From Luteimonas sp. 9C (GTDB lineage Bacteria; Pseudomonadota; Gammaproteobacteria; Xanthomonadales; Xanthomonadaceae): a stretch of 64,000 nucleotides of DNA. Below, one piece after another: positions 1-64,000 of the stretch. The first letter of the stretch is position 1. Each line of letters begins with the position of its first letter. A program made the translations under genes and the position numbers. The stretch is from positions 186,001 to 250,000 of the forward strand of contig NZ_LR733313.1 in NCBI RefSeq assembly GCF_902506295.1, in the 5' to 3' direction. The notes under the pieces are model-generated. The model made no database searches. It was not told the DNA's origin and worked only from the letters and a program-made list of their open reading frames with translations.

Positions 1-458
1 TCGCGCTCGCGCTCCTCGACCTCATGCATGCTCTTGAGCAGCCGCTGTTCGAGCGACAGCGCCCGTTGCTTGACCGACTCGGACTGCTGGCGCAGCTGCA
101 GCAGGTTGCGGCAGCGCGCGCGCAGTTCGCGCGGACGCACCGGCTTGACCAGGAAATCGATGACGCCCGCTTCCAGCGCAGCCTGCCGGATCGGCTCGTC
201 GCCGACCACGGTGACCAGCACGATCGGCACGTCGCGGTGCATCAGCGGACGACGGAAGCGGCGCGCGAACTCCAGGCCATCGACGACCGGCATGCGGTAG
301 TCGAGCAGCAGCAGGTCGGGACGGTGATCGTCGCACCAGCGCAGCGCGTGCTCGGGATCGCCGAAGTCGAAGACCTCGAGCTCCGGGCTGATGTCCTCGA
401 GGATGTGCCGCAGCATCGTCCGTGCGGACGTCTGGTCATCGACGATGACAATGTTCAT
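1..458 (-). CDS. rpfG: RpfG-type response regulator, N-terminal part (cut by window edge)
   Basis: The first 152 codons of a two-component response regulator are visible; the rest lies beyond base 1. The receiver domain fills about residues 1-120, with the acidic pair D7-D8, phosphoacceptor D53 (LLLLDYRMP), conserved T83 and K105 (LVKPVR). It is followed by a charged helical linker ending in EERERE, which is typical of RpfG proteins just before their HD-GYP domain. RpfG is the cyclic-di-GMP phosphodiesterase that answers the DSF sensor RpfC. The position downstream of lysS and prfB is the arrangement I recall for xanthomonad rpf clusters. The HD-GYP domain itself is not in view, so the name rests on linker and synteny. 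The ATG start gives the receiver its usual MNIVIVDD beginning. Confidence 0.82.
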   Translation of the reverse strand, partial: MNIVIVDDQTSARTMLRHILEDISPELEVFDFGDPEHALRWCDDHRPDLLLLDYRMPVVDGLEFARRFRRPLMHRDVPIVLVTVVGDEPIRQAALEAGVIDFLVKPVRPRELRARCRNLLQLRQQSESVKQRALSLEQRLLKSMHEVEERER

Positions 459-620
459 GCGGCGGGTCTCCTCCCGGTTGCCCTGGCCCGCATCATCGCG
501 GGCCATCTCCATCCGAAGCAAGTCCCGCGCCAGCGCCAGGAAAATTCCTACGCGCCGACGGGGCCCGATCCGATGTTAACAACGGCCGGAGCGCTTGCCG
601 CCGGACGGCAGCAACTGCCC

Positions 621-2141
621 TCAGGCGTCGGCCTGCGGGCGCATGTACGGGAACAGCAGCACGTCGCGGATCGACGACGAACCGGTCAGCAGCATCACCA
701 GACGATCGATGCCGATCCCCAGCCCGCCGGTCGGCGGCAGGCCGACCTCGAGCGCGCGGATGTAGTCGGCGTCGTAGTGCATGGCCTCGTCGTCGCCGCC
801 CTCGCGGGCGTCGACCTGGGCGCGGAAGCGCGCGGCCTGGTCCTCGGGATCGTTGAGCTCGGAGAAGCCGTTGGCGATCTCCTTGCCGCCGATGAACAGT
901 TCGAAGCGGTCGGTGATGCCGGCCTCGCTGTCGGACTCGCGGGCCAGCGGCGACACCTCGACCGGGTAATGGGTGATGAAGGTCGGCTGGATCAGACCGG
1001 TCTCGACGGTCTTCTCGAAGATCTCCAGCAGCAGCTTGCCCCAACCGTATCCGGTCTTGACGTGCACGCCCAGGCGCGCGCAATGCGCGGCGAGTGCCTC
1101 GCGGTCACGGCAGTCGGCGACGCTGATCTCTGGATTGAGCTCACGTACGGCTTCTTCGAGCTTCCAGCGCCGGAATGCAGGGCCGACGTCGATCGCGTTA
1201 CCGTCCCATTCCAGCGCGGTGGTGCCGACCGCCTGCGCCGCGACATCGCGGATCAGGGTCTCGGTCAGGTCCATGACCTCTTCGTAGGCCACGTAGGCCT
1301 CGTAGAGCTCAAGCATCGTGAACTCGGGGTTGTGCCGGGTCGACACGCCCTCATTGCGGAAATTGCGGTTGATCTCGTAGACGCGCTCGAAGCCGCCGAC
1401 GACCAGCCGCTTGAGATACAGCTCGGGCGCGACGCGCAGGAACAGATCGAGGTCGAGCGCGTTGTGGTGCGTGGTGAACGGCTTGGCCGCAGCGCCGCCG
1501 GCGATGTAATGCATCATCGGCGTCTCGACTTCGAGGAAGTCGCGGGTGTCGAGCCACTGGCGGATCGCGGCGATGATGCGCGAGCGCTTGACGAAGACCG
1601 CGCGCGCGTCCGGTGAGACGATCAGATCGACGTAACGCTGGCGATAGCGCTGCTCGACGTCGCTCAGGCCGTGCCACTTGTCGGGCAGCGGGCGCAGTGA
1701 CTTGGTCAGCAGGCGCAGCGAAGACGCCTTGACCGACAGTTCGCCGGTCTTGGTGCGCATCAGCGTGCCTTCGGCCGCGACGATGTCGCCGACGTCCCAG
1801 CCCTTGAATGTGTCGTAGCGCTCGCCGAGCGTCGCCGACTGCAGGAACAGCTGGATGCGGCCGCTGACGTCCTGGACGGTCGCGAACGCGGCCTTGCCCA
1901 TGACCCGCTTCGCCATCAGGCGGCCGGCGACGGCGACCTGCACCCCTTCGGCCTCCAGTGCCTCGCCGGTCCAGCGCTCGGCATCGCCACGCGAGGCCTG
2001 CAGCGCACCGGCTTCGTCGCGGCGACGGAAGTCGTTCGGAAACGCCACGCCCTGCCCGCGCAGCGCGGACAGTTTGCCGCGACGCTCGGCGATCAGGGCG
2101 TTCTCGTCGGCGGGCGTCTGCGGTGCGGGAGCGTCGGTCAT
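621..2141 (-). CDS. lysS: Lysyl-tRNA synthetase, class II
   Basis: Charges tRNA-Lys with lysine in the cytoplasm. The 506-residue product has the usual class II LysRS layout: an N-terminal OB-fold anticodon-binding domain (about residues 60-170) and a catalytic domain with motif 2 ([15 protein letters not shown]) and motif 3 ([12 protein letters not shown]) near the C-terminus. The length is normal for bacterial LysS. It lies between prfB (93 nt upstream) and rpfG (162 nt downstream), all on the minus strand. The ATG at 2141 begins [14 protein letters not shown]; no strong Shine-Dalgarno is seen in front of it. There are no internal stops or missing motifs. Confidence 0.97.
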
Positions 2142-2176
2142 GGGTGCGGTTCGTTGGTCTTCGAAGGGGAAATCAT

Positions 2177-2201
2177 GCGCGACCGGAGCGGCCGGTCGCG
2201 C
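2177..2201. repeat. Perfect 10-bp inverted repeat between prfB and lysS
   Basis: GCGCGACCGG at 2177-2186 and its exact complement CCGGTCGCGC at 2192-2201 enclose a 5-nt loop. The transcript from prfB into lysS would form a very stable GC hairpin here. No T-run follows on the minus strand, so it is not a classical intrinsic terminator. A pause, processing or partial attenuation site is possible. Confidence 0.6.
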
Positions 2202-2234
2202 CGGGCCGACGCGGCGCGTCGGCGAATGGAGCGA

Positions 2235-3363
2235 TCAGACGGCGTCAGTGCGTTTGGAACCCGCCGCAAGACCCGATTTCAGGCTGGCCTCGACGAATTC
2301 GTCGAGATCACCGTCGAGCACCTTCTGCGTATCGCTGCGCTCCACGCCGGTGCGCAGATCCTTGATGCGGCTCTGGTCGAGCACGTAATTGCGGATCTGG
2401 CTGCCCCAGCCGATGTCGGACTTGGTGGCTTCCAGCGCGTCCTTCTCGACGTTGCGCTTCTGCACTTCCAGCTCGTAGAGCTTGGCGGCCAGCATCTTCA
2501 TCGCCGTGTCGCGGTTCTGGTGCTGGCTGCGGCCGGTCTGGCAGGCGACGACGGTGTTGGTCGGGATGTGCGTGATGCGCACCGCCGACTCGGTCTTGTT
2601 GACGTGCTGGCCACCGGCGCCGGACGAGCGGTACACGTCGGTGCGCAGGTCGGCCGGATTGATGTCGATCTCGATGTTGTCGTCGACTTCCGGCGAGACG
2701 AACACCGAGGTGAAGCTCGTATGCCGGCGGTTGTCCGAGTCGAACGGCGACTTGCGCACCAGACGGTGCACGCCGATCTCGGTCTTCAGCCAGCCGTAGG
2801 CGAACTCGCCCTCGACGCGCACGGTCGCCGACTTGATGCCCGCGACTTCGCCGCCCGACACTTCCATCAGTTCGGTCTTCCAGCCGCGGTTCTCGGCCCA
2901 GCGCAGATACATGCGCAGCATCATCTCGGCCCAGTCCTGGGCCTCGGTGCCGCCGGCGCCGGCCTGGATGTCGACGAAGCAGTTCGCCGAGTCGAGTTCG
3001 CCGGAGAACATGCGCTGGAATTCCAGCTTGTCGACCTCGACGGCGAAGCCTTCGACGTCGTCGACGACCGCCTGTGCGGTGTCCGCATCCTGTTCCGACT
3101 CGGCCAGCTCGAGCAGTTCGTTCGCGCCTTCCAGACCCTCGGTCAGATTGCGGATGCCGTTGACGGTCTTGTCGAGCGTCGAGCGCTCACGCCCCAGCGC
3201 CTGCGCGCGCTCGGGGTCGTTCCAGATGGTCGGGTCTTCGAGCTCGCGCTCGACTTCTTCCAGACGCTCGCGACGGGCGTCGTAGTCAAAGAAACCCCCT
3301 GAGCGCATCCAGCCGACCGCGAAGGTCGACGATGCGCTGGCGAACGGGATTGAGTTCAAGCAT
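2235..3363 (-). CDS. prfB: Peptide chain release factor 2, with programmed +1 frameshift
   Basis: RF2 recognises UAA and UGA and triggers peptide release. The gene is in two frames. Frame 0 starts at the ATG at 3363 ([10 protein letters not shown]) and ends at an in-frame UGA, codon 26 (3288-3286). Just before it is the classical shift site: an internal Shine-Dalgarno-like AGGGGG (3300-3295), then TTT, CTT and TGAC. A +1 slip on CTT at 3288 continues as [12 protein letters not shown] and runs to the TGA at 2235, giving 375 residues. The codon-specificity motif SPF (RKSPFDSDN) and the peptidyl-hydrolysis motif GGQ (GAGGQHVNK) are intact. This is an autoregulatory device that senses RF2 shortage, not a sequencing error. 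It is followed 93 nt downstream by lysS. Confidence 0.97.
3286..3300 (-). promoter_or_regulatory. RF2 programmed frameshift signal
   Basis: On the minus strand the bases read AGGGGG, TTT, CTT, TGA, with the stop as codon 26. The purine block pairs with the anti-Shine-Dalgarno of the translating ribosome, and the slippery CTT plus slow UGA termination promote the +1 shift. The spacing matches the well-known enterobacterial site. Confidence 0.95.
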
Positions 3364-3390
3364 GGCCGATGACGTCCGGGGAAACCCACG

Positions 3391-3457
3391 ATTCTAGCAA
3401 GTCCGCCCCGCGGCGTCCCCGCAGCGCGCGCCCGGCACGCCGCTTTGCCGCTAGAAT
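3391..3457. promoter_or_regulatory. Divergent promoter region of prfB and the diguanylate cyclase
   Basis: Two TAGAAT -10-like hexamers lie back to back in the 135-bp gap: one on the minus strand (3396-3391), 28 nt before prfB, and one on the plus strand (3452-3457), 42 nt before the diguanylate cyclase start. The -35 regions are GC-rich and do not match TTGACA well, which is common in this group. Only the -10 elements are supported. Confidence 0.45.
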
Positions 3458-3498
3458 CGCCGACGCCATTGGGGGCACTGGCAAGGGGATCGACCGGA

Positions 3499-5454
3499 AT
3501 GAGGACGCGCGACGCGCGCCGCTGGCTACTGGCCGGCGCGATGATGTTCGGCTGGACGGCCGCGCAGGCGGCAGGACCGAACGCCGAGCCCGGCCACGCC
3601 CTGGCGGCGCAGGTCGAGCGCTGCTTCGAGCTGCGCGAGCGGCGGCCGGTCGAAGCGGTCGCGATCGCCCATGCCGCGCTGTCGGGCGAGGATCTGCCTG
3701 CGCCCGAGGCGATCAAGCTGCAGGCCTGTCTCGCGCGCGCCGCGGCGCTGACCGGCGATGCGCTGACCGCCATCGATGCGGTCGACCGGATCGAACGCCT
3801 GCTCGCCGTGTCGCCGCAACCGCCCGAATTCGCGCTGCGTGCGCTCTCCAATGCCGGCGCGGCGTTGCAGCTGGCCGGCGACGTGCCGCGCGCGCTGGCG
3901 CTGTACACGCGCGCGCTCGAAGCAGCCGAGACCGGCGATTCGGCGATCGCCCAGGTCAAGATGCTCAACAACGTGGGCAACATCCACAGCGAGGAGCTGG
4001 AAGCGTTCGACGACGCCACGCGCCTCTTCGCGCGGGCACAGGCGATCGCCGACGCCGGCGGACTGGCCGAGCCGGTGCTGCTGTACAACCAGGGCCTGAA
4101 CCATCTGCGTGCAGGACGCGTGGCGGACGCGCGCGACGCATTCGCCGTCGCCCTGCCCCAGGCCGAGGCCATCGCGCTGGGCGTGATCGAACAACGGTCG
4201 CGCGCCGAACTGGCCGCGCTCGACGGCGCCGGCCTCGCCGCGCTGCCCACGCTGGCGCGCATCGCCGATGCGCAGCGCCGCGACGATCCCTCCGGGGCCG
4301 CGGTCACCCTGATGCGCATGTCGCGCCTGGCGCTGGAGGCGGGCGACGCGACGCAGGCCCTCGCCCATGCGCGTGATGCGGTCGAGATCGCCCGGCTCGG
4401 CGCGTTCCGCATCGAGTACCGCGATGCGATGCGCAACGAAGTCGCGGCCCTGCGCGCGCTCGGCGCGTTCGAGGCCGCGCTCGACGTGCAGCAGACACTG
4501 CGGGACGTCGAGGTGCGCGCCTTGCGCAGCCAGAACCTCGGTACGCTGGCCGGCCTGCAGGCACGGCTGGAGGATCGGCACAGTGCGAACGAGCTGGCGC
4601 GCCTGCACGACCAGCGCCGCGTCGACGTGCTCAACGCGCAGCATGCGCGCAGGCTGCGCAGTGCCGCGATCGCGGGTCTCGCGATTCTCGTCGTGCTGAT
4701 GCTGGCCTTCGCCGGGTACCAGCGCCGGGTGAACCGTCGTCTGTACCGGCTCAGTTCGGTCGACAGCCTGACCCGTCTGCTCAACCGGGGCGCGGCCACG
4801 CATGCGTTGCGCGTGATGTCGGGCGCGGCGGCCGGCGCGGGGCGGCAGGTGGTGTTCCTGCTCGACGTCGATTACTTCAAGCACAGCAACGACCAGCACG
4901 GGCACAGCACCGGCGACGCGATCCTGGTCGAGATCGCGGCGCGACTGGGCCAGTGCTGCCGGCCGGGTGATCTGGTCGCGCGCTGGGGCGGCGAGGAGTT
5001 CCTGGTGGCCTGCCCCGCCCTGGATCTGCGTCGCGCCTGCGACGTCGCCGAGCGCCTGCGCGCGGTCGTCGCGAATGCGCCCTTCGACTTCGATGGCGGC
5101 CAGGCCGTGCTGTCGGTCTCGATCGGATTCGCGTGCTGGCCGACGGCGCCGCCGGTCGGCCTCGCGAAGAAGGACCGGTGGCGCGAGGCCGTGGACCTGG
5201 CCGACCGCGCCCTCTATGCATCCAAGCGCGGCGGCCGCGACGCCTGGACCGGACTGTGGTGCGATGCCGACGTGCTGGACGTCAAGGCCGTACTGCGTGA
5301 TCCGGAGGCCGCGATCCGCGCCGGGCACGTCACCGCGGTGAGCAGCCGGGCGCCGATCGAATGGCGGGCCAGCGAACCCGGCAATGCCGCCCCCGGCTGG
5401 CAGGCGCGCGGCACCGCGGCGGATGGTGGACGGGAGTCCCCGGCGCCTGTTTGA
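3499..5454 (+). CDS. Membrane diguanylate cyclase with periplasmic TPR-like sensor region
   Basis: Predicted to make cyclic-di-GMP from two GTP. The 651-residue product has a signal peptide ([19 protein letters not shown]...AQA) and about 350 residues of helical repeats resembling TPRs, presumably periplasmic. One membrane span follows near residues 389-408, then a cytoplasmic GGDEF domain. The active-site signature is GGEEF (497-501). An RPGD sequence (488-491), five residues upstream, is a complete inhibitory I-site, so product feedback is expected. The ATG at 3499 is preferred over an upstream in-frame ATG at 3445 because it has AAGGGG about 10 nt upstream and starts at the signal peptide. 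It is divergent from prfB. Being next to rpfG and rpfE, whose known pathway ends in cyclic-di-GMP turnover, is suggestive, but no direct link is shown. Confidence 0.9.
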
Positions 5455-5473
5455 GCGGCGCCGGAGATCCGGG

Positions 5474-6817
5474 TCAGCGACGCTCGAGCGAGATGCGGTA
5501 GCTGCCGCCGGTGTCACCGTCGACCGACGACGCCTCGACGACATAGGTGCCCGCATCGAGCCGCTGCGCGATGCGTGCGTTGAGGCCGCCACCGCCGTCG
5601 TCGTCGGTCGCCACGTCCTGCCCGTCACGGCTCAGGCGCAGGTAGCTGTCGAGATCGTCGGATTGCATCGTGATGGCGTATTCGCCCGCGCTGCGCAGGC
5701 TGAGCGTCCAGCGGTCGGTCATGCCGGGCAACAGCATCGCCTCGGCCGGACGGCCCGCCGCCAGCGTGCCGCCACCCACGTTGTCGGGCGCTTCCGACGC
5801 GGCGAATGCCAAGGTGTACAGACCGGCGCCGGCGGATGCGGCATCCGCGCGCACCGTGTACGCGCCCGGCTCGAGCAGCATCGAGATGCGCGAGTCGAGA
5901 TTGTCGCCGCCGTCGTCGTCGGTTTTCTCCACGCCCTGGCCCGCCAGGTGCAGCAGCGGATCGATCTCCTCGCTGCGCATGTCGATGCGGACGACGCGGC
6001 GCGCCGGCAGCGTGAACGTGTACGCGTGCGCAGTGCCCTCGTAGAGGCCGGTCACCGTGCTGCCCACTTCCAGGGCGCCGCCCTCGCGCAGACCGCCTTC
6101 CGGCAGCGGACGCGCGGCCACGCGGATCTGGTACATGCCGTTGATGCGGTCGCTGCCGTAGCCCTCGGCCGTCAACGTGTAGGTGCCGGGCGCGAGGCGT
6201 GCGCTGATGCGCGCATTGCTGCCGTCGCCGCCGTCATCGTTGCTGAGCGACACGCCGGGACCGTCGAGCTTGAGCACCGAATCGAAATCGTCGGACAGCA
6301 TGTCGATCGTGTAGAAACCGGCTTCGTCGATGCGCAGCGGCAGCTGGCGCCTGGCATCGGTCCAGTCGTTGATCGCCGCGCCCACACGCAGGGTTTCCCC
6401 GTTGTAGGCGTCGATCGCCGCCGCCTGCAGCGTGAACGGCCCGTAGGCGCTGGCGTCGACGCCGCTGACGGCGATCGTGTAGCTGCCGGCGCGCTTGGCG
6501 CGGACGACCAGGGCAGCCGCCTCGTTGTCCGGATTCGAGGTGGCGACCAGGTCGCCGCCGTGGAACGCGGTCAGCCGCCCGCGCAGCGCGCCTTCGAGCT
6601 TGAACGAGGCCACCTGGCCTTCGCGCAGGTCGATGCGGTAGAGCTGGCTGCGCGAGCCGTCCTGGTGGTTGAGGCTGGACCGGCTGGTGATCTCGCCGCG
6701 ACGTTCGGTTCCCAGGGTCACGGATTCGGCGGCGTCGCCGGGGCCGGCGGCGTGCGCGGCGATGGGCGGTGCCAGGACCAGTGCGATGGCAAGGGCCAGC
6801 GTGTGGACAGTCTTCAA
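5474..6817 (-). CDS. Secreted PPC-domain repeat protein
   Basis: A 447-residue exported protein made of four beta-rich repeats of about 100 residues, like bacterial pre-peptidase C-terminal (PPC) domains. Three repeats carry the same block: an aspartate-rich DDGGDGSNARI or DDDGG turn, followed by PGTYTL or GTYVVEA strands, plausibly calcium-binding. No enzymatic domain is attached, so it is a stand-alone binding or scaffold protein. The start is a TTG at 6817: AGGGAG lies 6 nt upstream, and the TTG opens directly into a signal peptide (KTVHTLALAIALVLAPPIAAHAA). An upstream in-frame ATG would add 56 unlikely residues. It sits 118 nt after recJ and is convergent with the diguanylate cyclase gene. 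Confidence 0.8.
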   Translation of the reverse strand: MKTVHTLALAIALVLAPPIAAHAAGPGDAAESVTLGTERRGEITSRSSLNHQDGSRSQLYRIDLREGQVASFKLEGALRGRLTAFHGGDLVATSNPDNEAAALVVRAKRAGSYTIAVSGVDASAYGPFTLQAAAIDAYNGETLRVGAAINDWTDARRQLPLRIDEAGFYTIDMLSDDFDSVLKLDGPGVSLSNDDGGDGSNARISARLAPGTYTLTAEGYGSDRINGMYQIRVAARPLPEGGLREGGALEVGSTVTGLYEGTAHAYTFTLPARRVVRIDMRSEEIDPLLHLAGQGVEKTDDDGGDNLDSRISMLLEPGAYTVRADAASAGAGLYTLAFAASEAPDNVGGGTLAAGRPAEAMLLPGMTDRWTLSLRSAGEYAITMQSDDLDSYLRLSRDGQDVATDDDGGGGLNARIAQRLDAGTYVVEASSVDGDTGGSYRISLERR

Positions 6818-6935
6818 GAACGTCTCCCTGTACAGAAGTGGGCGGCATTGCATGGCAGCGGCCGCGGGCGCGCCGCATGCGCGGCAGCCCATTTTGCACC
6901 CCCATTCACGATTGCGCACGCGGTGCGCCGCGGAC

Positions 6936-8666
6936 TCAGTCCCGGGCGAGCGGCTCGCGGTGCTCCACGACCAGCTGCACCGCATCGCCGCCGCGGTAGT
7001 CGTCCGGGGCGAGCCGATAGACGACGCGTTCGCGCGCGGCCGGTGCGATCTCGCGCCAGCCGCCGAAGTGGATCGCCGACAGCGGCTTCGGATGCCCGTC
7101 CGCGCGCAGGGTCAACTTGAGATGGCGGGTGCCGACCACGCGCCAGTCGACGACCGCGAACTCGCCATCGAACTGCGGCTCGGGAAAGCCCTGCCCCCAC
7201 GGCCCGGCATCGCGCAGATGCGCGGCATGCACGATGTCGAATTCCTCGCCGCGCAGGGCGCCGTCGGTGAGTATCTCCGCGCGCAGCAGCGCGGGATCGA
7301 GCATCCGTTCGACCGTCGCGCGGAAGGCTTCGGTGAACGCGTCGAGGCGATCGCGCTGCAGGGTGAGTCCCGCCGCCATCGCGTGCCCGCCGAACCGTTC
7401 GACGAGACCCGGATGCGCCACGTCGACCGCGGCGAGCACGTCGCGGATGTGCAGCCCCGGAATCGAACGCGCCGAGCCGCGCAGCTGGTCGCTGTCGGGT
7501 TCGGCCGGCGCGAACGCGATCACCGGACGATGCAGCGCGTCCTTCATCTTCGACGCCACCAGACCGACGACCCCCGGATGCCAGTCCGCATCGAACAGGC
7601 ACACGCCGGCGCTGGCCGGATCGACCGGCGGCTGACCGGCGACGGCGTTCTCGGCGTCGTCGAGCATCGACTGCTGCACCGCGCGGCGCTCGGCATTGAT
7701 CTGGTGCAGCGTGTCGGCGAGATCGCGCGCGTGCGCGCCGTCGTCGCTGAGCAGGCACTCGATGCCGATCGCCATGTCCTCGAGCCGGCCGGCCGCGTTG
7801 ATGCGCGGGCCGACCGCGAACCCGATGTCGGCCGCGGTCAGGCGCGCGGCGTCGCGACCGGCGATCTCGATCAGCGCATGGAGCCCGGCGCAGCCGCGGC
7901 GCGCGCGCAGGCGGCGGAGCCCGGCGGAGACGAGCGCGCGGTTGTTGGCGTCTAGCGGCACCAGATCGGCGACCGTGCCCACCGCGACGAGATCGAGCAG
8001 GCTGCCCAGATCCGCAGCGGCGGCGTGTGCATCGCCCTGACCCCGCAGCCGCGCGCGCAGCGCCATCAGCACGTAGAAGATCACGCCCACGCCGGCGAGC
8101 ATCTTGCTGGGGAAGGTGTCGCCCGGCAGGTTCGGATTGACGATCGCATCGGCCGGCGGCAGCCCGGTGCCGGGCAGATGGTGATCGGTCACCAGCACGC
8201 GCCAGCCCAGCGCTTTCGCAGCTTCGATGCCGGCGTGGCAGGCGATGCCGTGGTCGACGGTCACCAGCAGCGACGGCGCCAGGGGCGCCAGCGATTCGAC
8301 CAGCGCCGGCGACAGGCCGTAGCCATGCGTCACCCGATTGGGCACCGCGTGCACGATGTCGCGTGCGCCGAGCATGCGCAGCCCGCGTACCGCGACCGCG
8401 CACGCCGTCGCGCCGTCGCAGTCGAAATCACCGACGACGAGGATGCGTTCGCCGCTGGCGATGGCATCGGCGAGCAACACGGTGGCGGCGTCGATGTTCG
8501 ACAGCCCGTCGGGGGGCAGCAGGCCGGCGAGCTTCGGCTGCGCGGCATCGAGATCATGCGCGCCGCGCGCGGCGTAGATCCGCCGCAGCAGCGCCGGCAC
8601 GCTCGACGGCCAGTCCGCACCGACCGTGGCCTCGCGGCGGCGGATCACGGGCGCCTGCACGCTCAA
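6936..8666 (-). CDS. recJ: Single-stranded-DNA exonuclease RecJ
   Basis: A 5'-3' single-strand exonuclease of recombination and mismatch repair, acting with RecQ and RecFOR. The 576 residues are the normal size. The DHH phosphoesterase motifs are present: DFDCDG (motif I, about residue 80), VDHG and TDHH (motifs II-III), then the DHHA1 region with GGHAMAAG. The start overlaps the rpfE stop by 4 nt (ATGA), which indicates translational coupling. It is the last core gene of the carA-carB-greA-rpfE-recJ series. Confidence 0.96.
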   Translation of the reverse strand: MSVQAPVIRRREATVGADWPSSVPALLRRIYAARGAHDLDAAQPKLAGLLPPDGLSNIDAATVLLADAIASGERILVVGDFDCDGATACAVAVRGLRMLGARDIVHAVPNRVTHGYGLSPALVESLAPLAPSLLVTVDHGIACHAGIEAAKALGWRVLVTDHHLPGTGLPPADAIVNPNLPGDTFPSKMLAGVGVIFYVLMALRARLRGQGDAHAAAADLGSLLDLVAVGTVADLVPLDANNRALVSAGLRRLRARRGCAGLHALIEIAGRDAARLTAADIGFAVGPRINAAGRLEDMAIGIECLLSDDGAHARDLADTLHQINAERRAVQQSMLDDAENAVAGQPPVDPASAGVCLFDADWHPGVVGLVASKMKDALHRPVIAFAPAEPDSDQLRGSARSIPGLHIRDVLAAVDVAHPGLVERFGGHAMAAGLTLQRDRLDAFTEAFRATVERMLDPALLRAEILTDGALRGEEFDIVHAAHLRDAGPWGQGFPEPQFDGEFAVVDWRVVGTRHLKLTLRADGHPKPLSAIHFGGWREIAPAARERVVYRLAPDDYRGGDAVQLVVEHREPLARD

Positions 8667-9622
8667 GACGCGGCCGCCGGCGATGCGGCGCGCAGGCGAC
8701 GCCAGACGCGCAGACGATGCCAGCGCCGCAACGTCAGCACCCGGCCGTCCTCGTCGTCGATCGAGAGCGTGCGCAGTTGCCCGCGTGCGAGCGCGGCGAG
8801 TGCCGGCTGCAGCCAGTGGGTCTGCAGGCGACGCAGATCGCGCTCGCCGACCAGATCGAACAGCATCGCGTCGTGCGGTTGCGGGAACGCCTGCGGCAGG
8901 GCCGCGACCGTCGTCGCACTCGCCGCGAGGGCACGCAGGGTGGGATCGTCGGTGTGGACCTGTGCCTGCACGCTACGTACGTGCACGCGCGCGTCCGGCA
9001 GCGGTCCGCCGCCCCAGAACCACAGGGCATTGACCGGAGGCATACCAGCCGCGACACGGCGCGCGTTCCACGGATGGTTGTGCAGGGTGATCTGCGCCTC
9101 GGTCGCGAGCGCACGCCAGCGGCGCGCCGCGGCGCTGTCGTCGTCGTGATCGGCGAGATCGGTGCCCAGGGCCTCGGACGGATCCGGGAATTCGGGCAAG
9201 GGACTCGCGCGCGGCACACGCAGGTACCAGCGCGCCGGATCGGGTGCATCGAGCGCGAAGCCTGCATCGCCGAACACCGGCTGCAGTGCGGGCAGCAATG
9301 CGTCGCAGTCTGCGCGGGTCAGGCCCAGCGTGTCGCCGTGGGCCATCAGGCGCACGCCGTTGATGTCGGGCCGCAGCCAGGCGGGATCGGCGCGCAACCA
9401 GGCACTGTCCGATCCGCCGGCATCGCCCACGTCGACCTGCCGCGACAGGGCCGCGAGCGGCCAGGTGCCACCCGGCAGTTCGATGTGCCGGGCGAGCTGC
9501 GCGCGCCGACCGGCTGCCCGTGACGCGCTGTCGGCACGGCCGAGCGCGCGCGACACGTCCGGGTGCCAGCGCTGCGCGCCGAAGCGTGCCGCGGCGGGCA
9601 ACAGGAACGTGGCCGAGTCCAC
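8663..9622 (-). CDS. rpfE: RpfE-like protein (phosphoglycerate-mutase-like)
   Basis: A 319-residue cytoplasmic protein. Its family is annotated in xanthomonads as the regulatory protein RpfE or as a cofactor-independent phosphoglycerate-mutase relative. Recognisable blocks are HNHPWNARRV, then PPVNALWFWGGG, and a C-terminal region with DAMLFDLVGERDLRRL. The catalytic residues of true phosphoglycerate mutase are not obvious, so the enzyme label is weak. The identification leans on position: between greA and recJ, overlapping recJ by 4 nt and 17 nt after greA, the place I recall for rpfE in Xanthomonas. The biochemical role is not established from this sequence. Confidence 0.72.
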   Translation of the reverse strand: MDSATFLLPAAARFGAQRWHPDVSRALGRADSASRAAGRRAQLARHIELPGGTWPLAALSRQVDVGDAGGSDSAWLRADPAWLRPDINGVRLMAHGDTLGLTRADCDALLPALQPVFGDAGFALDAPDPARWYLRVPRASPLPEFPDPSEALGTDLADHDDDSAAARRWRALATEAQITLHNHPWNARRVAAGMPPVNALWFWGGGPLPDARVHVRSVQAQVHTDDPTLRALAASATTVAALPQAFPQPHDAMLFDLVGERDLRRLQTHWLQPALAALARGQLRTLSIDDEDGRVLTLRRWHRLRVWRRLRAASPAAAS

Positions 9623-9639
9623 CCGGGCGCGGCCTGGGT

Positions 9640-10116
9640 TCAGCCGACGTACTCGACGCTGACGATGTCGTACTCGCGCGAGCCGCCAGGCGCATCGATG
9701 CTGATGCTGTCGCCCTCGTGCTTGCCGATCATCGCGCGCGCCACCGGCGAGGAAATCGCGATCAGGCCCTGTTTGATGTCGGCTTCGAGGTCGCCGACGA
9801 TCTGGTAGCGCTTCTCTTCGTCGGTCTCGGTGTCGGCGATCACCACCGTCGCACCGAACACCACCTTGTCGCCGGCATTGAGCTTGGCGACGTCGATCAG
9901 GTCGGCGTGCGACAGCTCGCCTTCGAGCTGCTTGATGCGGCCTTCGATGAAGCTCTGCTGCTCGCGGGCGGCGTGGTACTCGGCGTTCTCCTTGAGATCA
10001 CCGTGGGCACGCGCTTCGGAGATCGCTTCGATCACCGCCGGGCGCTTGACCGACTTCAGTTCTTCGAGTTCTTCGCGCAGGCGCTGGGCGCCGCGCAGTG
10101 TCATGGGTGCGCGCAT
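9640..10116 (-). CDS. greA: Transcription elongation factor GreA
   Basis: Binds in the RNA polymerase secondary channel and stimulates cleavage of backtracked transcripts. The product is 158 residues, the classical GreA length. It has an N-terminal coiled coil (about residues 8-75, with [19 protein letters not shown] and the acidic tip) and a C-terminal FKBP-like domain ([14 protein letters not shown]). The start at 10116 has GGAGG 7 nt upstream and gives [13 protein letters not shown]; an in-frame extension further upstream would run into carB. It starts 13 nt after the carB stop, so it is almost certainly cotranscribed with carAB. Confidence 0.96.
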
Positions 10117-10129
10117 GGGCGTGCCTCCG

Positions 10130-13399
<3,270 letters not shown>

Positions 13400-13400
13400 G

Positions 13401-14537
13401 TCAGCGGCTCCCGGCGTTCTTGTTGTGCATCAGGGCCACGAACCGGTCGAACAGCGGCGCGACATCGTGGGGACCGGGCGAGGCTTCCGGATGACCCTGG
13501 AAGCTGAAGGCAGGCGCATCGGTGAGCTCGATGCCCTGGTTGGTGCCATCGAAGAGCGAACGATGCGTCACGCGCACGCTGGCCGGCAGCGAGGCCTCGT
13601 CGACGGCGAAGCCGTGGTTCTGCGAGGTGATCAGCACCTTGCCAGAGTCGAGGTCCTGCACCGGATGGTTCGCGCCGTGATGGCCGTGCGGCATCTTCAG
13701 CGTCTTCGCGCCGGCGGCGAGCGCCAGGAGCTGGTGGCCGAGGCAGATGCCGAAGACCGGCAGCTTGGCGTCGAGCAGTGCGCGGATCGCGTCGATCGCG
13801 TAATCGCAGGGTTCCGGATCGCCGGGACCGTTCGACAGGAACACGCCGTCGGGCTTCAGCGCCAGTACGTCGGCTGCAGGCGTCTGCGCCGGCACCACCG
13901 TCAGTTCGCAGCCGCGCTCGGCCAGCATGCGCAGGATGTTGGTCTTCACGCCGTAGTCGTAGGCCACGACCTTGAACTTCGCCGGCGCGGTGACGAAGGC
14001 GTTGCTGTCGAGATCGAGCTGACCATCGGTCCAGCCGTAGCGCTCGGTGGTGCTGACGACCTTCGCCAGGTCCATGCCCTTGAGGCCGGGAAACTTGCGC
14101 GCGGCCTCGAGCGCCTGCTCGACGTCGACGTCGCCGGCCATCACCGCACCGTTCATCGATCCGCGGTCGCGCAGCAGGCGCGTCAGCTTGCGGGTGTCGA
14201 TCTCGGAAATCGCCACGATGCCGCGCGCGCGCAGCCACTCGGGGAGCGACAGTTCGCTGCGCCAGCTGCTCGGACGGCGCGGCACGTTGCGCACGATCAA
14301 ACCAGCCGACCAGATCTTCGACGCTTCGTCGTCCTGATCGGTGCACCCGGTGTTGCCGATATGCGGATAGGTCAGCGTCACCAGCTGGCGCGCGTACGAG
14401 GGATCGCTCAGCACTTCCTGGTAGCCGGTCATGGCGGTGTTGAACACCACTTCGCCGACGGAAAGCCCGGGGGCGCCCACGGAAACGCCCTCGAATACGG
14501 TGCCGTCTTCAAGGACGAGGATTGCGGAATCTGTCAC
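13401..14537 (-). CDS. carA: Carbamoyl-phosphate synthase small (glutaminase) subunit
   Basis: Class I glutamine amidotransferase that supplies ammonia to CarB. The 378 residues comprise the CPSase small-chain N-terminal domain ([17 protein letters not shown]) and a GATase domain with nucleophile Cys in GICLGHQLL and the His/Glu pair in [11 protein letters not shown]. It is the first gene of the carA-carB-greA-rpfE-recJ run, and a TACAAT -10-like element lies about 85 nt upstream. No PyrR-type attenuator or obvious ArgR box was recognised in the leader. Confidence 0.98.
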
Positions 14538-14620
14538 GAGGTCTTCGCCTACGTCAGGTTGCAGGAAACCGCCAGAGCGGTGGAAACCGGTCCGGAGGTT
14601 TGGGGTTCAGGCGAGCGGGA

Positions 14621-14650
14621 ATTGTACCGATGCGACCCCCGTCGCGCCAG
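14621..14650 (-). promoter_or_regulatory. Candidate carA operon promoter
   Basis: On the minus strand TACAAT (14626-14621) is a good -10 hexamer. The 17-nt-spaced upstream hexamer TGGCGC (about 14649-14644) matches TTGACA poorly. It lies in the 156-bp dapB-carA gap and leaves a leader of about 80 nt. Confidence 0.4.
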
Positions 14651-14693
14651 CGACGCGCAGGACACGTTCAGCGGACCCGCGGTGGCGTCGGCG

Positions 14694-15413
14694 CTACGAC
14701 GCGCCCAGCAGGTCGGCGATCGCGTAGCGTCCCGGCGCGCGACCGGCCAGACGCGCGGCGACGTGCAGCGCGCCGCCGGCGAAGATGTCGCGGTTCGTCG
14801 CCCGGTGCACCAGCTCGACGCGCTCGCCATGACTGGTGAACTGCACCAGATGCTCACCGACGATATCGCCGGCGCGGATCGACGCGTAATGCGGTGTGGC
14901 CCCCTGCCCGGCGGCCGCTTCGCCCAGCGTGAGCGCAGTGCCCGACGGCGCATCGAGCTTGCGCGTGTGGTGCGATTCGACGATGTCGCAGTCCCAGCCC
15001 GGCAGCACCGCCGCCGCGCGTGCAACCAGGTCCTGCAGCACGGCGACGCCGAGGCTGAAGTTCGACGCCCAGACGACCGGAATCGTCGCGGCGGCCGCGT
15101 CGAGTGCGCCGCGTTGCGCGTCGTCGAGCCCGGTCGTGCCCGACACCAGTCCCGCGCCACGCTTGACGCACAACGCGAGCAGCGGATCGAAGCCGCCGGG
15201 CAGACTGAAATCGACCGCGACGTCGAACGTCGGCGCGCCGCCGAGCTCCGAAGCGCCGAAGTACGGCACGCCGTCGATGACGCGCTGCTTCGGCGCGCGG
15301 CCCGACACAGCCGCCACGACGTCGAGGTCCTCGCGTCCCGCCGCCAGCCGCAGCAGCGCCTGGCCCATACGGCCGGACGCACCATGCACCAGCACCCGCG
15401 GTCGGGCGCTCAT
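14694..15413 (-). CDS. dapB: 4-Hydroxy-tetrahydrodipicolinate reductase
   Basis: NAD(P)H-dependent reductase of the diaminopimelate-lysine pathway. The 239-residue product starts with the dinucleotide-binding loop VHGASGRMGQ (residues 9-18). It carries the conserved catalytic/substrate block ESHHTRKLDAPSGTAL (about 138-153) and GTTGLDD in the hinge region. It is slightly shorter than the 267-273 residues of E. coli DapB but contains all signature motifs. It is 156 nt upstream of carA on the same strand; a TAGAAT -10-like hexamer lies on the minus strand at 15502-15497. Confidence 0.96.
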   Translation of the reverse strand: MSARPRVLVHGASGRMGQALLRLAAGREDLDVVAAVSGRAPKQRVIDGVPYFGASELGGAPTFDVAVDFSLPGGFDPLLALCVKRGAGLVSGTTGLDDAQRGALDAAAATIPVVWASNFSLGVAVLQDLVARAAAVLPGWDCDIVESHHTRKLDAPSGTALTLGEAAAGQGATPHYASIRAGDIVGEHLVQFTSHGERVELVHRATNRDIFAGGALHVAARLAGRAPGRYAIADLLGAS

Positions 15414-15749
15414 GCCTGCGCGCCCGGCAGACCGGCGTCATCTGTGCGCGGCGCGACGGATGGATTGGAATAGGGTCGGGAGATGTCCATGCCTGCATTC
15501 TAGCGACGCGCCGCACGTCAGGAAGACGCGCGCGCCCGACCGCCGCGGGCCGCGAACCGGATGCGAACCCGTGCCCATCGTCCGTGCGCCGGGCACCCGA
15601 CTTGTGCAGGCCGGGTCCCGCACGGTGCGGCGCGGGGCCGGACTGCATTCCGGGCCGCGCAGGTCAAGCGCGGCGGGACGACGTTGCCACGGCGCTGACG
15701 AGAAATTGGCCACGATTCTGCGCGCCCGGTGCGACGCCCTTCCGCGCGC

Positions 15750-16022
15750 TTATCCACACCTTGACCCACAGCTCGTCCACATCACCTGTGGACAGCCGTC
15801 CCGCTAGGCGTATCCGGTGCGCGCGTCAAGCGTTTTCTGCGCCCGCCCTGCCTCCAAGCCCGCCATGGCGCCTCGCGCGGCATGCGGCATGGGTGACGGC
15901 GTCCCGTGTCGTGCATCACAGTGGCGATGCCGTGACCAGGCCGGCTCCGCCTAATGCGGACGGACACTTGGCGTGCTTATCCACAGCTTTGTCTACCGTC
16001 GATCCACACTGCCTGTGGATCA
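15750..16022. promoter_or_regulatory. Cluster of DnaA boxes in the 731-bp dapB-dnaJ gap
   Basis: No gene is supported between 15414 and 16144. Instead two groups of DnaA-box sequences are seen. Group 1: a perfect TTATCCACA at 15750-15758, then TGACCCACA (15762-15770), TCGTCCACA (15773-15781) and an inverted TGTGGACAG (15787-15795), the last three each with two mismatches. Group 2: a second perfect TTATCCACA at 15977-15985, CGATCCACA at 16000-16008 and an inverted TGTGGATCA at 16014-16022 (one mismatch). The last two form an exact 8-bp inverted repeat GATCCACA/TGTGGATC. Two perfect boxes and five near boxes in 273 bp of a 69% GC genome are unlikely by chance. A DnaA-titrating or reactivating site, or DnaA control of nearby genes, is inferred. 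Confidence 0.6.
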
Positions 16023-16090
16023 TTGCCGGCAGTCCCCGGACCGCCGATCTGCCTGGCGCGCCCCCTCTCCCCGCGCTGTCCCGACGCCGT

Positions 16091-16120
16091 AAACGACGAC
16101 GCCCGGCGCTGGGCCGGGCG
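16091..16120 (-). terminator. Hairpin downstream of dnaJ
   Basis: CGCCCGGC (16100-16107) and GCCGGGCG (16113-16120) form an 8-bp GC stem with a 5-nt loop, 25 nt past the dnaJ stop. On the minus strand it is followed by TCGTCGTTT, a weak T-rich tail. Probable terminator of the hrcA-grpE-dnaK-dnaJ set. Confidence 0.55.
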
Positions 16121-16144
16121 TGTCGATCGAAGCGGTATCTCCCA

Positions 16145-17281
16145 TCAGGACGTCATGCGGTCCCAGAAGCCCTTGACCCCGTCGATGAAGGTGCTGGACT
16201 TGGGCGAATGCCGGTGCGCGTTCTCGCCGGTGAAAGTGGTCTCGAACTGGGCGAGCAGCTCGCGCTGCTCCTTGGTCAGATTGACCGGCGTCTCCACGAC
16301 CACCTTGCAATACAGATCGCCCGGGCTGCGGCTGCGCACGGACTTGACGCCCTTGTCGCGCAGGCGGAACACCTTGCCGGTCTGCGTTTCCGCCGGCACA
16401 CGGATCTCCGCCTCGCCGCCGAGCGTGGGCACGCGCACGATGTCACCCAGCGCGGCCTGCGAAATGCGCACCGGTACTTCGCAGTGCAGATCATCGCCGT
16501 CACGCTGGAAGATGGTATGCGGTCGCACGCGCACTTCGACATACAGATCGCCTGGCGGCGAACCCGCGGGACCGGCTTCGCCTTCGCCCGCGAGACGGAT
16601 GCGGTCGCCGGTGTCGACGCCCGCCGGCACCTTCACCGACAGCACCTTCTCTTCCTCGACGCGACCGGCGCCGTGACAGGTCTTGCAGGGGTTGGCGATG
16701 ATCTGGCCCTGGCCGCCGCAATGCGGACACGCCTGCTGCATCGTGAAGATGCCGCGCTGCATGCGCACCTGGCCGCGACCGGCGCAGGTCGAGCAGGTTT
16801 CGCGCTTGCCGTCTTCCGAACCGCTGCCGTCGCACTCGTCGCATGCGGCGAGTGTCGGCAGTTCGACGCGCTTCTCCACGCCGCCGACCGCATCCTCGAG
16901 ATCGAGCTCCATCACGTAGCCGATGTCGGCGCCGCGACGCGGACCACCGCGACCGCCACCACCGCCGAAGATGTTGCCGAAGATGTCGCCGAAGATGTCG
17001 CCCATGTCCGCGCCGCCGCCGAAGCCCGGGCCGGCGTTGCCGCCGCCCATGCCGTGCTCGAACGCGGCGTGTCCGTGCTGGTCGTACATGCGACGCTTGC
17101 CGCCGTCCGACAGGACTTCGTAGGCCTCCTTGCACTCCTTGAACGCCGCCTCGGCACTCGCATCGCCGGGGTTGCGGTCAGGGTGGTACTTCATCGCGCA
17201 ACGGCGATAGGCCTTCTTCAGTTCGTCTTCGGTGGCACTGCGGGTGACGCCCAGCACTTCGTAGTAATCGCGTTTGCTCAT
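16145..17281 (-). CDS. dnaJ: Chaperone protein DnaJ
   Basis: Hsp40 co-chaperone that delivers clients to DnaK and stimulates its ATPase. The 378-residue product has a J-domain at residues 1-70 with the HPD tripeptide ([11 protein letters not shown]), a glycine/phenylalanine-rich stretch ([16 protein letters not shown]), four CxxCxGxG-type zinc-binding repeats (about 145-215) and C-terminal client-binding domains. It follows dnaK by 139 nt on the same strand, the normal heat-shock order. Confidence 0.98.
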
Positions 17282-17420
17282 GGAAAACCGGTCGCAGGGA
17301 CCGTCGTGGCGACGGTCTCGTTAAAAACGGAAGCCGGTCGCCCGACACCGCCACGCCGAGGGCGCGCACGATGCCGGGGTTCCGGCCGAAACGCCGCGGC
17401 AGGGCCGCGGCGGTACCGAC

Positions 17421-19337
17421 TTACTTCTTCTCGTCGTCCTTGACCTCGGTGAACTCGGCGTCGACGACGTCGTCGGACTTCGGCGCCTCGCCCGACGCCG
17501 CACCGGCGTCGCCCTGGCCGGCCGCACCGGCGGCGGCGAACAGCTGCTGCGCGACTTCCTCGAGGTGCTTGGACTTGGCTTCGATCTGCGCCTTGTCGTC
17601 GCCCTTCATGGCGGTCTCGACCTCGGCGATCGCGGCTTCGGCATTGCCGATCACGTCGCCCGGCACCTTGTCACCGTTGTCCTTGATCGCACTGCGCGTG
17701 GCGTGCACCAGCGCATCGGCCTGGTTGCGCGCGCCGACCAGCTCCTGGAACTTCTTGTCGTCCTCGCGGTGCGCTTCGGCGTCGGCGACCATCCGGGCGA
17801 TCTCGTCGTCCGACAGGCCCGAACCGGCCTTGATCTCGACCTTCTGCTCCTTGTTGGTCTTCTTGTCCTTGGCCGACACATGCAGGATGCCGTTGGCGTC
17901 GATGTCGAACGACACCTCGACCTGCGGCATGCCGCGCGGCGCGGCGTCGATGCCGGTCAGGTCGAAGCGGGCCAGCGACTTGTTGAAGCGGGCCTGCTCG
18001 CGCTCGCCCTGCAGCACGTGCACGGTCACGGCCGACTGGTTGTCGTCGGCGGTGGAGAACGTCTGCGAGGCCTTGGTCGGGATGGTCGTGTTCTTCTCGA
18101 TGATCTTGGTGAACACACCGCCCAGGGTCTCGATGCCGAGGCTCAGCGGGGTCACGTCGAGCAGCAGCACGTCCTTGACGTCACCAGCCAGCACGCCACC
18201 CTGCACCGCAGCGCCGATCGCCACAGCCTCGTCGGGGTTCACGTCCTTGCGCGGCTCCTTGCCAAAGAACTCGGCGACCGCCGCCTGCACCTTGGGCATG
18301 CGGGTCTGGCCACCGACGAGGATGACCTCGTTGATGTCGGACGCACGCAAGCCGGCGTCATTGAGCGCGGTGCGGCAGGGCTCGATCGTCTTGCGCACGA
18401 GTTCCTCGACAAGCGACTCGAGCTTGGCGCGGGTCAGCTTGATGTTGAGGTGCTTCGGGCCCGACGCATCGGCCGTGACGTACGGCAGGTTCACTTCGGT
18501 CTGCTGCGAGGACGAGAGCTCGATCTTCGCGCGCTCGGCCGCATCCTTCAGGCGCTGCAGCGCCAGCGGATCCTTGCGCAGGTCGATGCCCTGGTCCTTG
18601 TTGAACTCGTCGACGAGGTAATCGATGACGCGCGCGTCGAAGTCCTCGCCGCCAAGGAAGGTGTCGCCATTGGTGGCCAGCACTTCGAACTGCTTTTCGC
18701 CGTCGACTTCCGCGATCTCGATGATCGACACGTCGAAGGTGCCGCCGCCGAGGTCATACACGGCGATCTTGCGGTCGCCGCCGGACTTGTCGAGGCCGTA
18801 GGCCAGTGCGGCCGCGGTGGGTTCGTTGATTATGCGCTTCACGTCCAGACCAGCGATGCGGCCGGCGTCCTTGGTCGCCTGGCGCTGGCTGTCGTTGAAG
18901 TAGGCCGGCACCGTGATCACGGCTTCGGTGACCTTCTCGCCCAGGTAGTCCTCGGCGGTCTTCTTCATCTTCTCGAGAATGCGCGCCGAGACTTCCTGCG
19001 CGGACAGGCGCTTGCCGTCGCTGGTCGACACCCAGGCGTCGCCGTTGTCGTGCTCGAGGATCTTGTACGGCACCAGGCCGATGTCCTTCTGGACTTCGGC
19101 GTCCTTGAACTTGCGGCCGATCAGGCGCTTGACCGCGAAGAAGGTGTTGTTCGGATTGGTGACCGCCTGGCGCTTGGCCGACGCGCCCACCAGCACTTCG
19201 CCGTCCTTGGTGTAGGCAACGATCGACGGCGTGGTGCGGTCGCCCTCGCTGTTCTCGATGACCTTGGCCTTGCCGCCGTCCATGATCGCCACGCACGAGT
19301 TCGTCGTGCCGAGGTCGATGCCGATGATCTTTGCCAT
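17421..19337 (-). CDS. dnaK: Chaperone protein DnaK (Hsp70)
   Basis: ATP-driven cytoplasmic chaperone. The 638-residue product has the Hsp70 signatures IDLGTTNS (phosphate-1 loop), [11 protein letters not shown] and [11 protein letters not shown] in the nucleotide-binding domain, the interdomain linker region [15 protein letters not shown], and an acidic C-terminal tail ending in EVKDDEKK. The ATG at 19337 gives the canonical [10 protein letters not shown] start and is preceded by AGAGGA; the longer reading from 19409 adds a non-conserved leader. It lies between grpE and dnaJ, 135 and 139 nt away. Confidence 0.98.
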
Positions 19338-19472
19338 TGCAGTGCTTCCTCTAGAAGATGTGTGTCTGGGTGACGGCCGGTGCCGTCGATGCCCGTGATC
19401 TGGGGACACGCAACACAGCGTTCAAGCGGTGAGACGCATCCGAATTCGCGATCGGACCGGGGCCCGCGGCGT

Positions 19473-20003
19473 TCAGTCAGCCTTGGCGACGACGACCATG
19501 GCCGGTCGCAGCAGGCGCTCGTTGAGCAGATAGCCCTTCTGGAACACCTGGGCGACGGCGCCCGGCGGCACGCCCGGCACCTCGACGATGCTCATCGCCT
19601 GGTGATGCTCGGGATTGAACGGATCGCCCGGGGCCGGCGCCAGCGTGGCCAGTCCGTTGGACTCGGTGGCCTTGGTCAGCTCGCGCAGGGTCAGTTCGAC
19701 GCCGCTGCGCAGCGGATCGCTGTCGGATGCATTGGCGAGACCGGCTTCCAGCGCGTCGAACACCGGGACCAGCGCGGCCAGCAGGCGTTCGTTGGCGAAG
19801 CGACGGGCACTCTCGACCTCGCGGGCCAGGCGCTTGCGCTGGTTCTCCAGGTCGGCGCGCTCCAGCAGGACCTGCCCGCGGAGCTGCTCGAGCTCGGCGC
19901 TCAGACGCTCGACCTGCTCGGCCAGTTGCTGCTCCACCGGAGCCGCGTCCGGGCCATCGGTCTCGTGGGAAACGGGGGACTGCGAATCGTGCTGCTGGGT
20001 CAT
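19473..20003 (-). CDS. grpE: Nucleotide exchange factor GrpE
   Basis: Exchanges ADP for ATP on DnaK and acts as a heat sensor. The 176 residues fit the family: an acidic, variable N-terminus, a long coiled coil (about 25-95, LAEQVERLSAELEQLRGQ...) and a C-terminal beta-wing domain with the typical ending GYLLNERLLRPAMVVVAK. It lies 64 nt after hrcA and 135 nt before dnaK. Confidence 0.96.
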   Translation of the reverse strand: MTQQHDSQSPVSHETDGPDAAPVEQQLAEQVERLSAELEQLRGQVLLERADLENQRKRLAREVESARRFANERLLAALVPVFDALEAGLANASDSDPLRSGVELTLRELTKATESNGLATLAPAPGDPFNPEHHQAMSIVEVPGVPPGAVAQVFQKGYLLNERLLRPAMVVVAKAD

Positions 20004-20067
20004 GTCGGGTTCCGGGGCGGTCGTCTGGCCGCCGACGGCACCAGCTATGGGGCCGCGGTCCCGCGAT

Positions 20068-21108
20068 TCAAGGCTCGGGATGCAGCGCTGCGCCCAGCAC
20101 GCTGGCGGTGGCCTGTACCACCGGGATGACCCGCTCGTAGGCCATGCGCGTGGGGCCGATCACGCCCAGCACGCCCAGGGTGCGGCCGCCGGCCCCGTAG
20201 GGCGCCGTCACCAGCGACATGCCTTCCAGCGGCGCCAGGCCGGTCTCCTCGCCGATGAAGATGCGCACACCCGGCGCGCGGATCGTGCGCTCCAGCAGTT
20301 GCAGGATCTCGCGCTTGCGGGAAAAGGCGTCGAAGAGCTCGCGCAGGCGATCGAGATCCGACAGGTCCTGGACACCGATCAGCCGGTTCTGCCCGGCCAG
20401 CAGCATGTCGTCGTCGCCCGGCACCAGCGCCTGCTCGGCCAGCTCCATCGTCTGCGACAGCAAGGCCTCCATCTCGTCGCGGGCGTGGCGCAGTTCCTCG
20501 ACCAGCGCCGCGCGGATGTCACCCAGCGGGCGACCGGCGAACTGCTGGTTGAGATAGTTGGCCACCCGTTCCAGCTCCCCGGTCTCGAAGCTGCGCCGGG
20601 TCTGGATGATGCGGTTCTGCACTTCATGGTCGGCGAAGACGATGATCGCCATGACCCGCTGGCCGTCGAGCGGCACGAAGTCGATGTGCCGGAACGCCAG
20701 CTGTTCACGCCGCGGCACCGACACCACGCCGACGAAATGCGTCATCGCCGACATCAGCTCCGACGCGCTGCCCAGCAAGGACTGTTGCCCACCACCGCCC
20801 AGTTCGCCGCGCAGCCGCTCCATCTCCTGCGCGCGCAGCGGCTTGACCTGCAGCAGCGAGTCCACGAACACGCGATAGCCCTGCGCCGTGGGCACGCGGC
20901 CTGCCGACGTGTGCGGCGAGGCCAGCAGTCCCGCTTCCTCCAGATCGGACAGGATGTTGCGGATGGTCGCGGCGCTGACATCGAGACCGGCGTGCCGCGC
21001 GAGCGTCTGCGATCCGACCGGCCCACCCTCCTGGATGTGCCGCGCGATCAGCGTGCGCAGCAGGTGCCGGGCGCGTGGATCGAGCGGATGGCGGGGATCG
21101 GAGGACAT
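20068..21108 (-). CDS. hrcA: Heat-inducible transcription repressor HrcA
   Basis: Repressor that in other bacteria binds the CIRCE operator of groE and sometimes dnaK operons. The 346-residue product has an N-terminal winged helix (residues 1-75, with VGSQTLARHAGLDVSAATIRNILSDLEEAGLL as recognition segment; given only as a landmark) and the C-terminal HrcA domain. It is the first gene of hrcA-grpE-dnaK-dnaJ and is divergent from recN across 146 bp. No CIRCE inverted repeat is visible in that gap or before dnaK, so HrcA probably acts elsewhere (for example groESL) and this operon is more likely sigma-32 driven, which is the known xanthomonad pattern. Confidence 0.96.
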   Translation of the reverse strand: MSSDPRHPLDPRARHLLRTLIARHIQEGGPVGSQTLARHAGLDVSAATIRNILSDLEEAGLLASPHTSAGRVPTAQGYRVFVDSLLQVKPLRAQEMERLRGELGGGGQQSLLGSASELMSAMTHFVGVVSVPRREQLAFRHIDFVPLDGQRVMAIIVFADHEVQNRIIQTRRSFETGELERVANYLNQQFAGRPLGDIRAALVEELRHARDEMEALLSQTMELAEQALVPGDDDMLLAGQNRLIGVQDLSDLDRLRELFDAFSRKREILQLLERTIRAPGVRIFIGEETGLAPLEGMSLVTAPYGAGGRTLGVLGVIGPTRMAYERVIPVVQATASVLGAALHPEP

Positions 21109-21254
21109 GCGGGCGGTATACGGTGCGCCTACCCGTGATGCAAGCGCCGGCGTCTCCGCCCGTGAGACGGATGCACGGTATCCAGCGTTTCCACGCAGGC
21201 CGATTCGCTCGGCGATCTACTCGCGCGAGACGCGCCAAGGCACAATCCGCACCC

Positions 21255-22922
21255 ATGCTGACCCATCTCGCCATCCGCAATTTCGCCGTCGCCAGCCAGT
21301 CGGATCTGGAGTTCGGCGCCGGCCTGACCGTCATCTCCGGCGAAACCGGCGCCGGCAAGTCGCTGCTGGTCGATGCGCTGGGCTTCCTGTCCGGCCAGCG
21401 CGCCGACAGCGGCATCGTGCGCCATGGCGCCGAGCGCGCCGAACTGCACGCCGAATTCGCACTCGACGATGCCGCGCCTGCGCTGCGCTGGTTGCGCGAA
21501 CACGAGCTCGACGACGGCGACACCTGCCAGCTGCGGCGCACCCTGCGTGCAGACGGCGGCTCGCGCGCCTGGATCAACGGGCGACCGGCGACGATCACCC
21601 AGCTGGGCGAACTGGCCGGGCATCTGGTCGAGATCCACGGCCAGCACGAGCACCAGGCCCTGCTGGCCCGCGGCAGCCAGCTCGCGCTGCTCGACGCGCA
21701 GGCCGGCAACGGCGCGCTGCTGGCCGAGGTGCGCGCGACCGCGCAGGCGTGGCGCGCGCTGCACGACGAGCGCGACGCGCTGGTCGGCATCGGCGATGTG
21801 GCCGAGCGCCGCGACTGGCTGCGTCATCAACTCGAAGAACTCGACGGCGAATCGCTCGCCGCCGATGCGGTGGCCGAGCTGTTCGCCAGCCACCGCCGGC
21901 ACGCGAATGCCGCAGGCCTCATCCAGACCTGCGACACCGCGCTGGAGCGTATGCGCGGCGACGACGATCTCGGCCTGCCGCAGGCGCTGCAGGCGCTGCG
22001 CCACGATCTGTCGCGGATGCGCGCCCACGAGCCGCGACTGGGTGAGGTGGACGCGATGCTCGACGCCGCGGCGATCCAGCTCGACGAAGCCACGCTGCTG
22101 CTGAGCCAGGTGCGCGACGATCTCGACATCGACCCGGAACAACTGGAGACGCTCGAACAGCGCCTGGCGCGATTGCACGAACTCGCGCGCAAGCACCGCG
22201 TGACGCCGGAGGAACTGATCGACGTGCAGACACGTCTGGCTGGCGAGCACGATCAGCTCGAGGGCGCCGGTGAACGCCTGAAGCAGCTCGACGGCGAGAT
22301 CGACGCCGCGATGGGTCGCTGGCGGGCGGCCGCCGATCGCCTCGGTGCGGCACGCCGCCAGGCGGCCAAGGCGCTGTCGAAGGCCACCACCACGCTGATC
22401 CACGAGCTCGGCATGGGCGGCGGCGTGTTCGAGGTGGCGATCGAACCGGTCGAGACTTCACGACCCGATCCGCAGGGCGCGGAGCGCGTCGAGTTCATGG
22501 TGTCGGCCAACGCCGGCCAGCCACCGCGTGCGCTGCGAAAAGTCGCGTCGGGCGGCGAACTGTCGCGCATTTCGCTGGCGATCGAAGTCGCCGCGCTCGG
22601 CCACGATGCGGTGCCGACGATGGTGTTCGACGAGGTCGATTCGGGCATCGGCGGCGCCGTCGCCGATATCGTCGGCCGCAAGCTGCGCGCATTGGGCGAA
22701 AGCCGTCAGGTGTTGTGCGTGACCCATCTGCCGCAGGTGGCCTCGAAGGGCCATACGCACTACCGCGTACACAAGTCCAGCGCCGACGGTGCGACCGAAA
22801 GCCAGGTCAGCCTGCTCGACACCGGCGAACGCACCGAGGAACTCGCGCGCATGCTCGGCGGTGTCGACGTCAGCAAGGAAGCCCGTGCTGCGGCGCGGAA
22901 ACTGCTGCAGGGCATGGTCTGA
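21255..22922 (+). CDS. recN: DNA repair protein RecN
   Basis: SMC-like ATPase of double-strand break repair. The 555-residue product has Walker A GETGAGKS (about residues 30-37), a long central coiled coil (about 160-360), the ABC signature region with VASGGELSRISLAIE, and Walker B MVFDEVDSGIGG. The start at 21255 gives MLTHLAIRNFAV, the conserved RecN N-terminus; the longer in-frame reading from 21075 would cover the hrcA start and is not conserved. It is divergent from hrcA and convergent with fur. No clear LexA box was recognised. Confidence 0.96.
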   Translation: MLTHLAIRNFAVASQSDLEFGAGLTVISGETGAGKSLLVDALGFLSGQRADSGIVRHGAERAELHAEFALDDAAPALRWLREHELDDGDTCQLRRTLRADGGSRAWINGRPATITQLGELAGHLVEIHGQHEHQALLARGSQLALLDAQAGNGALLAEVRATAQAWRALHDERDALVGIGDVAERRDWLRHQLEELDGESLAADAVAELFASHRRHANAAGLIQTCDTALERMRGDDDLGLPQALQALRHDLSRMRAHEPRLGEVDAMLDAAAIQLDEATLLLSQVRDDLDIDPEQLETLEQRLARLHELARKHRVTPEELIDVQTRLAGEHDQLEGAGERLKQLDGEIDAAMGRWRAAADRLGAARRQAAKALSKATTTLIHELGMGGGVFEVAIEPVETSRPDPQGAERVEFMVSANAGQPPRALRKVASGGELSRISLAIEVAALGHDAVPTMVFDEVDSGIGGAVADIVGRKLRALGESRQVLCVTHLPQVASKGHTHYRVHKSSADGATESQVSLLDTGERTEELARMLGGVDVSKEARAAARKLLQGMV

Positions 22923-23043
22923 CGGCAGCCACTGCGCTGCCTGCTGCGCCTGCGGTCGTCCGGAAATCGAGGAATAGCGAGCGCTCGAGCCCGCGGCTGC
23001 TCACTTCACGGCGCGCCAGGCGCGTCGAGCGAGCAGCGAGGCT

Positions 23044-23448
23044 TCAGCGCTTCTTGCGGACGTAGAGCACCAGCGAGTGTTCTTCGAGGATGTAACCGTA
23101 CTGCTCGGCGATCTGCCGCTGCAGGGCTTCGATCTCGTCGCTTTCGAACTCGATGATCTTGCCGGTGTCCACATCCACCATGTGGTCGTGGTGGCCGCCG
23201 CGATCGAGTTCATAGACGGCATGACCGCCTTCGAAATTGTGTTTGAGCACCAGGCCGGCGGCCTCGAACTGGGTCAGCACGCGATAGACCGTGGCCAGGC
23301 CGATCTCGTCGCCCTGGTCCAGCAACTGGCGGTAGATGTCTTCGGCCGTGAGGTGCTGGCGCGGCGTGCGCTGCTCGAGCAACTGCAGGATCCGCATCCG
23401 CGGATGGGTGACTTTCAATCCGGCCTTGCGCAGGTCGAGCGATTCCAT
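23044..23448 (-). CDS. fur: Ferric uptake regulator Fur
   Basis: Iron-dependent repressor. The 134 residues show the winged-helix DNA-binding half (LRKAGLKVTHPRMRIL, GLATVYRVLTQFEAAGLV) and the dimerisation/metal half with the HHDHM cluster. The position where enterobacterial Fur has a CxxC pair here reads MVDVDTGK, so both cysteines are absent; Pseudomonas Fur also lacks one, and loss of the structural zinc site appears to be a lineage trait. The start at 23448 has GGAGA 6 nt upstream. It is divergent from bamE, the arrangement seen in many proteobacteria. Confidence 0.96.
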   Translation of the reverse strand: MESLDLRKAGLKVTHPRMRILQLLEQRTPRQHLTAEDIYRQLLDQGDEIGLATVYRVLTQFEAAGLVLKHNFEGGHAVYELDRGGHHDHMVDVDTGKIIEFESDEIEALQRQIAEQYGYILEEHSLVLYVRKKR

Positions 23449-23567
23449 GGTGTCTCCGAATACAGGCAGGCATGCCACTGGGGGTTGAACGCCAGCTGCC
23501 TGGATCGCGGTTGCGGCGTGGCGCGCAGTGTATCATCGGGCGGTCATTCCAGGCCGTCATCCACGCC

Positions 23568-23954
23568 ATGCACAAGCTTCTGCTCGTTCCGCTTCTCGCA
23601 CTCGCCACCAGTGGTTGCGGCCTGCTGTACAAGCAGCCGATCTACCAGGGCAACCTGATCGACGGTTCCGCGGTCGAACAGCTGCAGGTCGGCATGGGCA
23701 AGGCGCAGGTCGAAGCGCTGCTGGGAACGCCGTCGATCGCCGACCCGTTCCACCACCAGCGCTGGGACTACACGGCCTCGCAGCGCGTGGACCGTCGTGG
23801 CCGCACCGAGATCAAGAACTTCACCGTGTTCTTCGAGAACGACCAGCTCGCACGCTGGGAAGGCGAGTATTTCCCGAAGCGCGACGAAGAACTGGCCGCG
23901 GAGATGCGCAAGTTCGGCAACCTCCCGCGCGAGAAGGGCAACCAGCGCCGCTGA
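23568..23954 (+). CDS. bamE: Outer-membrane assembly lipoprotein BamE (OmlA/SmpA)
   Basis: Small lipoprotein of the beta-barrel assembly (BAM) complex. The 128-residue product has a lipoprotein signal peptide (MHKLLLVPLLALATSGC) with a lipobox ending at C17, then the SmpA/OmlA fold: KQPIYQGNLID, the G-M-x-K-x-V block (VGMGKAQVEALLGTP) and RWDYTASQRVD. The ATG at 23568 is chosen because it opens the signal peptide; the longer frame has no such start. In Xanthomonas this gene is known as omlA and is divergent from fur, exactly as here. A TATCAT -10-like hexamer lies at about 23531. Confidence 0.95.
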   Translation: MHKLLLVPLLALATSGCGLLYKQPIYQGNLIDGSAVEQLQVGMGKAQVEALLGTPSIADPFHHQRWDYTASQRVDRRGRTEIKNFTVFFENDQLARWEGEYFPKRDEELAAEMRKFGNLPREKGNQRR

Positions 23955-23963
23955 GCGCGCGCG

Positions 23964-24242
23964 TCAGCCCGGGGTCCGGCTCGCCGCCGCCCGGCGTCGA
24001 CGCGCTTCCTTCGGATCGGCCTGCAGCGCTTCCAGCAGTTCCAGGCGATCGCCGTCGTGCAGCTGAGACGCCTCCTGCACGCGCACACCGAAGACCGCAT
24101 AACCGGCGACTGCATCCAGCACGTGCGGCGCCGTTCGCCGGATCGCGTCCACCGCCTCGGCCACGGTCGCAGTGTCGTCGAGCTGGAGCGTCCAGTGCGC
24201 GTGGCGGCCGGGCCAGGCGCGGACCACCCGCACGGATTTCAC
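23964..24242 (-). CDS. ratB: RnfH/RatB family ubiquitin-like protein
   Basis: A 92-residue beta-grasp protein of the RnfH (UPF0125) family: VRVVRAWPGRHAHWTLQLDD, then AVDAIRRTAPH and GVRVQEASQLHDGDRLELLEAL, ending in an Arg-rich tail. Its function is unproven in the family. The start overlaps the ratA stop by 4 nt (ATGA), so the two are cotranslated. It is convergent with bamE, 9 nt between stops. Confidence 0.88.
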   Translation of the reverse strand: MKSVRVVRAWPGRHAHWTLQLDDTATVAEAVDAIRRTAPHVLDAVAGYAVFGVRVQEASQLHDGDRLELLEALQADPKEARRRRAAASRTPG

Positions 24243-24673
24243 GGCACGGGCTCGTGTTCGGCCACCCGCACGAAGTCGTCCACCATGCGATCGGCGAGCC
24301 CTTTGAAGCCGATGGTGAGCGCGGGCAGCATCAGACGGCTCTTGGGTTCGAACTCCAGCAGCAGCGTGACCTTGCAGGCCCCGTCACCGAGCGTGGCGAA
24401 GGTCCATCGGCCGTGCAGCGACTTGAAGGGACCGTCGCGCAGCTGCATGTCGATGCTGTCGAAGGGCGACAGCGTGTTTTCGGTCGTGAACCACGTCCGC
24501 AGGGCGCCGAGCCCCAGATCCAGACGCGCGACCATGCGCGACTCGGTCGACTCCTGGATCTGCGCCGCATCGCACCAGGCGAAACGGCGCGGATAGGCGG
24601 CGACATCGTTGACCAGCGCGTACATGCGCTCGGCGGGCTGCCCGACGAGGGCACTACGTTCAATCTTGGGCAT
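24239..24673 (-). CDS. ratA: RatA family START-domain protein
   Basis: A 144-residue polyketide-cyclase/START-like protein (MPKIERSALVGQPAERMYALVNDVAAYP, then FKGLADRMVDDFVRVAE; both are landmarks). In E. coli RatA is described as a toxin blocking 70S assembly; in other systems this family (Coq10-like) binds ubiquinone. The sequence does not separate these roles. The start at 24673 gives the conserved MPKIERS. It is divergent from smpB with only 38 bp between, so the regulatory region is very compact. Confidence 0.9.
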   Translation of the reverse strand: MPKIERSALVGQPAERMYALVNDVAAYPRRFAWCDAAQIQESTESRMVARLDLGLGALRTWFTTENTLSPFDSIDMQLRDGPFKSLHGRWTFATLGDGACKVTLLLEFEPKSRLMLPALTIGFKGLADRMVDDFVRVAEHEPVP

Positions 24674-24711
24674 GACTCGCCTGGGGGACCTGCTTCGAGG
24701 ACAATGGACGG

Positions 24712-25212
24712 ATGAGCAAGAAAAGCGGCAAGGACAAGGATAAGGCAAACAGCACCGGCACCATCGCGCTGAACAAGCGCGCGCGCCACGAGTACTACTT
24801 CGAAGACCGCTTCGAAGCAGGCCTGGCGCTGCAGGGCTGGGAGCTGAAGGCGATCCGCGCAGGCCGCGCCATCATCGGCGAGAGCTACGCGATGGTCCTC
24901 CACAACGAGCTGTTCCTGATCGGCGCGCAGATCACGCCTCTCAGCCAGGCCTCGTCGCACGTGATCGCCGATCCGCATCGCACGCGCAAGCTGCTGCTGC
25001 ACCGGCGCGAGATCGACACGCTGATCGGACGCGTGCAGCGCGACGGCTACACCGTGGTGCCCACGGCGCTCTACTGGAAGGGCAACAAGGTCAAGGCCGA
25101 AGTGGTGCTGGCGAAAGGCAAGCAGAGTCACGACAAGCGCGACGTCGCGCGCGACCGGGACTGGGCGCGTGACAAGCAGCGCGCGATGCGGGCGCACAAC
25201 AAGAACGCCTGA
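24712..25212 (+). CDS. smpB: SsrA-binding protein SmpB
   Basis: Binds tmRNA and brings it to stalled ribosomes. The 166 residues have the SmpB core: NKRARHEYYFEDRFEAGL, LQGWELKAIRAGRA and TRKLLLHRREID, with a basic C-terminal tail (DKRDVARDRDWARDKQRAMR) that inserts into the empty mRNA channel. The tmRNA gene itself lies 2.3 kb downstream (27527-27880), so both parts of trans-translation are local. It is divergent from ratA and convergent with the histidine kinase gene. Confidence 0.97.
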   Translation: MSKKSGKDKDKANSTGTIALNKRARHEYYFEDRFEAGLALQGWELKAIRAGRAIIGESYAMVLHNELFLIGAQITPLSQASSHVIADPHRTRKLLLHRREIDTLIGRVQRDGYTVVPTALYWKGNKVKAEVVLAKGKQSHDKRDVARDRDWARDKQRAMRAHNKNA

Positions 25213-25251
25213 CGGGCGCCGTTCCCGCACGCCTTGGCGGCAATGCCGACC

Positions 25252-27453
25252 TCAGCGGCGCTGCGCGGACGGGGCCAGCGAGAACCGGAACGTGGCGCCG
25301 CCATCGGGCCGGCCGACCGCGTCGATCGTGCCGCCATGGCGTTCGACGATGCGACGCACCGAGGCCAGCCCCACGCCGTGGCCCTTGAATTCGTCGTCGC
25401 GATGCAGGCGCTGGAACGGCCGGAACAGCTTGCCCGCGTACTCGGCATTGAATCCCGCCCCGTTGTCGGCGACGTAGAACACCCCACCCGGCTCGGCGCC
25501 GAACTCGATCGTCGCGCGCGCCGTGTTCGCCGTGAACTTCCAGGCGTTGCCCAGCAGGTTCTCGAGCAGGTTGCGCACCAGGGCCGGATCCCCGTCCGCC
25601 TGCAGGTCCGGGGCCACGCGCACCGCGACCTCGCGTCCGGCATCGGTCTGGCGGAGCTCGGACAGTACCTCGCTGGCCATGCGGCTGAGATCGAGCGGCA
25701 CGCGTTTGAACTCGCCGCGACTGATCCGCGACATCTTCAGCAGCGCGTCGATCAGTTGGTCCATGCGGGCGGCGGCATTGCGCACGCGCGCGAGGTAGTC
25801 CTGCCCCTGCGCATCGATCACGGCGCCGTAGCGCTCGGCGAGGATGCGTCCGAACCCGTCGATGCTGCGCAGCGGCGCGCGCAGATCGTGGGAGACGATG
25901 TAGGCGAACGACTCGAGCTCCTGGTTGGCCTGGGTGAGTTCACGCGTGCGCTGCTCCACGCGTGACTCGAGCGTCCGGTTCAGCGCATGCACCTGGGCCT
26001 CGGCACGCAGACGCTCCGTCACGTCGTCGACCTGCACCAGCCGCGCCACGTCGCTGCCCCCGTCGCCGGGCATCAGGGTGGACGCGAGGTGCACCTCGCG
26101 GATGTCGCCGTCGTCCCGGCGCAGCCGGCGTGTGCTGCGGTGCACGCCTTCGCGCAGCGCTTCCATCTCTCGCGAGCGCGACACATCGTCGTTGCCGTCC
26201 ACGAAGTAGCCATTGAACAACGTCCCGGTCAGGGCGGTCCCGCTGACACCGGCGATATCGGCCATCGCCGGATTGCTCTCGAGAATCGTGCCGTTGCGGT
26301 CGAGCAGCACCATGCCGATCGCGGAGTACTGCATCGCATTCCGGAAACGCTGTTCGCTGCGCCGGTACGAATCGCTCAGGCGGTGTGCGAGCGTCTCGGC
26401 GCGCGACTGGGTCTGCGCGAGCGTCATCACCACCGCGAACAGCAGCAGCGATGCCACGACGCCCGTGATCAAGGTGGCCTGCAGCTCGCGCATGCCCGCC
26501 GATGCCAGCGGACCGACGTGCTGAAAATCGTAGCGCCAGCTGCGGCCGTAGAGCTGCTGGGTCACCGTGTGCAGCACCTCCGAACCCGGGCCATCTCCCT
26601 CGGTCCAGCCGTCGGACGCGAGCAGCGGCGCCTCGACCCCGTCGCTGACGTCGACGATCCGGAACGCCAACGCGTGGTCGACCGGAATCATCGAGCGGTC
26701 GATGAACTCCGCCGTGCGAAATGGCGCATACACCCAGCCGACCAGCGCGGTTTCGCGACCGGCGCGCGACATCGGCAGACGTGCGGTTCGGTACACCGCC
26801 GAGAATAGCAGCACGCCCGCCTGCCCCTCCCGACCGAACTGCCGCAGGCGCACCGGCGCGCTCAACCGGACTTCACCGCTGTCGCGGGCGGCGTCCATCG
26901 CGGCGCGCCGCGTCGGATCGCTGTACTGGTCGTAGCCGATGGCCAGCCGGCTGGAATCGATCTCGGGCTCGAAGTAGAGAATCGCGCCGTAATGCGGACG
27001 CACGCCGCGCGGGGTCAGCGTGAACAGCCCCTCGCCGGCCGCCCGCTGGCGCAGCTGCAACTCGGCCAGCGACTGCGGATCTAGATAGGCGACGTAGCCG
27101 ATGCCCATCATGCCGGGCAGCTGGCGACGGATATCCAGCCCTTCGACATAGCCGCGCCACTGCCGCGCGGTCGGCGTCTCGACCGCGGCGCTGTGCAGGG
27201 CTACCCCGCCCCGCAGACTGAGTTCGTACTGCAGCAGCCGCTGGCGGACCGCCTCCGCAAGCTGGTCGGCATCGGCCACGAAGCTCGCCTCCGCGAGACG
27301 ACGTTCGCGCTCGCCCGCGCCACGCGCGTAGAGCGTCACCATCAGCAGGGAACCGAGCAGCACCAGGCCTGCCAGCACATGGCTCCGGCGAAGCCGCCAG
27401 GCGGACTGCACCGGACTCGGAGGACTCGTGGAATGCGGCGGGTTCGCGGCCAT
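25252..27453 (-). CDS. Membrane CHASE-PAS sensor histidine kinase (orphan)
   Basis: A 733-residue sensor kinase. Order: membrane span near residues 24-42, a large extracellular CHASE domain (about 60-300; LDIRRQLPGMMGIGYVAYLDP-like region, given as landmark), a second span (about 325-348), a PAS domain (about 375-490; MQYSAIGMVLLDRNG), a HisKA domain with H-box SHDLRAPLRS (His near 523), and an HATPase domain with N-box NLLGNAWKF and G-boxes DNGAGF and GHGVGLASV. The C-terminal half resembles bacteriophytochrome-type kinases. CHASE domains in other proteins bind small ligands such as cytokinins; the ligand here is unknown. No response regulator is adjacent. The ATG at 27453 is used; an in-frame ATG at 27525 would read through the tmRNA terminator. 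Confidence 0.9.
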   Translation of the reverse strand: MAANPPHSTSPPSPVQSAWRLRRSHVLAGLVLLGSLLMVTLYARGAGERERRLAEASFVADADQLAEAVRQRLLQYELSLRGGVALHSAAVETPTARQWRGYVEGLDIRRQLPGMMGIGYVAYLDPQSLAELQLRQRAAGEGLFTLTPRGVRPHYGAILYFEPEIDSSRLAIGYDQYSDPTRRAAMDAARDSGEVRLSAPVRLRQFGREGQAGVLLFSAVYRTARLPMSRAGRETALVGWVYAPFRTAEFIDRSMIPVDHALAFRIVDVSDGVEAPLLASDGWTEGDGPGSEVLHTVTQQLYGRSWRYDFQHVGPLASAGMRELQATLITGVVASLLLFAVVMTLAQTQSRAETLAHRLSDSYRRSEQRFRNAMQYSAIGMVLLDRNGTILESNPAMADIAGVSGTALTGTLFNGYFVDGNDDVSRSREMEALREGVHRSTRRLRRDDGDIREVHLASTLMPGDGGSDVARLVQVDDVTERLRAEAQVHALNRTLESRVEQRTRELTQANQELESFAYIVSHDLRAPLRSIDGFGRILAERYGAVIDAQGQDYLARVRNAAARMDQLIDALLKMSRISRGEFKRVPLDLSRMASEVLSELRQTDAGREVAVRVAPDLQADGDPALVRNLLENLLGNAWKFTANTARATIEFGAEPGGVFYVADNGAGFNAEYAGKLFRPFQRLHRDDEFKGHGVGLASVRRIVERHGGTIDAVGRPDGGATFRFSLAPSAQRR

Positions 27454-27486
27454 CACGACAGCATAACGAGCGCGCCCGCATCGACC

Positions 27487-27516
27487 AAAAAAAAAACCGG
27501 GCCCGAAGGTCCGGTC
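27487..27516 (-). terminator. Intrinsic terminator of tmRNA
   Basis: On the minus strand ACCGGACC, a UUCG-type tetraloop (TTCG), then GGCCCGGT and ten T residues: a nearly perfect rho-independent terminator starting 11 nt past the tmRNA CCA end. It also separates ssrA from the histidine kinase gene. Confidence 0.92.
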
Positions 27517-27526
27517 TTTCAACAAT

Positions 27527-27880
27527 TGGTGGAGGTGGCGGGAATCGAACCCGCGTCCGAAGGCACTCCATCCCCGGTACTACATGCTTAGCTCACCGTT
27601 GGATCTCGCCCTGTGGCAGCACGGTGTGCAAAGCGCACCCCAGGACCAGTCTGTTTTGTTCAAGCCGTGACTGACAGACAGCCATCACAGCCGGTTCCGT
27701 GATAATGACCCTACATCTACGAGCACGGGCACAAGTAGGTTCGGGGCTTACGCCTTAAGCGGCGAGAGCGTAGTTGTCGTCGTTGGCAACTAAAAGTTTG
27801 CTACTGGATTAACGAGGAAAGTCGCCCCCTCGGCATGCACCAGGCAATTTCGCAACCCCCGTCGAAGCCTGGGCACCCCC
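27527..27880 (-). ncRNA. ssrA: Transfer-messenger RNA (tmRNA)
   Basis: Rescues stalled ribosomes together with SmpB. The tRNA-like ends pair as GGGGGTG (5' end, 27880-27874) with CACCTCC near the 3' end, followed by ACCA (27530-27527). The T arm reads GGTTCGATTCC-like (GGGTTCGATTCCCGCC). The messenger part begins after TTAGTT and encodes the tag ANDDNYALAA, with its stop TAA at 27757-27755. The conserved 5' segment GTGCATGCCGAGG and the CTTCGACGGGG block agree with bacterial one-piece tmRNAs. Length is 354 nt. The mature ends are inferred from acceptor pairing. Confidence 0.96.
27755..27787 (-). other. tmRNA proteolysis tag reading frame
   Basis: Resume codon GCC (27787-27785), then AAC GAC GAC AAC TAC and GCT CTC GCC GCT, and TAA. 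The peptide ANDDNYALAA differs from the E. coli tag by one residue (Asp for Glu at position 4) and ends in the ALAA degron read by ClpXP and ClpAP. Confidence 0.95.
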
Positions 27881-27908
27881 GGGAGTCAGAAGTCGCTCTG
27901 ACCCGAGC

Positions 27909-27936
27909 AGTATAGGGCCGGTGCGCCGTATCTCAA
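27909..27936 (-). promoter_or_regulatory. ssrA promoter
   Basis: On the minus strand TTGAGA (27936-27931) and TATACT (27914-27909) are separated by 16 nt: the best sigma-70 promoter in the window. Transcription would start about 20 nt before the mature tmRNA end. The short 5' leader contains the inverted repeat GTCAGA/TCTGAC, probably removed during maturation. Confidence 0.82.
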
Positions 27937-28068
27937 GCGCTAGCCGGCGTGCAGGCAACCGCGGTTCACAGGCAGCGTGTGGAGCGGTGTCGACGCGACA
28001 CCCGGATAGGCAGGTGCACGCGCACCGGTCATGTCATCGGCTATACGTGTGCGTTGCCGCAAGGGCGC

Positions 28069-28077
28069 TGCTAGCAT
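28069..28077 (+). promoter_or_regulatory. Candidate mntP promoter
   Basis: An extended -10 element, TGCTAGCAT, lies just upstream of the manganese riboswitch, placing the start of transcription at about 28084. No good -35 is seen. Confidence 0.45.
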
Positions 28078-28082
28078 GCGCG

Positions 28083-28200
28083 TCCCCTTGGGGAGTAGCC
28101 GGCTTCCGTGATGCGGAAGCGCCTGTATCAACACACTCGATCCGTTGCGATCGTGGTGCAGGCAACCAGTCAGGGTTGGCGAGACCAGCGGCATATCGGC
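28083..28200 (+). ncRNA. yybP-ykoY manganese riboswitch
   Basis: The leader of mntP has the family's signature blocks: CTTGGGGAGTAGCC at 28087-28100, then the loop segment GTATCAACACACTC, and GGCGAGACCAGC near 28178-28189, with a helix (GCTTCCG...CGGAAGC) between. This aptamer binds Mn2+ and turns on efflux pumps; mntP is its classical target. The remaining ~65 nt before the mntP ATG would hold the expression platform. Boundaries are approximate. Confidence 0.85.
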
Positions 28201-28266
28201 GCAACAGCGGTTGGGCGTGCCGGCGTGCCGTGCATGGTCCAGGCCCGACCCGAAGCAGTCTTTCGC

Positions 28267-28860
28267 ATGTCCCTTCTCTCGATCCTTCTGATCGGCTTCG
28301 CCATGTCCACCGACGCCTTTGCCGCCGCTATCGGCAAGGGCGCGGCGATGCAACGCCCGCGATTTCCCGAAGCACTGCGCGCAGGCGCGATCTTCGGCGT
28401 GATCGAAGCCGTCACACCCATCATCGGCTGGGCACTCGGTCTTGCAGCCGCCGCGTACGTCACCGCCTGGGATCACTGGATCGCCTTCGTCCTGCTCAGC
28501 GTGCTGGGCGCCCGCATGATCGCAGCCGGCGTCCGCAAGGACGCACCCGAAGACGCCGATGCCGCCGCGCGTCCCCACGGGTTTTGGAATCTCGCCGCCA
28601 CCGGTTTCGCCACCAGCATCGACGCGATGGCGGTCGGCGTCGGTCTTGCATTTCTCGACGTCAACATCCTGCTGGTCGCAACCGTCATCGGTCTCTGCAC
28701 CCTGGTGATGGTGACCACGGGCATCATGCTGGGCCGGGCGCTGGGCGCGATCGTCGGCAAGCGCGCGGAAATCATCGGCGGCCTGATCCTGATCGTCATC
28801 GGCATCGTGATCCTCTATGAACACCTCGCCGGCAAGGGCGGTGGCATCGGAATCGGATGA
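28267..28860 (+). CDS. mntP: Manganese efflux pump MntP
   Basis: Inner-membrane exporter that relieves manganese toxicity. The 197-residue product has six predicted helices in two inverted halves of LysE-like fold, each with the acidic signature: [13 protein letters not shown] in helix 1 and [12 protein letters not shown] in helix 4. The start at 28267 gives [16 protein letters not shown]; longer in-frame readings would extend through the riboswitch. Control is by the upstream Mn riboswitch, so expression should rise with manganese. Confidence 0.95.
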
Positions 28861-28934
28861 GTGTCCGCGGGGTTCACGGCCGCCTGACGAAACGCGACGG
28901 AAGCTCGTGGCATCTGCCCGGCAAGGAGCCGCCC

Positions 28935-29432
28935 GTGAAAGTCCGCCGCGTTTACAGCACCCCCGCCCTGCCCGACGCCGAAGCCGCGGTCCGGGCGGTC
29001 CGGGAAGCCGGCATTCCCGAGGACGACATCTCGCTCGTGGCGCGTGGCGACATCGAATTGGATACCGTCCCCGAACACCAGAAGGACGCGCCGACCGACT
29101 TCAAGCATGCCGCGGTGCGTGGTGCGGGCATCGGCGGTGCGACGGGCCTGCTGGCCGGACTCGTCGCAGTCGCGGTACCGCCACTGGGACTGACGCTGGC
29201 CGGCGTCGCGCTGACGACGCTCGGCGGCGCCGCCGTGGGAACCTGGGCGTCCTCGCTGGTGGGCGCGTCGTTGCCGGATCCGGTCCGGCAGAAGTTCGAC
29301 CGCGAAATCGAGGCCGGGCGCATCCTGGTCGTCATCGACGGCGAAGGCGATGCCTTGGCGGCCGCGGAAACCGCGTTGCGCGCCGCGGGCGCGATCCATC
29401 TGCCGTACGACGAATCAACGGCGCTGGGCTGA
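28935..29432 (+). CDS. Glycine-zipper protein, general stress 17M-like N-terminus
   Basis: A 165-residue protein of unknown function. The N-terminus (VKVRRVYSTPALPDAEAAVRAV...PEDDISLVARGD) resembles the general-stress 17M/DUF1269-type alpha-beta domain. A glycine-rich hydrophobic pair of segments (GAGIGGATGLLAGLVAVAV and LAGVALTTLGGAAVGTWA) follows, and the C-terminus has another alpha-beta half (AGRILVVIDGEGDALAAAETAL). The GTG at 28935 is chosen because AAGGAG lies 6 nt upstream; an ATG at 28857 overlapping the mntP stop would add 26 unconserved residues. Likely cotranscribed with mntP. Confidence 0.7.
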   Translation: MKVRRVYSTPALPDAEAAVRAVREAGIPEDDISLVARGDIELDTVPEHQKDAPTDFKHAAVRGAGIGGATGLLAGLVAVAVPPLGLTLAGVALTTLGGAAVGTWASSLVGASLPDPVRQKFDREIEAGRILVVIDGEGDALAAAETALRAAGAIHLPYDESTALG

Positions 29433-29489
29433 GCAGGCATCCGCCGAAGCGGGCTGAAGGACGCGGCGTACAACTCGAGCTGCGCGTAT

Positions 29490-29579
29490 TGGCGGAGAGA
29501 GTGGGATTCGAACCCACGGAAGGTTTGACCCTTCGGCGGTTTTCAAGACCGCTGCCTTAAACCACTCGGCCATCTCTCC
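29490..29579 (-). tRNA. tRNA-Ser (anticodon TGA)
   Basis: A 90-nt cloverleaf with the long variable arm of serine tRNAs. The acceptor GGAGAGA pairs with TCTCTCC, the anticodon loop CTTGAAA carries TGA (29545-29543), the T arm is GTGGGTTCGAATCCCAC, and the CCA end is encoded. No integrase or truncated duplicate suggests use as an attachment site. Confidence 0.96.
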
Positions 29580-29659
29580 GATGTGTCACATCCGCCGACG
29601 TGCAGCGCGCGGACCTGCGGATGACCGGCGATGCCGCCCAATGCGCGGATGACGCCGGT

Positions 29660-29697
29660 GACGTCACGCTTGCGACGTCACGCTTGCGACGTCACGC
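29660..29697. repeat. 14-bp direct tandem repeat, 2.7 copies
   Basis: The unit GACGTCACGCTTGC occurs at 29660-29673 and 29674-29687 and partially at 29688-29697. Each copy contains GACGTC. The array covers the last two codons of the LysR gene and its 3' flank, so slippage here would change the C-terminus of that protein. Confidence 0.85.
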
Positions 29698-30696
29698 CAT
29701 TGTCGCACGCACCGCAGCGGTGGAGATACGCGGCGGTGGCGCGATCGCGCCCGGCATCGGCTTCTTCTCGCAGTTGCGGCAGTCGAGGCTGGAGGCCTCG
29801 ATCAGCGGCGGCAGCTTTTCGGCGAGGAAGTCGATGAAGACGCGGACGGCCGGCAGCAGGCCGCGCCGCGAGGCGAACACGGCGTGGGCGATGCCCTGCG
29901 GCAGATGCCAGTCGGGCAACACGACCTCGAGCTCGCCATTGCGCACGGCTTCCGCGCACAGGGTTTCAGGCAGCATCGTGATGCCGAGGCCCTGCTTGGC
30001 CAGCGCCATCAGCATCGGAAAATCAAAGCCGGCGACACGCGGCTTGAGCTCCACGCGGCGCGTGGTGCCGTCATTGGCCTGCAGGTCCCAGCGCTGCTTC
30101 ACCTCGTCCTCGCCCATGCTCATCGTGGTGTGCTGGTCGAGTTCATCGGGATCCTTCGGACGTCCCATGCGATCGAGATAGGCGGGACTGGCGACCAGCA
30201 GTTCCTGGATCTGGCCGAAGCTGCGCATCACCAGGCTGCCGTCGTCGTCGAGCTTGGAACGCACGCGCACCGCGACGTCGAAGCCTTCGTTGATCACGTC
30301 GACGCGGCGATTGCTGACGTGCAGCTGCACGCGCACCTGCGGATAGCGCGCGAGGAATTCGGGCAGCATCTGTGGAATCGACTGCTGGGCGATGCTGACC
30401 GGCACGCTGACCCGCACCAGTCCGCGCGGTTCCGCGCTCAGGCGATCGACCACTTCGCGCGCGGCCGTGGCCTCGGCGAGCATCGATTGCGAATGCCGAA
30501 ACACGCTCTGTCCGACATCGGTCACCGCGAAGCGGCGTGTCGAGCGTTGCAGCAGACGCACGCCCAGTTCCGTCTCCAACTGGCTGATACGTCGGCTCAG
30601 TCGGGACTTCGGAATGCCCAGGGCGCGTTCCGCGGCCGCGAAGCCGCCGTGTTCGACAACCATCGCGAAGTAATAGAGATCGTTGAGATCCTGCAT
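29692..30696 (-). CDS. LysR-family transcriptional regulator
   Basis: A 334-residue regulator: N-terminal winged helix (residues 1-60, LNDLYYFAMVVEHGGFAAAERAL) and a substrate-binding domain of two Rossmann-like lobes (about 90-300). The C-terminus is extended by about 35 residues, with DCRNCEKKP and a Pro-rich tail that reaches into the tandem repeat. No divergent target gene is present: serS lies upstream on the same strand 145 nt away, so its target is unknown. An inverted repeat at 30725-30755 upstream of the start is a possible autoregulatory site. Confidence 0.9.
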   Translation of the reverse strand: MQDLNDLYYFAMVVEHGGFAAAERALGIPKSRLSRRISQLETELGVRLLQRSTRRFAVTDVGQSVFRHSQSMLAEATAAREVVDRLSAEPRGLVRVSVPVSIAQQSIPQMLPEFLARYPQVRVQLHVSNRRVDVINEGFDVAVRVRSKLDDDGSLVMRSFGQIQELLVASPAYLDRMGRPKDPDELDQHTTMSMGEDEVKQRWDLQANDGTTRRVELKPRVAGFDFPMLMALAKQGLGITMLPETLCAEAVRNGELEVVLPDWHLPQGIAHAVFASRRGLLPAVRVFIDFLAEKLPPLIEASSLDCRNCEKKPMPGAIAPPPRISTAAVRATMA

Positions 30697-30724
30697 GGGG
30701 CGGCCTCACTATCGGAACAATGCG

Positions 30725-30755
30725 GCGTATTCCACCACTTACATTCCAAATACGC
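30725..30755. promoter_or_regulatory. Inverted repeat upstream of the LysR gene
   Basis: GCGTATT (30725-30731) and AATACGC (30749-30755) are exact complements separated by 17 nt in an unusually AT-rich stretch, 29 nt before the LysR start. A TTGACC hexamer lies just upstream on the minus strand. This fits an autoregulatory LysR site overlapping the promoter. Inference only. Confidence 0.45.
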
Positions 30756-30841
30756 AACACAGAGGGTCAATGGCTGCGATAGGTTGCACCGATGGAACGC
30801 CGGCGTGCGCGGACGTGTGCCGCCGTCACGCCTCGCCGCGG

Positions 30842-32934
<2,093 letters not shown>

Positions 32935-33012
32935 CCGGCCTGCCGCGCTGCACGTCGCGTCCACATCCCGCGTGGGAGTCTCGCCACTCCCATTCAGGAA
33001 GGAGTGCGGCCC

Positions 33013-33564
33013 ATGAACGACCCCTTGCATCGTCCCGTTGCCCCACCTTTGCAGGATCCGCCGCCGCAGGAGCCGCCGCATAAGGGGTCGAGCCCGCTGG
33101 TCTGGATTCTGCTGCTGGTCGTGCTCGTCGCGCTCGGCTGGTACGCACTGACCCAGCGCGGCACCAGCGAGACCACCACATTGCCGCCCACACCGGTCAT
33201 CGATGATCCGGCTGCGCCGCCGGCGGAGCGCGAACCCACCGCGCGCACCGCGCCACGTTCCGATGCAGCGTCCGCACGTCCGGCAGATCGTGAAGCACGC
33301 CCGGTCGCGCAGCCGGAGATTCCGTATCCGCCTGCCGCGGCGCGCAGCCGGGAAGAGGGTTCGCTGATCCTGCTGGTGCAGGTGGATGCGAACGGCAATG
33401 CCACGGATGTGACGGTGGAAAAGCGCAGCGGCTCACGTGATCTCGACCGCGCCGCGCAGCAGGCCGTGCGCGACTGGAAGTTCGAGCCGGCGATCCAGGG
33501 CGGCAAGCCGACCGCGAGTGCGGTGCGCGTGCCGATCGAGTTCACGCTCCAGGACCCGGGCTGA
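33013..33564 (+). CDS. TonB-family energy transducer protein (second of a tandem pair)
   Basis: A 183-residue paralogue of the preceding gene, 78 nt downstream. It has a Pro-rich cytoplasmic start (PPLQDPPPQEPPHKG), a membrane span (about 28-46, LVWILLLVVLVALGWYALT), a short linker, and a TonB domain (PEIPYPPAAARSREEGSLILLVQVD...VRDWKFEPAIQGGKP, landmarks). Start ATG 33013 is preceded by AGGAAGGAG 8 nt away; a GTG at 33004 is in frame but lies within that Shine-Dalgarno. A strong terminator follows 30 nt after the stop. Confidence 0.82.
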   Translation: MNDPLHRPVAPPLQDPPPQEPPHKGSSPLVWILLLVVLVALGWYALTQRGTSETTTLPPTPVIDDPAAPPAEREPTARTAPRSDAASARPADREARPVAQPEIPYPPAAARSREEGSLILLVQVDANGNATDVTVEKRSGSRDLDRAAQQAVRDWKFEPAIQGGKPTASAVRVPIEFTLQDPG

Positions 33565-33594
33565 TCCAGCCAACTCGAAATGCGCTGAACGCAG

Positions 33595-33626
33595 AACGCC
33601 CGCATCTTTCGGATGCGGGCGTTTTC
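33595..33626 (+). terminator. Intrinsic terminator between the TonB-like pair and aroA
   Basis: CGCCCGCATC (33597-33606), loop TTTCG, GATGCGGGCG (33612-33621) and TTTT. The AA before and TT after the stem can extend it to 12 bp. Ends the TonB-like transcript; being symmetrical, it may also stop readthrough from aroA. Confidence 0.88.
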
Positions 33627-33661
33627 GTATCGGCGATGTGGTGCGCGAACGCGCGTGCCGG

Positions 33662-34975
33662 TCAGCCGTTGCGCAGCGAAAACCCTGCGGTTTGCGCCAG
33701 CTCCAGAAATCCGGGGAACGAGGTCGCGACATTCGCGGTGTCGTCGATGACCACCTCGCCGCGCGAGCGTTGGCCGGCGATCGCGAACGCCATCGCGATG
33801 CGATGGTCGCCGTGGCTGTCGACGCGCCCGCCACCGACGCCATCCGCGCGTCCGGTGATCGTCGCGCCATCCGGCGCTTCCTCGATGTCGACATCGAGCG
33901 CGCGCAGGCCGGCCGCCATCGTCGCGATGCGGTCCGATTCCTTGACGCGCAGTTCGTGCGCGCCGGTCACCCGGGTCGCGCCATGCGCGCAGGCGGCCGC
34001 AATGAACAGCGCCGGAAACTCGTCGATCATGTCCGGCACGTGCTGCTCGGGCACGTCGATGCCGTGCAGCGGTGCGTAACGCACGCGCAGGTCGGCCACC
34101 GGCTCGCCGCCCTCCTCGCCCGCATCGGATTCGACGATATCCGCGCCCATCAGGCGCAACACGTGCAGCAGACCGGTGCGGCGCGGGTTCATGCCGACAC
34201 GGCGCAGCAGCAGGTCGGAACCCGGCACGATCGACGCAGCGACCAGGAAAAACGCCGCCGACGAGAAATCCGCCGGCACCCGCACGTCGGTCGCACGCAG
34301 ACGGTGTCCGCCGCGCAGGCGCGCGATGCCCGGCGCGAAGTCGATCGGCCAGCCGAACGCGGCGAGCATGCGCTCGGTGTAGTCGCGTGTCGGACGGGCT
34401 TCATGCACGACGGTCTCGCCATCGGCATACAGGCCGGCGAGCAGCAGGCAGGACTTCACCTGCGCACTGGCGAGCACGTTGTCGAACGCGATGCCGGTCA
34501 GCGGGGCGCCGCCATGCACATGCAGCGGCGGCACGCCGCCCTCGCCGGTCTCGATACGCGCGCCCATTCGCGCCAGCGGCTCGGTGACCCGGCGCATCGG
34601 TCGCTTCGACAACGACGCATCGCCAACGAGCGTGCTGTCGAATGCCTGTCCTGCGAGCAAGCCCGCGATCAGCCGCATGCCGGTGCCAGCATTGCCGCAG
34701 TCGAGCGGACCGTCGGCCGCGCGCAGGCCGTCGATGCCGACACCGTGCACGATGCGTACGCCCGGCGCCGGCGTCTCGATGTCCACGCCCAGCCGCCTGA
34801 AGATGGCTTCGGTCGCACGCGCGTCCTCGCCTTCGAGAAACCCCTCGATGCGCGAGGTGCCGTCGGCGAGCGCGGCCAGCATGATCGCGCGGTGCGACAC
34901 CGACTTGTCGCCCGGCACCCGTATGTCACCGCGCAGCGGCACCCCCGGCGCCGCGATCCAGGACGCCGCGCTCAC
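33662..34975 (-). CDS. aroA: 3-Phosphoshikimate 1-carboxyvinyltransferase (EPSP synthase)
   Basis: Shikimate pathway enzyme joining shikimate-3-phosphate and PEP. The 437-residue product has the PEP/S3P motifs GDKSVSHRA (N-terminal), NAGTGMRL (about 95-102) and RVKESDRIA with DHRIAMA near the C-terminus. The Gly-rich NAGTG is the class I-type sequence. The start is a GTG at 34975 that overlaps the pheA stop (GTGA), giving [24 protein letters not shown]; longer in-frame starts would lie inside pheA. It is the last gene of the serC-pheA-aroA operon. Confidence 0.96.
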   Translation of the reverse strand: MSAASWIAAPGVPLRGDIRVPGDKSVSHRAIMLAALADGTSRIEGFLEGEDARATEAIFRRLGVDIETPAPGVRIVHGVGIDGLRAADGPLDCGNAGTGMRLIAGLLAGQAFDSTLVGDASLSKRPMRRVTEPLARMGARIETGEGGVPPLHVHGGAPLTGIAFDNVLASAQVKSCLLLAGLYADGETVVHEARPTRDYTERMLAAFGWPIDFAPGIARLRGGHRLRATDVRVPADFSSAAFFLVAASIVPGSDLLLRRVGMNPRRTGLLHVLRLMGADIVESDAGEEGGEPVADLRVRYAPLHGIDVPEQHVPDMIDEFPALFIAAACAHGATRVTGAHELRVKESDRIATMAAGLRALDVDIEEAPDGATITGRADGVGGGRVDSHGDHRIAMAFAIAGQRSRGEVVIDDTANVATSFPGFLELAQTAGFSLRNG

Positions 34976-36147
34976 GGCACGGCGACCGGGTAGGACCCGA
35001 GCACGCGGACCTCGCCGGCGAACGCATCGATCTCGCCCAGTGCATCCTTCAGCGGCGATTCGTCGACGTGGCCGTTGACCTCGATGAAGAACGCGTACTG
35101 CCAAAGCGCACCGTGCGCGGGGCGCGATTCGATGCGGTTCATGCTGATGTCGCGACGCGCCAGCGGCTCGAGAATGCGGTACAGCGCGCCCGGCTGGTCG
35201 CGGATGAACACCATCAGCGAGGTGCGGTCGTTGCCCGACGTCGGGAACGCGCCGCGGCCGATCACCAGGAAGCGCGTGGTGTTGTCGCTGCGGTCCTCGA
35301 TCGGGCCGGCCAGCACCTGCATGCCGTAGACGTGCGCAGCGTTCTCGCCGGCGATCGCCGCCGCGTCATCGGACTTCTTCGCCCGGCGCACGGCCTCGGC
35401 ATTGCTAACCACCGCGTGTTTCTCCACGCCCGGCAGGTTCTCGCGCAGCCACTGCTTGCACTGCGCCAGCGACAGGCCGTGCGAATACACGCGCTCGATG
35501 TCCTCGATACGACCCGTGCGCGACAGCAGGTACTGGTGCACGCGCAACTCGACCTCGCCGCATATCTTCAGCGGCGAGGTCAGGAACATGTCGAGGGTCG
35601 ACTGGATCGTGCCCTGCCCCGAGTTCTCGACCGGCACCACGCCGAAGTCGGCATTGCCGGCCGCCACCTCGTCGAAGACTTCCTCGATGCTCGCCAGTGG
35701 CAGACCCTTGGCCGAGTGGCCGAACTGCTTGTGCACGGCCTGCTGGGAGAACGTGCCTTCCGGGCCGAGGTAGCCGATTTTCAGCGGCTCCTGCTGGGCG
35801 AGACAGGCCGACATGATCTCGCGGAACAGGCGTACGAGCTCGGTGTCCGACAGCGGACCGTCGTTGCGGTCGACGACGCGCCGCAGCACCTGTGCTTCGC
35901 GCTCGGGCCGGTAGTAATCGACTGCCGCGGCGAGCTTGCCCTTGGCCTTGCCGACCTGGCGCGCGAACTGCGCGCGCTCGGCGATCAGCGTCTGGATCTG
36001 GTGGTCGATGCCGTCGATCTGCGCGCGCACCGCATCGAGGTTCGGCTTGGCGACGCCTGCCGTTGCAGCGGCCTTCACCGCGTCGACCTGCTGGGCGGGC
36101 GGCTTCTTCGTCCGCGCGGCCGACACCTTCTTCTTCGAATCAACCAT
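34972..36147 (-). CDS. pheA: Bifunctional chorismate mutase/prephenate dehydratase
   Basis: Makes phenylpyruvate from chorismate. The 391 residues have a Lys/Ala-rich N-terminal extension (about 1-30), a chorismate mutase helix bundle (about 35-125; [22 protein letters not shown]-type region), the dehydratase domain ([15 protein letters not shown]; the catalytic Thr region NTTRFLVIG) and a C-terminal ACT domain ([17 protein letters not shown]) for phenylalanine feedback, including the ESRP motif. The start at 36147 overlaps the serC end by 8 nt, and the stop overlaps aroA, so all three are coupled. Confidence 0.96.
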
Positions 36148-37240
36148 GGGTCTTCTGGAAATCCTGCATGTACGCCACGAGAGCACGGACACCGTCGACC
36201 GGCATCGCGTTGTAGATGGACGCGCGCATGCCGCCGAGCACGCGATGGCCCTTGAGGCCGATCAGGCCCGCCTCGCGCGCGCCGTCGAGGAACGCGGCAT
36301 TGCGCGCTTCGTCGGCGAGGAAGAACGGCACGTTCATGCGCGAACGCACGGCGGCGTCGATGTCGTTGCGGTAGAAGCCGCCGGACTCGTCGATCGCGGC
36401 ATAGAGCAAGGCGGACTTCTGGTCGCTGCGGCGGTTGAATTCCGCGGTGCCGCCTTCGTCGAGCATCCAGCGGAATACCAGGCCGGCCACGTACCAGTTC
36501 CAGGTCGGCGGCGTGTTGAGCATCGAGTCGTTGGCGAGCTGCGCGCCGTAATTGAAGATCTCGGCACGCGGCTGGCCGGCGCGCTCGAGCAGATCGCGGC
36601 GCACGATGACGACCGAAATGCCGACCGGCCCGAGATTCTTCTGCGCACCGGCGTAGATCACGCCGTAGCGCGAGATGTCGATCGGTTCGGACGCGATGCT
36701 GGAACTGAAATCGGCGAACAGCGGCACGTTGCCGGTATCGGGCGCGGGCTCGCCCCACGCCGGCCGATACTCGACGCCGTGGATCGTCTCGTTCGCGGTG
36801 ATGTGCACGTACGCCGCGCCCGGCGTCAGTCGCCAGGATTCGCGGGCGGGAATCATGCGGTAGCCGTCGGCCTCGCCGCTCGCGGCGACATTCACCGACA
36901 CCGCCGGTGTGAGCTGCTTGAGCGCGGTCTTGCCCCAGTGGCCGGTGACGACGTAATCGACGGTGTCGCCCTGGTTCGCGAAGTTCAGCGGCAGCAGTGC
37001 CTGCGCCGTCGTCGCACCGCCGGGCAGGAACAGGACGGCATAGTCATCCGGCACACCGAGCAGCGTGCGAAGATCGGCTTCGGCGCGTGTGGCGACCTCC
37101 ATGAACTCCGGTCCGCGGTGGCTCATCTCGACGATCGACGCGCCCGCGCTTCCCCACTCCAGCATGTCCGCCTGTGCCTGTTTCAGCACGCTTTCAGGCA
37201 GGGCGGCCGGTCCCGGGGCAAAGTTGTACGCACGCGCCAT
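36140..37240 (-). CDS. serC: Phosphoserine aminotransferase
   Basis: PLP enzyme of serine and pyridoxine synthesis. The 366-residue product has [14 protein letters not shown] at the start, the substrate/PLP blocks [10 protein letters not shown] and GHWGKTA, and the PLP lysine in [10 protein letters not shown]. The ATG at 37240 gives [11 protein letters not shown], the conserved beginning; the in-frame extension to 37327 is not conserved. First gene of serC-pheA-aroA; the next gene upstream, msrP, is divergent. Confidence 0.97.
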
Positions 37241-37374
37241 TCTGATCACTCCACGGAACGGATTTCGGAGGCGGCCAGTATGCCGCAGCGCAACAGTTTG
37301 ACGTGCATCCGATGGTTGCGCTGGCAACGTATGTCACTGGTCTACAACAGGCGCGTCGCGCCGAGGAGCTCCAC

Positions 37375-38343
37375 ATGTCATTGCGCGATGCGTTGCGGAT
37401 ACGGGAGTCCGAAATCACCGACGAAGCCGTCTATCGCGACCGGCGACGCCTGCTGGCCCTGATGGCCGCCGCGCCTGCGTTGTCGCTGGCGGGATGCGCC
37501 GAAGCCGAGCCGCCGCCGGCGTCGACCACGCGGGTCACGCCCGCGCAGGCACGTAGCGGTTTCCGCACCGACGAGCCGCTGACGCGCTTCGAGGACATCA
37601 CCAGCTACAACAACTTCTACGAGTTCGGCACCGGCAAGGGCGATCCGTCGAGCGCGGCGAAGACACTGCGCACCTCGCCGTGGACGGTCGAGGTCGGTGG
37701 CGAGTGCGCCAAGCCGGGCCGCGTGTCCTTCGAGGATCTGCTGCGCGGCGTCGCCAGCGAGGAACGCATCTACCGCCTGCGCTGCGTGGAGGGCTGGTCG
37801 ATGGTGATTCCGTGGAGCGGCGTGCCGCTGGCGTCGGTGCTGCGGAAGTTCGAACCGAATTCGAAGGCCAAGTTCGTCGCCTTCACCACGCTGGCCGACC
37901 GCGAGCAGATGCCCGGCCTGCGCTTCCGCTCGATCAACTGGCCCTATCGCGAGGGGCTGCGCATCGACGAAGCGATGAACCCCCTCGCCTTCCTCGCCAC
38001 CGGCCTGTACGGCAAGCCGCTGCCGCAGCAGAACGGGGCACCGCTGCGACTGGTCGTGCCGTGGAAGTACGGCTTCAAGAGCATCAAGTCGATTGTCGCG
38101 ATCCGTTTTGTCGAACGCATGCCCAGCACCGCGTGGAACGATCTGCAGCCGTCGGAGTACGGCTTCTTCAGCAACGTCAATCCGGCGGTCGATCATCCGC
38201 GCTGGAGCCAGAAGACCGAGCGGCGTATCGCAGGCACCGTCAACCGTCTGCGCGCCAATCGCATCGACACACAGCCGTTCAACGGCTATGCGGACCAGGT
38301 CGCTTCGCTCTATTCGGGCATGGATCTGCGCAAGTGGTACTGA
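37375..38343 (+). CDS. msrP: Protein-methionine-sulfoxide reductase catalytic subunit MsrP
   Basis: Periplasmic molybdopterin enzyme (YedY family) that repairs oxidised methionines in envelope proteins. The 322-residue product starts with a Tat-type signal ([21 protein letters not shown], with the twin-arginine motif and also a Cys at the cleavage region). The sulfite-oxidase-type fold follows, with [12 protein letters not shown] and the molybdenum-ligand Cys in [11 protein letters not shown]. The start at 37375 has GAGGAG 6 nt upstream. It overlaps msrQ by 10 nt, so the reductase and its heme partner are made together. Confidence 0.94.
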
Positions 38344-39026
38344 AGGCCGGACCTGCGGCACGCCCGGCGCGGCCCTCGACGCCGGCCGGCGTTGTTGCCG
38401 CGAAAGCGCTGGTGCATCTGCTGTGCCTGGCGCCGCTGGCGTGGCTGGGCTGGCGGGTGTGGCAGGTGCTGGGCGGCACGAACTTCGACGTGCTGGGCGC
38501 CGAGCCCGTGGTCACGATCGAACACGAGCTCGGCATCGGTGCGCTGCGCCTGCTGCTCATCACCCTGGCGATCACGCCGCTGCGCCAGCTCACCGGCTGG
38601 GCGACGGCGCTGCGGTTCCGGCGCATGCTCGGGCTGTACGCGTTCGTCTATGCGAGCCTGCATTTCGGCGTGTGGCTGGCGCTGGATCTGGTCGGTGATC
38701 TGTCACAGGTGGCAACCGAGATCGCGCGCCGCCCCTTCATCACGGTGGGCTTCCTCGCATGGCTGCTGCTGGTGCCGCTCGCGGCCACCTCGACCAAGGG
38801 CTGGATGCGCCGTCTGGGCCGCAGGTGGGGCCAGCTGCACAAGGCGATCTACGCGATCGCCGCGCTGGCCGTCTTGCATTTCTGGTGGATCGTGAAATCC
38901 GACTGGCGCGAGCCCGCGCTGTATGCGGCCATCCTCGCAGCCCTGCTGGGCTGGCGTGTCTGGAAGGCCGTCCAGAAGAAGCGCCTGGTCAGCGCGAACG
39001 TCCGCGCCGCGCCGCCCACACGATGA
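38334..39026 (+). CDS. msrQ: Heme membrane subunit MsrQ
   Basis: Inner-membrane heme b protein that passes electrons from the quinone pool or a flavin reductase to MsrP. The 230 residues have about six spans, with heme-ligand histidines in [12 protein letters not shown] and [11 protein letters not shown] and the conserved [15 protein letters not shown] loop. The GTG start at 38334 overlaps the msrP stop by 10 nt; a CTG at 38340 is an alternative. The 3' end overlaps a small gene on the opposite strand. Confidence 0.9.
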
Positions 39027-39102
39027 GCCCGATCACAGCGATCATCGGCAGCGCGACGACGCCGAGCAGAATGATCAAGTGCCAGATGCTGAAACTTCCC
39101 AT
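38989..39102 (-). CDS. 37-residue membrane peptide with TatA-like N-terminus
   Basis: ATG at 39102 with GGAGGT 7 nt upstream, encoding MGSFSIWHLIILLGVVALPMI-, one hydrophobic helix (about residues 8-29) and a basic tail (WAARRGRSR). The first eight residues are those of TatA (MGSFSIWH), but the amphipathic helix of a functional TatA is missing. The last 38 nt lie antisense to the end of msrQ. It is 26 nt downstream of the FHA gene on the same strand, so it is probably cotranscribed with it. The very good Shine-Dalgarno and clean helix argue for a real gene; the function is unknown. Confidence 0.68.
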   Translation of the reverse strand: MGSFSIWHLIILLGVVALPMIAVIGLIVWAARRGRSR

Positions 39103-39128
39103 GGTGTGACCTCCAGTGTCGTGATGCC

Positions 39129-39929
39129 TCAGGCGGCGCCGAACAGCAACAGTACGCTGAGCAGACCCGCGAGCACGACCGCCGCGAACAGCAGCCAGGG
39201 CAGCGGCAGGCCGCCGCTGCTCGAATCGGACGTGGCGTCGGCCAGCGGCAGGGGTTCGGGCGTGCGGTCGTAGCCCGCGCTGCGTCCGGCGCGCGCGGGG
39301 GCCTCGACGACGAAGCGATGGTGGGCATCGAACACGACCTGGTCACCGGCCTGCAGCACGCCATCACGTGTCGATTCGCCATTGACCACGCTGCCGTCGG
39401 CCGAGCCGAGATCGGTCAGCTGCACCATGCTGCCGACGCGCTCCAGGCGTGCATGCCGGTCGGCGAAGCCCGGTTCGTCGATGCGGATGTCGGCGTCGGC
39501 ATGACGGCCGACCAGACGCGGGCGATCGAGCGTGAAACTGCGGCCGTGATAGCGGCCGCCGACCCCACGCAGCACGATCCGGGGATCCGCGTCGCCGTCA
39601 GTGCCGTCGGTCGCGTCGGCGGCCGTGATCGACGCGAGCGGTGCCGTCGACACCAGCCGGAGTTCCTGCCCGTCGACGAAGATCGCGTCGCCGGTCCGCA
39701 GCATCGCCATGCGCCGCACCTGGCGGCCGTTGACGTGCACGCCCTGCACGCCCTCGGCGACCGTCAGCCACACGCCGCGGCGATCGACACAGAAACGCAC
39801 GCTCGGCGCTCCGCCGTCCGTTACCGGGGCCAGAGCGCCCGCGCGTCCACGACCGATGCCGTGCACGCCGATGTCGAGCGGCAGTTCGGGTTCGTCGGGC
39901 GTGGGGAATCGCAGCTTGAGCGCAGTCAT
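39129..39929 (-). CDS. FHA-domain protein with C-terminal membrane anchor
   Basis: A 266-residue protein. The first half (about 1-95) looks like a degenerate FHA-type beta sandwich (VHVNGRQVRRMAMLRTGDAIFVDGQ). The second (about 115-215) is a clearer FHA domain: RLVGRHADADIRID, ADRHARLE, GSADGSVVNGES. The phosphothreonine-binding Ser of the SRxH motif is replaced by Ala (FADRHA), so phosphopeptide binding may be weakened. The C-terminal span (LPLPWLLFAAVVLAGLLSVLLLFGAA) anchors it. The start at 39929 gives MTALKLRFP. No kinase or phosphatase gene is adjacent. Confidence 0.82.
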   Translation of the reverse strand: MTALKLRFPTPDEPELPLDIGVHGIGRGRAGALAPVTDGGAPSVRFCVDRRGVWLTVAEGVQGVHVNGRQVRRMAMLRTGDAIFVDGQELRLVSTAPLASITAADATDGTDGDADPRIVLRGVGGRYHGRSFTLDRPRLVGRHADADIRIDEPGFADRHARLERVGSMVQLTDLGSADGSVVNGESTRDGVLQAGDQVVFDAHHRFVVEAPARAGRSAGYDRTPEPLPLADATSDSSSGGLPLPWLLFAAVVLAGLLSVLLLFGAA

Positions 39930-40034
39930 GCGGCGGCAATCTAGCACGAGCCCGCGCGGCTGCACGCGCCATCACTTGGTCACCGCGCGCGGTGGACGCA
40001 CAATGCGCGCTCACGACAACGCGCGGAGCCCTGC

Positions 40035-40307
40035 ATGGCTGGTATCGACATCACCCATCCCCACTCGCTGCCGCCGGCCAAGGCCCGCACCGCGGTCGAG
40101 GCCGTCGCGAAGAAGCTCTCCGAGCGCTTCGACATGCAGTACAGCTGGGACGGCGACACGCTGAACTTCAGCCGCTCGGGCGTGGACGGCGCGATCGCGC
40201 TGCTGCCGCAGAGCCTGCACGTCACCGCCAAGCTCGGCTTCCTGCTGTCGGCGATGCAGGGCCCCATCGAGGCGGAGATCCGCCGAGTGTTGTCCGAGAA
40301 GTTCTGA
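40035..40307 (+). CDS. Polyhydroxyalkanoic-acid-system family protein
   Basis: A 90-residue cytoplasmic protein (MAGIDITHPHSLPPAKARTA... then RFDMQYSWDGDTLNFSRSG and LLPQSLHVTAKLGFLLSAMQGPI; landmarks) that matches the small PHA-granule-region family (PF09650 type) found beside phasin genes. The fold is likely a START-like or SRPBCC-like small domain. It lies 2.1 kb before the phasin gene at 42416, which supports a storage-granule role, but no PHA synthase is in the window. Confidence 0.78.
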   Translation: MAGIDITHPHSLPPAKARTAVEAVAKKLSERFDMQYSWDGDTLNFSRSGVDGAIALLPQSLHVTAKLGFLLSAMQGPIEAEIRRVLSEKF

Positions 40308-40308
40308 G

Positions 40309-41028
40309 CTAGTCGTCGAGCGCGTACGGCGCGGGGTGTCCGGCGAGCAGACGCCGCGACACTTCGCCCTCGTCCCGCTCGATCTCCGCGACGAACGCAT
40401 CCGGGTCGCCCAGCGCCTCGAACGCGGCGTAGCCGCGCTCCAGAAATCCCTGCAGCTCGGTCAGGCCCGCCAGCCGGGCCGGGCCTCGCGAGAACGCGAG
40501 CAGCGCGGAGACGCCGCGCATCTTCAGAGCCTTGCCGAAGCCGCGCCCCACGCGCCCGATCAGGCGCACCTGACGTCTGCGCAACCCTGCACGGCCGACC
40601 GCCCGATACGCCTCGGCGTACAGCGCATCGTCGAGCCTGCGCCGGCGTGGCGCCAGCCGCTGCAACGCATCGACCATGTGCAGGTCCAGCGCCTGGCTCA
40701 GCGCTCCGAGTTCGATCGCATCCGCCACCGTGGCGAGCAGGGGCGCGGGCAGCAGTCGGCGCATCGTCGGCAGGACGCGCGCGATGTCCGCATCACGCCG
40801 GGTGAAATCGCGATCGCCGTAGACGTCGCCGAGGAAGAAGTTCGCCGCCGGCGCACGCGCGGGGTCCTCGAGAAAATGCGCGAAACTGACCCGCAGCCGC
40901 GCGGCTTGCCAGCGGCGCAGTTCGGCCAGCCAGTGCGAGCGGGCACGCGGGTCGAAGTCCGGATCGTGCAGGGCCTGGTGCCACGCCAGCCGTCGCGCGA
41001 GGCGGGCGGAAATGTCGGATGCCGTCAT
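40309..41028 (-). CDS. Conserved hypothetical protein with FFLGDVYG motif
   Basis: A 239-residue, mostly helical, Arg-rich protein without signal peptide. The block AANFFLGDVYGDRDFTRRDADIARV (landmark, about residues 62-86) is the hallmark of a xanthomonad-rich family whose members usually read FFLxDLYG. No catalytic motif is recognised. It ends 2 nt from the stop of the PHA-system gene on the opposite strand and is divergent from the patatin gene. Confidence 0.75.
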   Translation of the reverse strand: MTASDISARLARRLAWHQALHDPDFDPRARSHWLAELRRWQAARLRVSFAHFLEDPARAPAANFFLGDVYGDRDFTRRDADIARVLPTMRRLLPAPLLATVADAIELGALSQALDLHMVDALQRLAPRRRRLDDALYAEAYRAVGRAGLRRRQVRLIGRVGRGFGKALKMRGVSALLAFSRGPARLAGLTELQGFLERGYAAFEALGDPDAFVAEIERDEGEVSRRLLAGHPAPYALDD

Positions 41029-41114
41029 CGGCGCATCTTCGGTGCTCGCCGCGTCTGGAGCAATCCTTCAACACCGGCTCGCTAGACTCGGCGGACCCAT
41101 CTGCAGGCCACGCC

Positions 41115-42344
41115 ATGCTGTCGTTGCATCCCGCCCGGCACCGTCGCACACGCACGTCGACCCGCGCGCCGAAGATCGGCCTGGCCATCGCTGGCGGCGG
41201 TCCCATCGGCGCCATGTACGAACTCGGCGCGCTGCGGGCGCTCGACGAAGCGCTCGACGGCCTCGACCTGACCCGGCTCGACAGCTACGTGGGCATCAGC
41301 AGCGGCGCATTTCTCGCCGCGGGGCTCGCCAACCGCCTCGATGTCGAAGAGATGTGCCGCGCGTTCATCACCGGCGACAGCGACGATCTGGCGTTCCGGG
41401 CCGAGGATTTCCTGCGTCCGGCCTTCGGCGAGTACGCGCGCCGCATCGGCGGGTTGCCGCGGTTGGCGCTGGACTGGAGCCGTGCGCTGCTGCCGGGCGC
41501 GACCCGGCCGGCGCTGTTCGGTGGCGCCGTGCCGACCGGCGTGTTCGACAACCGCGGCGTCGAGCGCTTCCTGGCCGACGTGTTCTCGCGCCGCGGGCGC
41601 AGCAACGATTTCCGCGCACTCGAGGCCGCGTTGCACGTGGTGGCGGTGGACCTCGACAGTGGCGAGGCCACGGTGTTCGGCAGCGAGGATCACGCGAAAG
41701 TACCGATCTCGCGCGCGGTGCAGGCCAGCGCTGCCCTGCCCGGCCTGTATCCGCCGGTGCGCATCGACGGCCGCGACTATGTCGATGGCGCGCTGCGGCG
41801 GACAATGCATGCGTCCGTCGTGCTGGAGCGCGACATCGACCTCATGCTGGGCCTCAATCCGCTGGTGCCCTACAGCGACCGTCCGGACGGCGCCGCACCG
41901 CGCAGGCGCCGCAGTCGTCCCCTTGCCGATGGCGGGCTGCCGGCGGTGCTCTCGCAGACCTTCCGCACCCTGCTGCAATCCCGCATGCAGGTCGGGCTGG
42001 CGAAGTACGCGCAGCAATACCCGGACGTGGACCAGCTGGTGTTCGAACCCGGCGAAGGGGCCTCGGAACTGTTCTTCCTCAACGCCTTCAGCTTTTCCAC
42101 CCGGCACCGGGTGTGCGCGCTCGGCTACCGGCAGACACTCGATGATCTGCACGCGCGCGAAGCCGAGCTCGCGCCGGTACTGGGCGCGCACGGCATCCGC
42201 CTGCGCCCGGACATCGTCGCCGACCTCGAACGCACCCTGCTCGACGGCCTGCCGCCGCGACGCACCCGGCGGACCGAAACCACGGCCCGCCTGCACCGCG
42301 CGCTCGACGACGTCGAGCGCCTGATCGACACGCCACCGCGCTGA
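41115..42344 (+). CDS. Patatin-like phospholipase
   Basis: A 409-residue serine acyl hydrolase of the patatin/RssA type. The oxyanion loop is GGGPIGAMYELGAL (about residues 23-36), the nucleophile elbow GISSG follows (about 60-64), and the catalytic Asp is in DYVDGALRR (about 224-228). There is no signal peptide, so it probably acts on cytoplasmic or inner-leaflet lipids. The start at 41115 is preceded by a TAGACT hexamer at 41093 and only ~10 nt of leader; the longer frame overlaps the divergent gene. Its neighbours are a PHA-system protein and a phasin, so granule or membrane lipid turnover is a reasonable guess. Confidence 0.88.
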   Translation: MLSLHPARHRRTRTSTRAPKIGLAIAGGGPIGAMYELGALRALDEALDGLDLTRLDSYVGISSGAFLAAGLANRLDVEEMCRAFITGDSDDLAFRAEDFLRPAFGEYARRIGGLPRLALDWSRALLPGATRPALFGGAVPTGVFDNRGVERFLADVFSRRGRSNDFRALEAALHVVAVDLDSGEATVFGSEDHAKVPISRAVQASAALPGLYPPVRIDGRDYVDGALRRTMHASVVLERDIDLMLGLNPLVPYSDRPDGAAPRRRRSRPLADGGLPAVLSQTFRTLLQSRMQVGLAKYAQQYPDVDQLVFEPGEGASELFFLNAFSFSTRHRVCALGYRQTLDDLHAREAELAPVLGAHGIRLRPDIVADLERTLLDGLPPRRTRRTETTARLHRALDDVERLIDTPPR

Positions 42345-42415
42345 GCGATGGTGTGAAAACTCTAGATCGCGGCACGAGGCTGCGATCGTCCTGTCCACCA
42401 CGTCCGGAGACACCG

Positions 42416-43003
42416 ATGGCCACGTTCAAGAAGACCGCCAAGAAAGCCACCAAGAAGACCGCGCCGCGTTCGAGGTCCGCCAAGAGCGACGCTGCCGGCG
42501 GCGAGGCGCTGTCGAAGTCGATCAGCGAATCCGCGCAGCAGATCTGGCTGGCGGGCGTCGGCGCCTTCGGCCGCGCGCAGGCGGAAGGCACGCGCCTGTT
42601 CGATGGCCTGATGAAGGAAGGCGCGAGCCTGGAGAAGACCGCGCGCGCCTACGCCAACACGCGCGCGGGCACGGTCCGCAACGTGGTCGAGACCGGCGTC
42701 GGCCAGACCCGTGATCGCGCGGCCGACACCTGGGATCGCCTGGAGAAGGTGTTCGAGGACCGCGTGCAGCGCGCACTCGTCAAGCTCGGCGTGCCGGGCC
42801 GCGACGACGTGCAGTCGCTCAGCAGGCGCGTCGATGCGCTGACCGCGGCCCTGCAGGCCAGGAAGGCCGCCCCGGCGCGCAAGGCGGCGAAGGCGCCGGC
42901 GAAGAAGACCACCGCAAAGAAGTCGGCACCGCGCAAGGCGGCGACGCGGACTGCGAAGGCGCCGGCCAAGCGGGCGACGCAGAAGGCGTCGACGGCGGCC
43001 TGA
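42416..43003 (+). CDS. Phasin-family protein with histone-like tail
   Basis: A 195-residue granule-associated protein resembling PhaF/PhaI. A basic start (MATFKKTAKKATKKT) leads into the phasin coiled-coil domain (about 38-135; IWLAGVGAFGRAQAEG and FEDRVQRALVKLGVP), followed by a Lys/Ala/Pro-rich tail of AKAPAKK-type repeats (about 145-195) that in PhaF binds DNA and helps segregate granules. Start chosen by GGAGA 7 nt upstream. It follows the patatin gene by 71 nt. Confidence 0.86.
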   Translation: MATFKKTAKKATKKTAPRSRSAKSDAAGGEALSKSISESAQQIWLAGVGAFGRAQAEGTRLFDGLMKEGASLEKTARAYANTRAGTVRNVVETGVGQTRDRAADTWDRLEKVFEDRVQRALVKLGVPGRDDVQSLSRRVDALTAALQARKAAPARKAAKAPAKKTTAKKSAPRKAATRTAKAPAKRATQKASTAA

Positions 43004-43093
43004 TCGTCGAACCGTCCGATGGTCGGAGTGGCGCGCGTTGGCGCGGTCTTGGCGGCGTCGTGTGTCCCGACCACCGGCGGATCACCCCACCCC

Positions 43094-43118
43094 GCCCTCC
43101 CCGTTTACGCGGGAGGGC
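43094..43118. repeat. GC hairpin in the phasin-Mrr gap
   Basis: GCCCTCCC (43094-43101) and GGGAGGGC (43111-43118) surround CGTTTACGC. This is the shape of dispersed palindromic elements common in xanthomonads. No T-run follows, so terminator function is uncertain. The rest of the 203-bp gap shows nothing recognisable. Confidence 0.55.
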
Positions 43119-43206
43119 TTCGGCGTCCGAGGTCAGTGCGGTCCGATACTGACCGGGCGTCGCGCTCGGGTATCCTGCCGCCCAGCAAGCGGACACGGAC
43201 ACCGGC

Positions 43207-44124
43207 ATGACCACGCAGTGGATCGCCGCAATCGGAGTGGCGATCGCCATCGGATCTGCGGCATCGTTCTATTTCCTCACCTTCCAGCGCCGCCGCGACG
43301 AGGCCGCCGCCGGCATCGTCGCGCTGTCGGCGATCTCCTGGCGCGGGTTCATCGGCATGGTGCTGCAGGCCTTGCGTCGCCGGGGGTACGTGCAGGTGGT
43401 GGATCTGCAGGACGTCTCCGGGGACCGCGACTACATGCTCGAGCGCGATGGCGCGCGCTGGCTGCTGTCCTGCAAGCATGCGTCGACGTACGTGCTGGGC
43501 CGCAATGCGGTCCAGGCCCTGTCGAGCGAAGTGCTGCTCAAGAGCGCGGCCGGTGGCCTGCTGGTGACCCAGGGGAGGATCGACGCCGACGCGCGCGGCG
43601 CGGCCGGCAAGCAGCGCATCGAGCTGCTCGACGGCGCGACGCTGTGGCCGGAGCTGCGCGACCTGATGCCGGCCGGCGAACTCGAAGCGATCCGCGCGAA
43701 GACCGGTGACGCGGCCCGCCAGCGCGTCCTGCTGGCCTGGCTGTTCGCACTGCTGGCCGGTGTGGCGACGTATCTGGCGATGCCCGACGCCGCGCCGGCG
43801 GCCAGCGCGACCGTGGCGACATCCACGGCTCCTCCCGCGCCGACTGCGCCGGTCCGGATCGAAGCGCCGCCACCCGCCCCCATCGAGACCCAGCGCAGCG
43901 ATCTGGCGCGCGCGCTCGGCACCCTGCCCGACGTCGACCGCGCGATCTGGGCGACCGGCTCGACGCTGCAGGTCTTCGTCGCCCGCGTGGACGATCAGGC
44001 CAGCGTGGACGCGATCTGCGCGCTGGTGCTGCGTCACCCCGACCTGACCTCGTCCCGCCTGCAGCTCACGCCGCCCGCGAACAGTGGTCAGCCCACCCGT
44101 TTCCTGCAGTGCCGGAGCTTCTAA
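43207..44124 (+). CDS. Membrane-anchored Mrr-like restriction-endonuclease-fold protein
   Basis: A 305-residue protein with an N-terminal membrane span (about 5-25), an Mrr_cat-type domain (about 40-160), a second span (about 176-194), a Pro/Ala-rich linker and a C-terminal domain of about 80 residues. The nuclease-fold core shows RRRGYVQVVDLQDV, then the expected D-(X)n-(E/Q)-x-K site as DYMLERDGARWLLSCKH, in which the E/Q position is Ser and Lys is kept, so activity is doubtful. Membrane tethering argues against a classical restriction enzyme; no methylase is nearby. Function unknown. Confidence 0.7.
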   Translation: MTTQWIAAIGVAIAIGSAASFYFLTFQRRRDEAAAGIVALSAISWRGFIGMVLQALRRRGYVQVVDLQDVSGDRDYMLERDGARWLLSCKHASTYVLGRNAVQALSSEVLLKSAAGGLLVTQGRIDADARGAAGKQRIELLDGATLWPELRDLMPAGELEAIRAKTGDAARQRVLLAWLFALLAGVATYLAMPDAAPAASATVATSTAPPAPTAPVRIEAPPPAPIETQRSDLARALGTLPDVDRAIWATGSTLQVFVARVDDQASVDAICALVLRHPDLTSSRLQLTPPANSGQPTRFLQCRSF

Positions 44125-44144
44125 CGCGCCGGCACCTGCTTGGG

Positions 44145-46133
44145 CTACCAGTGCACGCCGCGCATCATCGCGGCAAAAGCGATCTGCTCCTGGCTCGGTG
44201 TCTCGTCGCGCAGCGCCGAGCGGTCGCCCTTCGACGCGGCCGAATCGGGGAACAGCTCGAACGCCGTGCTCATGACGATCTCGTAGGCCTTGGGCGCGAC
44301 CGCGTTGACCAGTGCGGCGAACACGCCCAGGCGCGTGGTGATGCGGCTGGGCTTCTCGATGATCGCCTTGACCAGCAACCCGGCCGCCTCGTCCGGGGTG
44401 AGTGTCGGCACGCTGTCGTACATCTTGGTCGGCGCGATCATGGGCGTGGCGACCAGCGGCATGTTGATGGTGGTGAAACTGATGCCCTTGCCTGACAGCT
44501 CGCCCTGCGCGCACCGGCTGAACGCATCCAGCGCCGCCTTCGACGCCACGTAGGCCGAGAAGCGCGGCGAGTTCGCCAGCACGCCGATCGAACTGATGTT
44601 GATGATGTGGCCCTTGCGGCGCTTCGTCATCGACGGCATGAACCCCATGATCAGGCGCAGGCTGCCGAAATAGTTCAGCTGCATGGTGCGTTCGAAATCG
44701 TGGAAGCGGTCGTAGCTCAGTTCGATCGATCGCCGGATCGAGCGACCGGCATTGTTGACGAGGATGTCGACGTGGCCGTGTTCGTCCAGCACCTGCTGCA
44801 CGAGGCGGTCGCAATCGGCGAGATCCGCCAGGTCGGCCGTGTACGCGAACACCTTGCCGCCCGCCTCGCGCATCGCATCGCGCGCGGCGAAAAGTTCCTC
44901 CTCGCGGCGCGCGACGATCACCGTCACCGCGCCGGCCTCGGCCACACGCTGCGCGGTCGCCAGTCCGATGCCCGACGAACCGCCGGTGATCACCACGACC
45001 TTGTTGCGGACCTTGCCCTTGAGCGTGCGGTCGATGAACAGGTCCGGGTCGAGATGGCGCTCCCAGTAATCCCACAGCCGCCAGGCGTAGTCCTCGAGCT
45101 TCGGCACTTCGATGCCGCTGCCGCGCAGCGCGCGTTCGGCCTCGCGGTTGTCGAAGCGCGTGGGATAGGTGATGAACTTCATCACCTGCTTGGGAATGCG
45201 GAAATCGCGCAGCAGCATGCCGACGAAGCGCCGCACCGGCGGCAGCGCGCCGACCGCGCCGCGGATCGACGGCGGCACGAACGCGAACATGCGTGCATCG
45301 AGACGCATCGTCATCTCGGGCGCGTGGCCGGCGCGGCAGAACAGGTTCAGCACCTCGCCCACGCGCAGCGGCTCGGGATCGGTGAGGTGGAAGGTGTGCC
45401 CGTCGAGCCGCGGCTTGTGCGCGATGTGGTCCATCGCATCGGCGACGAAATCCACCGGCACGATATTGATGCGCCCGCCCTCGACGCCGAGCATCGGCAT
45501 CCATGGCGGAAACACGTCGCGCAGCTTCTTGATCAGGGTGAAGAAGTAGTACGGCCCGTCGATCTTGTCGATGGCGCCGGTCTTCGAATGGCCGACCACC
45601 ATCGCCGGCCGGTAGATGCGCCATTTGATGCGCGTCTCGCGGCGCACCAGTCCTTCGGACTCATGCTTGGTGCGCAGGTAGGGATCGTCGAGCCCTTCGG
45701 CTTCGGCGTACATGTCCTCGCGGAAGATGCCCGGATACAGGCCCGCGGCGGCGATGGAACTCGTGTGGTGGAAGCAGCCGGCCTCGAGCGCGGCAGCGAG
45801 ATCGAGCGCATGGCGGGTGCCGTCGATGTTGGCGGTGCGCTGCGCGTCCAGCGACGCGGCCAGGTCGTAGATTGCGGCCAGGTGGAAGAAGTGCTTCACC
45901 TTGCCCTTGAGCGCGCGCAGCTGCGCGGTGGACACCCCGCAACGTTCGGCGGTCATGTCGCCCTCGACGACGACGAAGCGCTTGGCGTCCCAGCCGAGCT
46001 CGCGCGTGAGTGCGTCGAATTTCCTGCGCGAATCCTTGCGGATCAGCACATGGATCGTGCCCTTGCGCCTGAGCAGGTTGCCCACGAGGTGACGCCCGAT
46101 GAAGCCGGTCGCACCGGTCACGAAGTAAGCCAT
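44145..46133 (-). CDS. Two-domain reductase, likely fatty acyl-CoA/ACP reductase (fatty-alcohol-forming)
   Basis: A 662-residue fusion of two Rossmann enzymes. The N-terminal extended SDR (about 1-370) has TGATGFIG (6-13) and a YLRTK active site (Tyr near 152). The C-terminal classical SDR (about 380-610) has TGGSSGIG, NNAG and YVASK (Tyr near 524), followed by a ~50-residue tail. Order and size match the ~660-residue acyl-CoA reductases of Marinobacter that reduce acyl-CoA through the aldehyde to the fatty alcohol. An acyl-CoA-binding protein gene is divergent 141 bp away, which fits an acyl-CoA substrate. Alternative: a generic lipid-modifying SDR fusion. The start at 46133 gives MAYFVTGATG; the frame extends further but without conservation. 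Confidence 0.78.
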   Translation of the reverse strand: MAYFVTGATGFIGRHLVGNLLRRKGTIHVLIRKDSRRKFDALTRELGWDAKRFVVVEGDMTAERCGVSTAQLRALKGKVKHFFHLAAIYDLAASLDAQRTANIDGTRHALDLAAALEAGCFHHTSSIAAAGLYPGIFREDMYAEAEGLDDPYLRTKHESEGLVRRETRIKWRIYRPAMVVGHSKTGAIDKIDGPYYFFTLIKKLRDVFPPWMPMLGVEGGRINIVPVDFVADAMDHIAHKPRLDGHTFHLTDPEPLRVGEVLNLFCRAGHAPEMTMRLDARMFAFVPPSIRGAVGALPPVRRFVGMLLRDFRIPKQVMKFITYPTRFDNREAERALRGSGIEVPKLEDYAWRLWDYWERHLDPDLFIDRTLKGKVRNKVVVITGGSSGIGLATAQRVAEAGAVTVIVARREEELFAARDAMREAGGKVFAYTADLADLADCDRLVQQVLDEHGHVDILVNNAGRSIRRSIELSYDRFHDFERTMQLNYFGSLRLIMGFMPSMTKRRKGHIINISSIGVLANSPRFSAYVASKAALDAFSRCAQGELSGKGISFTTINMPLVATPMIAPTKMYDSVPTLTPDEAAGLLVKAIIEKPSRITTRLGVFAALVNAVAPKAYEIVMSTAFELFPDSAASKGDRSALRDETPSQEQIAFAAMMRGVHW

Positions 46134-46199
46134 CGCATCCCTCCACGGCGCCACGGTGCCGGGCGTCGTTCCCGCGGCTACGGTGCCAGAGCGGGCGAC

Positions 46200-46214
46200 G
46201 GCCGACAATCGGCC
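46200..46214. promoter_or_regulatory. Palindrome between the reductase and ACBP genes
   Basis: GGCCGA, CAA, TCGGCC: exact 6-bp arms with a 3-bp spacer, near the middle of the 141-bp divergent control region. It is a plausible operator for the TetR protein encoded two genes away. Inference only. Confidence 0.35.
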
Positions 46215-46274
46215 CCGGTTGATTCCCCGCGGCGACGATGCTGTGATGACGGCCGGCTCCCGGGAGGCTTCACG

Positions 46275-46532
46275 ATGTCCGATCCGACGCAGGCGTTCGA
46301 AGCGGCCGCGCAACGCGTGCAGGCACTCGAGGCGCGACCCGACAACGACACGCTGCTGCGGCTCTACGGGCTGTACAAGCAGGGGTCGGAGGGCGATGTG
46401 CAGGGGCCGAAGCCGGGCTTCTTCGATTTCGTCGGCACGGCCAAGTACGAGGCCTGGGCGAAGCTGTCGGGCACGGACAGGACTGCTGCGATGCAGCAGT
46501 ACATCGCGCTGGTCGACACGCTCGCCGGCTGA
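46275..46532 (+). CDS. Acyl-CoA-binding protein
   Basis: An 85-residue ACBP: a four-helix bundle that binds long-chain acyl-CoA esters in the cytoplasm. Signature residues: FEAAAQRVQAL, DTLLRLYGLYKQGSEGDV (the YxLYKQ block) and AKYEAWAKLSGT. The start at 46275 has GGGAGG 8 nt upstream. It is 11 nt before the TetR gene, so the two form an operon divergent from the acyl-CoA reductase. ACBPs are common in eukaryotes and scattered in bacteria. Confidence 0.93.
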   Translation: MSDPTQAFEAAAQRVQALEARPDNDTLLRLYGLYKQGSEGDVQGPKPGFFDFVGTAKYEAWAKLSGTDRTAAMQQYIALVDTLAG

Positions 46533-46543
46533 CCGGCGCCTCG

Positions 46544-47170
46544 ATGGCACGCGATACCCGGCAACGGATCCTCGACTGCGCACTCGTGATGTTCAACACC
46601 CAGGGGGAGCCGCGGGTGACGACCAACCACATCGCCGACGAACTCGACATCAGTCCGGGCAATCTCTACTACCACTTCCGCAACAAGGACGACATCATCG
46701 AGCAGCTGTTCGCGGGCTTCGATGCACGCATGGATGCAGCGCTCGTGGTGCCCGACGGCCGGCTGCCGGAGCTGGAGGACATCTGGCTGCAGTTGCACCT
46801 GGTGTTCGAGTGCATCTGGGACTACCGCTTCCTCTACCGCGACCTGCTCGAGATTCTCAGCCGCAACCGGCGGCTGCGCGTGCGCTTCTCGCGCATTCTG
46901 CGCCGCGCCAGCGAACGCGCGCATGCGGTGATCGCAGGGCTGGCGCGGGCCGGGGTCCTGCGCGCGTCCCCCGCGGAAATCGATGCAGCGGCCACGAACC
47001 TCATCGTCGTCGCCACGTTCTGGCTCAACTACAGCGCCGCGCGCGGCGACCGCGACGAACAGGTCGCGATCCGCGAGGGCATCGTGCAGGTGATGATGCT
47101 GCTCTCCCCCGCGTTGCGCGATGCCGAGCGCGTGCACCTCAACGCGCTGGTCCAGGCCTACACCCACTGA
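46544..47170 (+). CDS. TetR-family regulator
   Basis: A 208-residue repressor: N-terminal TetR HTH (residues 5-50, TRQRILDCALVMFN and ISPGNLYYHFRNKDDII) and an all-helical ligand-binding domain with many aromatics (IWDYRFLYRDLLEIL), similar to AcrR/YbiH-like regulators with DUF6285-type tails. It is cotranscribed with ACBP. By position its ligand may be an acyl-CoA or lipid and its target the divergent reductase promoter. Confidence 0.88.
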   Translation: MARDTRQRILDCALVMFNTQGEPRVTTNHIADELDISPGNLYYHFRNKDDIIEQLFAGFDARMDAALVVPDGRLPELEDIWLQLHLVFECIWDYRFLYRDLLEILSRNRRLRVRFSRILRRASERAHAVIAGLARAGVLRASPAEIDAAATNLIVVATFWLNYSAARGDRDEQVAIREGIVQVMMLLSPALRDAERVHLNALVQAYTH

Positions 47171-47201
47171 CGGCGCCGCCGCGCCTTTTCGAGAGACCAC
47201 G

Positions 47202-48053
47202 ATGGCCAAGTCCACATGGGCGCCCTGTCCCCACCCGTCCGCCAACTTCGCCTATCCCGGTGACGCCCTGAAGAAGGCCTGGCCGCGCCTGCATGCCGGT
47301 GACGTCGAGCCGTTTCCCGATGCGAAACGTGCGCAGGCGCTGATCGATGCCGCCGGCAAGGCGGCGCCCAAAGGGCTCGATGCCACTGCACTGGCGACCG
47401 CGCTGCAGGACGCCTGGCGGGCGTTCCATGCCGGCGACTTCAAGACCGCGTTCGATGCCGGCAGCGCGCTCGGACCGGTCGGCGCCACCGTCGCGGTGAA
47501 GGCGCTGGGCATCCACGCCACGCACCTGGTGACCTCGGAGTCCGAACAGCTCAAGCGCTACGAGCAGGCCGCCGCGCTGGCAGAGGCCGCGATCGCCGCA
47601 TTGCCCGATGAAGCCAACAGCCACTACCGCCGCGCCTATGCGCTGGGCCGCTACAGCCAGGGCCTGAGCATCGCCAAGGCGCTCAAGCAGGGCATCGCCG
47701 GCAAGGTCCGCGACTCGCTGCACACCGCGCTCGAACTCGCGCCCAGACATGCAGAAGCGCATACCGCGCTGGCGCTCTACCACGCCGAGATTATCGGCAA
47801 GATCGGCGCGATGATCGGCGGTCTGACCTACGGCGCGAAAGCCGCCGAAGCGGAATCGCACATCACGACCGCACTCAAGCTCACGCCGCAGTCCCCGATC
47901 GCCCATATCGAACACGGCAATGTGCTGATGCTGCTCCACGGCGAGAAGAAGGAAACCGCCGCGGCAGCGGCATACGAGAAGGCCGCGGGTCTGAAACCGG
48001 CCGATGCGATGGAAGCGCTGGACGCGGCGTATGCGGCGGAACAGATCGAGTGA
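47202..48053 (+). CDS. TPR-repeat hypothetical protein
   Basis: A 283-residue helical protein with degenerate TPR repeats (about 60-280). Blocks such as LPDEANSHYRRAYALGRYSQ, LELAPRHAEAHTALALYHAE, and ALKLTPQSPIAHIEHGNVLM (landmarks) give the helix-turn-helix periodicity. No signal peptide. It follows the TetR gene by 31 nt and may belong to the same transcript. Start chosen at MAKSTWAPC; the frame extends upstream into the TetR gene. Function unknown. Confidence 0.75.
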   Translation: MAKSTWAPCPHPSANFAYPGDALKKAWPRLHAGDVEPFPDAKRAQALIDAAGKAAPKGLDATALATALQDAWRAFHAGDFKTAFDAGSALGPVGATVAVKALGIHATHLVTSESEQLKRYEQAAALAEAAIAALPDEANSHYRRAYALGRYSQGLSIAKALKQGIAGKVRDSLHTALELAPRHAEAHTALALYHAEIIGKIGAMIGGLTYGAKAAEAESHITTALKLTPQSPIAHIEHGNVLMLLHGEKKETAAAAAYEKAAGLKPADAMEALDAAYAAEQIE

Positions 48054-48114
48054 TGCCCCCGGCGCTTGAACGAGCGGTCGAAGACCGCGATCGCTCCCAC
48101 CCGGCAGCCACAGC

Positions 48115-48219
48115 CCGTCGTCCCGGCGCAGGCCGGGGCCAGGCGACGCCCTTCAGGGACACGACTGGTTTCGCTGACCGCGTTGAGGCGCTGGCTCCCC
48201 GCCTACGCCGGGATGACGG
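48115..48219. repeat. REPIN: pair of inverted REP sequences
   Basis: The left arm at 48115-48142 (CCGTCGTCCCGGCGCAGGCC...) and the right arm at 48191-48219 (CTGGCTCCCCGCCTACGCCG...) are inverted copies agreeing at about 24 of 28 positions, separated by a ~48-bp loop. The sequence CGTCATCCCGGCGTAGGC is the well-known dispersed palindrome of xanthomonads, mobilised by RAYT transposases; no RAYT gene is in this window. It fills most of the 342-bp gap between the TPR gene and tRNA-Val. Confidence 0.85.
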
Positions 48220-48284
48220 CTCCGGTTTTCGTCACGCCACCGAATGCTCGGCACGTCGTCCCGCAATCCATCCGCACCACCCGC

Positions 48285-48313
48285 TTGTCGGCAACGCGAA
48301 TCACCCGTAGAAT
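48285..48313 (+). promoter_or_regulatory. tRNA-Val promoter
   Basis: TTGTCG (48285-48290), a 17-nt spacer and TAGAAT (48308-48313), about 80 nt before the mature tRNA. Spacing is ideal for sigma-70. Confidence 0.7.
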
Positions 48314-48395
48314 TCGCGTCCCGATCGCGCCACCCCTTGCGGGTCCAGCGCTGCGGAGACGGCCCAGGCAGTTTGCCCGCCCCTCCGAACGATCC

Positions 48396-48470
48396 GGGCG
48401 GTTAGCTCAGCGGTAGAGCATTGCCTTCACACGGCAAGGGTCACAGGTTCAATCCCTGTACCGCCCACCA
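48396..48470 (+). tRNA. tRNA-Val (anticodon CAC)
   Basis: A 75-nt cloverleaf: acceptor GGGCGGT/ACCGCCC, D arm GCTCAGCGGTAGAGC, anticodon stem TTGCC/GGCAA with loop TTCACAC (CAC at 48428-48430), T arm CACAGGTTCAATCCCTGT-type and encoded ACCA. The codon read is GUG, the main valine codon of high-GC genomes. Confidence 0.96.
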
Positions 48471-48490
48471 GACACCATCGCGTGTGCGAG

Positions 48491-48516
48491 AAAGCCGGCC
48501 CGAGCGCCGGCTTTTT
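48491..48516 (+). terminator. Intrinsic terminator of tRNA-Val
   Basis: AAAGCCGGC (48491-48499) pairs with GCCGGCTTT (48506-48514) over a CCGAGC-type loop and is followed by T residues. It starts 20 nt after the tRNA. The remaining ~165 bp before the transglutaminase gene show no clear element. Confidence 0.88.
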
Positions 48517-48680
48517 CGTACGCGCGTCGATCCAGACCGATGCCCGATCCGGCGCGCCCGTCCTCGACGGTCGCGGCCGACCCCCTCTCCGTGGCGTGCG
48601 CCGGTTGAACCGGCGTCCTCCACGTCCGCTGCACGAACCCGCGCCTACGGTGGCGCACCTCGAAGGGAGATCCCTCTGCA

Positions 48681-49511
48681 ATGCGTGTCCAGGCCGGCTG
48701 CGAACTCTCGATCGAAACCGACATCGACAGCCCGGTCGTCGCCATGCTGCATCCGCGCGACGGTGTGGCACGCTGGCGCATCAACGACCGTTCGGGGTTC
48801 GACCGCAGCCACGGTTTCGACGAGCACGTCGACAGCTTCGGCAACCGCTGCCAGCGTTTCGTGGTGCCCAGGGGACTGACCCGCGTGCGGATCGACGCGA
48901 CCGTCGATACCACGCCCGACATCCGGGTGACGCCCGATGCACCGGCCGTCGATCCGGGATCGCTGCCGTCCGACACCCTGCAGTTCCTGCTGCCGAGCCG
49001 CTACTGCCCGTCCGACCGCGGCGCGATGTGGGAACAGGCGCGCAAGGTGGTCGGCGACGCCACGCCCGGCTACGCGCAGGCCGAGGCGATCCGGCGCTGG
49101 ATCGCCGCGCATCTCGATTACCGCTACGGCGTCAGCAACGCCAGCACCGACGCCCAGGACACCCTGGCGCACGGCGCCGGCGTCTGCCGCGATTTCGCGC
49201 ATGTGGGCATCACCCTGTGCCGGGCGCTCGACATTCCGGCGCGCATGGTCGTGGGCTGGCTGCACGACCTCAAGCCGATGGACATGCACGCCTGGTTCGA
49301 GGCCTACCTCGGCGGTGCCTGGTACACCTTCGACGCCACCCAGTCCGCCCCGCGGGGCGGACGCGTGGTGATCGCACACGGTCGCGATGCGGCGGATGTC
49401 GCGTTCCTGACCAGCTACCGCCCGCTGCGTACACTGTCGCTGCGCGTCTGGGCCGATCTCGAATCATCCGCCGCTTCGACGTTCGACGATGATCTCGGCC
49501 ACGCGGCCTGA
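48681..49511 (+). CDS. Transglutaminase-like cysteine peptidase family protein
   Basis: A 276-residue cytoplasmic protein with an N-terminal beta domain (about 1-95) and a transglutaminase core. The catalytic triad is present: C169 in GVCRDFAH, H203 in DMHAWFEAY and D218 in FDATQ. Such proteins are proteases, amidases or crosslinkers; the substrate is not predictable. It ends 18 nt before a zinc-binding metallopeptidase gene; the two families are often neighbours in proteobacteria, which suggests a joint peptide-processing task. No signal peptide is seen. Confidence 0.9.
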   Translation: MRVQAGCELSIETDIDSPVVAMLHPRDGVARWRINDRSGFDRSHGFDEHVDSFGNRCQRFVVPRGLTRVRIDATVDTTPDIRVTPDAPAVDPGSLPSDTLQFLLPSRYCPSDRGAMWEQARKVVGDATPGYAQAEAIRRWIAAHLDYRYGVSNASTDAQDTLAHGAGVCRDFAHVGITLCRALDIPARMVVGWLHDLKPMDMHAWFEAYLGGAWYTFDATQSAPRGGRVVIAHGRDAADVAFLTSYRPLRTLSLRVWADLESSAASTFDDDLGHAA

Positions 49512-49529
49512 TCCCGGAGCGACCTTGCC

Positions 49530-50627
49530 ATGCAACTGTTCAAATGCTCGCACTGCGAGCAGGTGCTGTATTTCGAGAACACCGCATGCCTGCGTTGCGG
49601 CAAGACACTGGGTTTCCTGCCGCAGACGCTGACGCTCGAGGCCCTCGATCTCGATGCCGGCGAGTGGGTCACGCCGGCGCGGCCGGGCGCGCGGTTCAAG
49701 TTCTGTCGCAACGCCTCGCATTCGGCGTGCAACTGGCTGCTGCCGACCAGCGATCCGCACGGCTTCTGCCTCGCCTGCCGGCACAACCGAACGATCCCCA
49801 ATCTGGGCGATGCCGAACGGCTGGCCGACTGGCAGAAGATCGAGGTGGCCAAGCGCCGGCTGTTCTACACGCTGCTGCGCCTGCAACTGCCGACGCCTGC
49901 GCCGGGCAGCGGGGATCCGCAGCCGCTGTCGTTCGATTTCCTCGCCGATCCGAAAACCGGCCCGAAGGTGATGACCGGGCACGACAACGGCCACATCACG
50001 ATCGCGCTCGCCGAAGCCGACGACGCCGCGCGCGAGGCCACGCGCATCGCGATGGGCGAGCTGTACCGCACGCTGCTGGGCCATTTCCGTCACGAGATCG
50101 GCCACTACTACTGGGACCGGCTGGTGCGCGATGCGGGCGAGGACGAGCTCGCGCGGTGCCGCGCGCTGTTCGGCGACGACCGGCGCAGCTACAGCGACGC
50201 GCTGCAGCACTACTACGCGCACGGTGCGCCGGATGACTGGCAGACCGCGCATGTCAGCCCCTACGCGACGATGCATCCCTGGGAGGACTGGGCCGAGACC
50301 TGGGCGCACTACCTGCACATCGTCGACACGCTGGAGATGGCCTCGGCCTTCGGCATCCGCATCGCGCCCGACGTGGCGGACGATCCGTCGATGGAAACCG
50401 ACCTGTCGTTCGATCCGCATCGCGTCGCCGACATTCAGCGTCTGGTCGACGCCTGGTTGCCGCTGACCTGGGCAATCAACAGTCTCAACCGCACGATGGG
50501 TCATCCCGACATCTATCCGTTCGTGATCGCACCACCGGTGGTCGAGAAGATGGCCTACATTCACGGCCTGATCCGTCGCGCGCGCCGCTCGGCGGCGACG
50601 CGACCGGCATCGTCCGCCACGTCCTGA
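49530..50627 (+). CDS. Zinc-ribbon HEIGH metallopeptidase-like protein
   Basis: A 365-residue protein with an N-terminal zinc ribbon (C6-x2-C9 and C20-x2-C23) and further Cys pairs (FCRNASHSACNW, FCLACRH). A metallopeptidase domain follows, with zinc site HEIGH (188-192) followed by YYWDRLV and the third-ligand candidate in WEDWAETWAHY. It belongs to the putative zinc-binding metallopeptidase family (PF15887 type). There is no signal peptide. Operon with the transglutaminase gene upstream. Confidence 0.88.
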   Translation: MQLFKCSHCEQVLYFENTACLRCGKTLGFLPQTLTLEALDLDAGEWVTPARPGARFKFCRNASHSACNWLLPTSDPHGFCLACRHNRTIPNLGDAERLADWQKIEVAKRRLFYTLLRLQLPTPAPGSGDPQPLSFDFLADPKTGPKVMTGHDNGHITIALAEADDAAREATRIAMGELYRTLLGHFRHEIGHYYWDRLVRDAGEDELARCRALFGDDRRSYSDALQHYYAHGAPDDWQTAHVSPYATMHPWEDWAETWAHYLHIVDTLEMASAFGIRIAPDVADDPSMETDLSFDPHRVADIQRLVDAWLPLTWAINSLNRTMGHPDIYPFVIAPPVVEKMAYIHGLIRRARRSAATRPASSATS

Positions 50628-50757
50628 GCGCAGTGTCCACGCGGTGATGAACCGCCGCGTCCCTGGTGTCGCCTTGGACGCACGCGCCGCGCTGCACCAC
50701 AATCACGCCTCCCCAGCGGCCGGCGCCCTGCCTGCCGCGCGTTGCCCCGGAGTGCGC

Positions 50758-51408
50758 ATGACCCTGCGTTTCAGCGAATCCCTGCGCCAGGCCTGCGCGG
50801 TCCACTGGACGCGCGCGGTCGAGCACCGCTTCGTCCGCGAACTCGGCGACGGCAGCATCGGCGACGACGTGATGGCCGGCTACCTGATCCAGGACCACCG
50901 CTTCATCGACAGCTTTCTGGTGCTGCTGGGCGCGGCGATCGCCAGCAGCGACCGCTTCGAATCCAGACTGGTACTGGGCCGCTTCCTCGGCGTGGTGTGC
51001 GGCGAGGAGAACACCTATTTCCTGCGCGCATTCGATGCGCTGGGCGTGGACGTCGACGCCCGGGCCCACGTGCCCGATACCGCACCGACCGCAGGCTTCA
51101 AGGCACTCATGCGCGAAGCCGCGGCCACGCGATCCTATGCCGCGACGCTGGCCGTGCTCAATGTCGCCGAGGGGCTCTATCTCGACTGGGCGCAGCGCGT
51201 GCCGCGTCCCCTGCCCGACAATTTCGTTCTTGCCGAGTGGGTCACGCTGCACGACAACCCGATGTTCGTGGACTTCGTCGCGTTCCTGCGGGCCGAACTC
51301 GATCGCGTGGGACCGGGGGATGCCGCCCGCGCGGACGACTTCTTCAGGCGCGCGGTCGATCTCGAGCTCGCATTCTTCGATGCGGCCTATGCGGACGGCC
51401 ACGCCTGA
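50758..51408 (+). CDS. TenA family protein, TenA_E type
   Basis: A 216-residue all-helical protein of the TenA/thiaminase II fold (ALAEWVTLHDNPMFVDFV-like region, C-terminal LELAFFDAAYADG). At the place of the catalytic Cys of true TenA it has NVAEGLYLDW with E138, so it is the Cys-less TenA_E type, which in plants salvages thiamin pyrimidine by hydrolysis of formylamino- or amino-HMP. The start at 50758 gives MTLRFSESLRQAC. The stop overlaps the next gene (TGATG), so the two TenA-like proteins are cotranslated. Confidence 0.85.
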   Translation: MTLRFSESLRQACAVHWTRAVEHRFVRELGDGSIGDDVMAGYLIQDHRFIDSFLVLLGAAIASSDRFESRLVLGRFLGVVCGEENTYFLRAFDALGVDVDARAHVPDTAPTAGFKALMREAAATRSYAATLAVLNVAEGLYLDWAQRVPRPLPDNFVLAEWVTLHDNPMFVDFVAFLRAELDRVGPGDAARADDFFRRAVDLELAFFDAAYADGHA

Positions 51409-52076
51409 TGGCGCTGTTCGAACGCCTCAAGGCCGCCGCCCCGACCGAATGGCGCAGCTATGTCGATCACGCATTCGTGCGCGGCATGGGCGACGGCACG
51501 CTGCCCGAAGCCGCGTTCCGCACGTACCTGGTGCAGGACTACCTGTTCCTGATCCAGTTCGCGCGCGCCAATGCGCTGGCTGCCTACAAGAGCCGCACGC
51601 TCGCCGACCTGCGCGCAGCGAAAGACGGGCTGTCGGCGATCGTGGATGTGGAGCTGGATCTGCACGTGCGGCTTTGCGCGCGCTGGGATCTGGCGCCGGC
51701 CGACATCGAAGCCGCGCCCGAGCATCAGGCCACGGTGGCCTACACCCGCTTCGTGCTCGACTGCGGCATGTCCGGCGATCTGCTCGACCTGCACGTCGCG
51801 CTGGCGCCATGCGTGCTGGGCTATGCGGAGATCGGCCGCGCGCTGGCGTCGGCCGGCGTGCCTGCACTCGACGGGCATCCGTACCGCGACTGGATCGCCG
51901 AATACGCCGGCGACGCCTACCAGACGATCGCTGCGAATGCCTCGCGCCATCTCGACGATCTCGGCGCACGGTATCTCGGTCCCGGCCGCTTCGAAGAACT
52001 GGCCGCGTTGTTCGCCAAGGCCTCGCGTCTGGAAGCCGACTTCTGGCAGATGGGCCTGGACGCGGCCGGGCGCTGA
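51408..52076 (+). CDS. tenA: TenA family aminopyrimidine aminohydrolase, TenA_C type
   Basis: A 222-residue thiaminase II-fold protein with the catalytic Cys at C135 (APCVLGYAEIG), the same position as in B. subtilis TenA. This form converts aminopyrimidine to hydroxymethylpyrimidine in thiamin salvage. Other family landmarks are TYLVQDYLFLIQFARANALA and the C-terminal FAKASRLEADFWQMGL. The start overlaps the stop of the TenA_E gene. No thiamin riboswitch or other thi gene is seen nearby. Confidence 0.9.
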   Translation: MALFERLKAAAPTEWRSYVDHAFVRGMGDGTLPEAAFRTYLVQDYLFLIQFARANALAAYKSRTLADLRAAKDGLSAIVDVELDLHVRLCARWDLAPADIEAAPEHQATVAYTRFVLDCGMSGDLLDLHVALAPCVLGYAEIGRALASAGVPALDGHPYRDWIAEYAGDAYQTIAANASRHLDDLGARYLGPGRFEELAALFAKASRLEADFWQMGLDAAGR

Positions 52077-52107
52077 TCGCATCGCTGACCAGCGCGGCCG
52101 TCCAGGC

Positions 52108-52797
52108 TCAGGTCCGTGACTGTTTCAGCGCGTTGTAGTGCATGTCTTCCATCCGGTGCGCATCGATCGTCGCGCATTGCTCGGCGATCGCCTCGCGATG
52201 CGCAGGTCGCGCCCAGCAGCGCGCGGCGTAGGCCTGCAGGGCGTCGAAGCCGTCGAGCAGATCCAGCCGATGGGCGATCTTCAACACCGAAGCGAGCATC
52301 AGATCGGCGACCGAAAACGCGTCGCCGACGATCCACGTCCGCGCGCCGAGCGCATCCTGCAGTTCGCCCAGCCGCCTGCACGCCGCGGTCTCGACCACCG
52401 GACGACGCGCAGCCTTCTGCGCCGGGTCCTTCATAAAATACGCGACCTCGGCGACGTTCATCAGCGACGGCTCGATCGAGTTCAGCGCCGCGATCACCCA
52501 GCAGATCGCAAGCGCGCGCTCGCCGGCATCATCCGGCAACAACATGCCTGCGCGGGTGGCCACATCCAGCACCATCGCGCCCGATTCGAACAGCGCCGGC
52601 CGGCCGTCCTCCTCGAGCACCGGTACCTGGCCGAACGGCTGTTCGCGCCGGTAGTCCGCAGACTTCATGGCCGGTGCATCGAGCAGACGCACGTCGTAGG
52701 GCCAACCGACTTCCCGCAGCACCCAGCGTGCGCGGTGGTCGCGCACCTGCCCGGCCGCGAAGGGCGGTGCCCATTTCATCGCCGTGATCCGGATCAT
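52108..52797 (-). CDS. Glutathione S-transferase family protein
   Basis: A 229-residue GST: thioredoxin-like N-domain (about 1-80; VLREVGWPYDVRLL, FGQVPVLEEDG and the FESGAMV glutathione-contact motif with conserved Ser) and a helical C-domain (about 90-215; TWIVGDAFSVADLMLASVL with the folding Asp). It lacks a clear N-terminal catalytic Ser/Cys (MKWAPPFAAGQVRD), so the chemistry is uncertain. The start at 52797 gives MIRITAMKW. It is convergent with the TenA pair. Confidence 0.88.
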   Translation of the reverse strand: MIRITAMKWAPPFAAGQVRDHRARWVLREVGWPYDVRLLDAPAMKSADYRREQPFGQVPVLEEDGRPALFESGAMVLDVATRAGMLLPDDAGERALAICWVIAALNSIEPSLMNVAEVAYFMKDPAQKAARRPVVETAACRRLGELQDALGARTWIVGDAFSVADLMLASVLKIAHRLDLLDGFDALQAYAARCWARPAHREAIAEQCATIDAHRMEDMHYNALKQSRT

Positions 52798-52949
52798 GCT
52801 CGCCTCTCCGTCTGTCTGAAGCACGGAGGCTGCGACGTGGGGCTGTAGCGCCCAGTGAACGCCGCGGCGTGGCGACTCGGCATCGCTGCGGCGGGTCGCC
52901 GCATCGTCGAGTGGACGTGCGCACGCGTCATCCGCGTGGACCGCCCGCA

Positions 52950-52975
52950 CCGTCCCGGCATCTGGGCCGGGACGG
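52950..52975. repeat. Inverted repeat after the SlyD-like gene
   Basis: CCGTCCCGG (52950-52958) and CCGGGACGG (52967-52975) with an 8-nt loop, 9 nt past the stop of the SlyD-like gene. No T-run on the minus strand, so only a weak terminator candidate. Confidence 0.5.
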
Positions 52976-52984
52976 GTCACACGA

Positions 52985-53458
52985 TCAGGCAGCCTGCTGG
53001 ACGACCTGGCCGACTTCCTTTTCCGCTTCGGTCGCATCGCGCACGTCGACGATCTCGATCGCGAAATGCAGGGTCTTGCCGGCAAGCGGATGATTGCCGT
53101 CGATCTTGACCTCGGTCTCGCCGACCTCGACCACGGTCACCAGCATCGGGCCGGCGCCGCCCTGGGCCTGGAACTGCATGCCCGGCTCGATCGTGTCGAT
53201 GCCCTGGAATGCCTGGCGCGGGACCGCCTGGACCAGGCTGTCGTTGCGCAGGCCATAGCCCTCTTCGGGCTTCACGTCGACCTTGAGCGTGTCGCCGGCC
53301 TTGCGGCCTTCCAGCGCCTGCTCCAGGCCCGGGACGATGTTACCGCCACCATGGAAGTACGGCAGCGGATTGCCTTCGGCCGACTTGTCGATGACGGTGC
53401 CGTCGTCGTCGGTGAGGGTGTAATGGAACGAGGCGACGCGCGCAGCGACGATCTCCAT
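52985..53458 (-). CDS. SlyD-like FKBP peptidyl-prolyl isomerase
   Basis: A 157-residue prolyl isomerase with the FKBP fold split by an insert-in-flap chaperone domain, as in SlyD/FkpB. Landmarks: FHYTLTDDDGTVIDKS, PLPYFHGGGNIVPGLEQALEG, EEGYGLRND and GNHPLAGKTLHFAIEIVDV. It lacks the His/Cys-rich nickel-binding tail of E. coli SlyD. The start at 53458 gives MEIVAARVASFH; the frame continues upstream without conservation. Confidence 0.93.
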   Translation of the reverse strand: MEIVAARVASFHYTLTDDDGTVIDKSAEGNPLPYFHGGGNIVPGLEQALEGRKAGDTLKVDVKPEEGYGLRNDSLVQAVPRQAFQGIDTIEPGMQFQAQGGAGPMLVTVVEVGETEVKIDGNHPLAGKTLHFAIEIVDVRDATEAEKEVGQVVQQAA

Positions 53459-53661
53459 GGACGAACTCCTTGGATGGACAGAATGAAGGGAATGCAGCAG
53501 AAGGCACCGGTAGAACGCACGGTGCAGCAGCGATGGAACGCCGGTCACGATACCGGCCGGGGCACGTCGGCGCAAACCTGCGGTCGTGCGCATTCGACGT
53601 TTGTACACTTCGACGGCGCGCGGCCGACGCGCGCATCCGTCCCACTTTCGCTGGAGTTGCG

Positions 53662-54147
53662 ATGCACGCAGACGTGTCCGACACCGATCCCCCGCCGCAG
53701 GTCTGGGTCGATGCCGACGCCTGTCCCGTGGTGATCCGCGACATCCTGTTCCGCGCTGCCGAGCGGGCGCAGGTCCACGTCACGTTCGTCGCCAACCAGT
53801 GGGTGCGCACACCGGCTTCGCGCTACCTGCGCGCGCTGCAGGTCGCGGGCGGCTACGACGTCGCCGACGACGCGATCGCCGAACGCGCGCGCCCGGACGA
53901 TCTCGTCGTCACCCAGGACATCCCCCTAGCCGCACGCGTGGTCGAACGCGGCGCCGATGCGATCGACCCGCGTGGCCAACGCTTCACGCCCGACAACATC
54001 GCCGAACGGCTGTCGATGCGGAATTTCATGGACGAACTGCGCGGCGCCGGGGTGCAGACCGGCGGTCCTGCAGCGCTGCATGCGCGCGACCGGCAGGCGT
54101 TCGCCAGCCGACTGGACCAGTGGATCGCGGCGCGCAAGCGGGGTTGA
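53662..54147 (+). CDS. YaiI/YqxD family protein (DUF188)
   Basis: A 161-residue protein of the UPF0178 family with a PIN/NYN-like nuclease fold: VWVDADACPVVIRDILFRAAER, FVANQWVRTP, DLVVTQDIPLAARVVERGA and FMDELR. The acidic residues of the fold (D in VDADACP, TQDIPLA) are kept. The function is unproven. The start at 53662 follows GGAGTTGCG; the SlyD-like gene is divergent 203 bp away. Confidence 0.9.
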   Translation: MHADVSDTDPPPQVWVDADACPVVIRDILFRAAERAQVHVTFVANQWVRTPASRYLRALQVAGGYDVADDAIAERARPDDLVVTQDIPLAARVVERGADAIDPRGQRFTPDNIAERLSMRNFMDELRGAGVQTGGPAALHARDRQAFASRLDQWIAARKRG

Positions 54148-54244
54148 CACGCCGCATCGTCGCCTCGGCCGGACCGGCGCTGACGGCACGCCACGCGGGA
54201 CACGCACCCTCCCGCAGGCCGCCCGTGCGGTCCACAATGACGGC

Positions 54245-55243
54245 ATGTCACGTCCCCATCCCCCCACAGAACCGCAGCTGATGCATCCGCGCAACCGCCA
54301 CCAGGGTCGGTACGACCTCAAGCGGCTCTCCCGGGTCACCCCTGCACTGCAGCCTTTTCTGGTGCGTACGCCCGCCGGCGACACCAGCGTGGACTTCTCC
54401 AATCCGCGCGCGGTGCGCTTTCTCAACCAGGCGCTGCTGAAGGCCGACTACGGCATCGCGCACTGGGAGATTCCGGAGTCCTACCTGTGCCCGCCGGTGC
54501 CGGGCCGCGCCGACTACGTCCATGGACTCGCCGACCTGCTCGCGGGCGACCGTGACGGCGACCTGCCGCGTGGCGACGAGGTGCGGCTGTTCGATCTCGG
54601 CACGGGCGCGAACGTGATCTACCCGCTGCTCGGACACACCGAATACGGCTGGCACTTCGTCGGATCCGACATCGACGAGACCGCGGTGCGCATCGCCGAT
54701 TCCATTGTGCGCGGCAACCAGCTCGGCAACGCGATCGAAGTCCGCGCACAGACACTCCGCGGCCATCTGTTCCACGGCGTCCTGCGTCCGGGAGAGCGGT
54801 ACGCCGCCACACTGTGCAACCCGCCCTTCCACGCGTCCGCGGCGGAAGCCAACCGCAGCGGTCGCGACAAGCGCCGCAATCTGGCTGCGCGTTCGGACGG
54901 TCCGCCGCGCGCGTCGCGCAAGCTGCCACTGAACTTCAGTGGCCGCGACGGTGAACTCTGGTGCCAGGGGGGTGAAGCACGCTTCGTGCGCAAGATGATC
55001 CGCGAGAGCGTGGACTTCGGCGCCCAGGTGTTGTGGTTCAGCAGCCTGGTTTCGAAGTCGGCGCATCTGCCGGGCCTGCGTGCCGAGGTACGCAAGGCCG
55101 GAGCGGTGGACGTGCGCGAAGTGGCGATGGCGCAGGGCAACAAGCAGAGCCGGTTCCTGGCCTGGAGTTTCCAGGGACCCGAGGCCCGCCGCGACTGGTG
55201 GCGCCACCCGGCACGCCCGACGCCGGGCCACGGCAAGCCCTGA
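54245..55243 (+). CDS. rlmF: 23S rRNA (adenine-1618-N6)-methyltransferase RlmF
   Basis: Methylates A1618 of 23S rRNA. The 332-residue product begins MSRPHPPTEPQLMHPRNRHQGRYD, has the SAM-binding block LFDLGTGANVIYPLLG, and the catalytic NPPF motif (TLCNPPFHAS). C-terminal landmarks are WFSSLVSKSAHLPGL and QGNKQSRFLAW. All diagnostic elements of the YbiN/RlmF family are present and the length is normal. It is 97 nt downstream of the DUF188 gene. Confidence 0.95.
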   Translation: MSRPHPPTEPQLMHPRNRHQGRYDLKRLSRVTPALQPFLVRTPAGDTSVDFSNPRAVRFLNQALLKADYGIAHWEIPESYLCPPVPGRADYVHGLADLLAGDRDGDLPRGDEVRLFDLGTGANVIYPLLGHTEYGWHFVGSDIDETAVRIADSIVRGNQLGNAIEVRAQTLRGHLFHGVLRPGERYAATLCNPPFHASAAEANRSGRDKRRNLAARSDGPPRASRKLPLNFSGRDGELWCQGGEARFVRKMIRESVDFGAQVLWFSSLVSKSAHLPGLRAEVRKAGAVDVREVAMAQGNKQSRFLAWSFQGPEARRDWWRHPARPTPGHGKP

Positions 55244-55324
55244 CACGTGCGCCGGGCGAGTCCCGGCACGGCACCCGGCCGCGGCTGCCTACGCTGGTGC
55301 TCCCGTTGCCGGAGCACCGGATCG

Positions 55325-55696
55325 ATGGCCCATCGCAGCGCCCCTGTCGCACTCGTCTTCATGCTCGCAGTGGCGGCGTCCGGCCGGTCCGACGCCCAGA
55401 CGCAGACCGGCGAGCAGGGTCTGTTGTGGCGGTCCGGCGATCCGTTCGTGTTCTGCCGGCACGGCATGCAACACAGTCCGAAGGCCTGGTACACCGTGCC
55501 CGACTACGCCACGTCGATTCCCCGTCCGACGCCGGGCTACTGCCCGTGGCCGACCCTCTATTGCCAGTATCAACGTGGCTGGACGATGGAGGAGATCGCC
55601 GCGTTCTTCACCTATCTGCGCATCTGCCCGCAAGCCGAGCGTTCCGGTCGCTGGCAAGGCCCGGGCGACGGCACGCAGGCGCCGTTCTCGCACTGA
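55325..55696 (+). CDS. Secreted small cysteine-containing protein
   Basis: A 123-residue protein with a signal peptide (MAHRSAPVALVFMLAVAASGRSDAQ) and a mature part of about 98 residues containing four cysteines (FCRHG, GYCPW, LYCQY, RICPQ), probably two disulfides. Aromatic-rich segments (PTPGYCPWPTLYCQYQRGW) suggest a compact binding domain. No known family recognised. The start at 55325 opens the signal peptide; an in-frame start at 55247 would overlap the end region of rlmF. Confidence 0.65.
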   Translation: MAHRSAPVALVFMLAVAASGRSDAQTQTGEQGLLWRSGDPFVFCRHGMQHSPKAWYTVPDYATSIPRPTPGYCPWPTLYCQYQRGWTMEEIAAFFTYLRICPQAERSGRWQGPGDGTQAPFSH

Positions 55697-55794
55697 CATG
55701 ACGGCGGCGGCGCGTCTGACGACGCCGGATTCACCACCGGACTGGCATTGATCCGGTTCGGTCCGCAGTCGCGGGCATCATACGGATACGCCCG

Positions 55795-56274
55795 ATGGCA
55801 CTGATCCACTCGATCCTGATGGGCGCCGTCGCCGGCATGCGCGCGATGACGCCATTGGCGACGATCACCAACGCCGCCTGCAACGGCACCCTGCCCCGGA
55901 ACAATGGCGCGCCGCCACTGATGTCGAACCGCCTGACCTCGACCGGGGCGAAATTGCTGGCGGCCGGTGAACTGGCCGGCGACAAGATGGAGCACGCGCC
56001 GGACCGCATCGTGCCGGCGGGCATGCTGGCGCGGGTCGCCACCGGCGCGATCGTCGGCATGGCGCTGGCGCCGCGCGAGCAGCGGCCGCTGGCCGCGGTC
56101 CTGGGCGCCGGTGCCGCGGTCGGCATGGCCTACCTCACGTTCAGCCTGCGCGTCCGCGCCATGCGCCGGTTCGGGCAGAAGGCGACCGGCGCCGTCGAGG
56201 ATGCGATCGCGGTCGGCAGCGCCACGCTGATCGCACGCAGCGCCGCGCCGAAGCGGCGTAGATTCCTGCGCTGA
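55795..56274 (+). CDS. DUF4126 family membrane protein
   Basis: A 159-residue hydrophobic protein (MALIHSILMGAVAGMRAMTPLA at the start, a known DUF4126 opening) with glycine-rich segments (ARVATGAIVGMALA, AVLGAGAAVGMAYLTF). Three to four membrane segments are likely. The family function is unknown. An Arg-rich C-terminus (APKRRRFLR) should lie in the cytoplasm. Confidence 0.8.
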   Translation: MALIHSILMGAVAGMRAMTPLATITNAACNGTLPRNNGAPPLMSNRLTSTGAKLLAAGELAGDKMEHAPDRIVPAGMLARVATGAIVGMALAPREQRPLAAVLGAGAAVGMAYLTFSLRVRAMRRFGQKATGAVEDAIAVGSATLIARSAAPKRRRFLR

Positions 56275-56440
56275 TCCCGGGCCCGCGCGGCGCAGTCCGC
56301 ACCGGACCGCGCCGCCACTGCAGTCGATGCCTGTCGCGTCACCGCGTTGACGAAGACGCACGCCCCGCGACCCGGCGCAAGTCTCAACATCCGCGAACGC
56401 GCGCCCCTACAATGCGCGCCCCCTGTCGCGGTCGCATTGC

Positions 56441-57268
56441 ATGGACATCGTGGTACTCGAAGCACTCAAGGCCTACATCGATCCGTTGACGCCCGACGAG
56501 TACGAAGCGCTGGAGCGCAGCCTGCTCGCCGAAGGCTGCCGCGATGCGCTGGTGTTGTGGGGCGACGTCCTGGTCGACGGCCACAACCGCTACGGCATCT
56601 GCCAGAAGCACGGCATCCCGTTCAACACGATCCAGAACACGCGTTTCCAGTCGATGGAAGACGTGCATCTGTGGATGATCGAGCAGCATCTCGGCCGTCG
56701 CAGCGTGTCCGATTACCAGCGTGGCGTGCTGGCGTTGCGCAAGCGCGACATCGTCGCGGCGCGGCAGCAGGCGCAGCGCATCGCGGCGCTGGAGACACCT
56801 TCGGCGGCCGGCGCACCGGTCGAGGACACCGACGACCGTCCGCCGTGGGACGACGCGCCGTCGCAGGTCAGCCGCGCCGAGCTCGCGCGCGAGGCCAAGC
56901 TCAGCAGCAACCAGGTGGCGATGATCGAGCGCATCCACGCCCAGGCCACACCCGAGCTGGTCGAAGCGCTCAAGTCCGGCGCGATCTCCATGAGCGCGGC
57001 CGCCGCCGTCGCCAGCCTGCCGGAAGACGAGCAGCGCAGCGCCGCACAGGCCGGCGCGGCAGAACTCAAGCAGGCGGCAAAGCGCGCGCGCGATGCGAAG
57101 AAGCGTCCGAAGCCCGGCGGCGAGACCGACGCAGCCGAAGGCGACGCGACACGCGCGCCCGATGCGAAAGCGCTGCAGCGCCGCGTCACCGAGCTGGAAC
57201 GCGAGAACGCGGACCTGCGCGGTCAGATCGAAACGCTGCAGAACCAGATCGTGCGCCTGCGCGGCTGA
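56441..57268 (+). CDS. ParB-like nuclease-domain protein (plasmid replication/partition related)
   Basis: A 275-residue protein with a ParB-type N-terminal domain (about 1-70; LKAYIDPLTPDEYEALERSL, VLVDGHNRYGICQKHGIPF), then a helix-turn-helix-like segment (VSRAELAREAKLSSNQVAMIERI), a Lys/Ala-rich linker and a C-terminal coiled coil (about 240-275; LERENADLRGQIETLQNQI). No parA partner or parS-like palindrome was recognised, so it is not the chromosomal ParB. Xanthomonad relatives are called plasmid replication/partition related. A TACAAT hexamer 28 nt upstream may be its -10. Confidence 0.78.
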   Translation: MDIVVLEALKAYIDPLTPDEYEALERSLLAEGCRDALVLWGDVLVDGHNRYGICQKHGIPFNTIQNTRFQSMEDVHLWMIEQHLGRRSVSDYQRGVLALRKRDIVAARQQAQRIAALETPSAAGAPVEDTDDRPPWDDAPSQVSRAELAREAKLSSNQVAMIERIHAQATPELVEALKSGAISMSAAAAVASLPEDEQRSAAQAGAAELKQAAKRARDAKKRPKPGGETDAAEGDATRAPDAKALQRRVTELERENADLRGQIETLQNQIVRLRG

Positions 57269-57387
57269 GCCGTGGGCGTGAGCCGCCCGGATGGCGGGTC
57301 GCGCGCCGCCGGCGAACCTGAACGGCGCAACTGGCTGTGATCGCCCCCCGGATGCGACACTAGGCCGCTCAATCCAAGGGAGTCTCC

Positions 57388-57540
57388 GTGGCCAAGCCCA
57401 ATTATTCGTTCGAAAAGCGTCAGCGCGAACTCGCCAAGAAGAAGAAGCAGGATGAGAAGGACGCGAAGAAGCGTGCCGAACGCGAGGCCGCCAAGGGCAA
57501 CGCGGCGCCGGAGCAGGACGCCGGTTCCGAGCCGGCCTGA
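57388..57540 (+). CDS. 50-residue highly charged conserved protein
   Basis: Starts with GTG at 57388, with AAGGGAG 6 nt upstream. The product MAKPNYSFEKRQRELAKKKK- continues as a Lys/Arg/Glu helix (QDEKDAKKRAERE) and an acidic tail. The opening PNYSFEKRQRELAKK is typical of a small conserved proteobacterial family of unknown function. It is 119 nt after the ParB-like gene and 176 nt before trmY. The rest of the gap shows nothing. Confidence 0.8.
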   Translation: MAKPNYSFEKRQRELAKKKKQDEKDAKKRAEREAAKGNAAPEQDAGSEPA

Positions 57541-57716
57541 GCGGGTGCCGGGCGGCCTGCGCCGCCCGCACCGCGTCTGACCGCCGCCACACGCCGTCGT
57601 TTGCGCGTCTTGCCGCGCGCACCCGTGATGTGGTGATCCCACCCGTCAGACCGTTTCCACCGACACTGCGCGGGCAATCGCCGGGGCCCCACCGGACGAC
57701 GGACGGCACGACACGC

Positions 57717-58310
57717 ATGCGAACTTTCGTACTCCGGGCACGCGCCGCGCCCACGGACAGCCAGGCGCTGCTGGCCGCCGTCGGCCAGGACGCGCATACC
57801 GAGATCCTGGCGCACACGCTGATGAACGCCATGTTCGTCGCGCAGTCGCACCGGCCCGATGTCACGGTCTATCTGGTGCTCGAGAGCACCCGGGACTTCT
57901 CCCGCACCATCCGTTTCGACGTCAACGCCATGCACGACATCGGCGGCTTCGACGAGCGGGCGTTGCTGGGCAAGGTCGCCCGGGCACTGGATGCCTCGCG
58001 CGGCATGGGCAAGGACGAGACGCGCCCGGTGGAATCGGGTGTCGAAGTCCGCACGACCAGCTTCGAGCGGCTGGTGCAGATCCTTTCCGAAGATCACCAG
58101 CTGTTCCTGATGGACCGCAAGGGCACGCCGATCCGCGCGCAGGTCTTCGCGGACAACCCCTGCTTCCTGCTGACCGACCACATTCCGATGCCGAAGAAGT
58201 CGATTCCCGGCCTCGAGCGTCTGGGCGCGCAGAAGATCGCACTCGGACCGAAGATGCTGTTCGCCTCGCAGTGCGTGGTGCTGATCCACTACGAACTCGA
58301 CCATGTCTGA
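57717..58310 (+). CDS. trmY: TrmY-like tRNA pseudouridine N1-methyltransferase
   Basis: A 197-residue SPOUT-fold methyltransferase of the TrmY family (COG1901), which methylates pseudouridine-54 to m1-psi in archaeal tRNA. Family blocks are visible: MRTFVLRARA start, FLLTDHIPMP (the knot region), LGAQKIALGPKMLFASQC and VVLIHYELDHV at the end. Only some bacteria carry it, where its RNA target is unclear because bacteria normally have ribothymidine at 54. The start at 57717 gives the conserved N-terminus. The 261 bp after it (58311-58571) hold only a small hairpin (CCCCGGA/TCCGGGG, about 58429-58447). Confidence 0.88.
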   Translation: MRTFVLRARAAPTDSQALLAAVGQDAHTEILAHTLMNAMFVAQSHRPDVTVYLVLESTRDFSRTIRFDVNAMHDIGGFDERALLGKVARALDASRGMGKDETRPVESGVEVRTTSFERLVQILSEDHQLFLMDRKGTPIRAQVFADNPCFLLTDHIPMPKKSIPGLERLGAQKIALGPKMLFASQCVVLIHYELDHV

Positions 58311-58571
58311 GGCGCGATCCGGCCTGTCTTGCCTTCCGGGCCGAGGCGCTTCAAGGGCGGATAGCGTGCGTCTGCCGGGCCGTTCCAGGTAGAACTCCTG
58401 ACCTCACCCGACGCGCCTCCAGCATCGACCCCGGATCGAGTCCGGGGCGGGCACTTTCCCGAAAGGAGCGGTGCCTACGTCCTGCGAGACGAAACCGTGC
58501 TTGCTTCCTACTAGAGAAGGCACACGTCGGGTCCTAGTTGACGCTTCGGCTGCCGACCGAAGGCCGCGGAA

Positions 58572-59042
58572 TCAGCCTCCGCGCACCCGCATCGTCAGCC
58601 CCTTGAGGAAGTTGCGCAGCAACTGGTCGCCGCACGGGCGGAAGTTCCGGTGCCCGGCCTGGCGGAACAGCGCCGACATCTCCGGCTTCGAAATCGGAAA
58701 GCCGGCGTCGGCGAAGATCTGGTGCATGTCGACGTCGGTCAGCTCGAACGCCACACGCAGTTTCTTCAGTACCACGTTGTTGCTGATGCGCGACTCGACC
58801 GGGCGCGCGGCCTGGCGCTCGTCGCGGCCGCGGCGGTGCACGATCAGCCCGTCGAGCACGTGCGCGAGCACGCTGTCGCTGCACGCCACGTAGCCGGGCT
58901 CGTCTTCCTTCAGCAGCAACGGACGCACGTCGTCCTTCTCGAGCGGGAATGCCGGGTCCACCAGCCTCGCAAGATCGACGACCATCTGGTCGCTCAGGTC
59001 GAGCATGTAACGGATGCTGCGCAGGACGTCGTTGGTGATCAT
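58572..59042 (-). CDS. DUF1456 family protein (YehS-like)
   Basis: A 156-residue cytoplasmic protein with two DUF1456 repeats: ITNDVLRSIRYMLDLSDQ (1-18) and ISNNVVLKKLRVAFELTD (about 89-106), each followed by an acidic helical segment (FPLEKDDVRPLLLKED). The C-terminus FRPCGDQLLRNFLKGL is conserved. E. coli YehS is of unknown function. Start ATG at 59042. Confidence 0.93.
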   Translation of the reverse strand: MITNDVLRSIRYMLDLSDQMVVDLARLVDPAFPLEKDDVRPLLLKEDEPGYVACSDSVLAHVLDGLIVHRRGRDERQAARPVESRISNNVVLKKLRVAFELTDVDMHQIFADAGFPISKPEMSALFRQAGHRNFRPCGDQLLRNFLKGLTMRVRGG

Positions 59043-59210
59043 CGATCCAGCAGAGGGTTCGGAAAGAGCCGCGATTCTACCGCTGCCGGTGCATCTGCTC
59101 CCGGAATCGCCGCGCGCATGCCCGCGATGGACGATCACGCCTGCCGATCGCGGCACGCGCCGCTTCGCCCCGCTCGCTACACTGCCCGGCCCGATGCACG
59201 GCACTCCCCG

Positions 59211-59933
59211 ATGTCCGCCCCCGTCCGACTGGCCAAACGCGTCTCCGAACTCGTCCGCTGCTCGCGCAGCGAAGCCGAGCAGTACATCGAGGGCGGCTGG
59301 GTGTCGGTCGATGGCCGCGTCGTGGACATGCCGCAGCACATGGTGACCACCGAAGCCGTCGAGCTCGACGCCGCCGCGCGCCTCGCGGTCGCCGAACCGG
59401 CGACGATCCTGTTCCACAAGCCGGCCGGCCTCGATGCGTTCGCTACCTCCGACGCCGCCCTCGCCTACGTCGATGCCACCACGCGCTGGAGCGAGGACCC
59501 CACCGAGGTGCGTCTGCTGCAGCGGCACTTCCACCGGCTGACACCGCTCGCGCCGCTGGAACCCGAAGCCAGTGGCCTGATCGTGCTGAGCCAGGACGGT
59601 CGCGTGTGGCGGCGCCTGACCGAAGATCTCGACGGCATCGAACAGGAATACGTGGTCGAAGTGACCGGCGAGATGCCGTTCTATGGCCTGCAGCGGCTCA
59701 AGCACGGCCTGCAGTACGACGGCCACACGCTGCCGCCCTGCAAGGTCAGCTGGCAGAACGAGGTGCGCCTGCGCTTCGCCATCAAGGGCGTGCGGCCGGG
59801 ACAGCTGCGCGACATGTGCGCGCAGGTCGGACTGGGTGTGGTCTGGATCCGCCGACTGCGTATCGGGCGCGTGGCACTTTCGAAGATGCCGGTCGGTGCG
59901 TGGCGTTACCTGCCGGTGGAAGACCGATTCTGA
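59211..59933 (+). CDS. RsuA/RluF-type pseudouridine synthase, altered catalytic residue
   Basis: A 240-residue protein with an S4 RNA-binding domain (about 5-50; RLAKRVSELVRCSRSEAEQYIEGGWV) and a RsuA/RluB/RluF-type pseudouridine synthase domain. Where active enzymes have GRLDxxTSGLLL with the catalytic Asp, this one reads APLEPEASGLIVLSQDG with Glu at 117. The rest of the fold (EQEYVVEVTGE, GHTLPPCKVSW, GQLRDMCAQVGL) is kept. It could be a catalytically poor or RNA-binding-only paralogue, or use Glu instead. Start ATG 59211 gives MSAPVRLAKRVSEL. Confidence 0.85.
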   Translation: MSAPVRLAKRVSELVRCSRSEAEQYIEGGWVSVDGRVVDMPQHMVTTEAVELDAAARLAVAEPATILFHKPAGLDAFATSDAALAYVDATTRWSEDPTEVRLLQRHFHRLTPLAPLEPEASGLIVLSQDGRVWRRLTEDLDGIEQEYVVEVTGEMPFYGLQRLKHGLQYDGHTLPPCKVSWQNEVRLRFAIKGVRPGQLRDMCAQVGLGVVWIRRLRIGRVALSKMPVGAWRYLPVEDRF

Positions 59934-60179
59934 GCGCCGCGCACGCCGCCACGGCCGCCGCGCGGCCCCGGTGGGATCCGCCGCCGCGCGGCGCGTCGGA
60001 TGCGTGGCGGACTGCCGCGGACACGGGGTCGAGCCTGCGCCCCGCGGCACACCGTGTTGCGGTTGCGCGGCCCGCTGCGGGCGCAGCCTGAATCCTGCAT
60101 CGCGGACCGCGCATGGCTTCACCCGCGCCGGTCCGGCTGCCGGTATCGTCTGGCGTCCCGATCGACCGAACCGCCCCCC

Positions 60180-60521
60180 ATGTCCCACCAGCACAAGACC
60201 ACCCTGCGCCAGGCCAACGCGGCGCTCACCCGGGGCGATATCGACGGATTTCTCGCGTACTGCACCGACGACATCCAGTGGACGACGGTCGGTGCATCCA
60301 CCCTCGACGGCAAGGCCGCCGTACGTGCGTGGATGGTCGACGCCTACGTCGAGCCGCCGCAGTTCACGGTCGACCATCTGATCGCCGAGGACGATTTCGT
60401 CATCGCGCTGGGCAGCCTCACCGTGCGGCAGGCGGATGGCGTCGAGACGCGCTATGCCTATTCCGACGTCTGGCGCTTCCACGACGGCAGGATGGCCGAG
60501 CTGCGCGCCTTCGTGATCTGA
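60180..60521 (+). CDS. SnoaL-like (NTF2-fold) protein
   Basis: A 113-residue cone-shaped alpha+beta protein (LRQANAALTRGDIDGFLAYCTDDIQWTTVG; YAYSDVWRFHDGRMAELRAFVI; landmarks). SnoaL-like proteins are isomerases, hydrolases or plain binding proteins; the substrate is not predictable. The 246-bp gap before it (59934-60179) is GC-rich with no supported gene. Confidence 0.88.
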   Translation: MSHQHKTTLRQANAALTRGDIDGFLAYCTDDIQWTTVGASTLDGKAAVRAWMVDAYVEPPQFTVDHLIAEDDFVIALGSLTVRQADGVETRYAYSDVWRFHDGRMAELRAFVI

Positions 60522-60540
60522 CGCGCGACCGCGTCGCGCG

Positions 60541-61140
60541 CTACTCCGCCGCAGGCACTTTCCTGGCCGGCCGCCGTCGACGCGCGGCCTTCGGTGGCGG
60601 GCTCGCGGCGTCGGCATCGGCATCCGCCGCGACTTCGCCGTCCTCGTCCTTGGCGGCCGCCATCGCTTCGGGTTCGAGTTCCTCGACGCTGCGGTTGAGC
60701 CGCAGGAACACGCCCCAGCCGACCAGCAGCAGCGCGGCGGTCGCGCCGATCGCAGCGGCGTAGGGCAACTGTTCGGGGGCCTCGTGCAGCAGGCGGAACA
60801 CGGCGACCAAGGTTTCGATCGACAGCGCCACCACCAGCACCACCATGAAACGCGACAGGAAGCGGCGCACGCGCGTCGGCCCGCTGATCTTGACCTCGCG
60901 CCGCACCTCTTCCTCGAACACCGTCTGCGCCAGTTCGAAGGCCACCAGCGCGATCGTGACGATGCCGATCGCGTCGAGCACCGAGTCGAAGCGTGCACGC
61001 AGATCCAGCGTCCGGGACGGGGCGAGCGCGCCCCACATCTCGACCGCCGCCAAGCCGACCAGCGCGGCGCCCGCACACAGGAACAGGACGATCACGGCGA
61101 GATAGCCGGCGGCAAACAGGCGTTCGATCAGGCGCGTCAT
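60541..61140 (-). CDS. Four-span membrane protein of unknown function
   Basis: A 199-residue protein with four predicted spans (about 10-34, 55-75, 97-118 and 127-147; e.g. AVIVLFLCAGAALVGLAAVEMW). The loop EEEVRREVKISGPTRVRRFLSRF is strongly charged, and the C-terminal tail is acidic then basic and low-complexity (AADADADAASPPPKAARRRR). The loop pattern resembles small proteobacterial proteins of the phosphate-starvation PsiE type, but I do not assign it. Convergent with the SnoaL-like gene. Confidence 0.7.
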   Translation of the reverse strand: MTRLIERLFAAGYLAVIVLFLCAGAALVGLAAVEMWGALAPSRTLDLRARFDSVLDAIGIVTIALVAFELAQTVFEEEVRREVKISGPTRVRRFLSRFMVVLVVALSIETLVAVFRLLHEAPEQLPYAAAIGATAALLLVGWGVFLRLNRSVEELEPEAMAAAKDEDGEVAADADADAASPPPKAARRRRPARKVPAAE

Positions 61141-61192
61141 GGGCGGCGACTCTCGGGGGTGGACGAACGGGGCCGGCGACGGCCTCTGCGGG

Positions 61193-61759
61193 TCAGCTGC
61201 GGGGCATCGGATCCTGCGAGCGCTGCGGCGTGTCGACCAGCTTGTCGACGGGATACGCCATCGCGCGGGCCTGATCGATGAGCCGGCCGCGGATCTGCGG
61301 ATCGAGCTGCGGCTCGCGCGAGAGGATCCACAGATAGTCGCGGCCGGGTGACCCGACCATCGCCCAGCGGTAGTCCGCCTCGTCGAGCGCGATCACCCAG
61401 TAATCGCCCCAGACCATCGGCAACCACGACAGCCATTGCGGCGCGAACCGGACCTTCAGCGTCGACGTTCTGCCATCGACCACGCGTGCCACGCCGCGCG
61501 CCTCGTCGAAACTGCCGTCCTTGTGGCGGCACCGGTTGACCACGGCCACCGTGCCATCGGCATTGACGCTGTATTCGGCGGTGGTGTCGGCCACGCACTT
61601 GCGCTGGAAGAACATCGGCAGATGCGCCTGCTCGTACCAGGTGCCGGCGTAGCGCGCGAGATCGACGGCCGCCACTGGGGTGTTCGGACGCGCAGGCACA
61701 TCGGCGCCCGCAGCGGGTGCCGACAGGCCGGCCGCGATCAGCAAGGTCAGAAGGCGCAT
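61193..61759 (-). CDS. Bacterial lipocalin (Blc-like)
   Basis: A 188-residue exported lipocalin with signal peptide (MRLLTLLIAAGLSAPAAGA) but no lipobox Cys, so it is probably soluble in the periplasm rather than outer-membrane anchored like E. coli Blc. Motif 1 is YAGTWYEQAHLP, then CVADTTAEYSV, WLSWLPMVWGDYWVIALDEADY and GSPGRDYLWILSREP. Lipocalins of this type bind lysophospholipids or fatty acids. The start at 61759 opens the signal peptide. It is 52 nt before the membrane-protein gene. Confidence 0.93.
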   Translation of the reverse strand: MRLLTLLIAAGLSAPAAGADVPARPNTPVAAVDLARYAGTWYEQAHLPMFFQRKCVADTTAEYSVNADGTVAVVNRCRHKDGSFDEARGVARVVDGRTSTLKVRFAPQWLSWLPMVWGDYWVIALDEADYRWAMVGSPGRDYLWILSREPQLDPQIRGRLIDQARAMAYPVDKLVDTPQRSQDPMPRS

Positions 61760-61953
61760 GGTCCACTCCGGATCAAAGACGCGATTCTCCCGCCGCGCGG
61801 CGTGCGGACGGCGTGAGCTGCCGGCGTTTCGACCCATGGGGCGCTGACGCCCTGGACCCGCCGCGGAGACGCCAGCGCGACGTATTGCGCCCGCCACGCG
61901 GTTTTCACCGCTCCGGTGGCCTGCTGTCGGCACCGTTCACGAGAGCGCCGCCC

Positions 61954-62433
61954 ATGACCGCGAAGAACACGATCTGCCTGTGGTTCGACGGCACCGCGCT
62001 CGACGCGGCCACGTTCTACGCGGCGACGTTTCCCGACAGCGCGGTCCACGCCGTGCACGCCGCACCGGGCGACTACCCCGACGGCAAGGCGGGCGATCCC
62101 ATCACCGTCGAGTTCACCGTCTGCGGGGTGCCGTGCATCGGCCTCAATGGCGGACCGCATTTCCCGCAGACCGAAGCGTTCTCGTTCCAGATCGCCACCG
62201 ACGACCAGGCCGAGACCGACCGGCTGTGGCATGCGATCGTCGACAACGGCGGCGCGGAAAGCGAATGCGGCTGGTGCAAGGACCGCTGGGGCGTGAACTG
62301 GCAGATCACCCCCAGGGTACTCATCGAGGCCATCACGCACGACGACCGCGCAGCGGCGGCGCGGGCCTTCGACGCGATGATGACGATGCGCAAGATCGAC
62401 ATCGCGGCGATCGAGGCTGCCGTTCGCGGCTGA
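61954..62433 (+). CDS. VOC-superfamily protein (PhnB/3-demethylubiquinone methyltransferase-like)
   Basis: A 159-residue vicinal-oxygen-chelate fold protein of the type often mislabelled 3-demethylubiquinone-9 3-methyltransferase. Landmarks: CLWFDGTALDAATFYAATFPDS, ITVEFTVCGVPCIGLNGGP, FSFQIATDDQAETDRLWHAI and CGWCKDRWGVNWQI. Function unknown. The following 279 bp (62434-62712) hold no supported gene. Confidence 0.9.
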   Translation: MTAKNTICLWFDGTALDAATFYAATFPDSAVHAVHAAPGDYPDGKAGDPITVEFTVCGVPCIGLNGGPHFPQTEAFSFQIATDDQAETDRLWHAIVDNGGAESECGWCKDRWGVNWQITPRVLIEAITHDDRAAAARAFDAMMTMRKIDIAAIEAAVRG

Positions 62434-62712
62434 CGCGGGCGCACGGCCGATCGTGACGGGTTGCGGTTGCCGCACGATGAGCCGCCCTCTGCACGCGCGG
62501 CGGCGCCGCTGATCGCAGCAGCGTGCAATGCGCGATCCGCTCGCGGTTCCAGCCGCCTGGCGCGATGCCGCGTTACGCGTCGGAGCGCAGCCGGAACGCG
62601 CCCCAATGCCGCCACGTGCATTGCGCCAGGCCTCGCCTGGCAGGTTCGCATCGGTTTATCCGTTGTCCTCCGGGATGCGGCAATGCTCTGCCCGCCTGTC
62701 CTGGAGTGCTGC

Positions 62713-63468
62713 GTGTCTCAACCCGATCTGCGTCCGACTCTCATGCGGGACGCGCCAGCGCCCAACCGCAGTGCGTTTTTTCCTGCGATGGCATTGCTGT
62801 TGCTCGCGGCCGTGCTCGCCGGCTTCTGGAACACGTTCTTCTTCCGCGATGCAGCCAGCGGACCGCTCGCCTTGCATCTGCAGATCCACGGCGGTGTGGT
62901 GACGGCGTGGTTCGCGCTGTTCGCCGTCCAGAGCCTGCTGGTCGCGAATGCCCGTATCGCCCTGCACCGCAGGCTCGGCGTCCTCGGTGCTGTGCTCGCG
63001 CTCTGCGTCGTGGTGACTTCGCTGGGGACGCTCGCGCAGCTCGTGCAGAGCTGGCGCGCACAGGGCGTCGATGTGGCGGCGCAGCGTTCGCTGCTCAGCC
63101 TGATTCTTTGGGGCGATCTTGGCGCGCTGACTGCCTACGGCGTGTTGCTCGTGCGCGGCCTGTGGCTGCGCCGTCGATCCGACGCGCACCGGCGCCTGAT
63201 GCTGCTGGCCTCGCTGGCGATCATCTCGCCTGCGCTGATCCGCCTCGCCGATCTGCCAGTCTTCGGCCGACTCGACGGCGTATTTGTGACGATCGGCGGC
63301 CTGCTGGCCCTAGTGATCGCAGTGGTGGTCCACGACCTGGCCACGCTGCGCCGAATCCATCACGAAACGCTGTGGGGCGTACCGTTCTTCCTCGTCGTCC
63401 ATCTGGCGCCGGCGTTTCTGATGCCGGGCACCGCGGCGGACACGTGGCTGCTCGCGGTGCTCTGGTAG
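62713..63468 (+). CDS. Multi-span membrane protein of unknown function
   Basis: A 251-residue protein with about seven hydrophobic segments (e.g. FPAMALLLLAAVLAGFWNTFFF, LGVLGAVLALCVVVTSLGTLA, LILWGDLGALTAYGVLLVRGLWL; landmarks). A histidine in LALHLQIHGGVVTAW and others in HETLWGVPFFLVVHLAPAF recall heme- or quinone-associated small membrane proteins, but no family is assigned. The GTG at 62713 is used because GGAG lies 8 nt upstream; an internal ATG at about 62743 is an alternative. Confidence 0.7.
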   Translation: MSQPDLRPTLMRDAPAPNRSAFFPAMALLLLAAVLAGFWNTFFFRDAASGPLALHLQIHGGVVTAWFALFAVQSLLVANARIALHRRLGVLGAVLALCVVVTSLGTLAQLVQSWRAQGVDVAAQRSLLSLILWGDLGALTAYGVLLVRGLWLRRRSDAHRRLMLLASLAIISPALIRLADLPVFGRLDGVFVTIGGLLALVIAVVVHDLATLRRIHHETLWGVPFFLVVHLAPAFLMPGTAADTWLLAVLW

Positions 63469-63598
63469 CGTATCCGGTCATCGGGTCCGTGCCACGCCGG
63501 ACATGACGACCAGCACTCGCAACGTCTTACGGTCGCGACGCTATGATCCGTCGGCATGGCGGGCATGGTGCCGGGCCACGAACGAAAAGGGCATGGTC

Positions 63599-64000
63599 AT
63601 GGGTCTCGTACAGGCGGTGGCGGGTGCGGTCAGCGGCGTGCTGGCGGACCAGTGGCAGGATTTCTACACGGTGCCCGCGGGACTGCCGTCCACGGCGGCA
63701 CTGTTCGCGGCGGTGCCGCAGGGCACCAACGCCGGACGCGGTTCGAACACGCGCGGCTCGTCGAACATCATCACCAACGGCTCGAAGATCGTCGTGCCCG
63801 AGGGCTACGGCCTGCTGCTGATGCAGGACGGTGCGATCACCGCGTTCGTCGCCGAACCCGGCGGCTACGAGTGGCGCTCGGACGACCTCAACTCCAAGTC
63901 GATCTTCGCCGGCGACGGCCTGGTCTCGACCTTCATCACCCAGAGCTGGGAGCGCTTCAAGTTCGGCGGCCAACCGGGCTCGCAGCAGGCGGCGTTCTTC
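63599..64000 (+). CDS. SPFH-domain protein, N-terminal part (cut by window edge)
   Basis: 134 codons of a protein starting MGLVQAVAGAVSGVLADQWQDFYTVPAG and continuing with GSNIITNGSKIVVPEGYGLLLMQDG and AFVAEPGGYEWRS, then NSKSIFAGDG (landmarks). This is the opening of bacterial SPFH/virion-core-like proteins of the YdjI type, which scaffold membrane or stress assemblies and are often followed by a zinc-ribbon protein. The second ATG of ATGGTCATG is chosen because AAAAGGG lies ~8 nt upstream. The 130-bp gap before it shows nothing. Confidence 0.82.
   Translation, partial: MGLVQAVAGAVSGVLADQWQDFYTVPAGLPSTAALFAAVPQGTNAGRGSNTRGSSNIITNGSKIVVPEGYGLLLMQDGAITAFVAEPGGYEWRSDDLNSKSIFAGDGLVSTFITQSWERFKFGGQPGSQQAAFF

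Follow-up and report, generated by a model that had tools for sequence, protein, structure and literature searches.

A predicted two-domain fatty acyl-CoA/acyl-ACP reductase (FAR) is encoded back to back with an acyl-CoA-binding protein (ACBP) and a TetR-family regulator in the window, that is, the whole stretch of 64,000 nucleotides analyzed here. The source genome comprises two contigs and 3.35 Mb. The features of the locus, with positions counted in the window, are as follows.

41154-42344, plus strand: patatin-like lipase (start codon chosen by hand)
42422-43003, plus strand: phasin, a conserved FAR neighbor (PF05597, 141 bits; TIGR01837)
43207-44124, plus strand: Mrr_cat-domain protein, between phasin and FAR
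44145-46133, minus strand: FAR, 662 aa, predicted from profiles, motifs, a structural model and an alignment
46180-46208, minus strand: predicted FAR promoter, with -35 box TTGTCG (46208-46203), 17 bp, and extended -10 TGG-CACCGT (46188-46180)
46200-46214, no strand: palindrome GGCCGACAATCGGCC, overlapping the predicted FAR -35 box
46219-46247, plus strand: predicted ACBP-tetR promoter, with TTGATT (46219-46224), 17 bp, and TGTGAT (46242-46247), extended -10 TGC
46275-46532, plus strand: ACBP, 85 aa (PF00887, 99.9 bits against a cut-off of 28.3)
46544-47170, plus strand: TetR-family regulator, 208 aa (PF00440, N-terminal HTH, 44 bits; PF13972, C-terminal ligand domain, 135 bits)
47202-48053, plus strand: TPR-repeat protein, after TetR

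The first domain of FAR (residues ~1-365) is a thioester-reductase-like extended SDR and the second (~372-620) a classical SDR, with Pfam assigning NAD_binding_4 to the first half and adh_short to the second. TGxxGxxG and Y152xxxK156 are found in the N-terminal half, TGGSSGIG and Y528xxxK532 in the C-terminal half. The earlier note had described a 662-residue fusion of two reductase domains, each with intact nucleotide-binding and YxxxK motifs; both the open reading frame and the motifs are confirmed, and the two-SDR layout is borne out by an end-to-end match to NF005539, a family of two-SDR fusions (query 1-662, model 1-657 of 657; 982 bits, cut-off 549). Across the 80 rows of the alignment, Y152, K156, G384, G388, G390, S515, Y528 and K532 are always kept, as are G7, G10 and G13 in the 77 rows spanning those positions, and R32 and R409 are invariant. 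Arginines at these two positions usually favor NADPH. In the predicted structure, which is of moderate quality (mean pLDDT 73.8, pTM 0.55), the first domain resembles thioester reductases, and the thioester reductase profile TIGR01746 scores 125 bits on it, below the model cut-off of 213. Each of the 50 fold matches listed covers one half only, and single-domain structures can fill such a list. The closest named match among those listed, from Lysobacteraceae bacterium PS02340, is 98% identical. A quick 80-row tree, which holds no verified characterized FAR, places the 34 Lysobacterales-labeled rows on one side of a branch with 99% SH-aLRT and the other labeled group on the other; nine rows belong to neither labeled group, and one of them, the long-branched L119, falls inside the Lysobacterales side. 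Because the Lysobacterales rows make up one side of this branch, FAR looks vertically inherited.

Maqu_2507, which we take to be a member of the NF005539 model, has a two-SDR architecture and a length near 661 aa. FAR resembles it in both respects, but is flanked by the divergent ACBP-TetR operon and by the phasin/patatin pair. An approximate, unverified copy of Maqu_2507 is 62% identical to FAR; as a query it gave no full-length match above 65% and partial matches up to 69%. A plasmid search for reductase comparators yielded two matches only, both from Tsukamurella (41-42%). According to two papers, Maqu_2507, from Marinobacter aquaeolei/hydrocarbonoclasticus VT8, is NADPH-dependent and converts acyl-CoA/ACP into fatty alcohol (PMC7744569, PMC10355004). 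The mycobacterial FCR1 (Rv3391) is a reductase of 650 aa that shares 40% identity with Maqu_2507 over 639 aa and is said to turn acyl-CoA into aldehyde and alcohol (PMC3522743); it is of comparable size to FAR, but comes from a distant lineage.

A search of the genome for a wax-ester synthase, as the earlier note had advised, returns just one WS/DGAT gene. It lies 67 kb away from FAR, scores above curated cut-offs (TIGR02946, 406 bits against 310) and has HHCYADG at residue 150 as its HHxxxDG motif. The module had also been called compact: FAR, ACBP and TetR do cluster, but the presumed pathway needs this distant gene as well. FAR is present in 94 of the 149 family genomes sampled. Both genes are found in 93, FAR alone in one (a genome 71% complete), WS/DGAT alone in one (85% complete), and neither in 54, an association with a Fisher p of 2e-38 that ignores relatedness. 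Since some genomes in genera g1, g3 and g20 have both genes and others neither, the pattern does not stem from one ancient split. That FAR and WS/DGAT come and go together in relatives points to a putative shared wax-storage system.

ACBP is the sole PF00887 match in the genome. Its Y31, K35, K57 and Y76 align with Y28, K32, K54 and Y73 of bovine ACBP (placed via the 1aca match ranges), which are presumably ligand residues, and all four are conserved throughout the 71 homologues. The TetR gene follows after a gap of 11 bp, and the two genes are likely to form an operon. Both reading frames and their domains are confirmed at 46275-47170, as the divergent ACBP-TetR operon first proposed. The earlier note had staked its interpretation on conservation of this linkage, and indeed ACBP and TetR sit immediately upstream of FAR, on the other strand, in 71 of 80 homologous loci, these being the best 80 of at least 566 confirmed relatives, from species genomes. 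The loci without this adjacent divergent pair are L035, L039, L045, L052, L053, L055, L059, L060 and L073; the contigs of L045 and L060 begin inside FAR. Of the 149 family genomes, 92 have ACBP as well as FAR, and two FAR-bearing draft genomes lack ACBP. In six of the 149, ACBP is retained in the absence of both FAR and WS/DGAT, and it therefore also has a role outside the pathway. TetR still follows ACBP in the two FAR-less loci examined, L126 and L127, so that ACBP-TetR is the tighter unit.

A 15-bp palindrome in the shared control region had been pointed out as a site to test for TetR binding. It is present at 46200-46214, but at a frequency expected by chance: of 2000 shuffles of the 141-bp FAR-ACBP intergenic region, 1091 contain a perfect inverted repeat whose arms measure 6 bp and whose loop has 0-9 bases, and 209 contain one with a 3-base loop. 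Such a repeat occurs somewhere in 40 of 68 other intergenic regions, yet none of these 68 keeps six of six arm pairs at the conserved core (the best, L027, keeps five), and the ACAA core is missing from 20. Even the sister locus L011, with 98% FAR identity, keeps only three of the six pairs. The palindrome is thus rejected as an operator. Alignment of 27 short intergenic regions reveals four conserved blocks, TGCCAGA and ACAAT on the FAR side, TTGAC and TGnTGTGATG on the ACBP side, which fit a predicted pair of divergent promoters of the extended -10 type, their -35 boxes facing each other; the predicted FAR promoter covers ACAAT and TGCCAGA (plus strand). A second operator candidate, the dyad CAAT-N10-ATTG, occurs in 14 of 28 de-replicated loci, against a maximum of 6 in 30 shuffles. 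This enrichment is real, but it coincides with the two facing -35 boxes, which explain it; moreover, no ACAAT block is seen in six printed loci with ACBP away from FAR or FAR missing, whereas five of the six (all except L131) keep the shared type of ACBP promoter. For these reasons the dyad is not taken as an operator. It was not found at WS/DGAT promoters either, save for one loose match in L110. No palindrome common to ACBP promoters is seen in the printed promoter sequences, nor any conserved palindromic TetR operator in the divergent promoter.

The TTGAC...GCGTG spacing of ACBP promoters recurs upstream of WS/DGAT, as compared in the source genome and 20 others. A strict pattern, TTGAC[ACG]-N11/12-[GC]C[GA]TGNT, matches 49 of 71 ACBP promoters and no other site in 986,642 bases (0.99 Mb) of related loci, while three shuffles give 1, 3 and 1 matches. 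It occurs once in 19 of 21 WS/DGAT loci, upstream of WS/DGAT. As this pattern was drawn after both promoter sets had been viewed, the fair tests are its absence elsewhere and a PWM trained on ACBP sites only (30 distinct sites). By PWM score, the WS/DGAT promoter comes top in 18 of the 21 loci and second in L098 and L102, and it falls outside the top two in L103. Eleven of the 21 WS/DGAT sites score 11.4-12.0, some barely above the next site (11.7 in L101), and FAR-locus sites unrelated to ACBP reach 21.0 (L081), 17.5 (L061) and 16.9 (L084). The WS/DGAT promoter of the source genome scores 19.8, and in 400 kb sampled elsewhere in that genome the strict pattern is absent and no PWM score exceeds 16.5. 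The window also lacks the strict pattern; its ACBP promoter is a degenerate copy of the element (TTGATT, PWM 12.4), with a lower score than an unrelated site at 35074 in the window (17.1), and the FAR promoter is without the element. That ACBP and WS/DGAT promoters have in common an element seen nowhere else in the 0.99 Mb suggests a common regulon. This predicted co-regulation is well supported family-wide and weaker for this strain, whose own ACBP copy is poor and outscored by the site at 35074. The element may simply be a strong promoter of the extended -10 type; as a candidate TetR site, it would be better than the palindrome at 46200-46214.

Of 55 full-length loci, 52 have the phasin no more than 6 kb from FAR, mostly on the 3' side, and 46 have the patatin-like lipase at such a distance. 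A strong phasin match is present in each of the 94 FAR genomes, less than 5 kb from FAR in 86 of the 88 whose best match is on the FAR contig. All 95 genomes with FAR or WS/DGAT have a strong match, as do 29 of the 49 that have class III PhaC but neither of these genes; the five with neither PhaC nor FAR/WS-DGAT have none. Class III PhaC shows no statistical association with FAR (p 1.0, 149 genomes). The protein at 42422-43003 resembles PHA-granule phasins (PF05597, 141 bits), but ten FAR genomes still have the family copy alongside FAR/WS with no match to PhaC of class III, the class searched. We infer that it is a candidate wax-ester granule protein; the source genome itself carries a class III PhaC, and the phasin may be a pure PHA protein.

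The same kinds of gene recur near FAR in two orders, although their arrangement differs and the association is not found everywhere. Among 29 FAR loci of another order (1.5-kb flanks, from 45 FAR-bearing genomes), 18 have a phasin, some by weak matches (E ~1e-5), and 11 have WS/DGAT; one locus has both and one neither. FAR is rare in a class-wide sample (12 of 369 genomes). ACBP, TetR, phasin or patatin lies within ~1.5 kb in three of these 12 loci, L113-L124 (L113, L115 and L116), and none of the sought genes does in the other nine.

Gene content, intact motifs, conserved linkage, co-occurrence and the shared promoter element are the observations from which activity, substrate, product, the ligand and targets of TetR, and the roles of phasin and lipase are inferred. 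The best reading is a regulated module for wax esters, passed on vertically and of known chemistry, and it is quite probable, judging from sequence comparison, that the locus forms the alcohol-producing branch of a pathway that stores wax esters. FAR would reduce acyl-CoA (or acyl-ACP) to a bound aldehyde and then to a fatty alcohol, using its two NADPH-type SDR domains, with ACBP buffering and delivering acyl-CoA. The unlinked WS/DGAT would then make the wax ester from this alcohol and another acyl-CoA. The adjacent phasin likely coats the wax inclusions, whose turnover may fall to the patatin-like lipase. TetR is probably transcribed together with ACBP; it would respond to a ligand of the acyl-CoA type and regulate its own operon as well as WS/DGAT, the latter through the shared promoter element. 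A bolder and more tentative extension is an inherited wax-ester organelle system in Lysobacteraceae. As Lysobacteraceae are rich in iso fatty acids, the wax made by FAR and WS/DGAT would probably be iso-branched; the PF05597 phasin would coat wax and not only PHA; and the ACBP-coupled TetR would be an acyl-CoA gauge, switching ACBP and the distant WS/DGAT via one element.

It is also conceivable, if somewhat on the unlikely side, that FAR and WS/DGAT cooperate while ACBP-TetR is an independent acyl-CoA-homeostasis operon next door, with TetR regulating only itself and the element being a common promoter type. The six genomes that keep ACBP without FAR and WS/DGAT, the intact pair in the two such loci examined, and the absence of a common palindrome from ACBP promoters are consistent with this. 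So are the outliers among the 85 genomes with ACBP and FAR on one contig, where five have the two genes ~9-11 kb apart and one 272 kb apart; in 79 of the same 85, however, the distance is below 5 kb (below 1 kb in 75), and the restriction of the strict element to ACBP and WS/DGAT promoters in 0.99 Mb, with none in the 400 kb of the source genome, also speaks against this reading. WS/DGAT enzymes are often bifunctional, and FAR and WS/DGAT are 67 kb apart in this genome, so the alcohols could serve another use (surface lipid, alcohol secretion) with WS/DGAT mainly making triacylglycerol; this is improbable given the joint presence of the two genes in 93 of 95 genomes with either and their adjacency in another order (11 of 29 loci). 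That FAR acts on something other than an acyl thioester is very unlikely: the NCBIfam family name is merely "SDR family oxidoreductase," but the first domain is thioester-reductase-like by profile (below cut-off) and fold, the gene context is one of lipid storage, and a sediment survey treats SDRs near WS/DGAT that are 49.5-61.9% identical to Maqu_2507 as fatty acyl-CoA reductases (PMC10351704).

This survey describes betaproteobacterial and gammaproteobacterial scaffolds with ACBP beside WS/DGAT plus a FAR-like SDR, a phasin on one other scaffold, and WS/DGAT sequences placed with Xanthomonadales (PMC10351704). These clusters resemble the present set in ACBP, FAR-like SDR, WS/DGAT and phasin, but in the present genome FAR and WS/DGAT are not linked and ACBP is paired with TetR, a term absent from the survey's main text. 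In the literature searched, no report of wax esters in Xanthomonadaceae, Lysobacteraceae or Lysobacter was found (Lysobacter by title; few subscription papers covered), and the phrase "bacterial ACBP" gave nothing; searches for a Xanthomonas fatty acyl-CoA reductase and for phasin with wax ester showed no such module, TetR or element among the matches listed. The remark that the module is not commonly recognized in this lineage thus holds for wax-ester reports, but is tempered by the survey's placement of WS/DGAT. The proposed module has a known chemistry, and the matches listed in these searches include no account of the module itself, of its TetR or of the shared element. If the wax-ester reading is right, many members of a large family store wax esters (FAR being in 94 of 149 sampled genomes), TetR becomes a candidate regulator of wax-ester genes, bacterial ACBP gains a physiological partner, the phasin is a candidate coat of wax inclusions, and enzymes for branched fatty alcohols and waxes are on offer. 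The TPR-repeat protein that follows TetR is found in 32 of the 55 full-length loci, and the Mrr_cat-domain protein, probably a bystander, in 26.

The ACBP-TetR gene pair is retained in two relatives whose genomes lack the predicted acyl-CoA/acyl-ACP reductase gene, FAR (loci L126 and L127). At L126 the Mrr_cat gene is followed directly by ACBP, an order that resembles a clean loss of FAR. Three further features of the window are:

43207-44124, Mrr_cat restriction-endonuclease-like protein, in the slot between the phasin gene and FAR
49530-51408, Peptidase_Mx zinc metallopeptidase adjoining a TENA/THI-4 family protein
35074 (+), site matching the ACBP-promoter matrix (PWM), score 17.1

The Mrr_cat protein is poorly conserved (27-47% in relatives, excluding the sister), although its gene often occupies the same slot there. 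The site at 35074 is followed after 39 bp by the start of a 380-codon reading frame.

The PF05597 phasin gene (42422-43003) is retained as a neighbour of FAR also in family genomes without a match to class III PHA synthase. Two sampled genomes, G022 and G067, have their best phasin match not beside FAR but some 4 kb away from the wax-ester synthase gene (WS/DGAT). Near the WS/DGAT gene of the strain's own genome are beta-oxidation genes encoding a FadB-like protein and a FadA-like thiolase (L091:2096-5771, in that locus's own coordinates).
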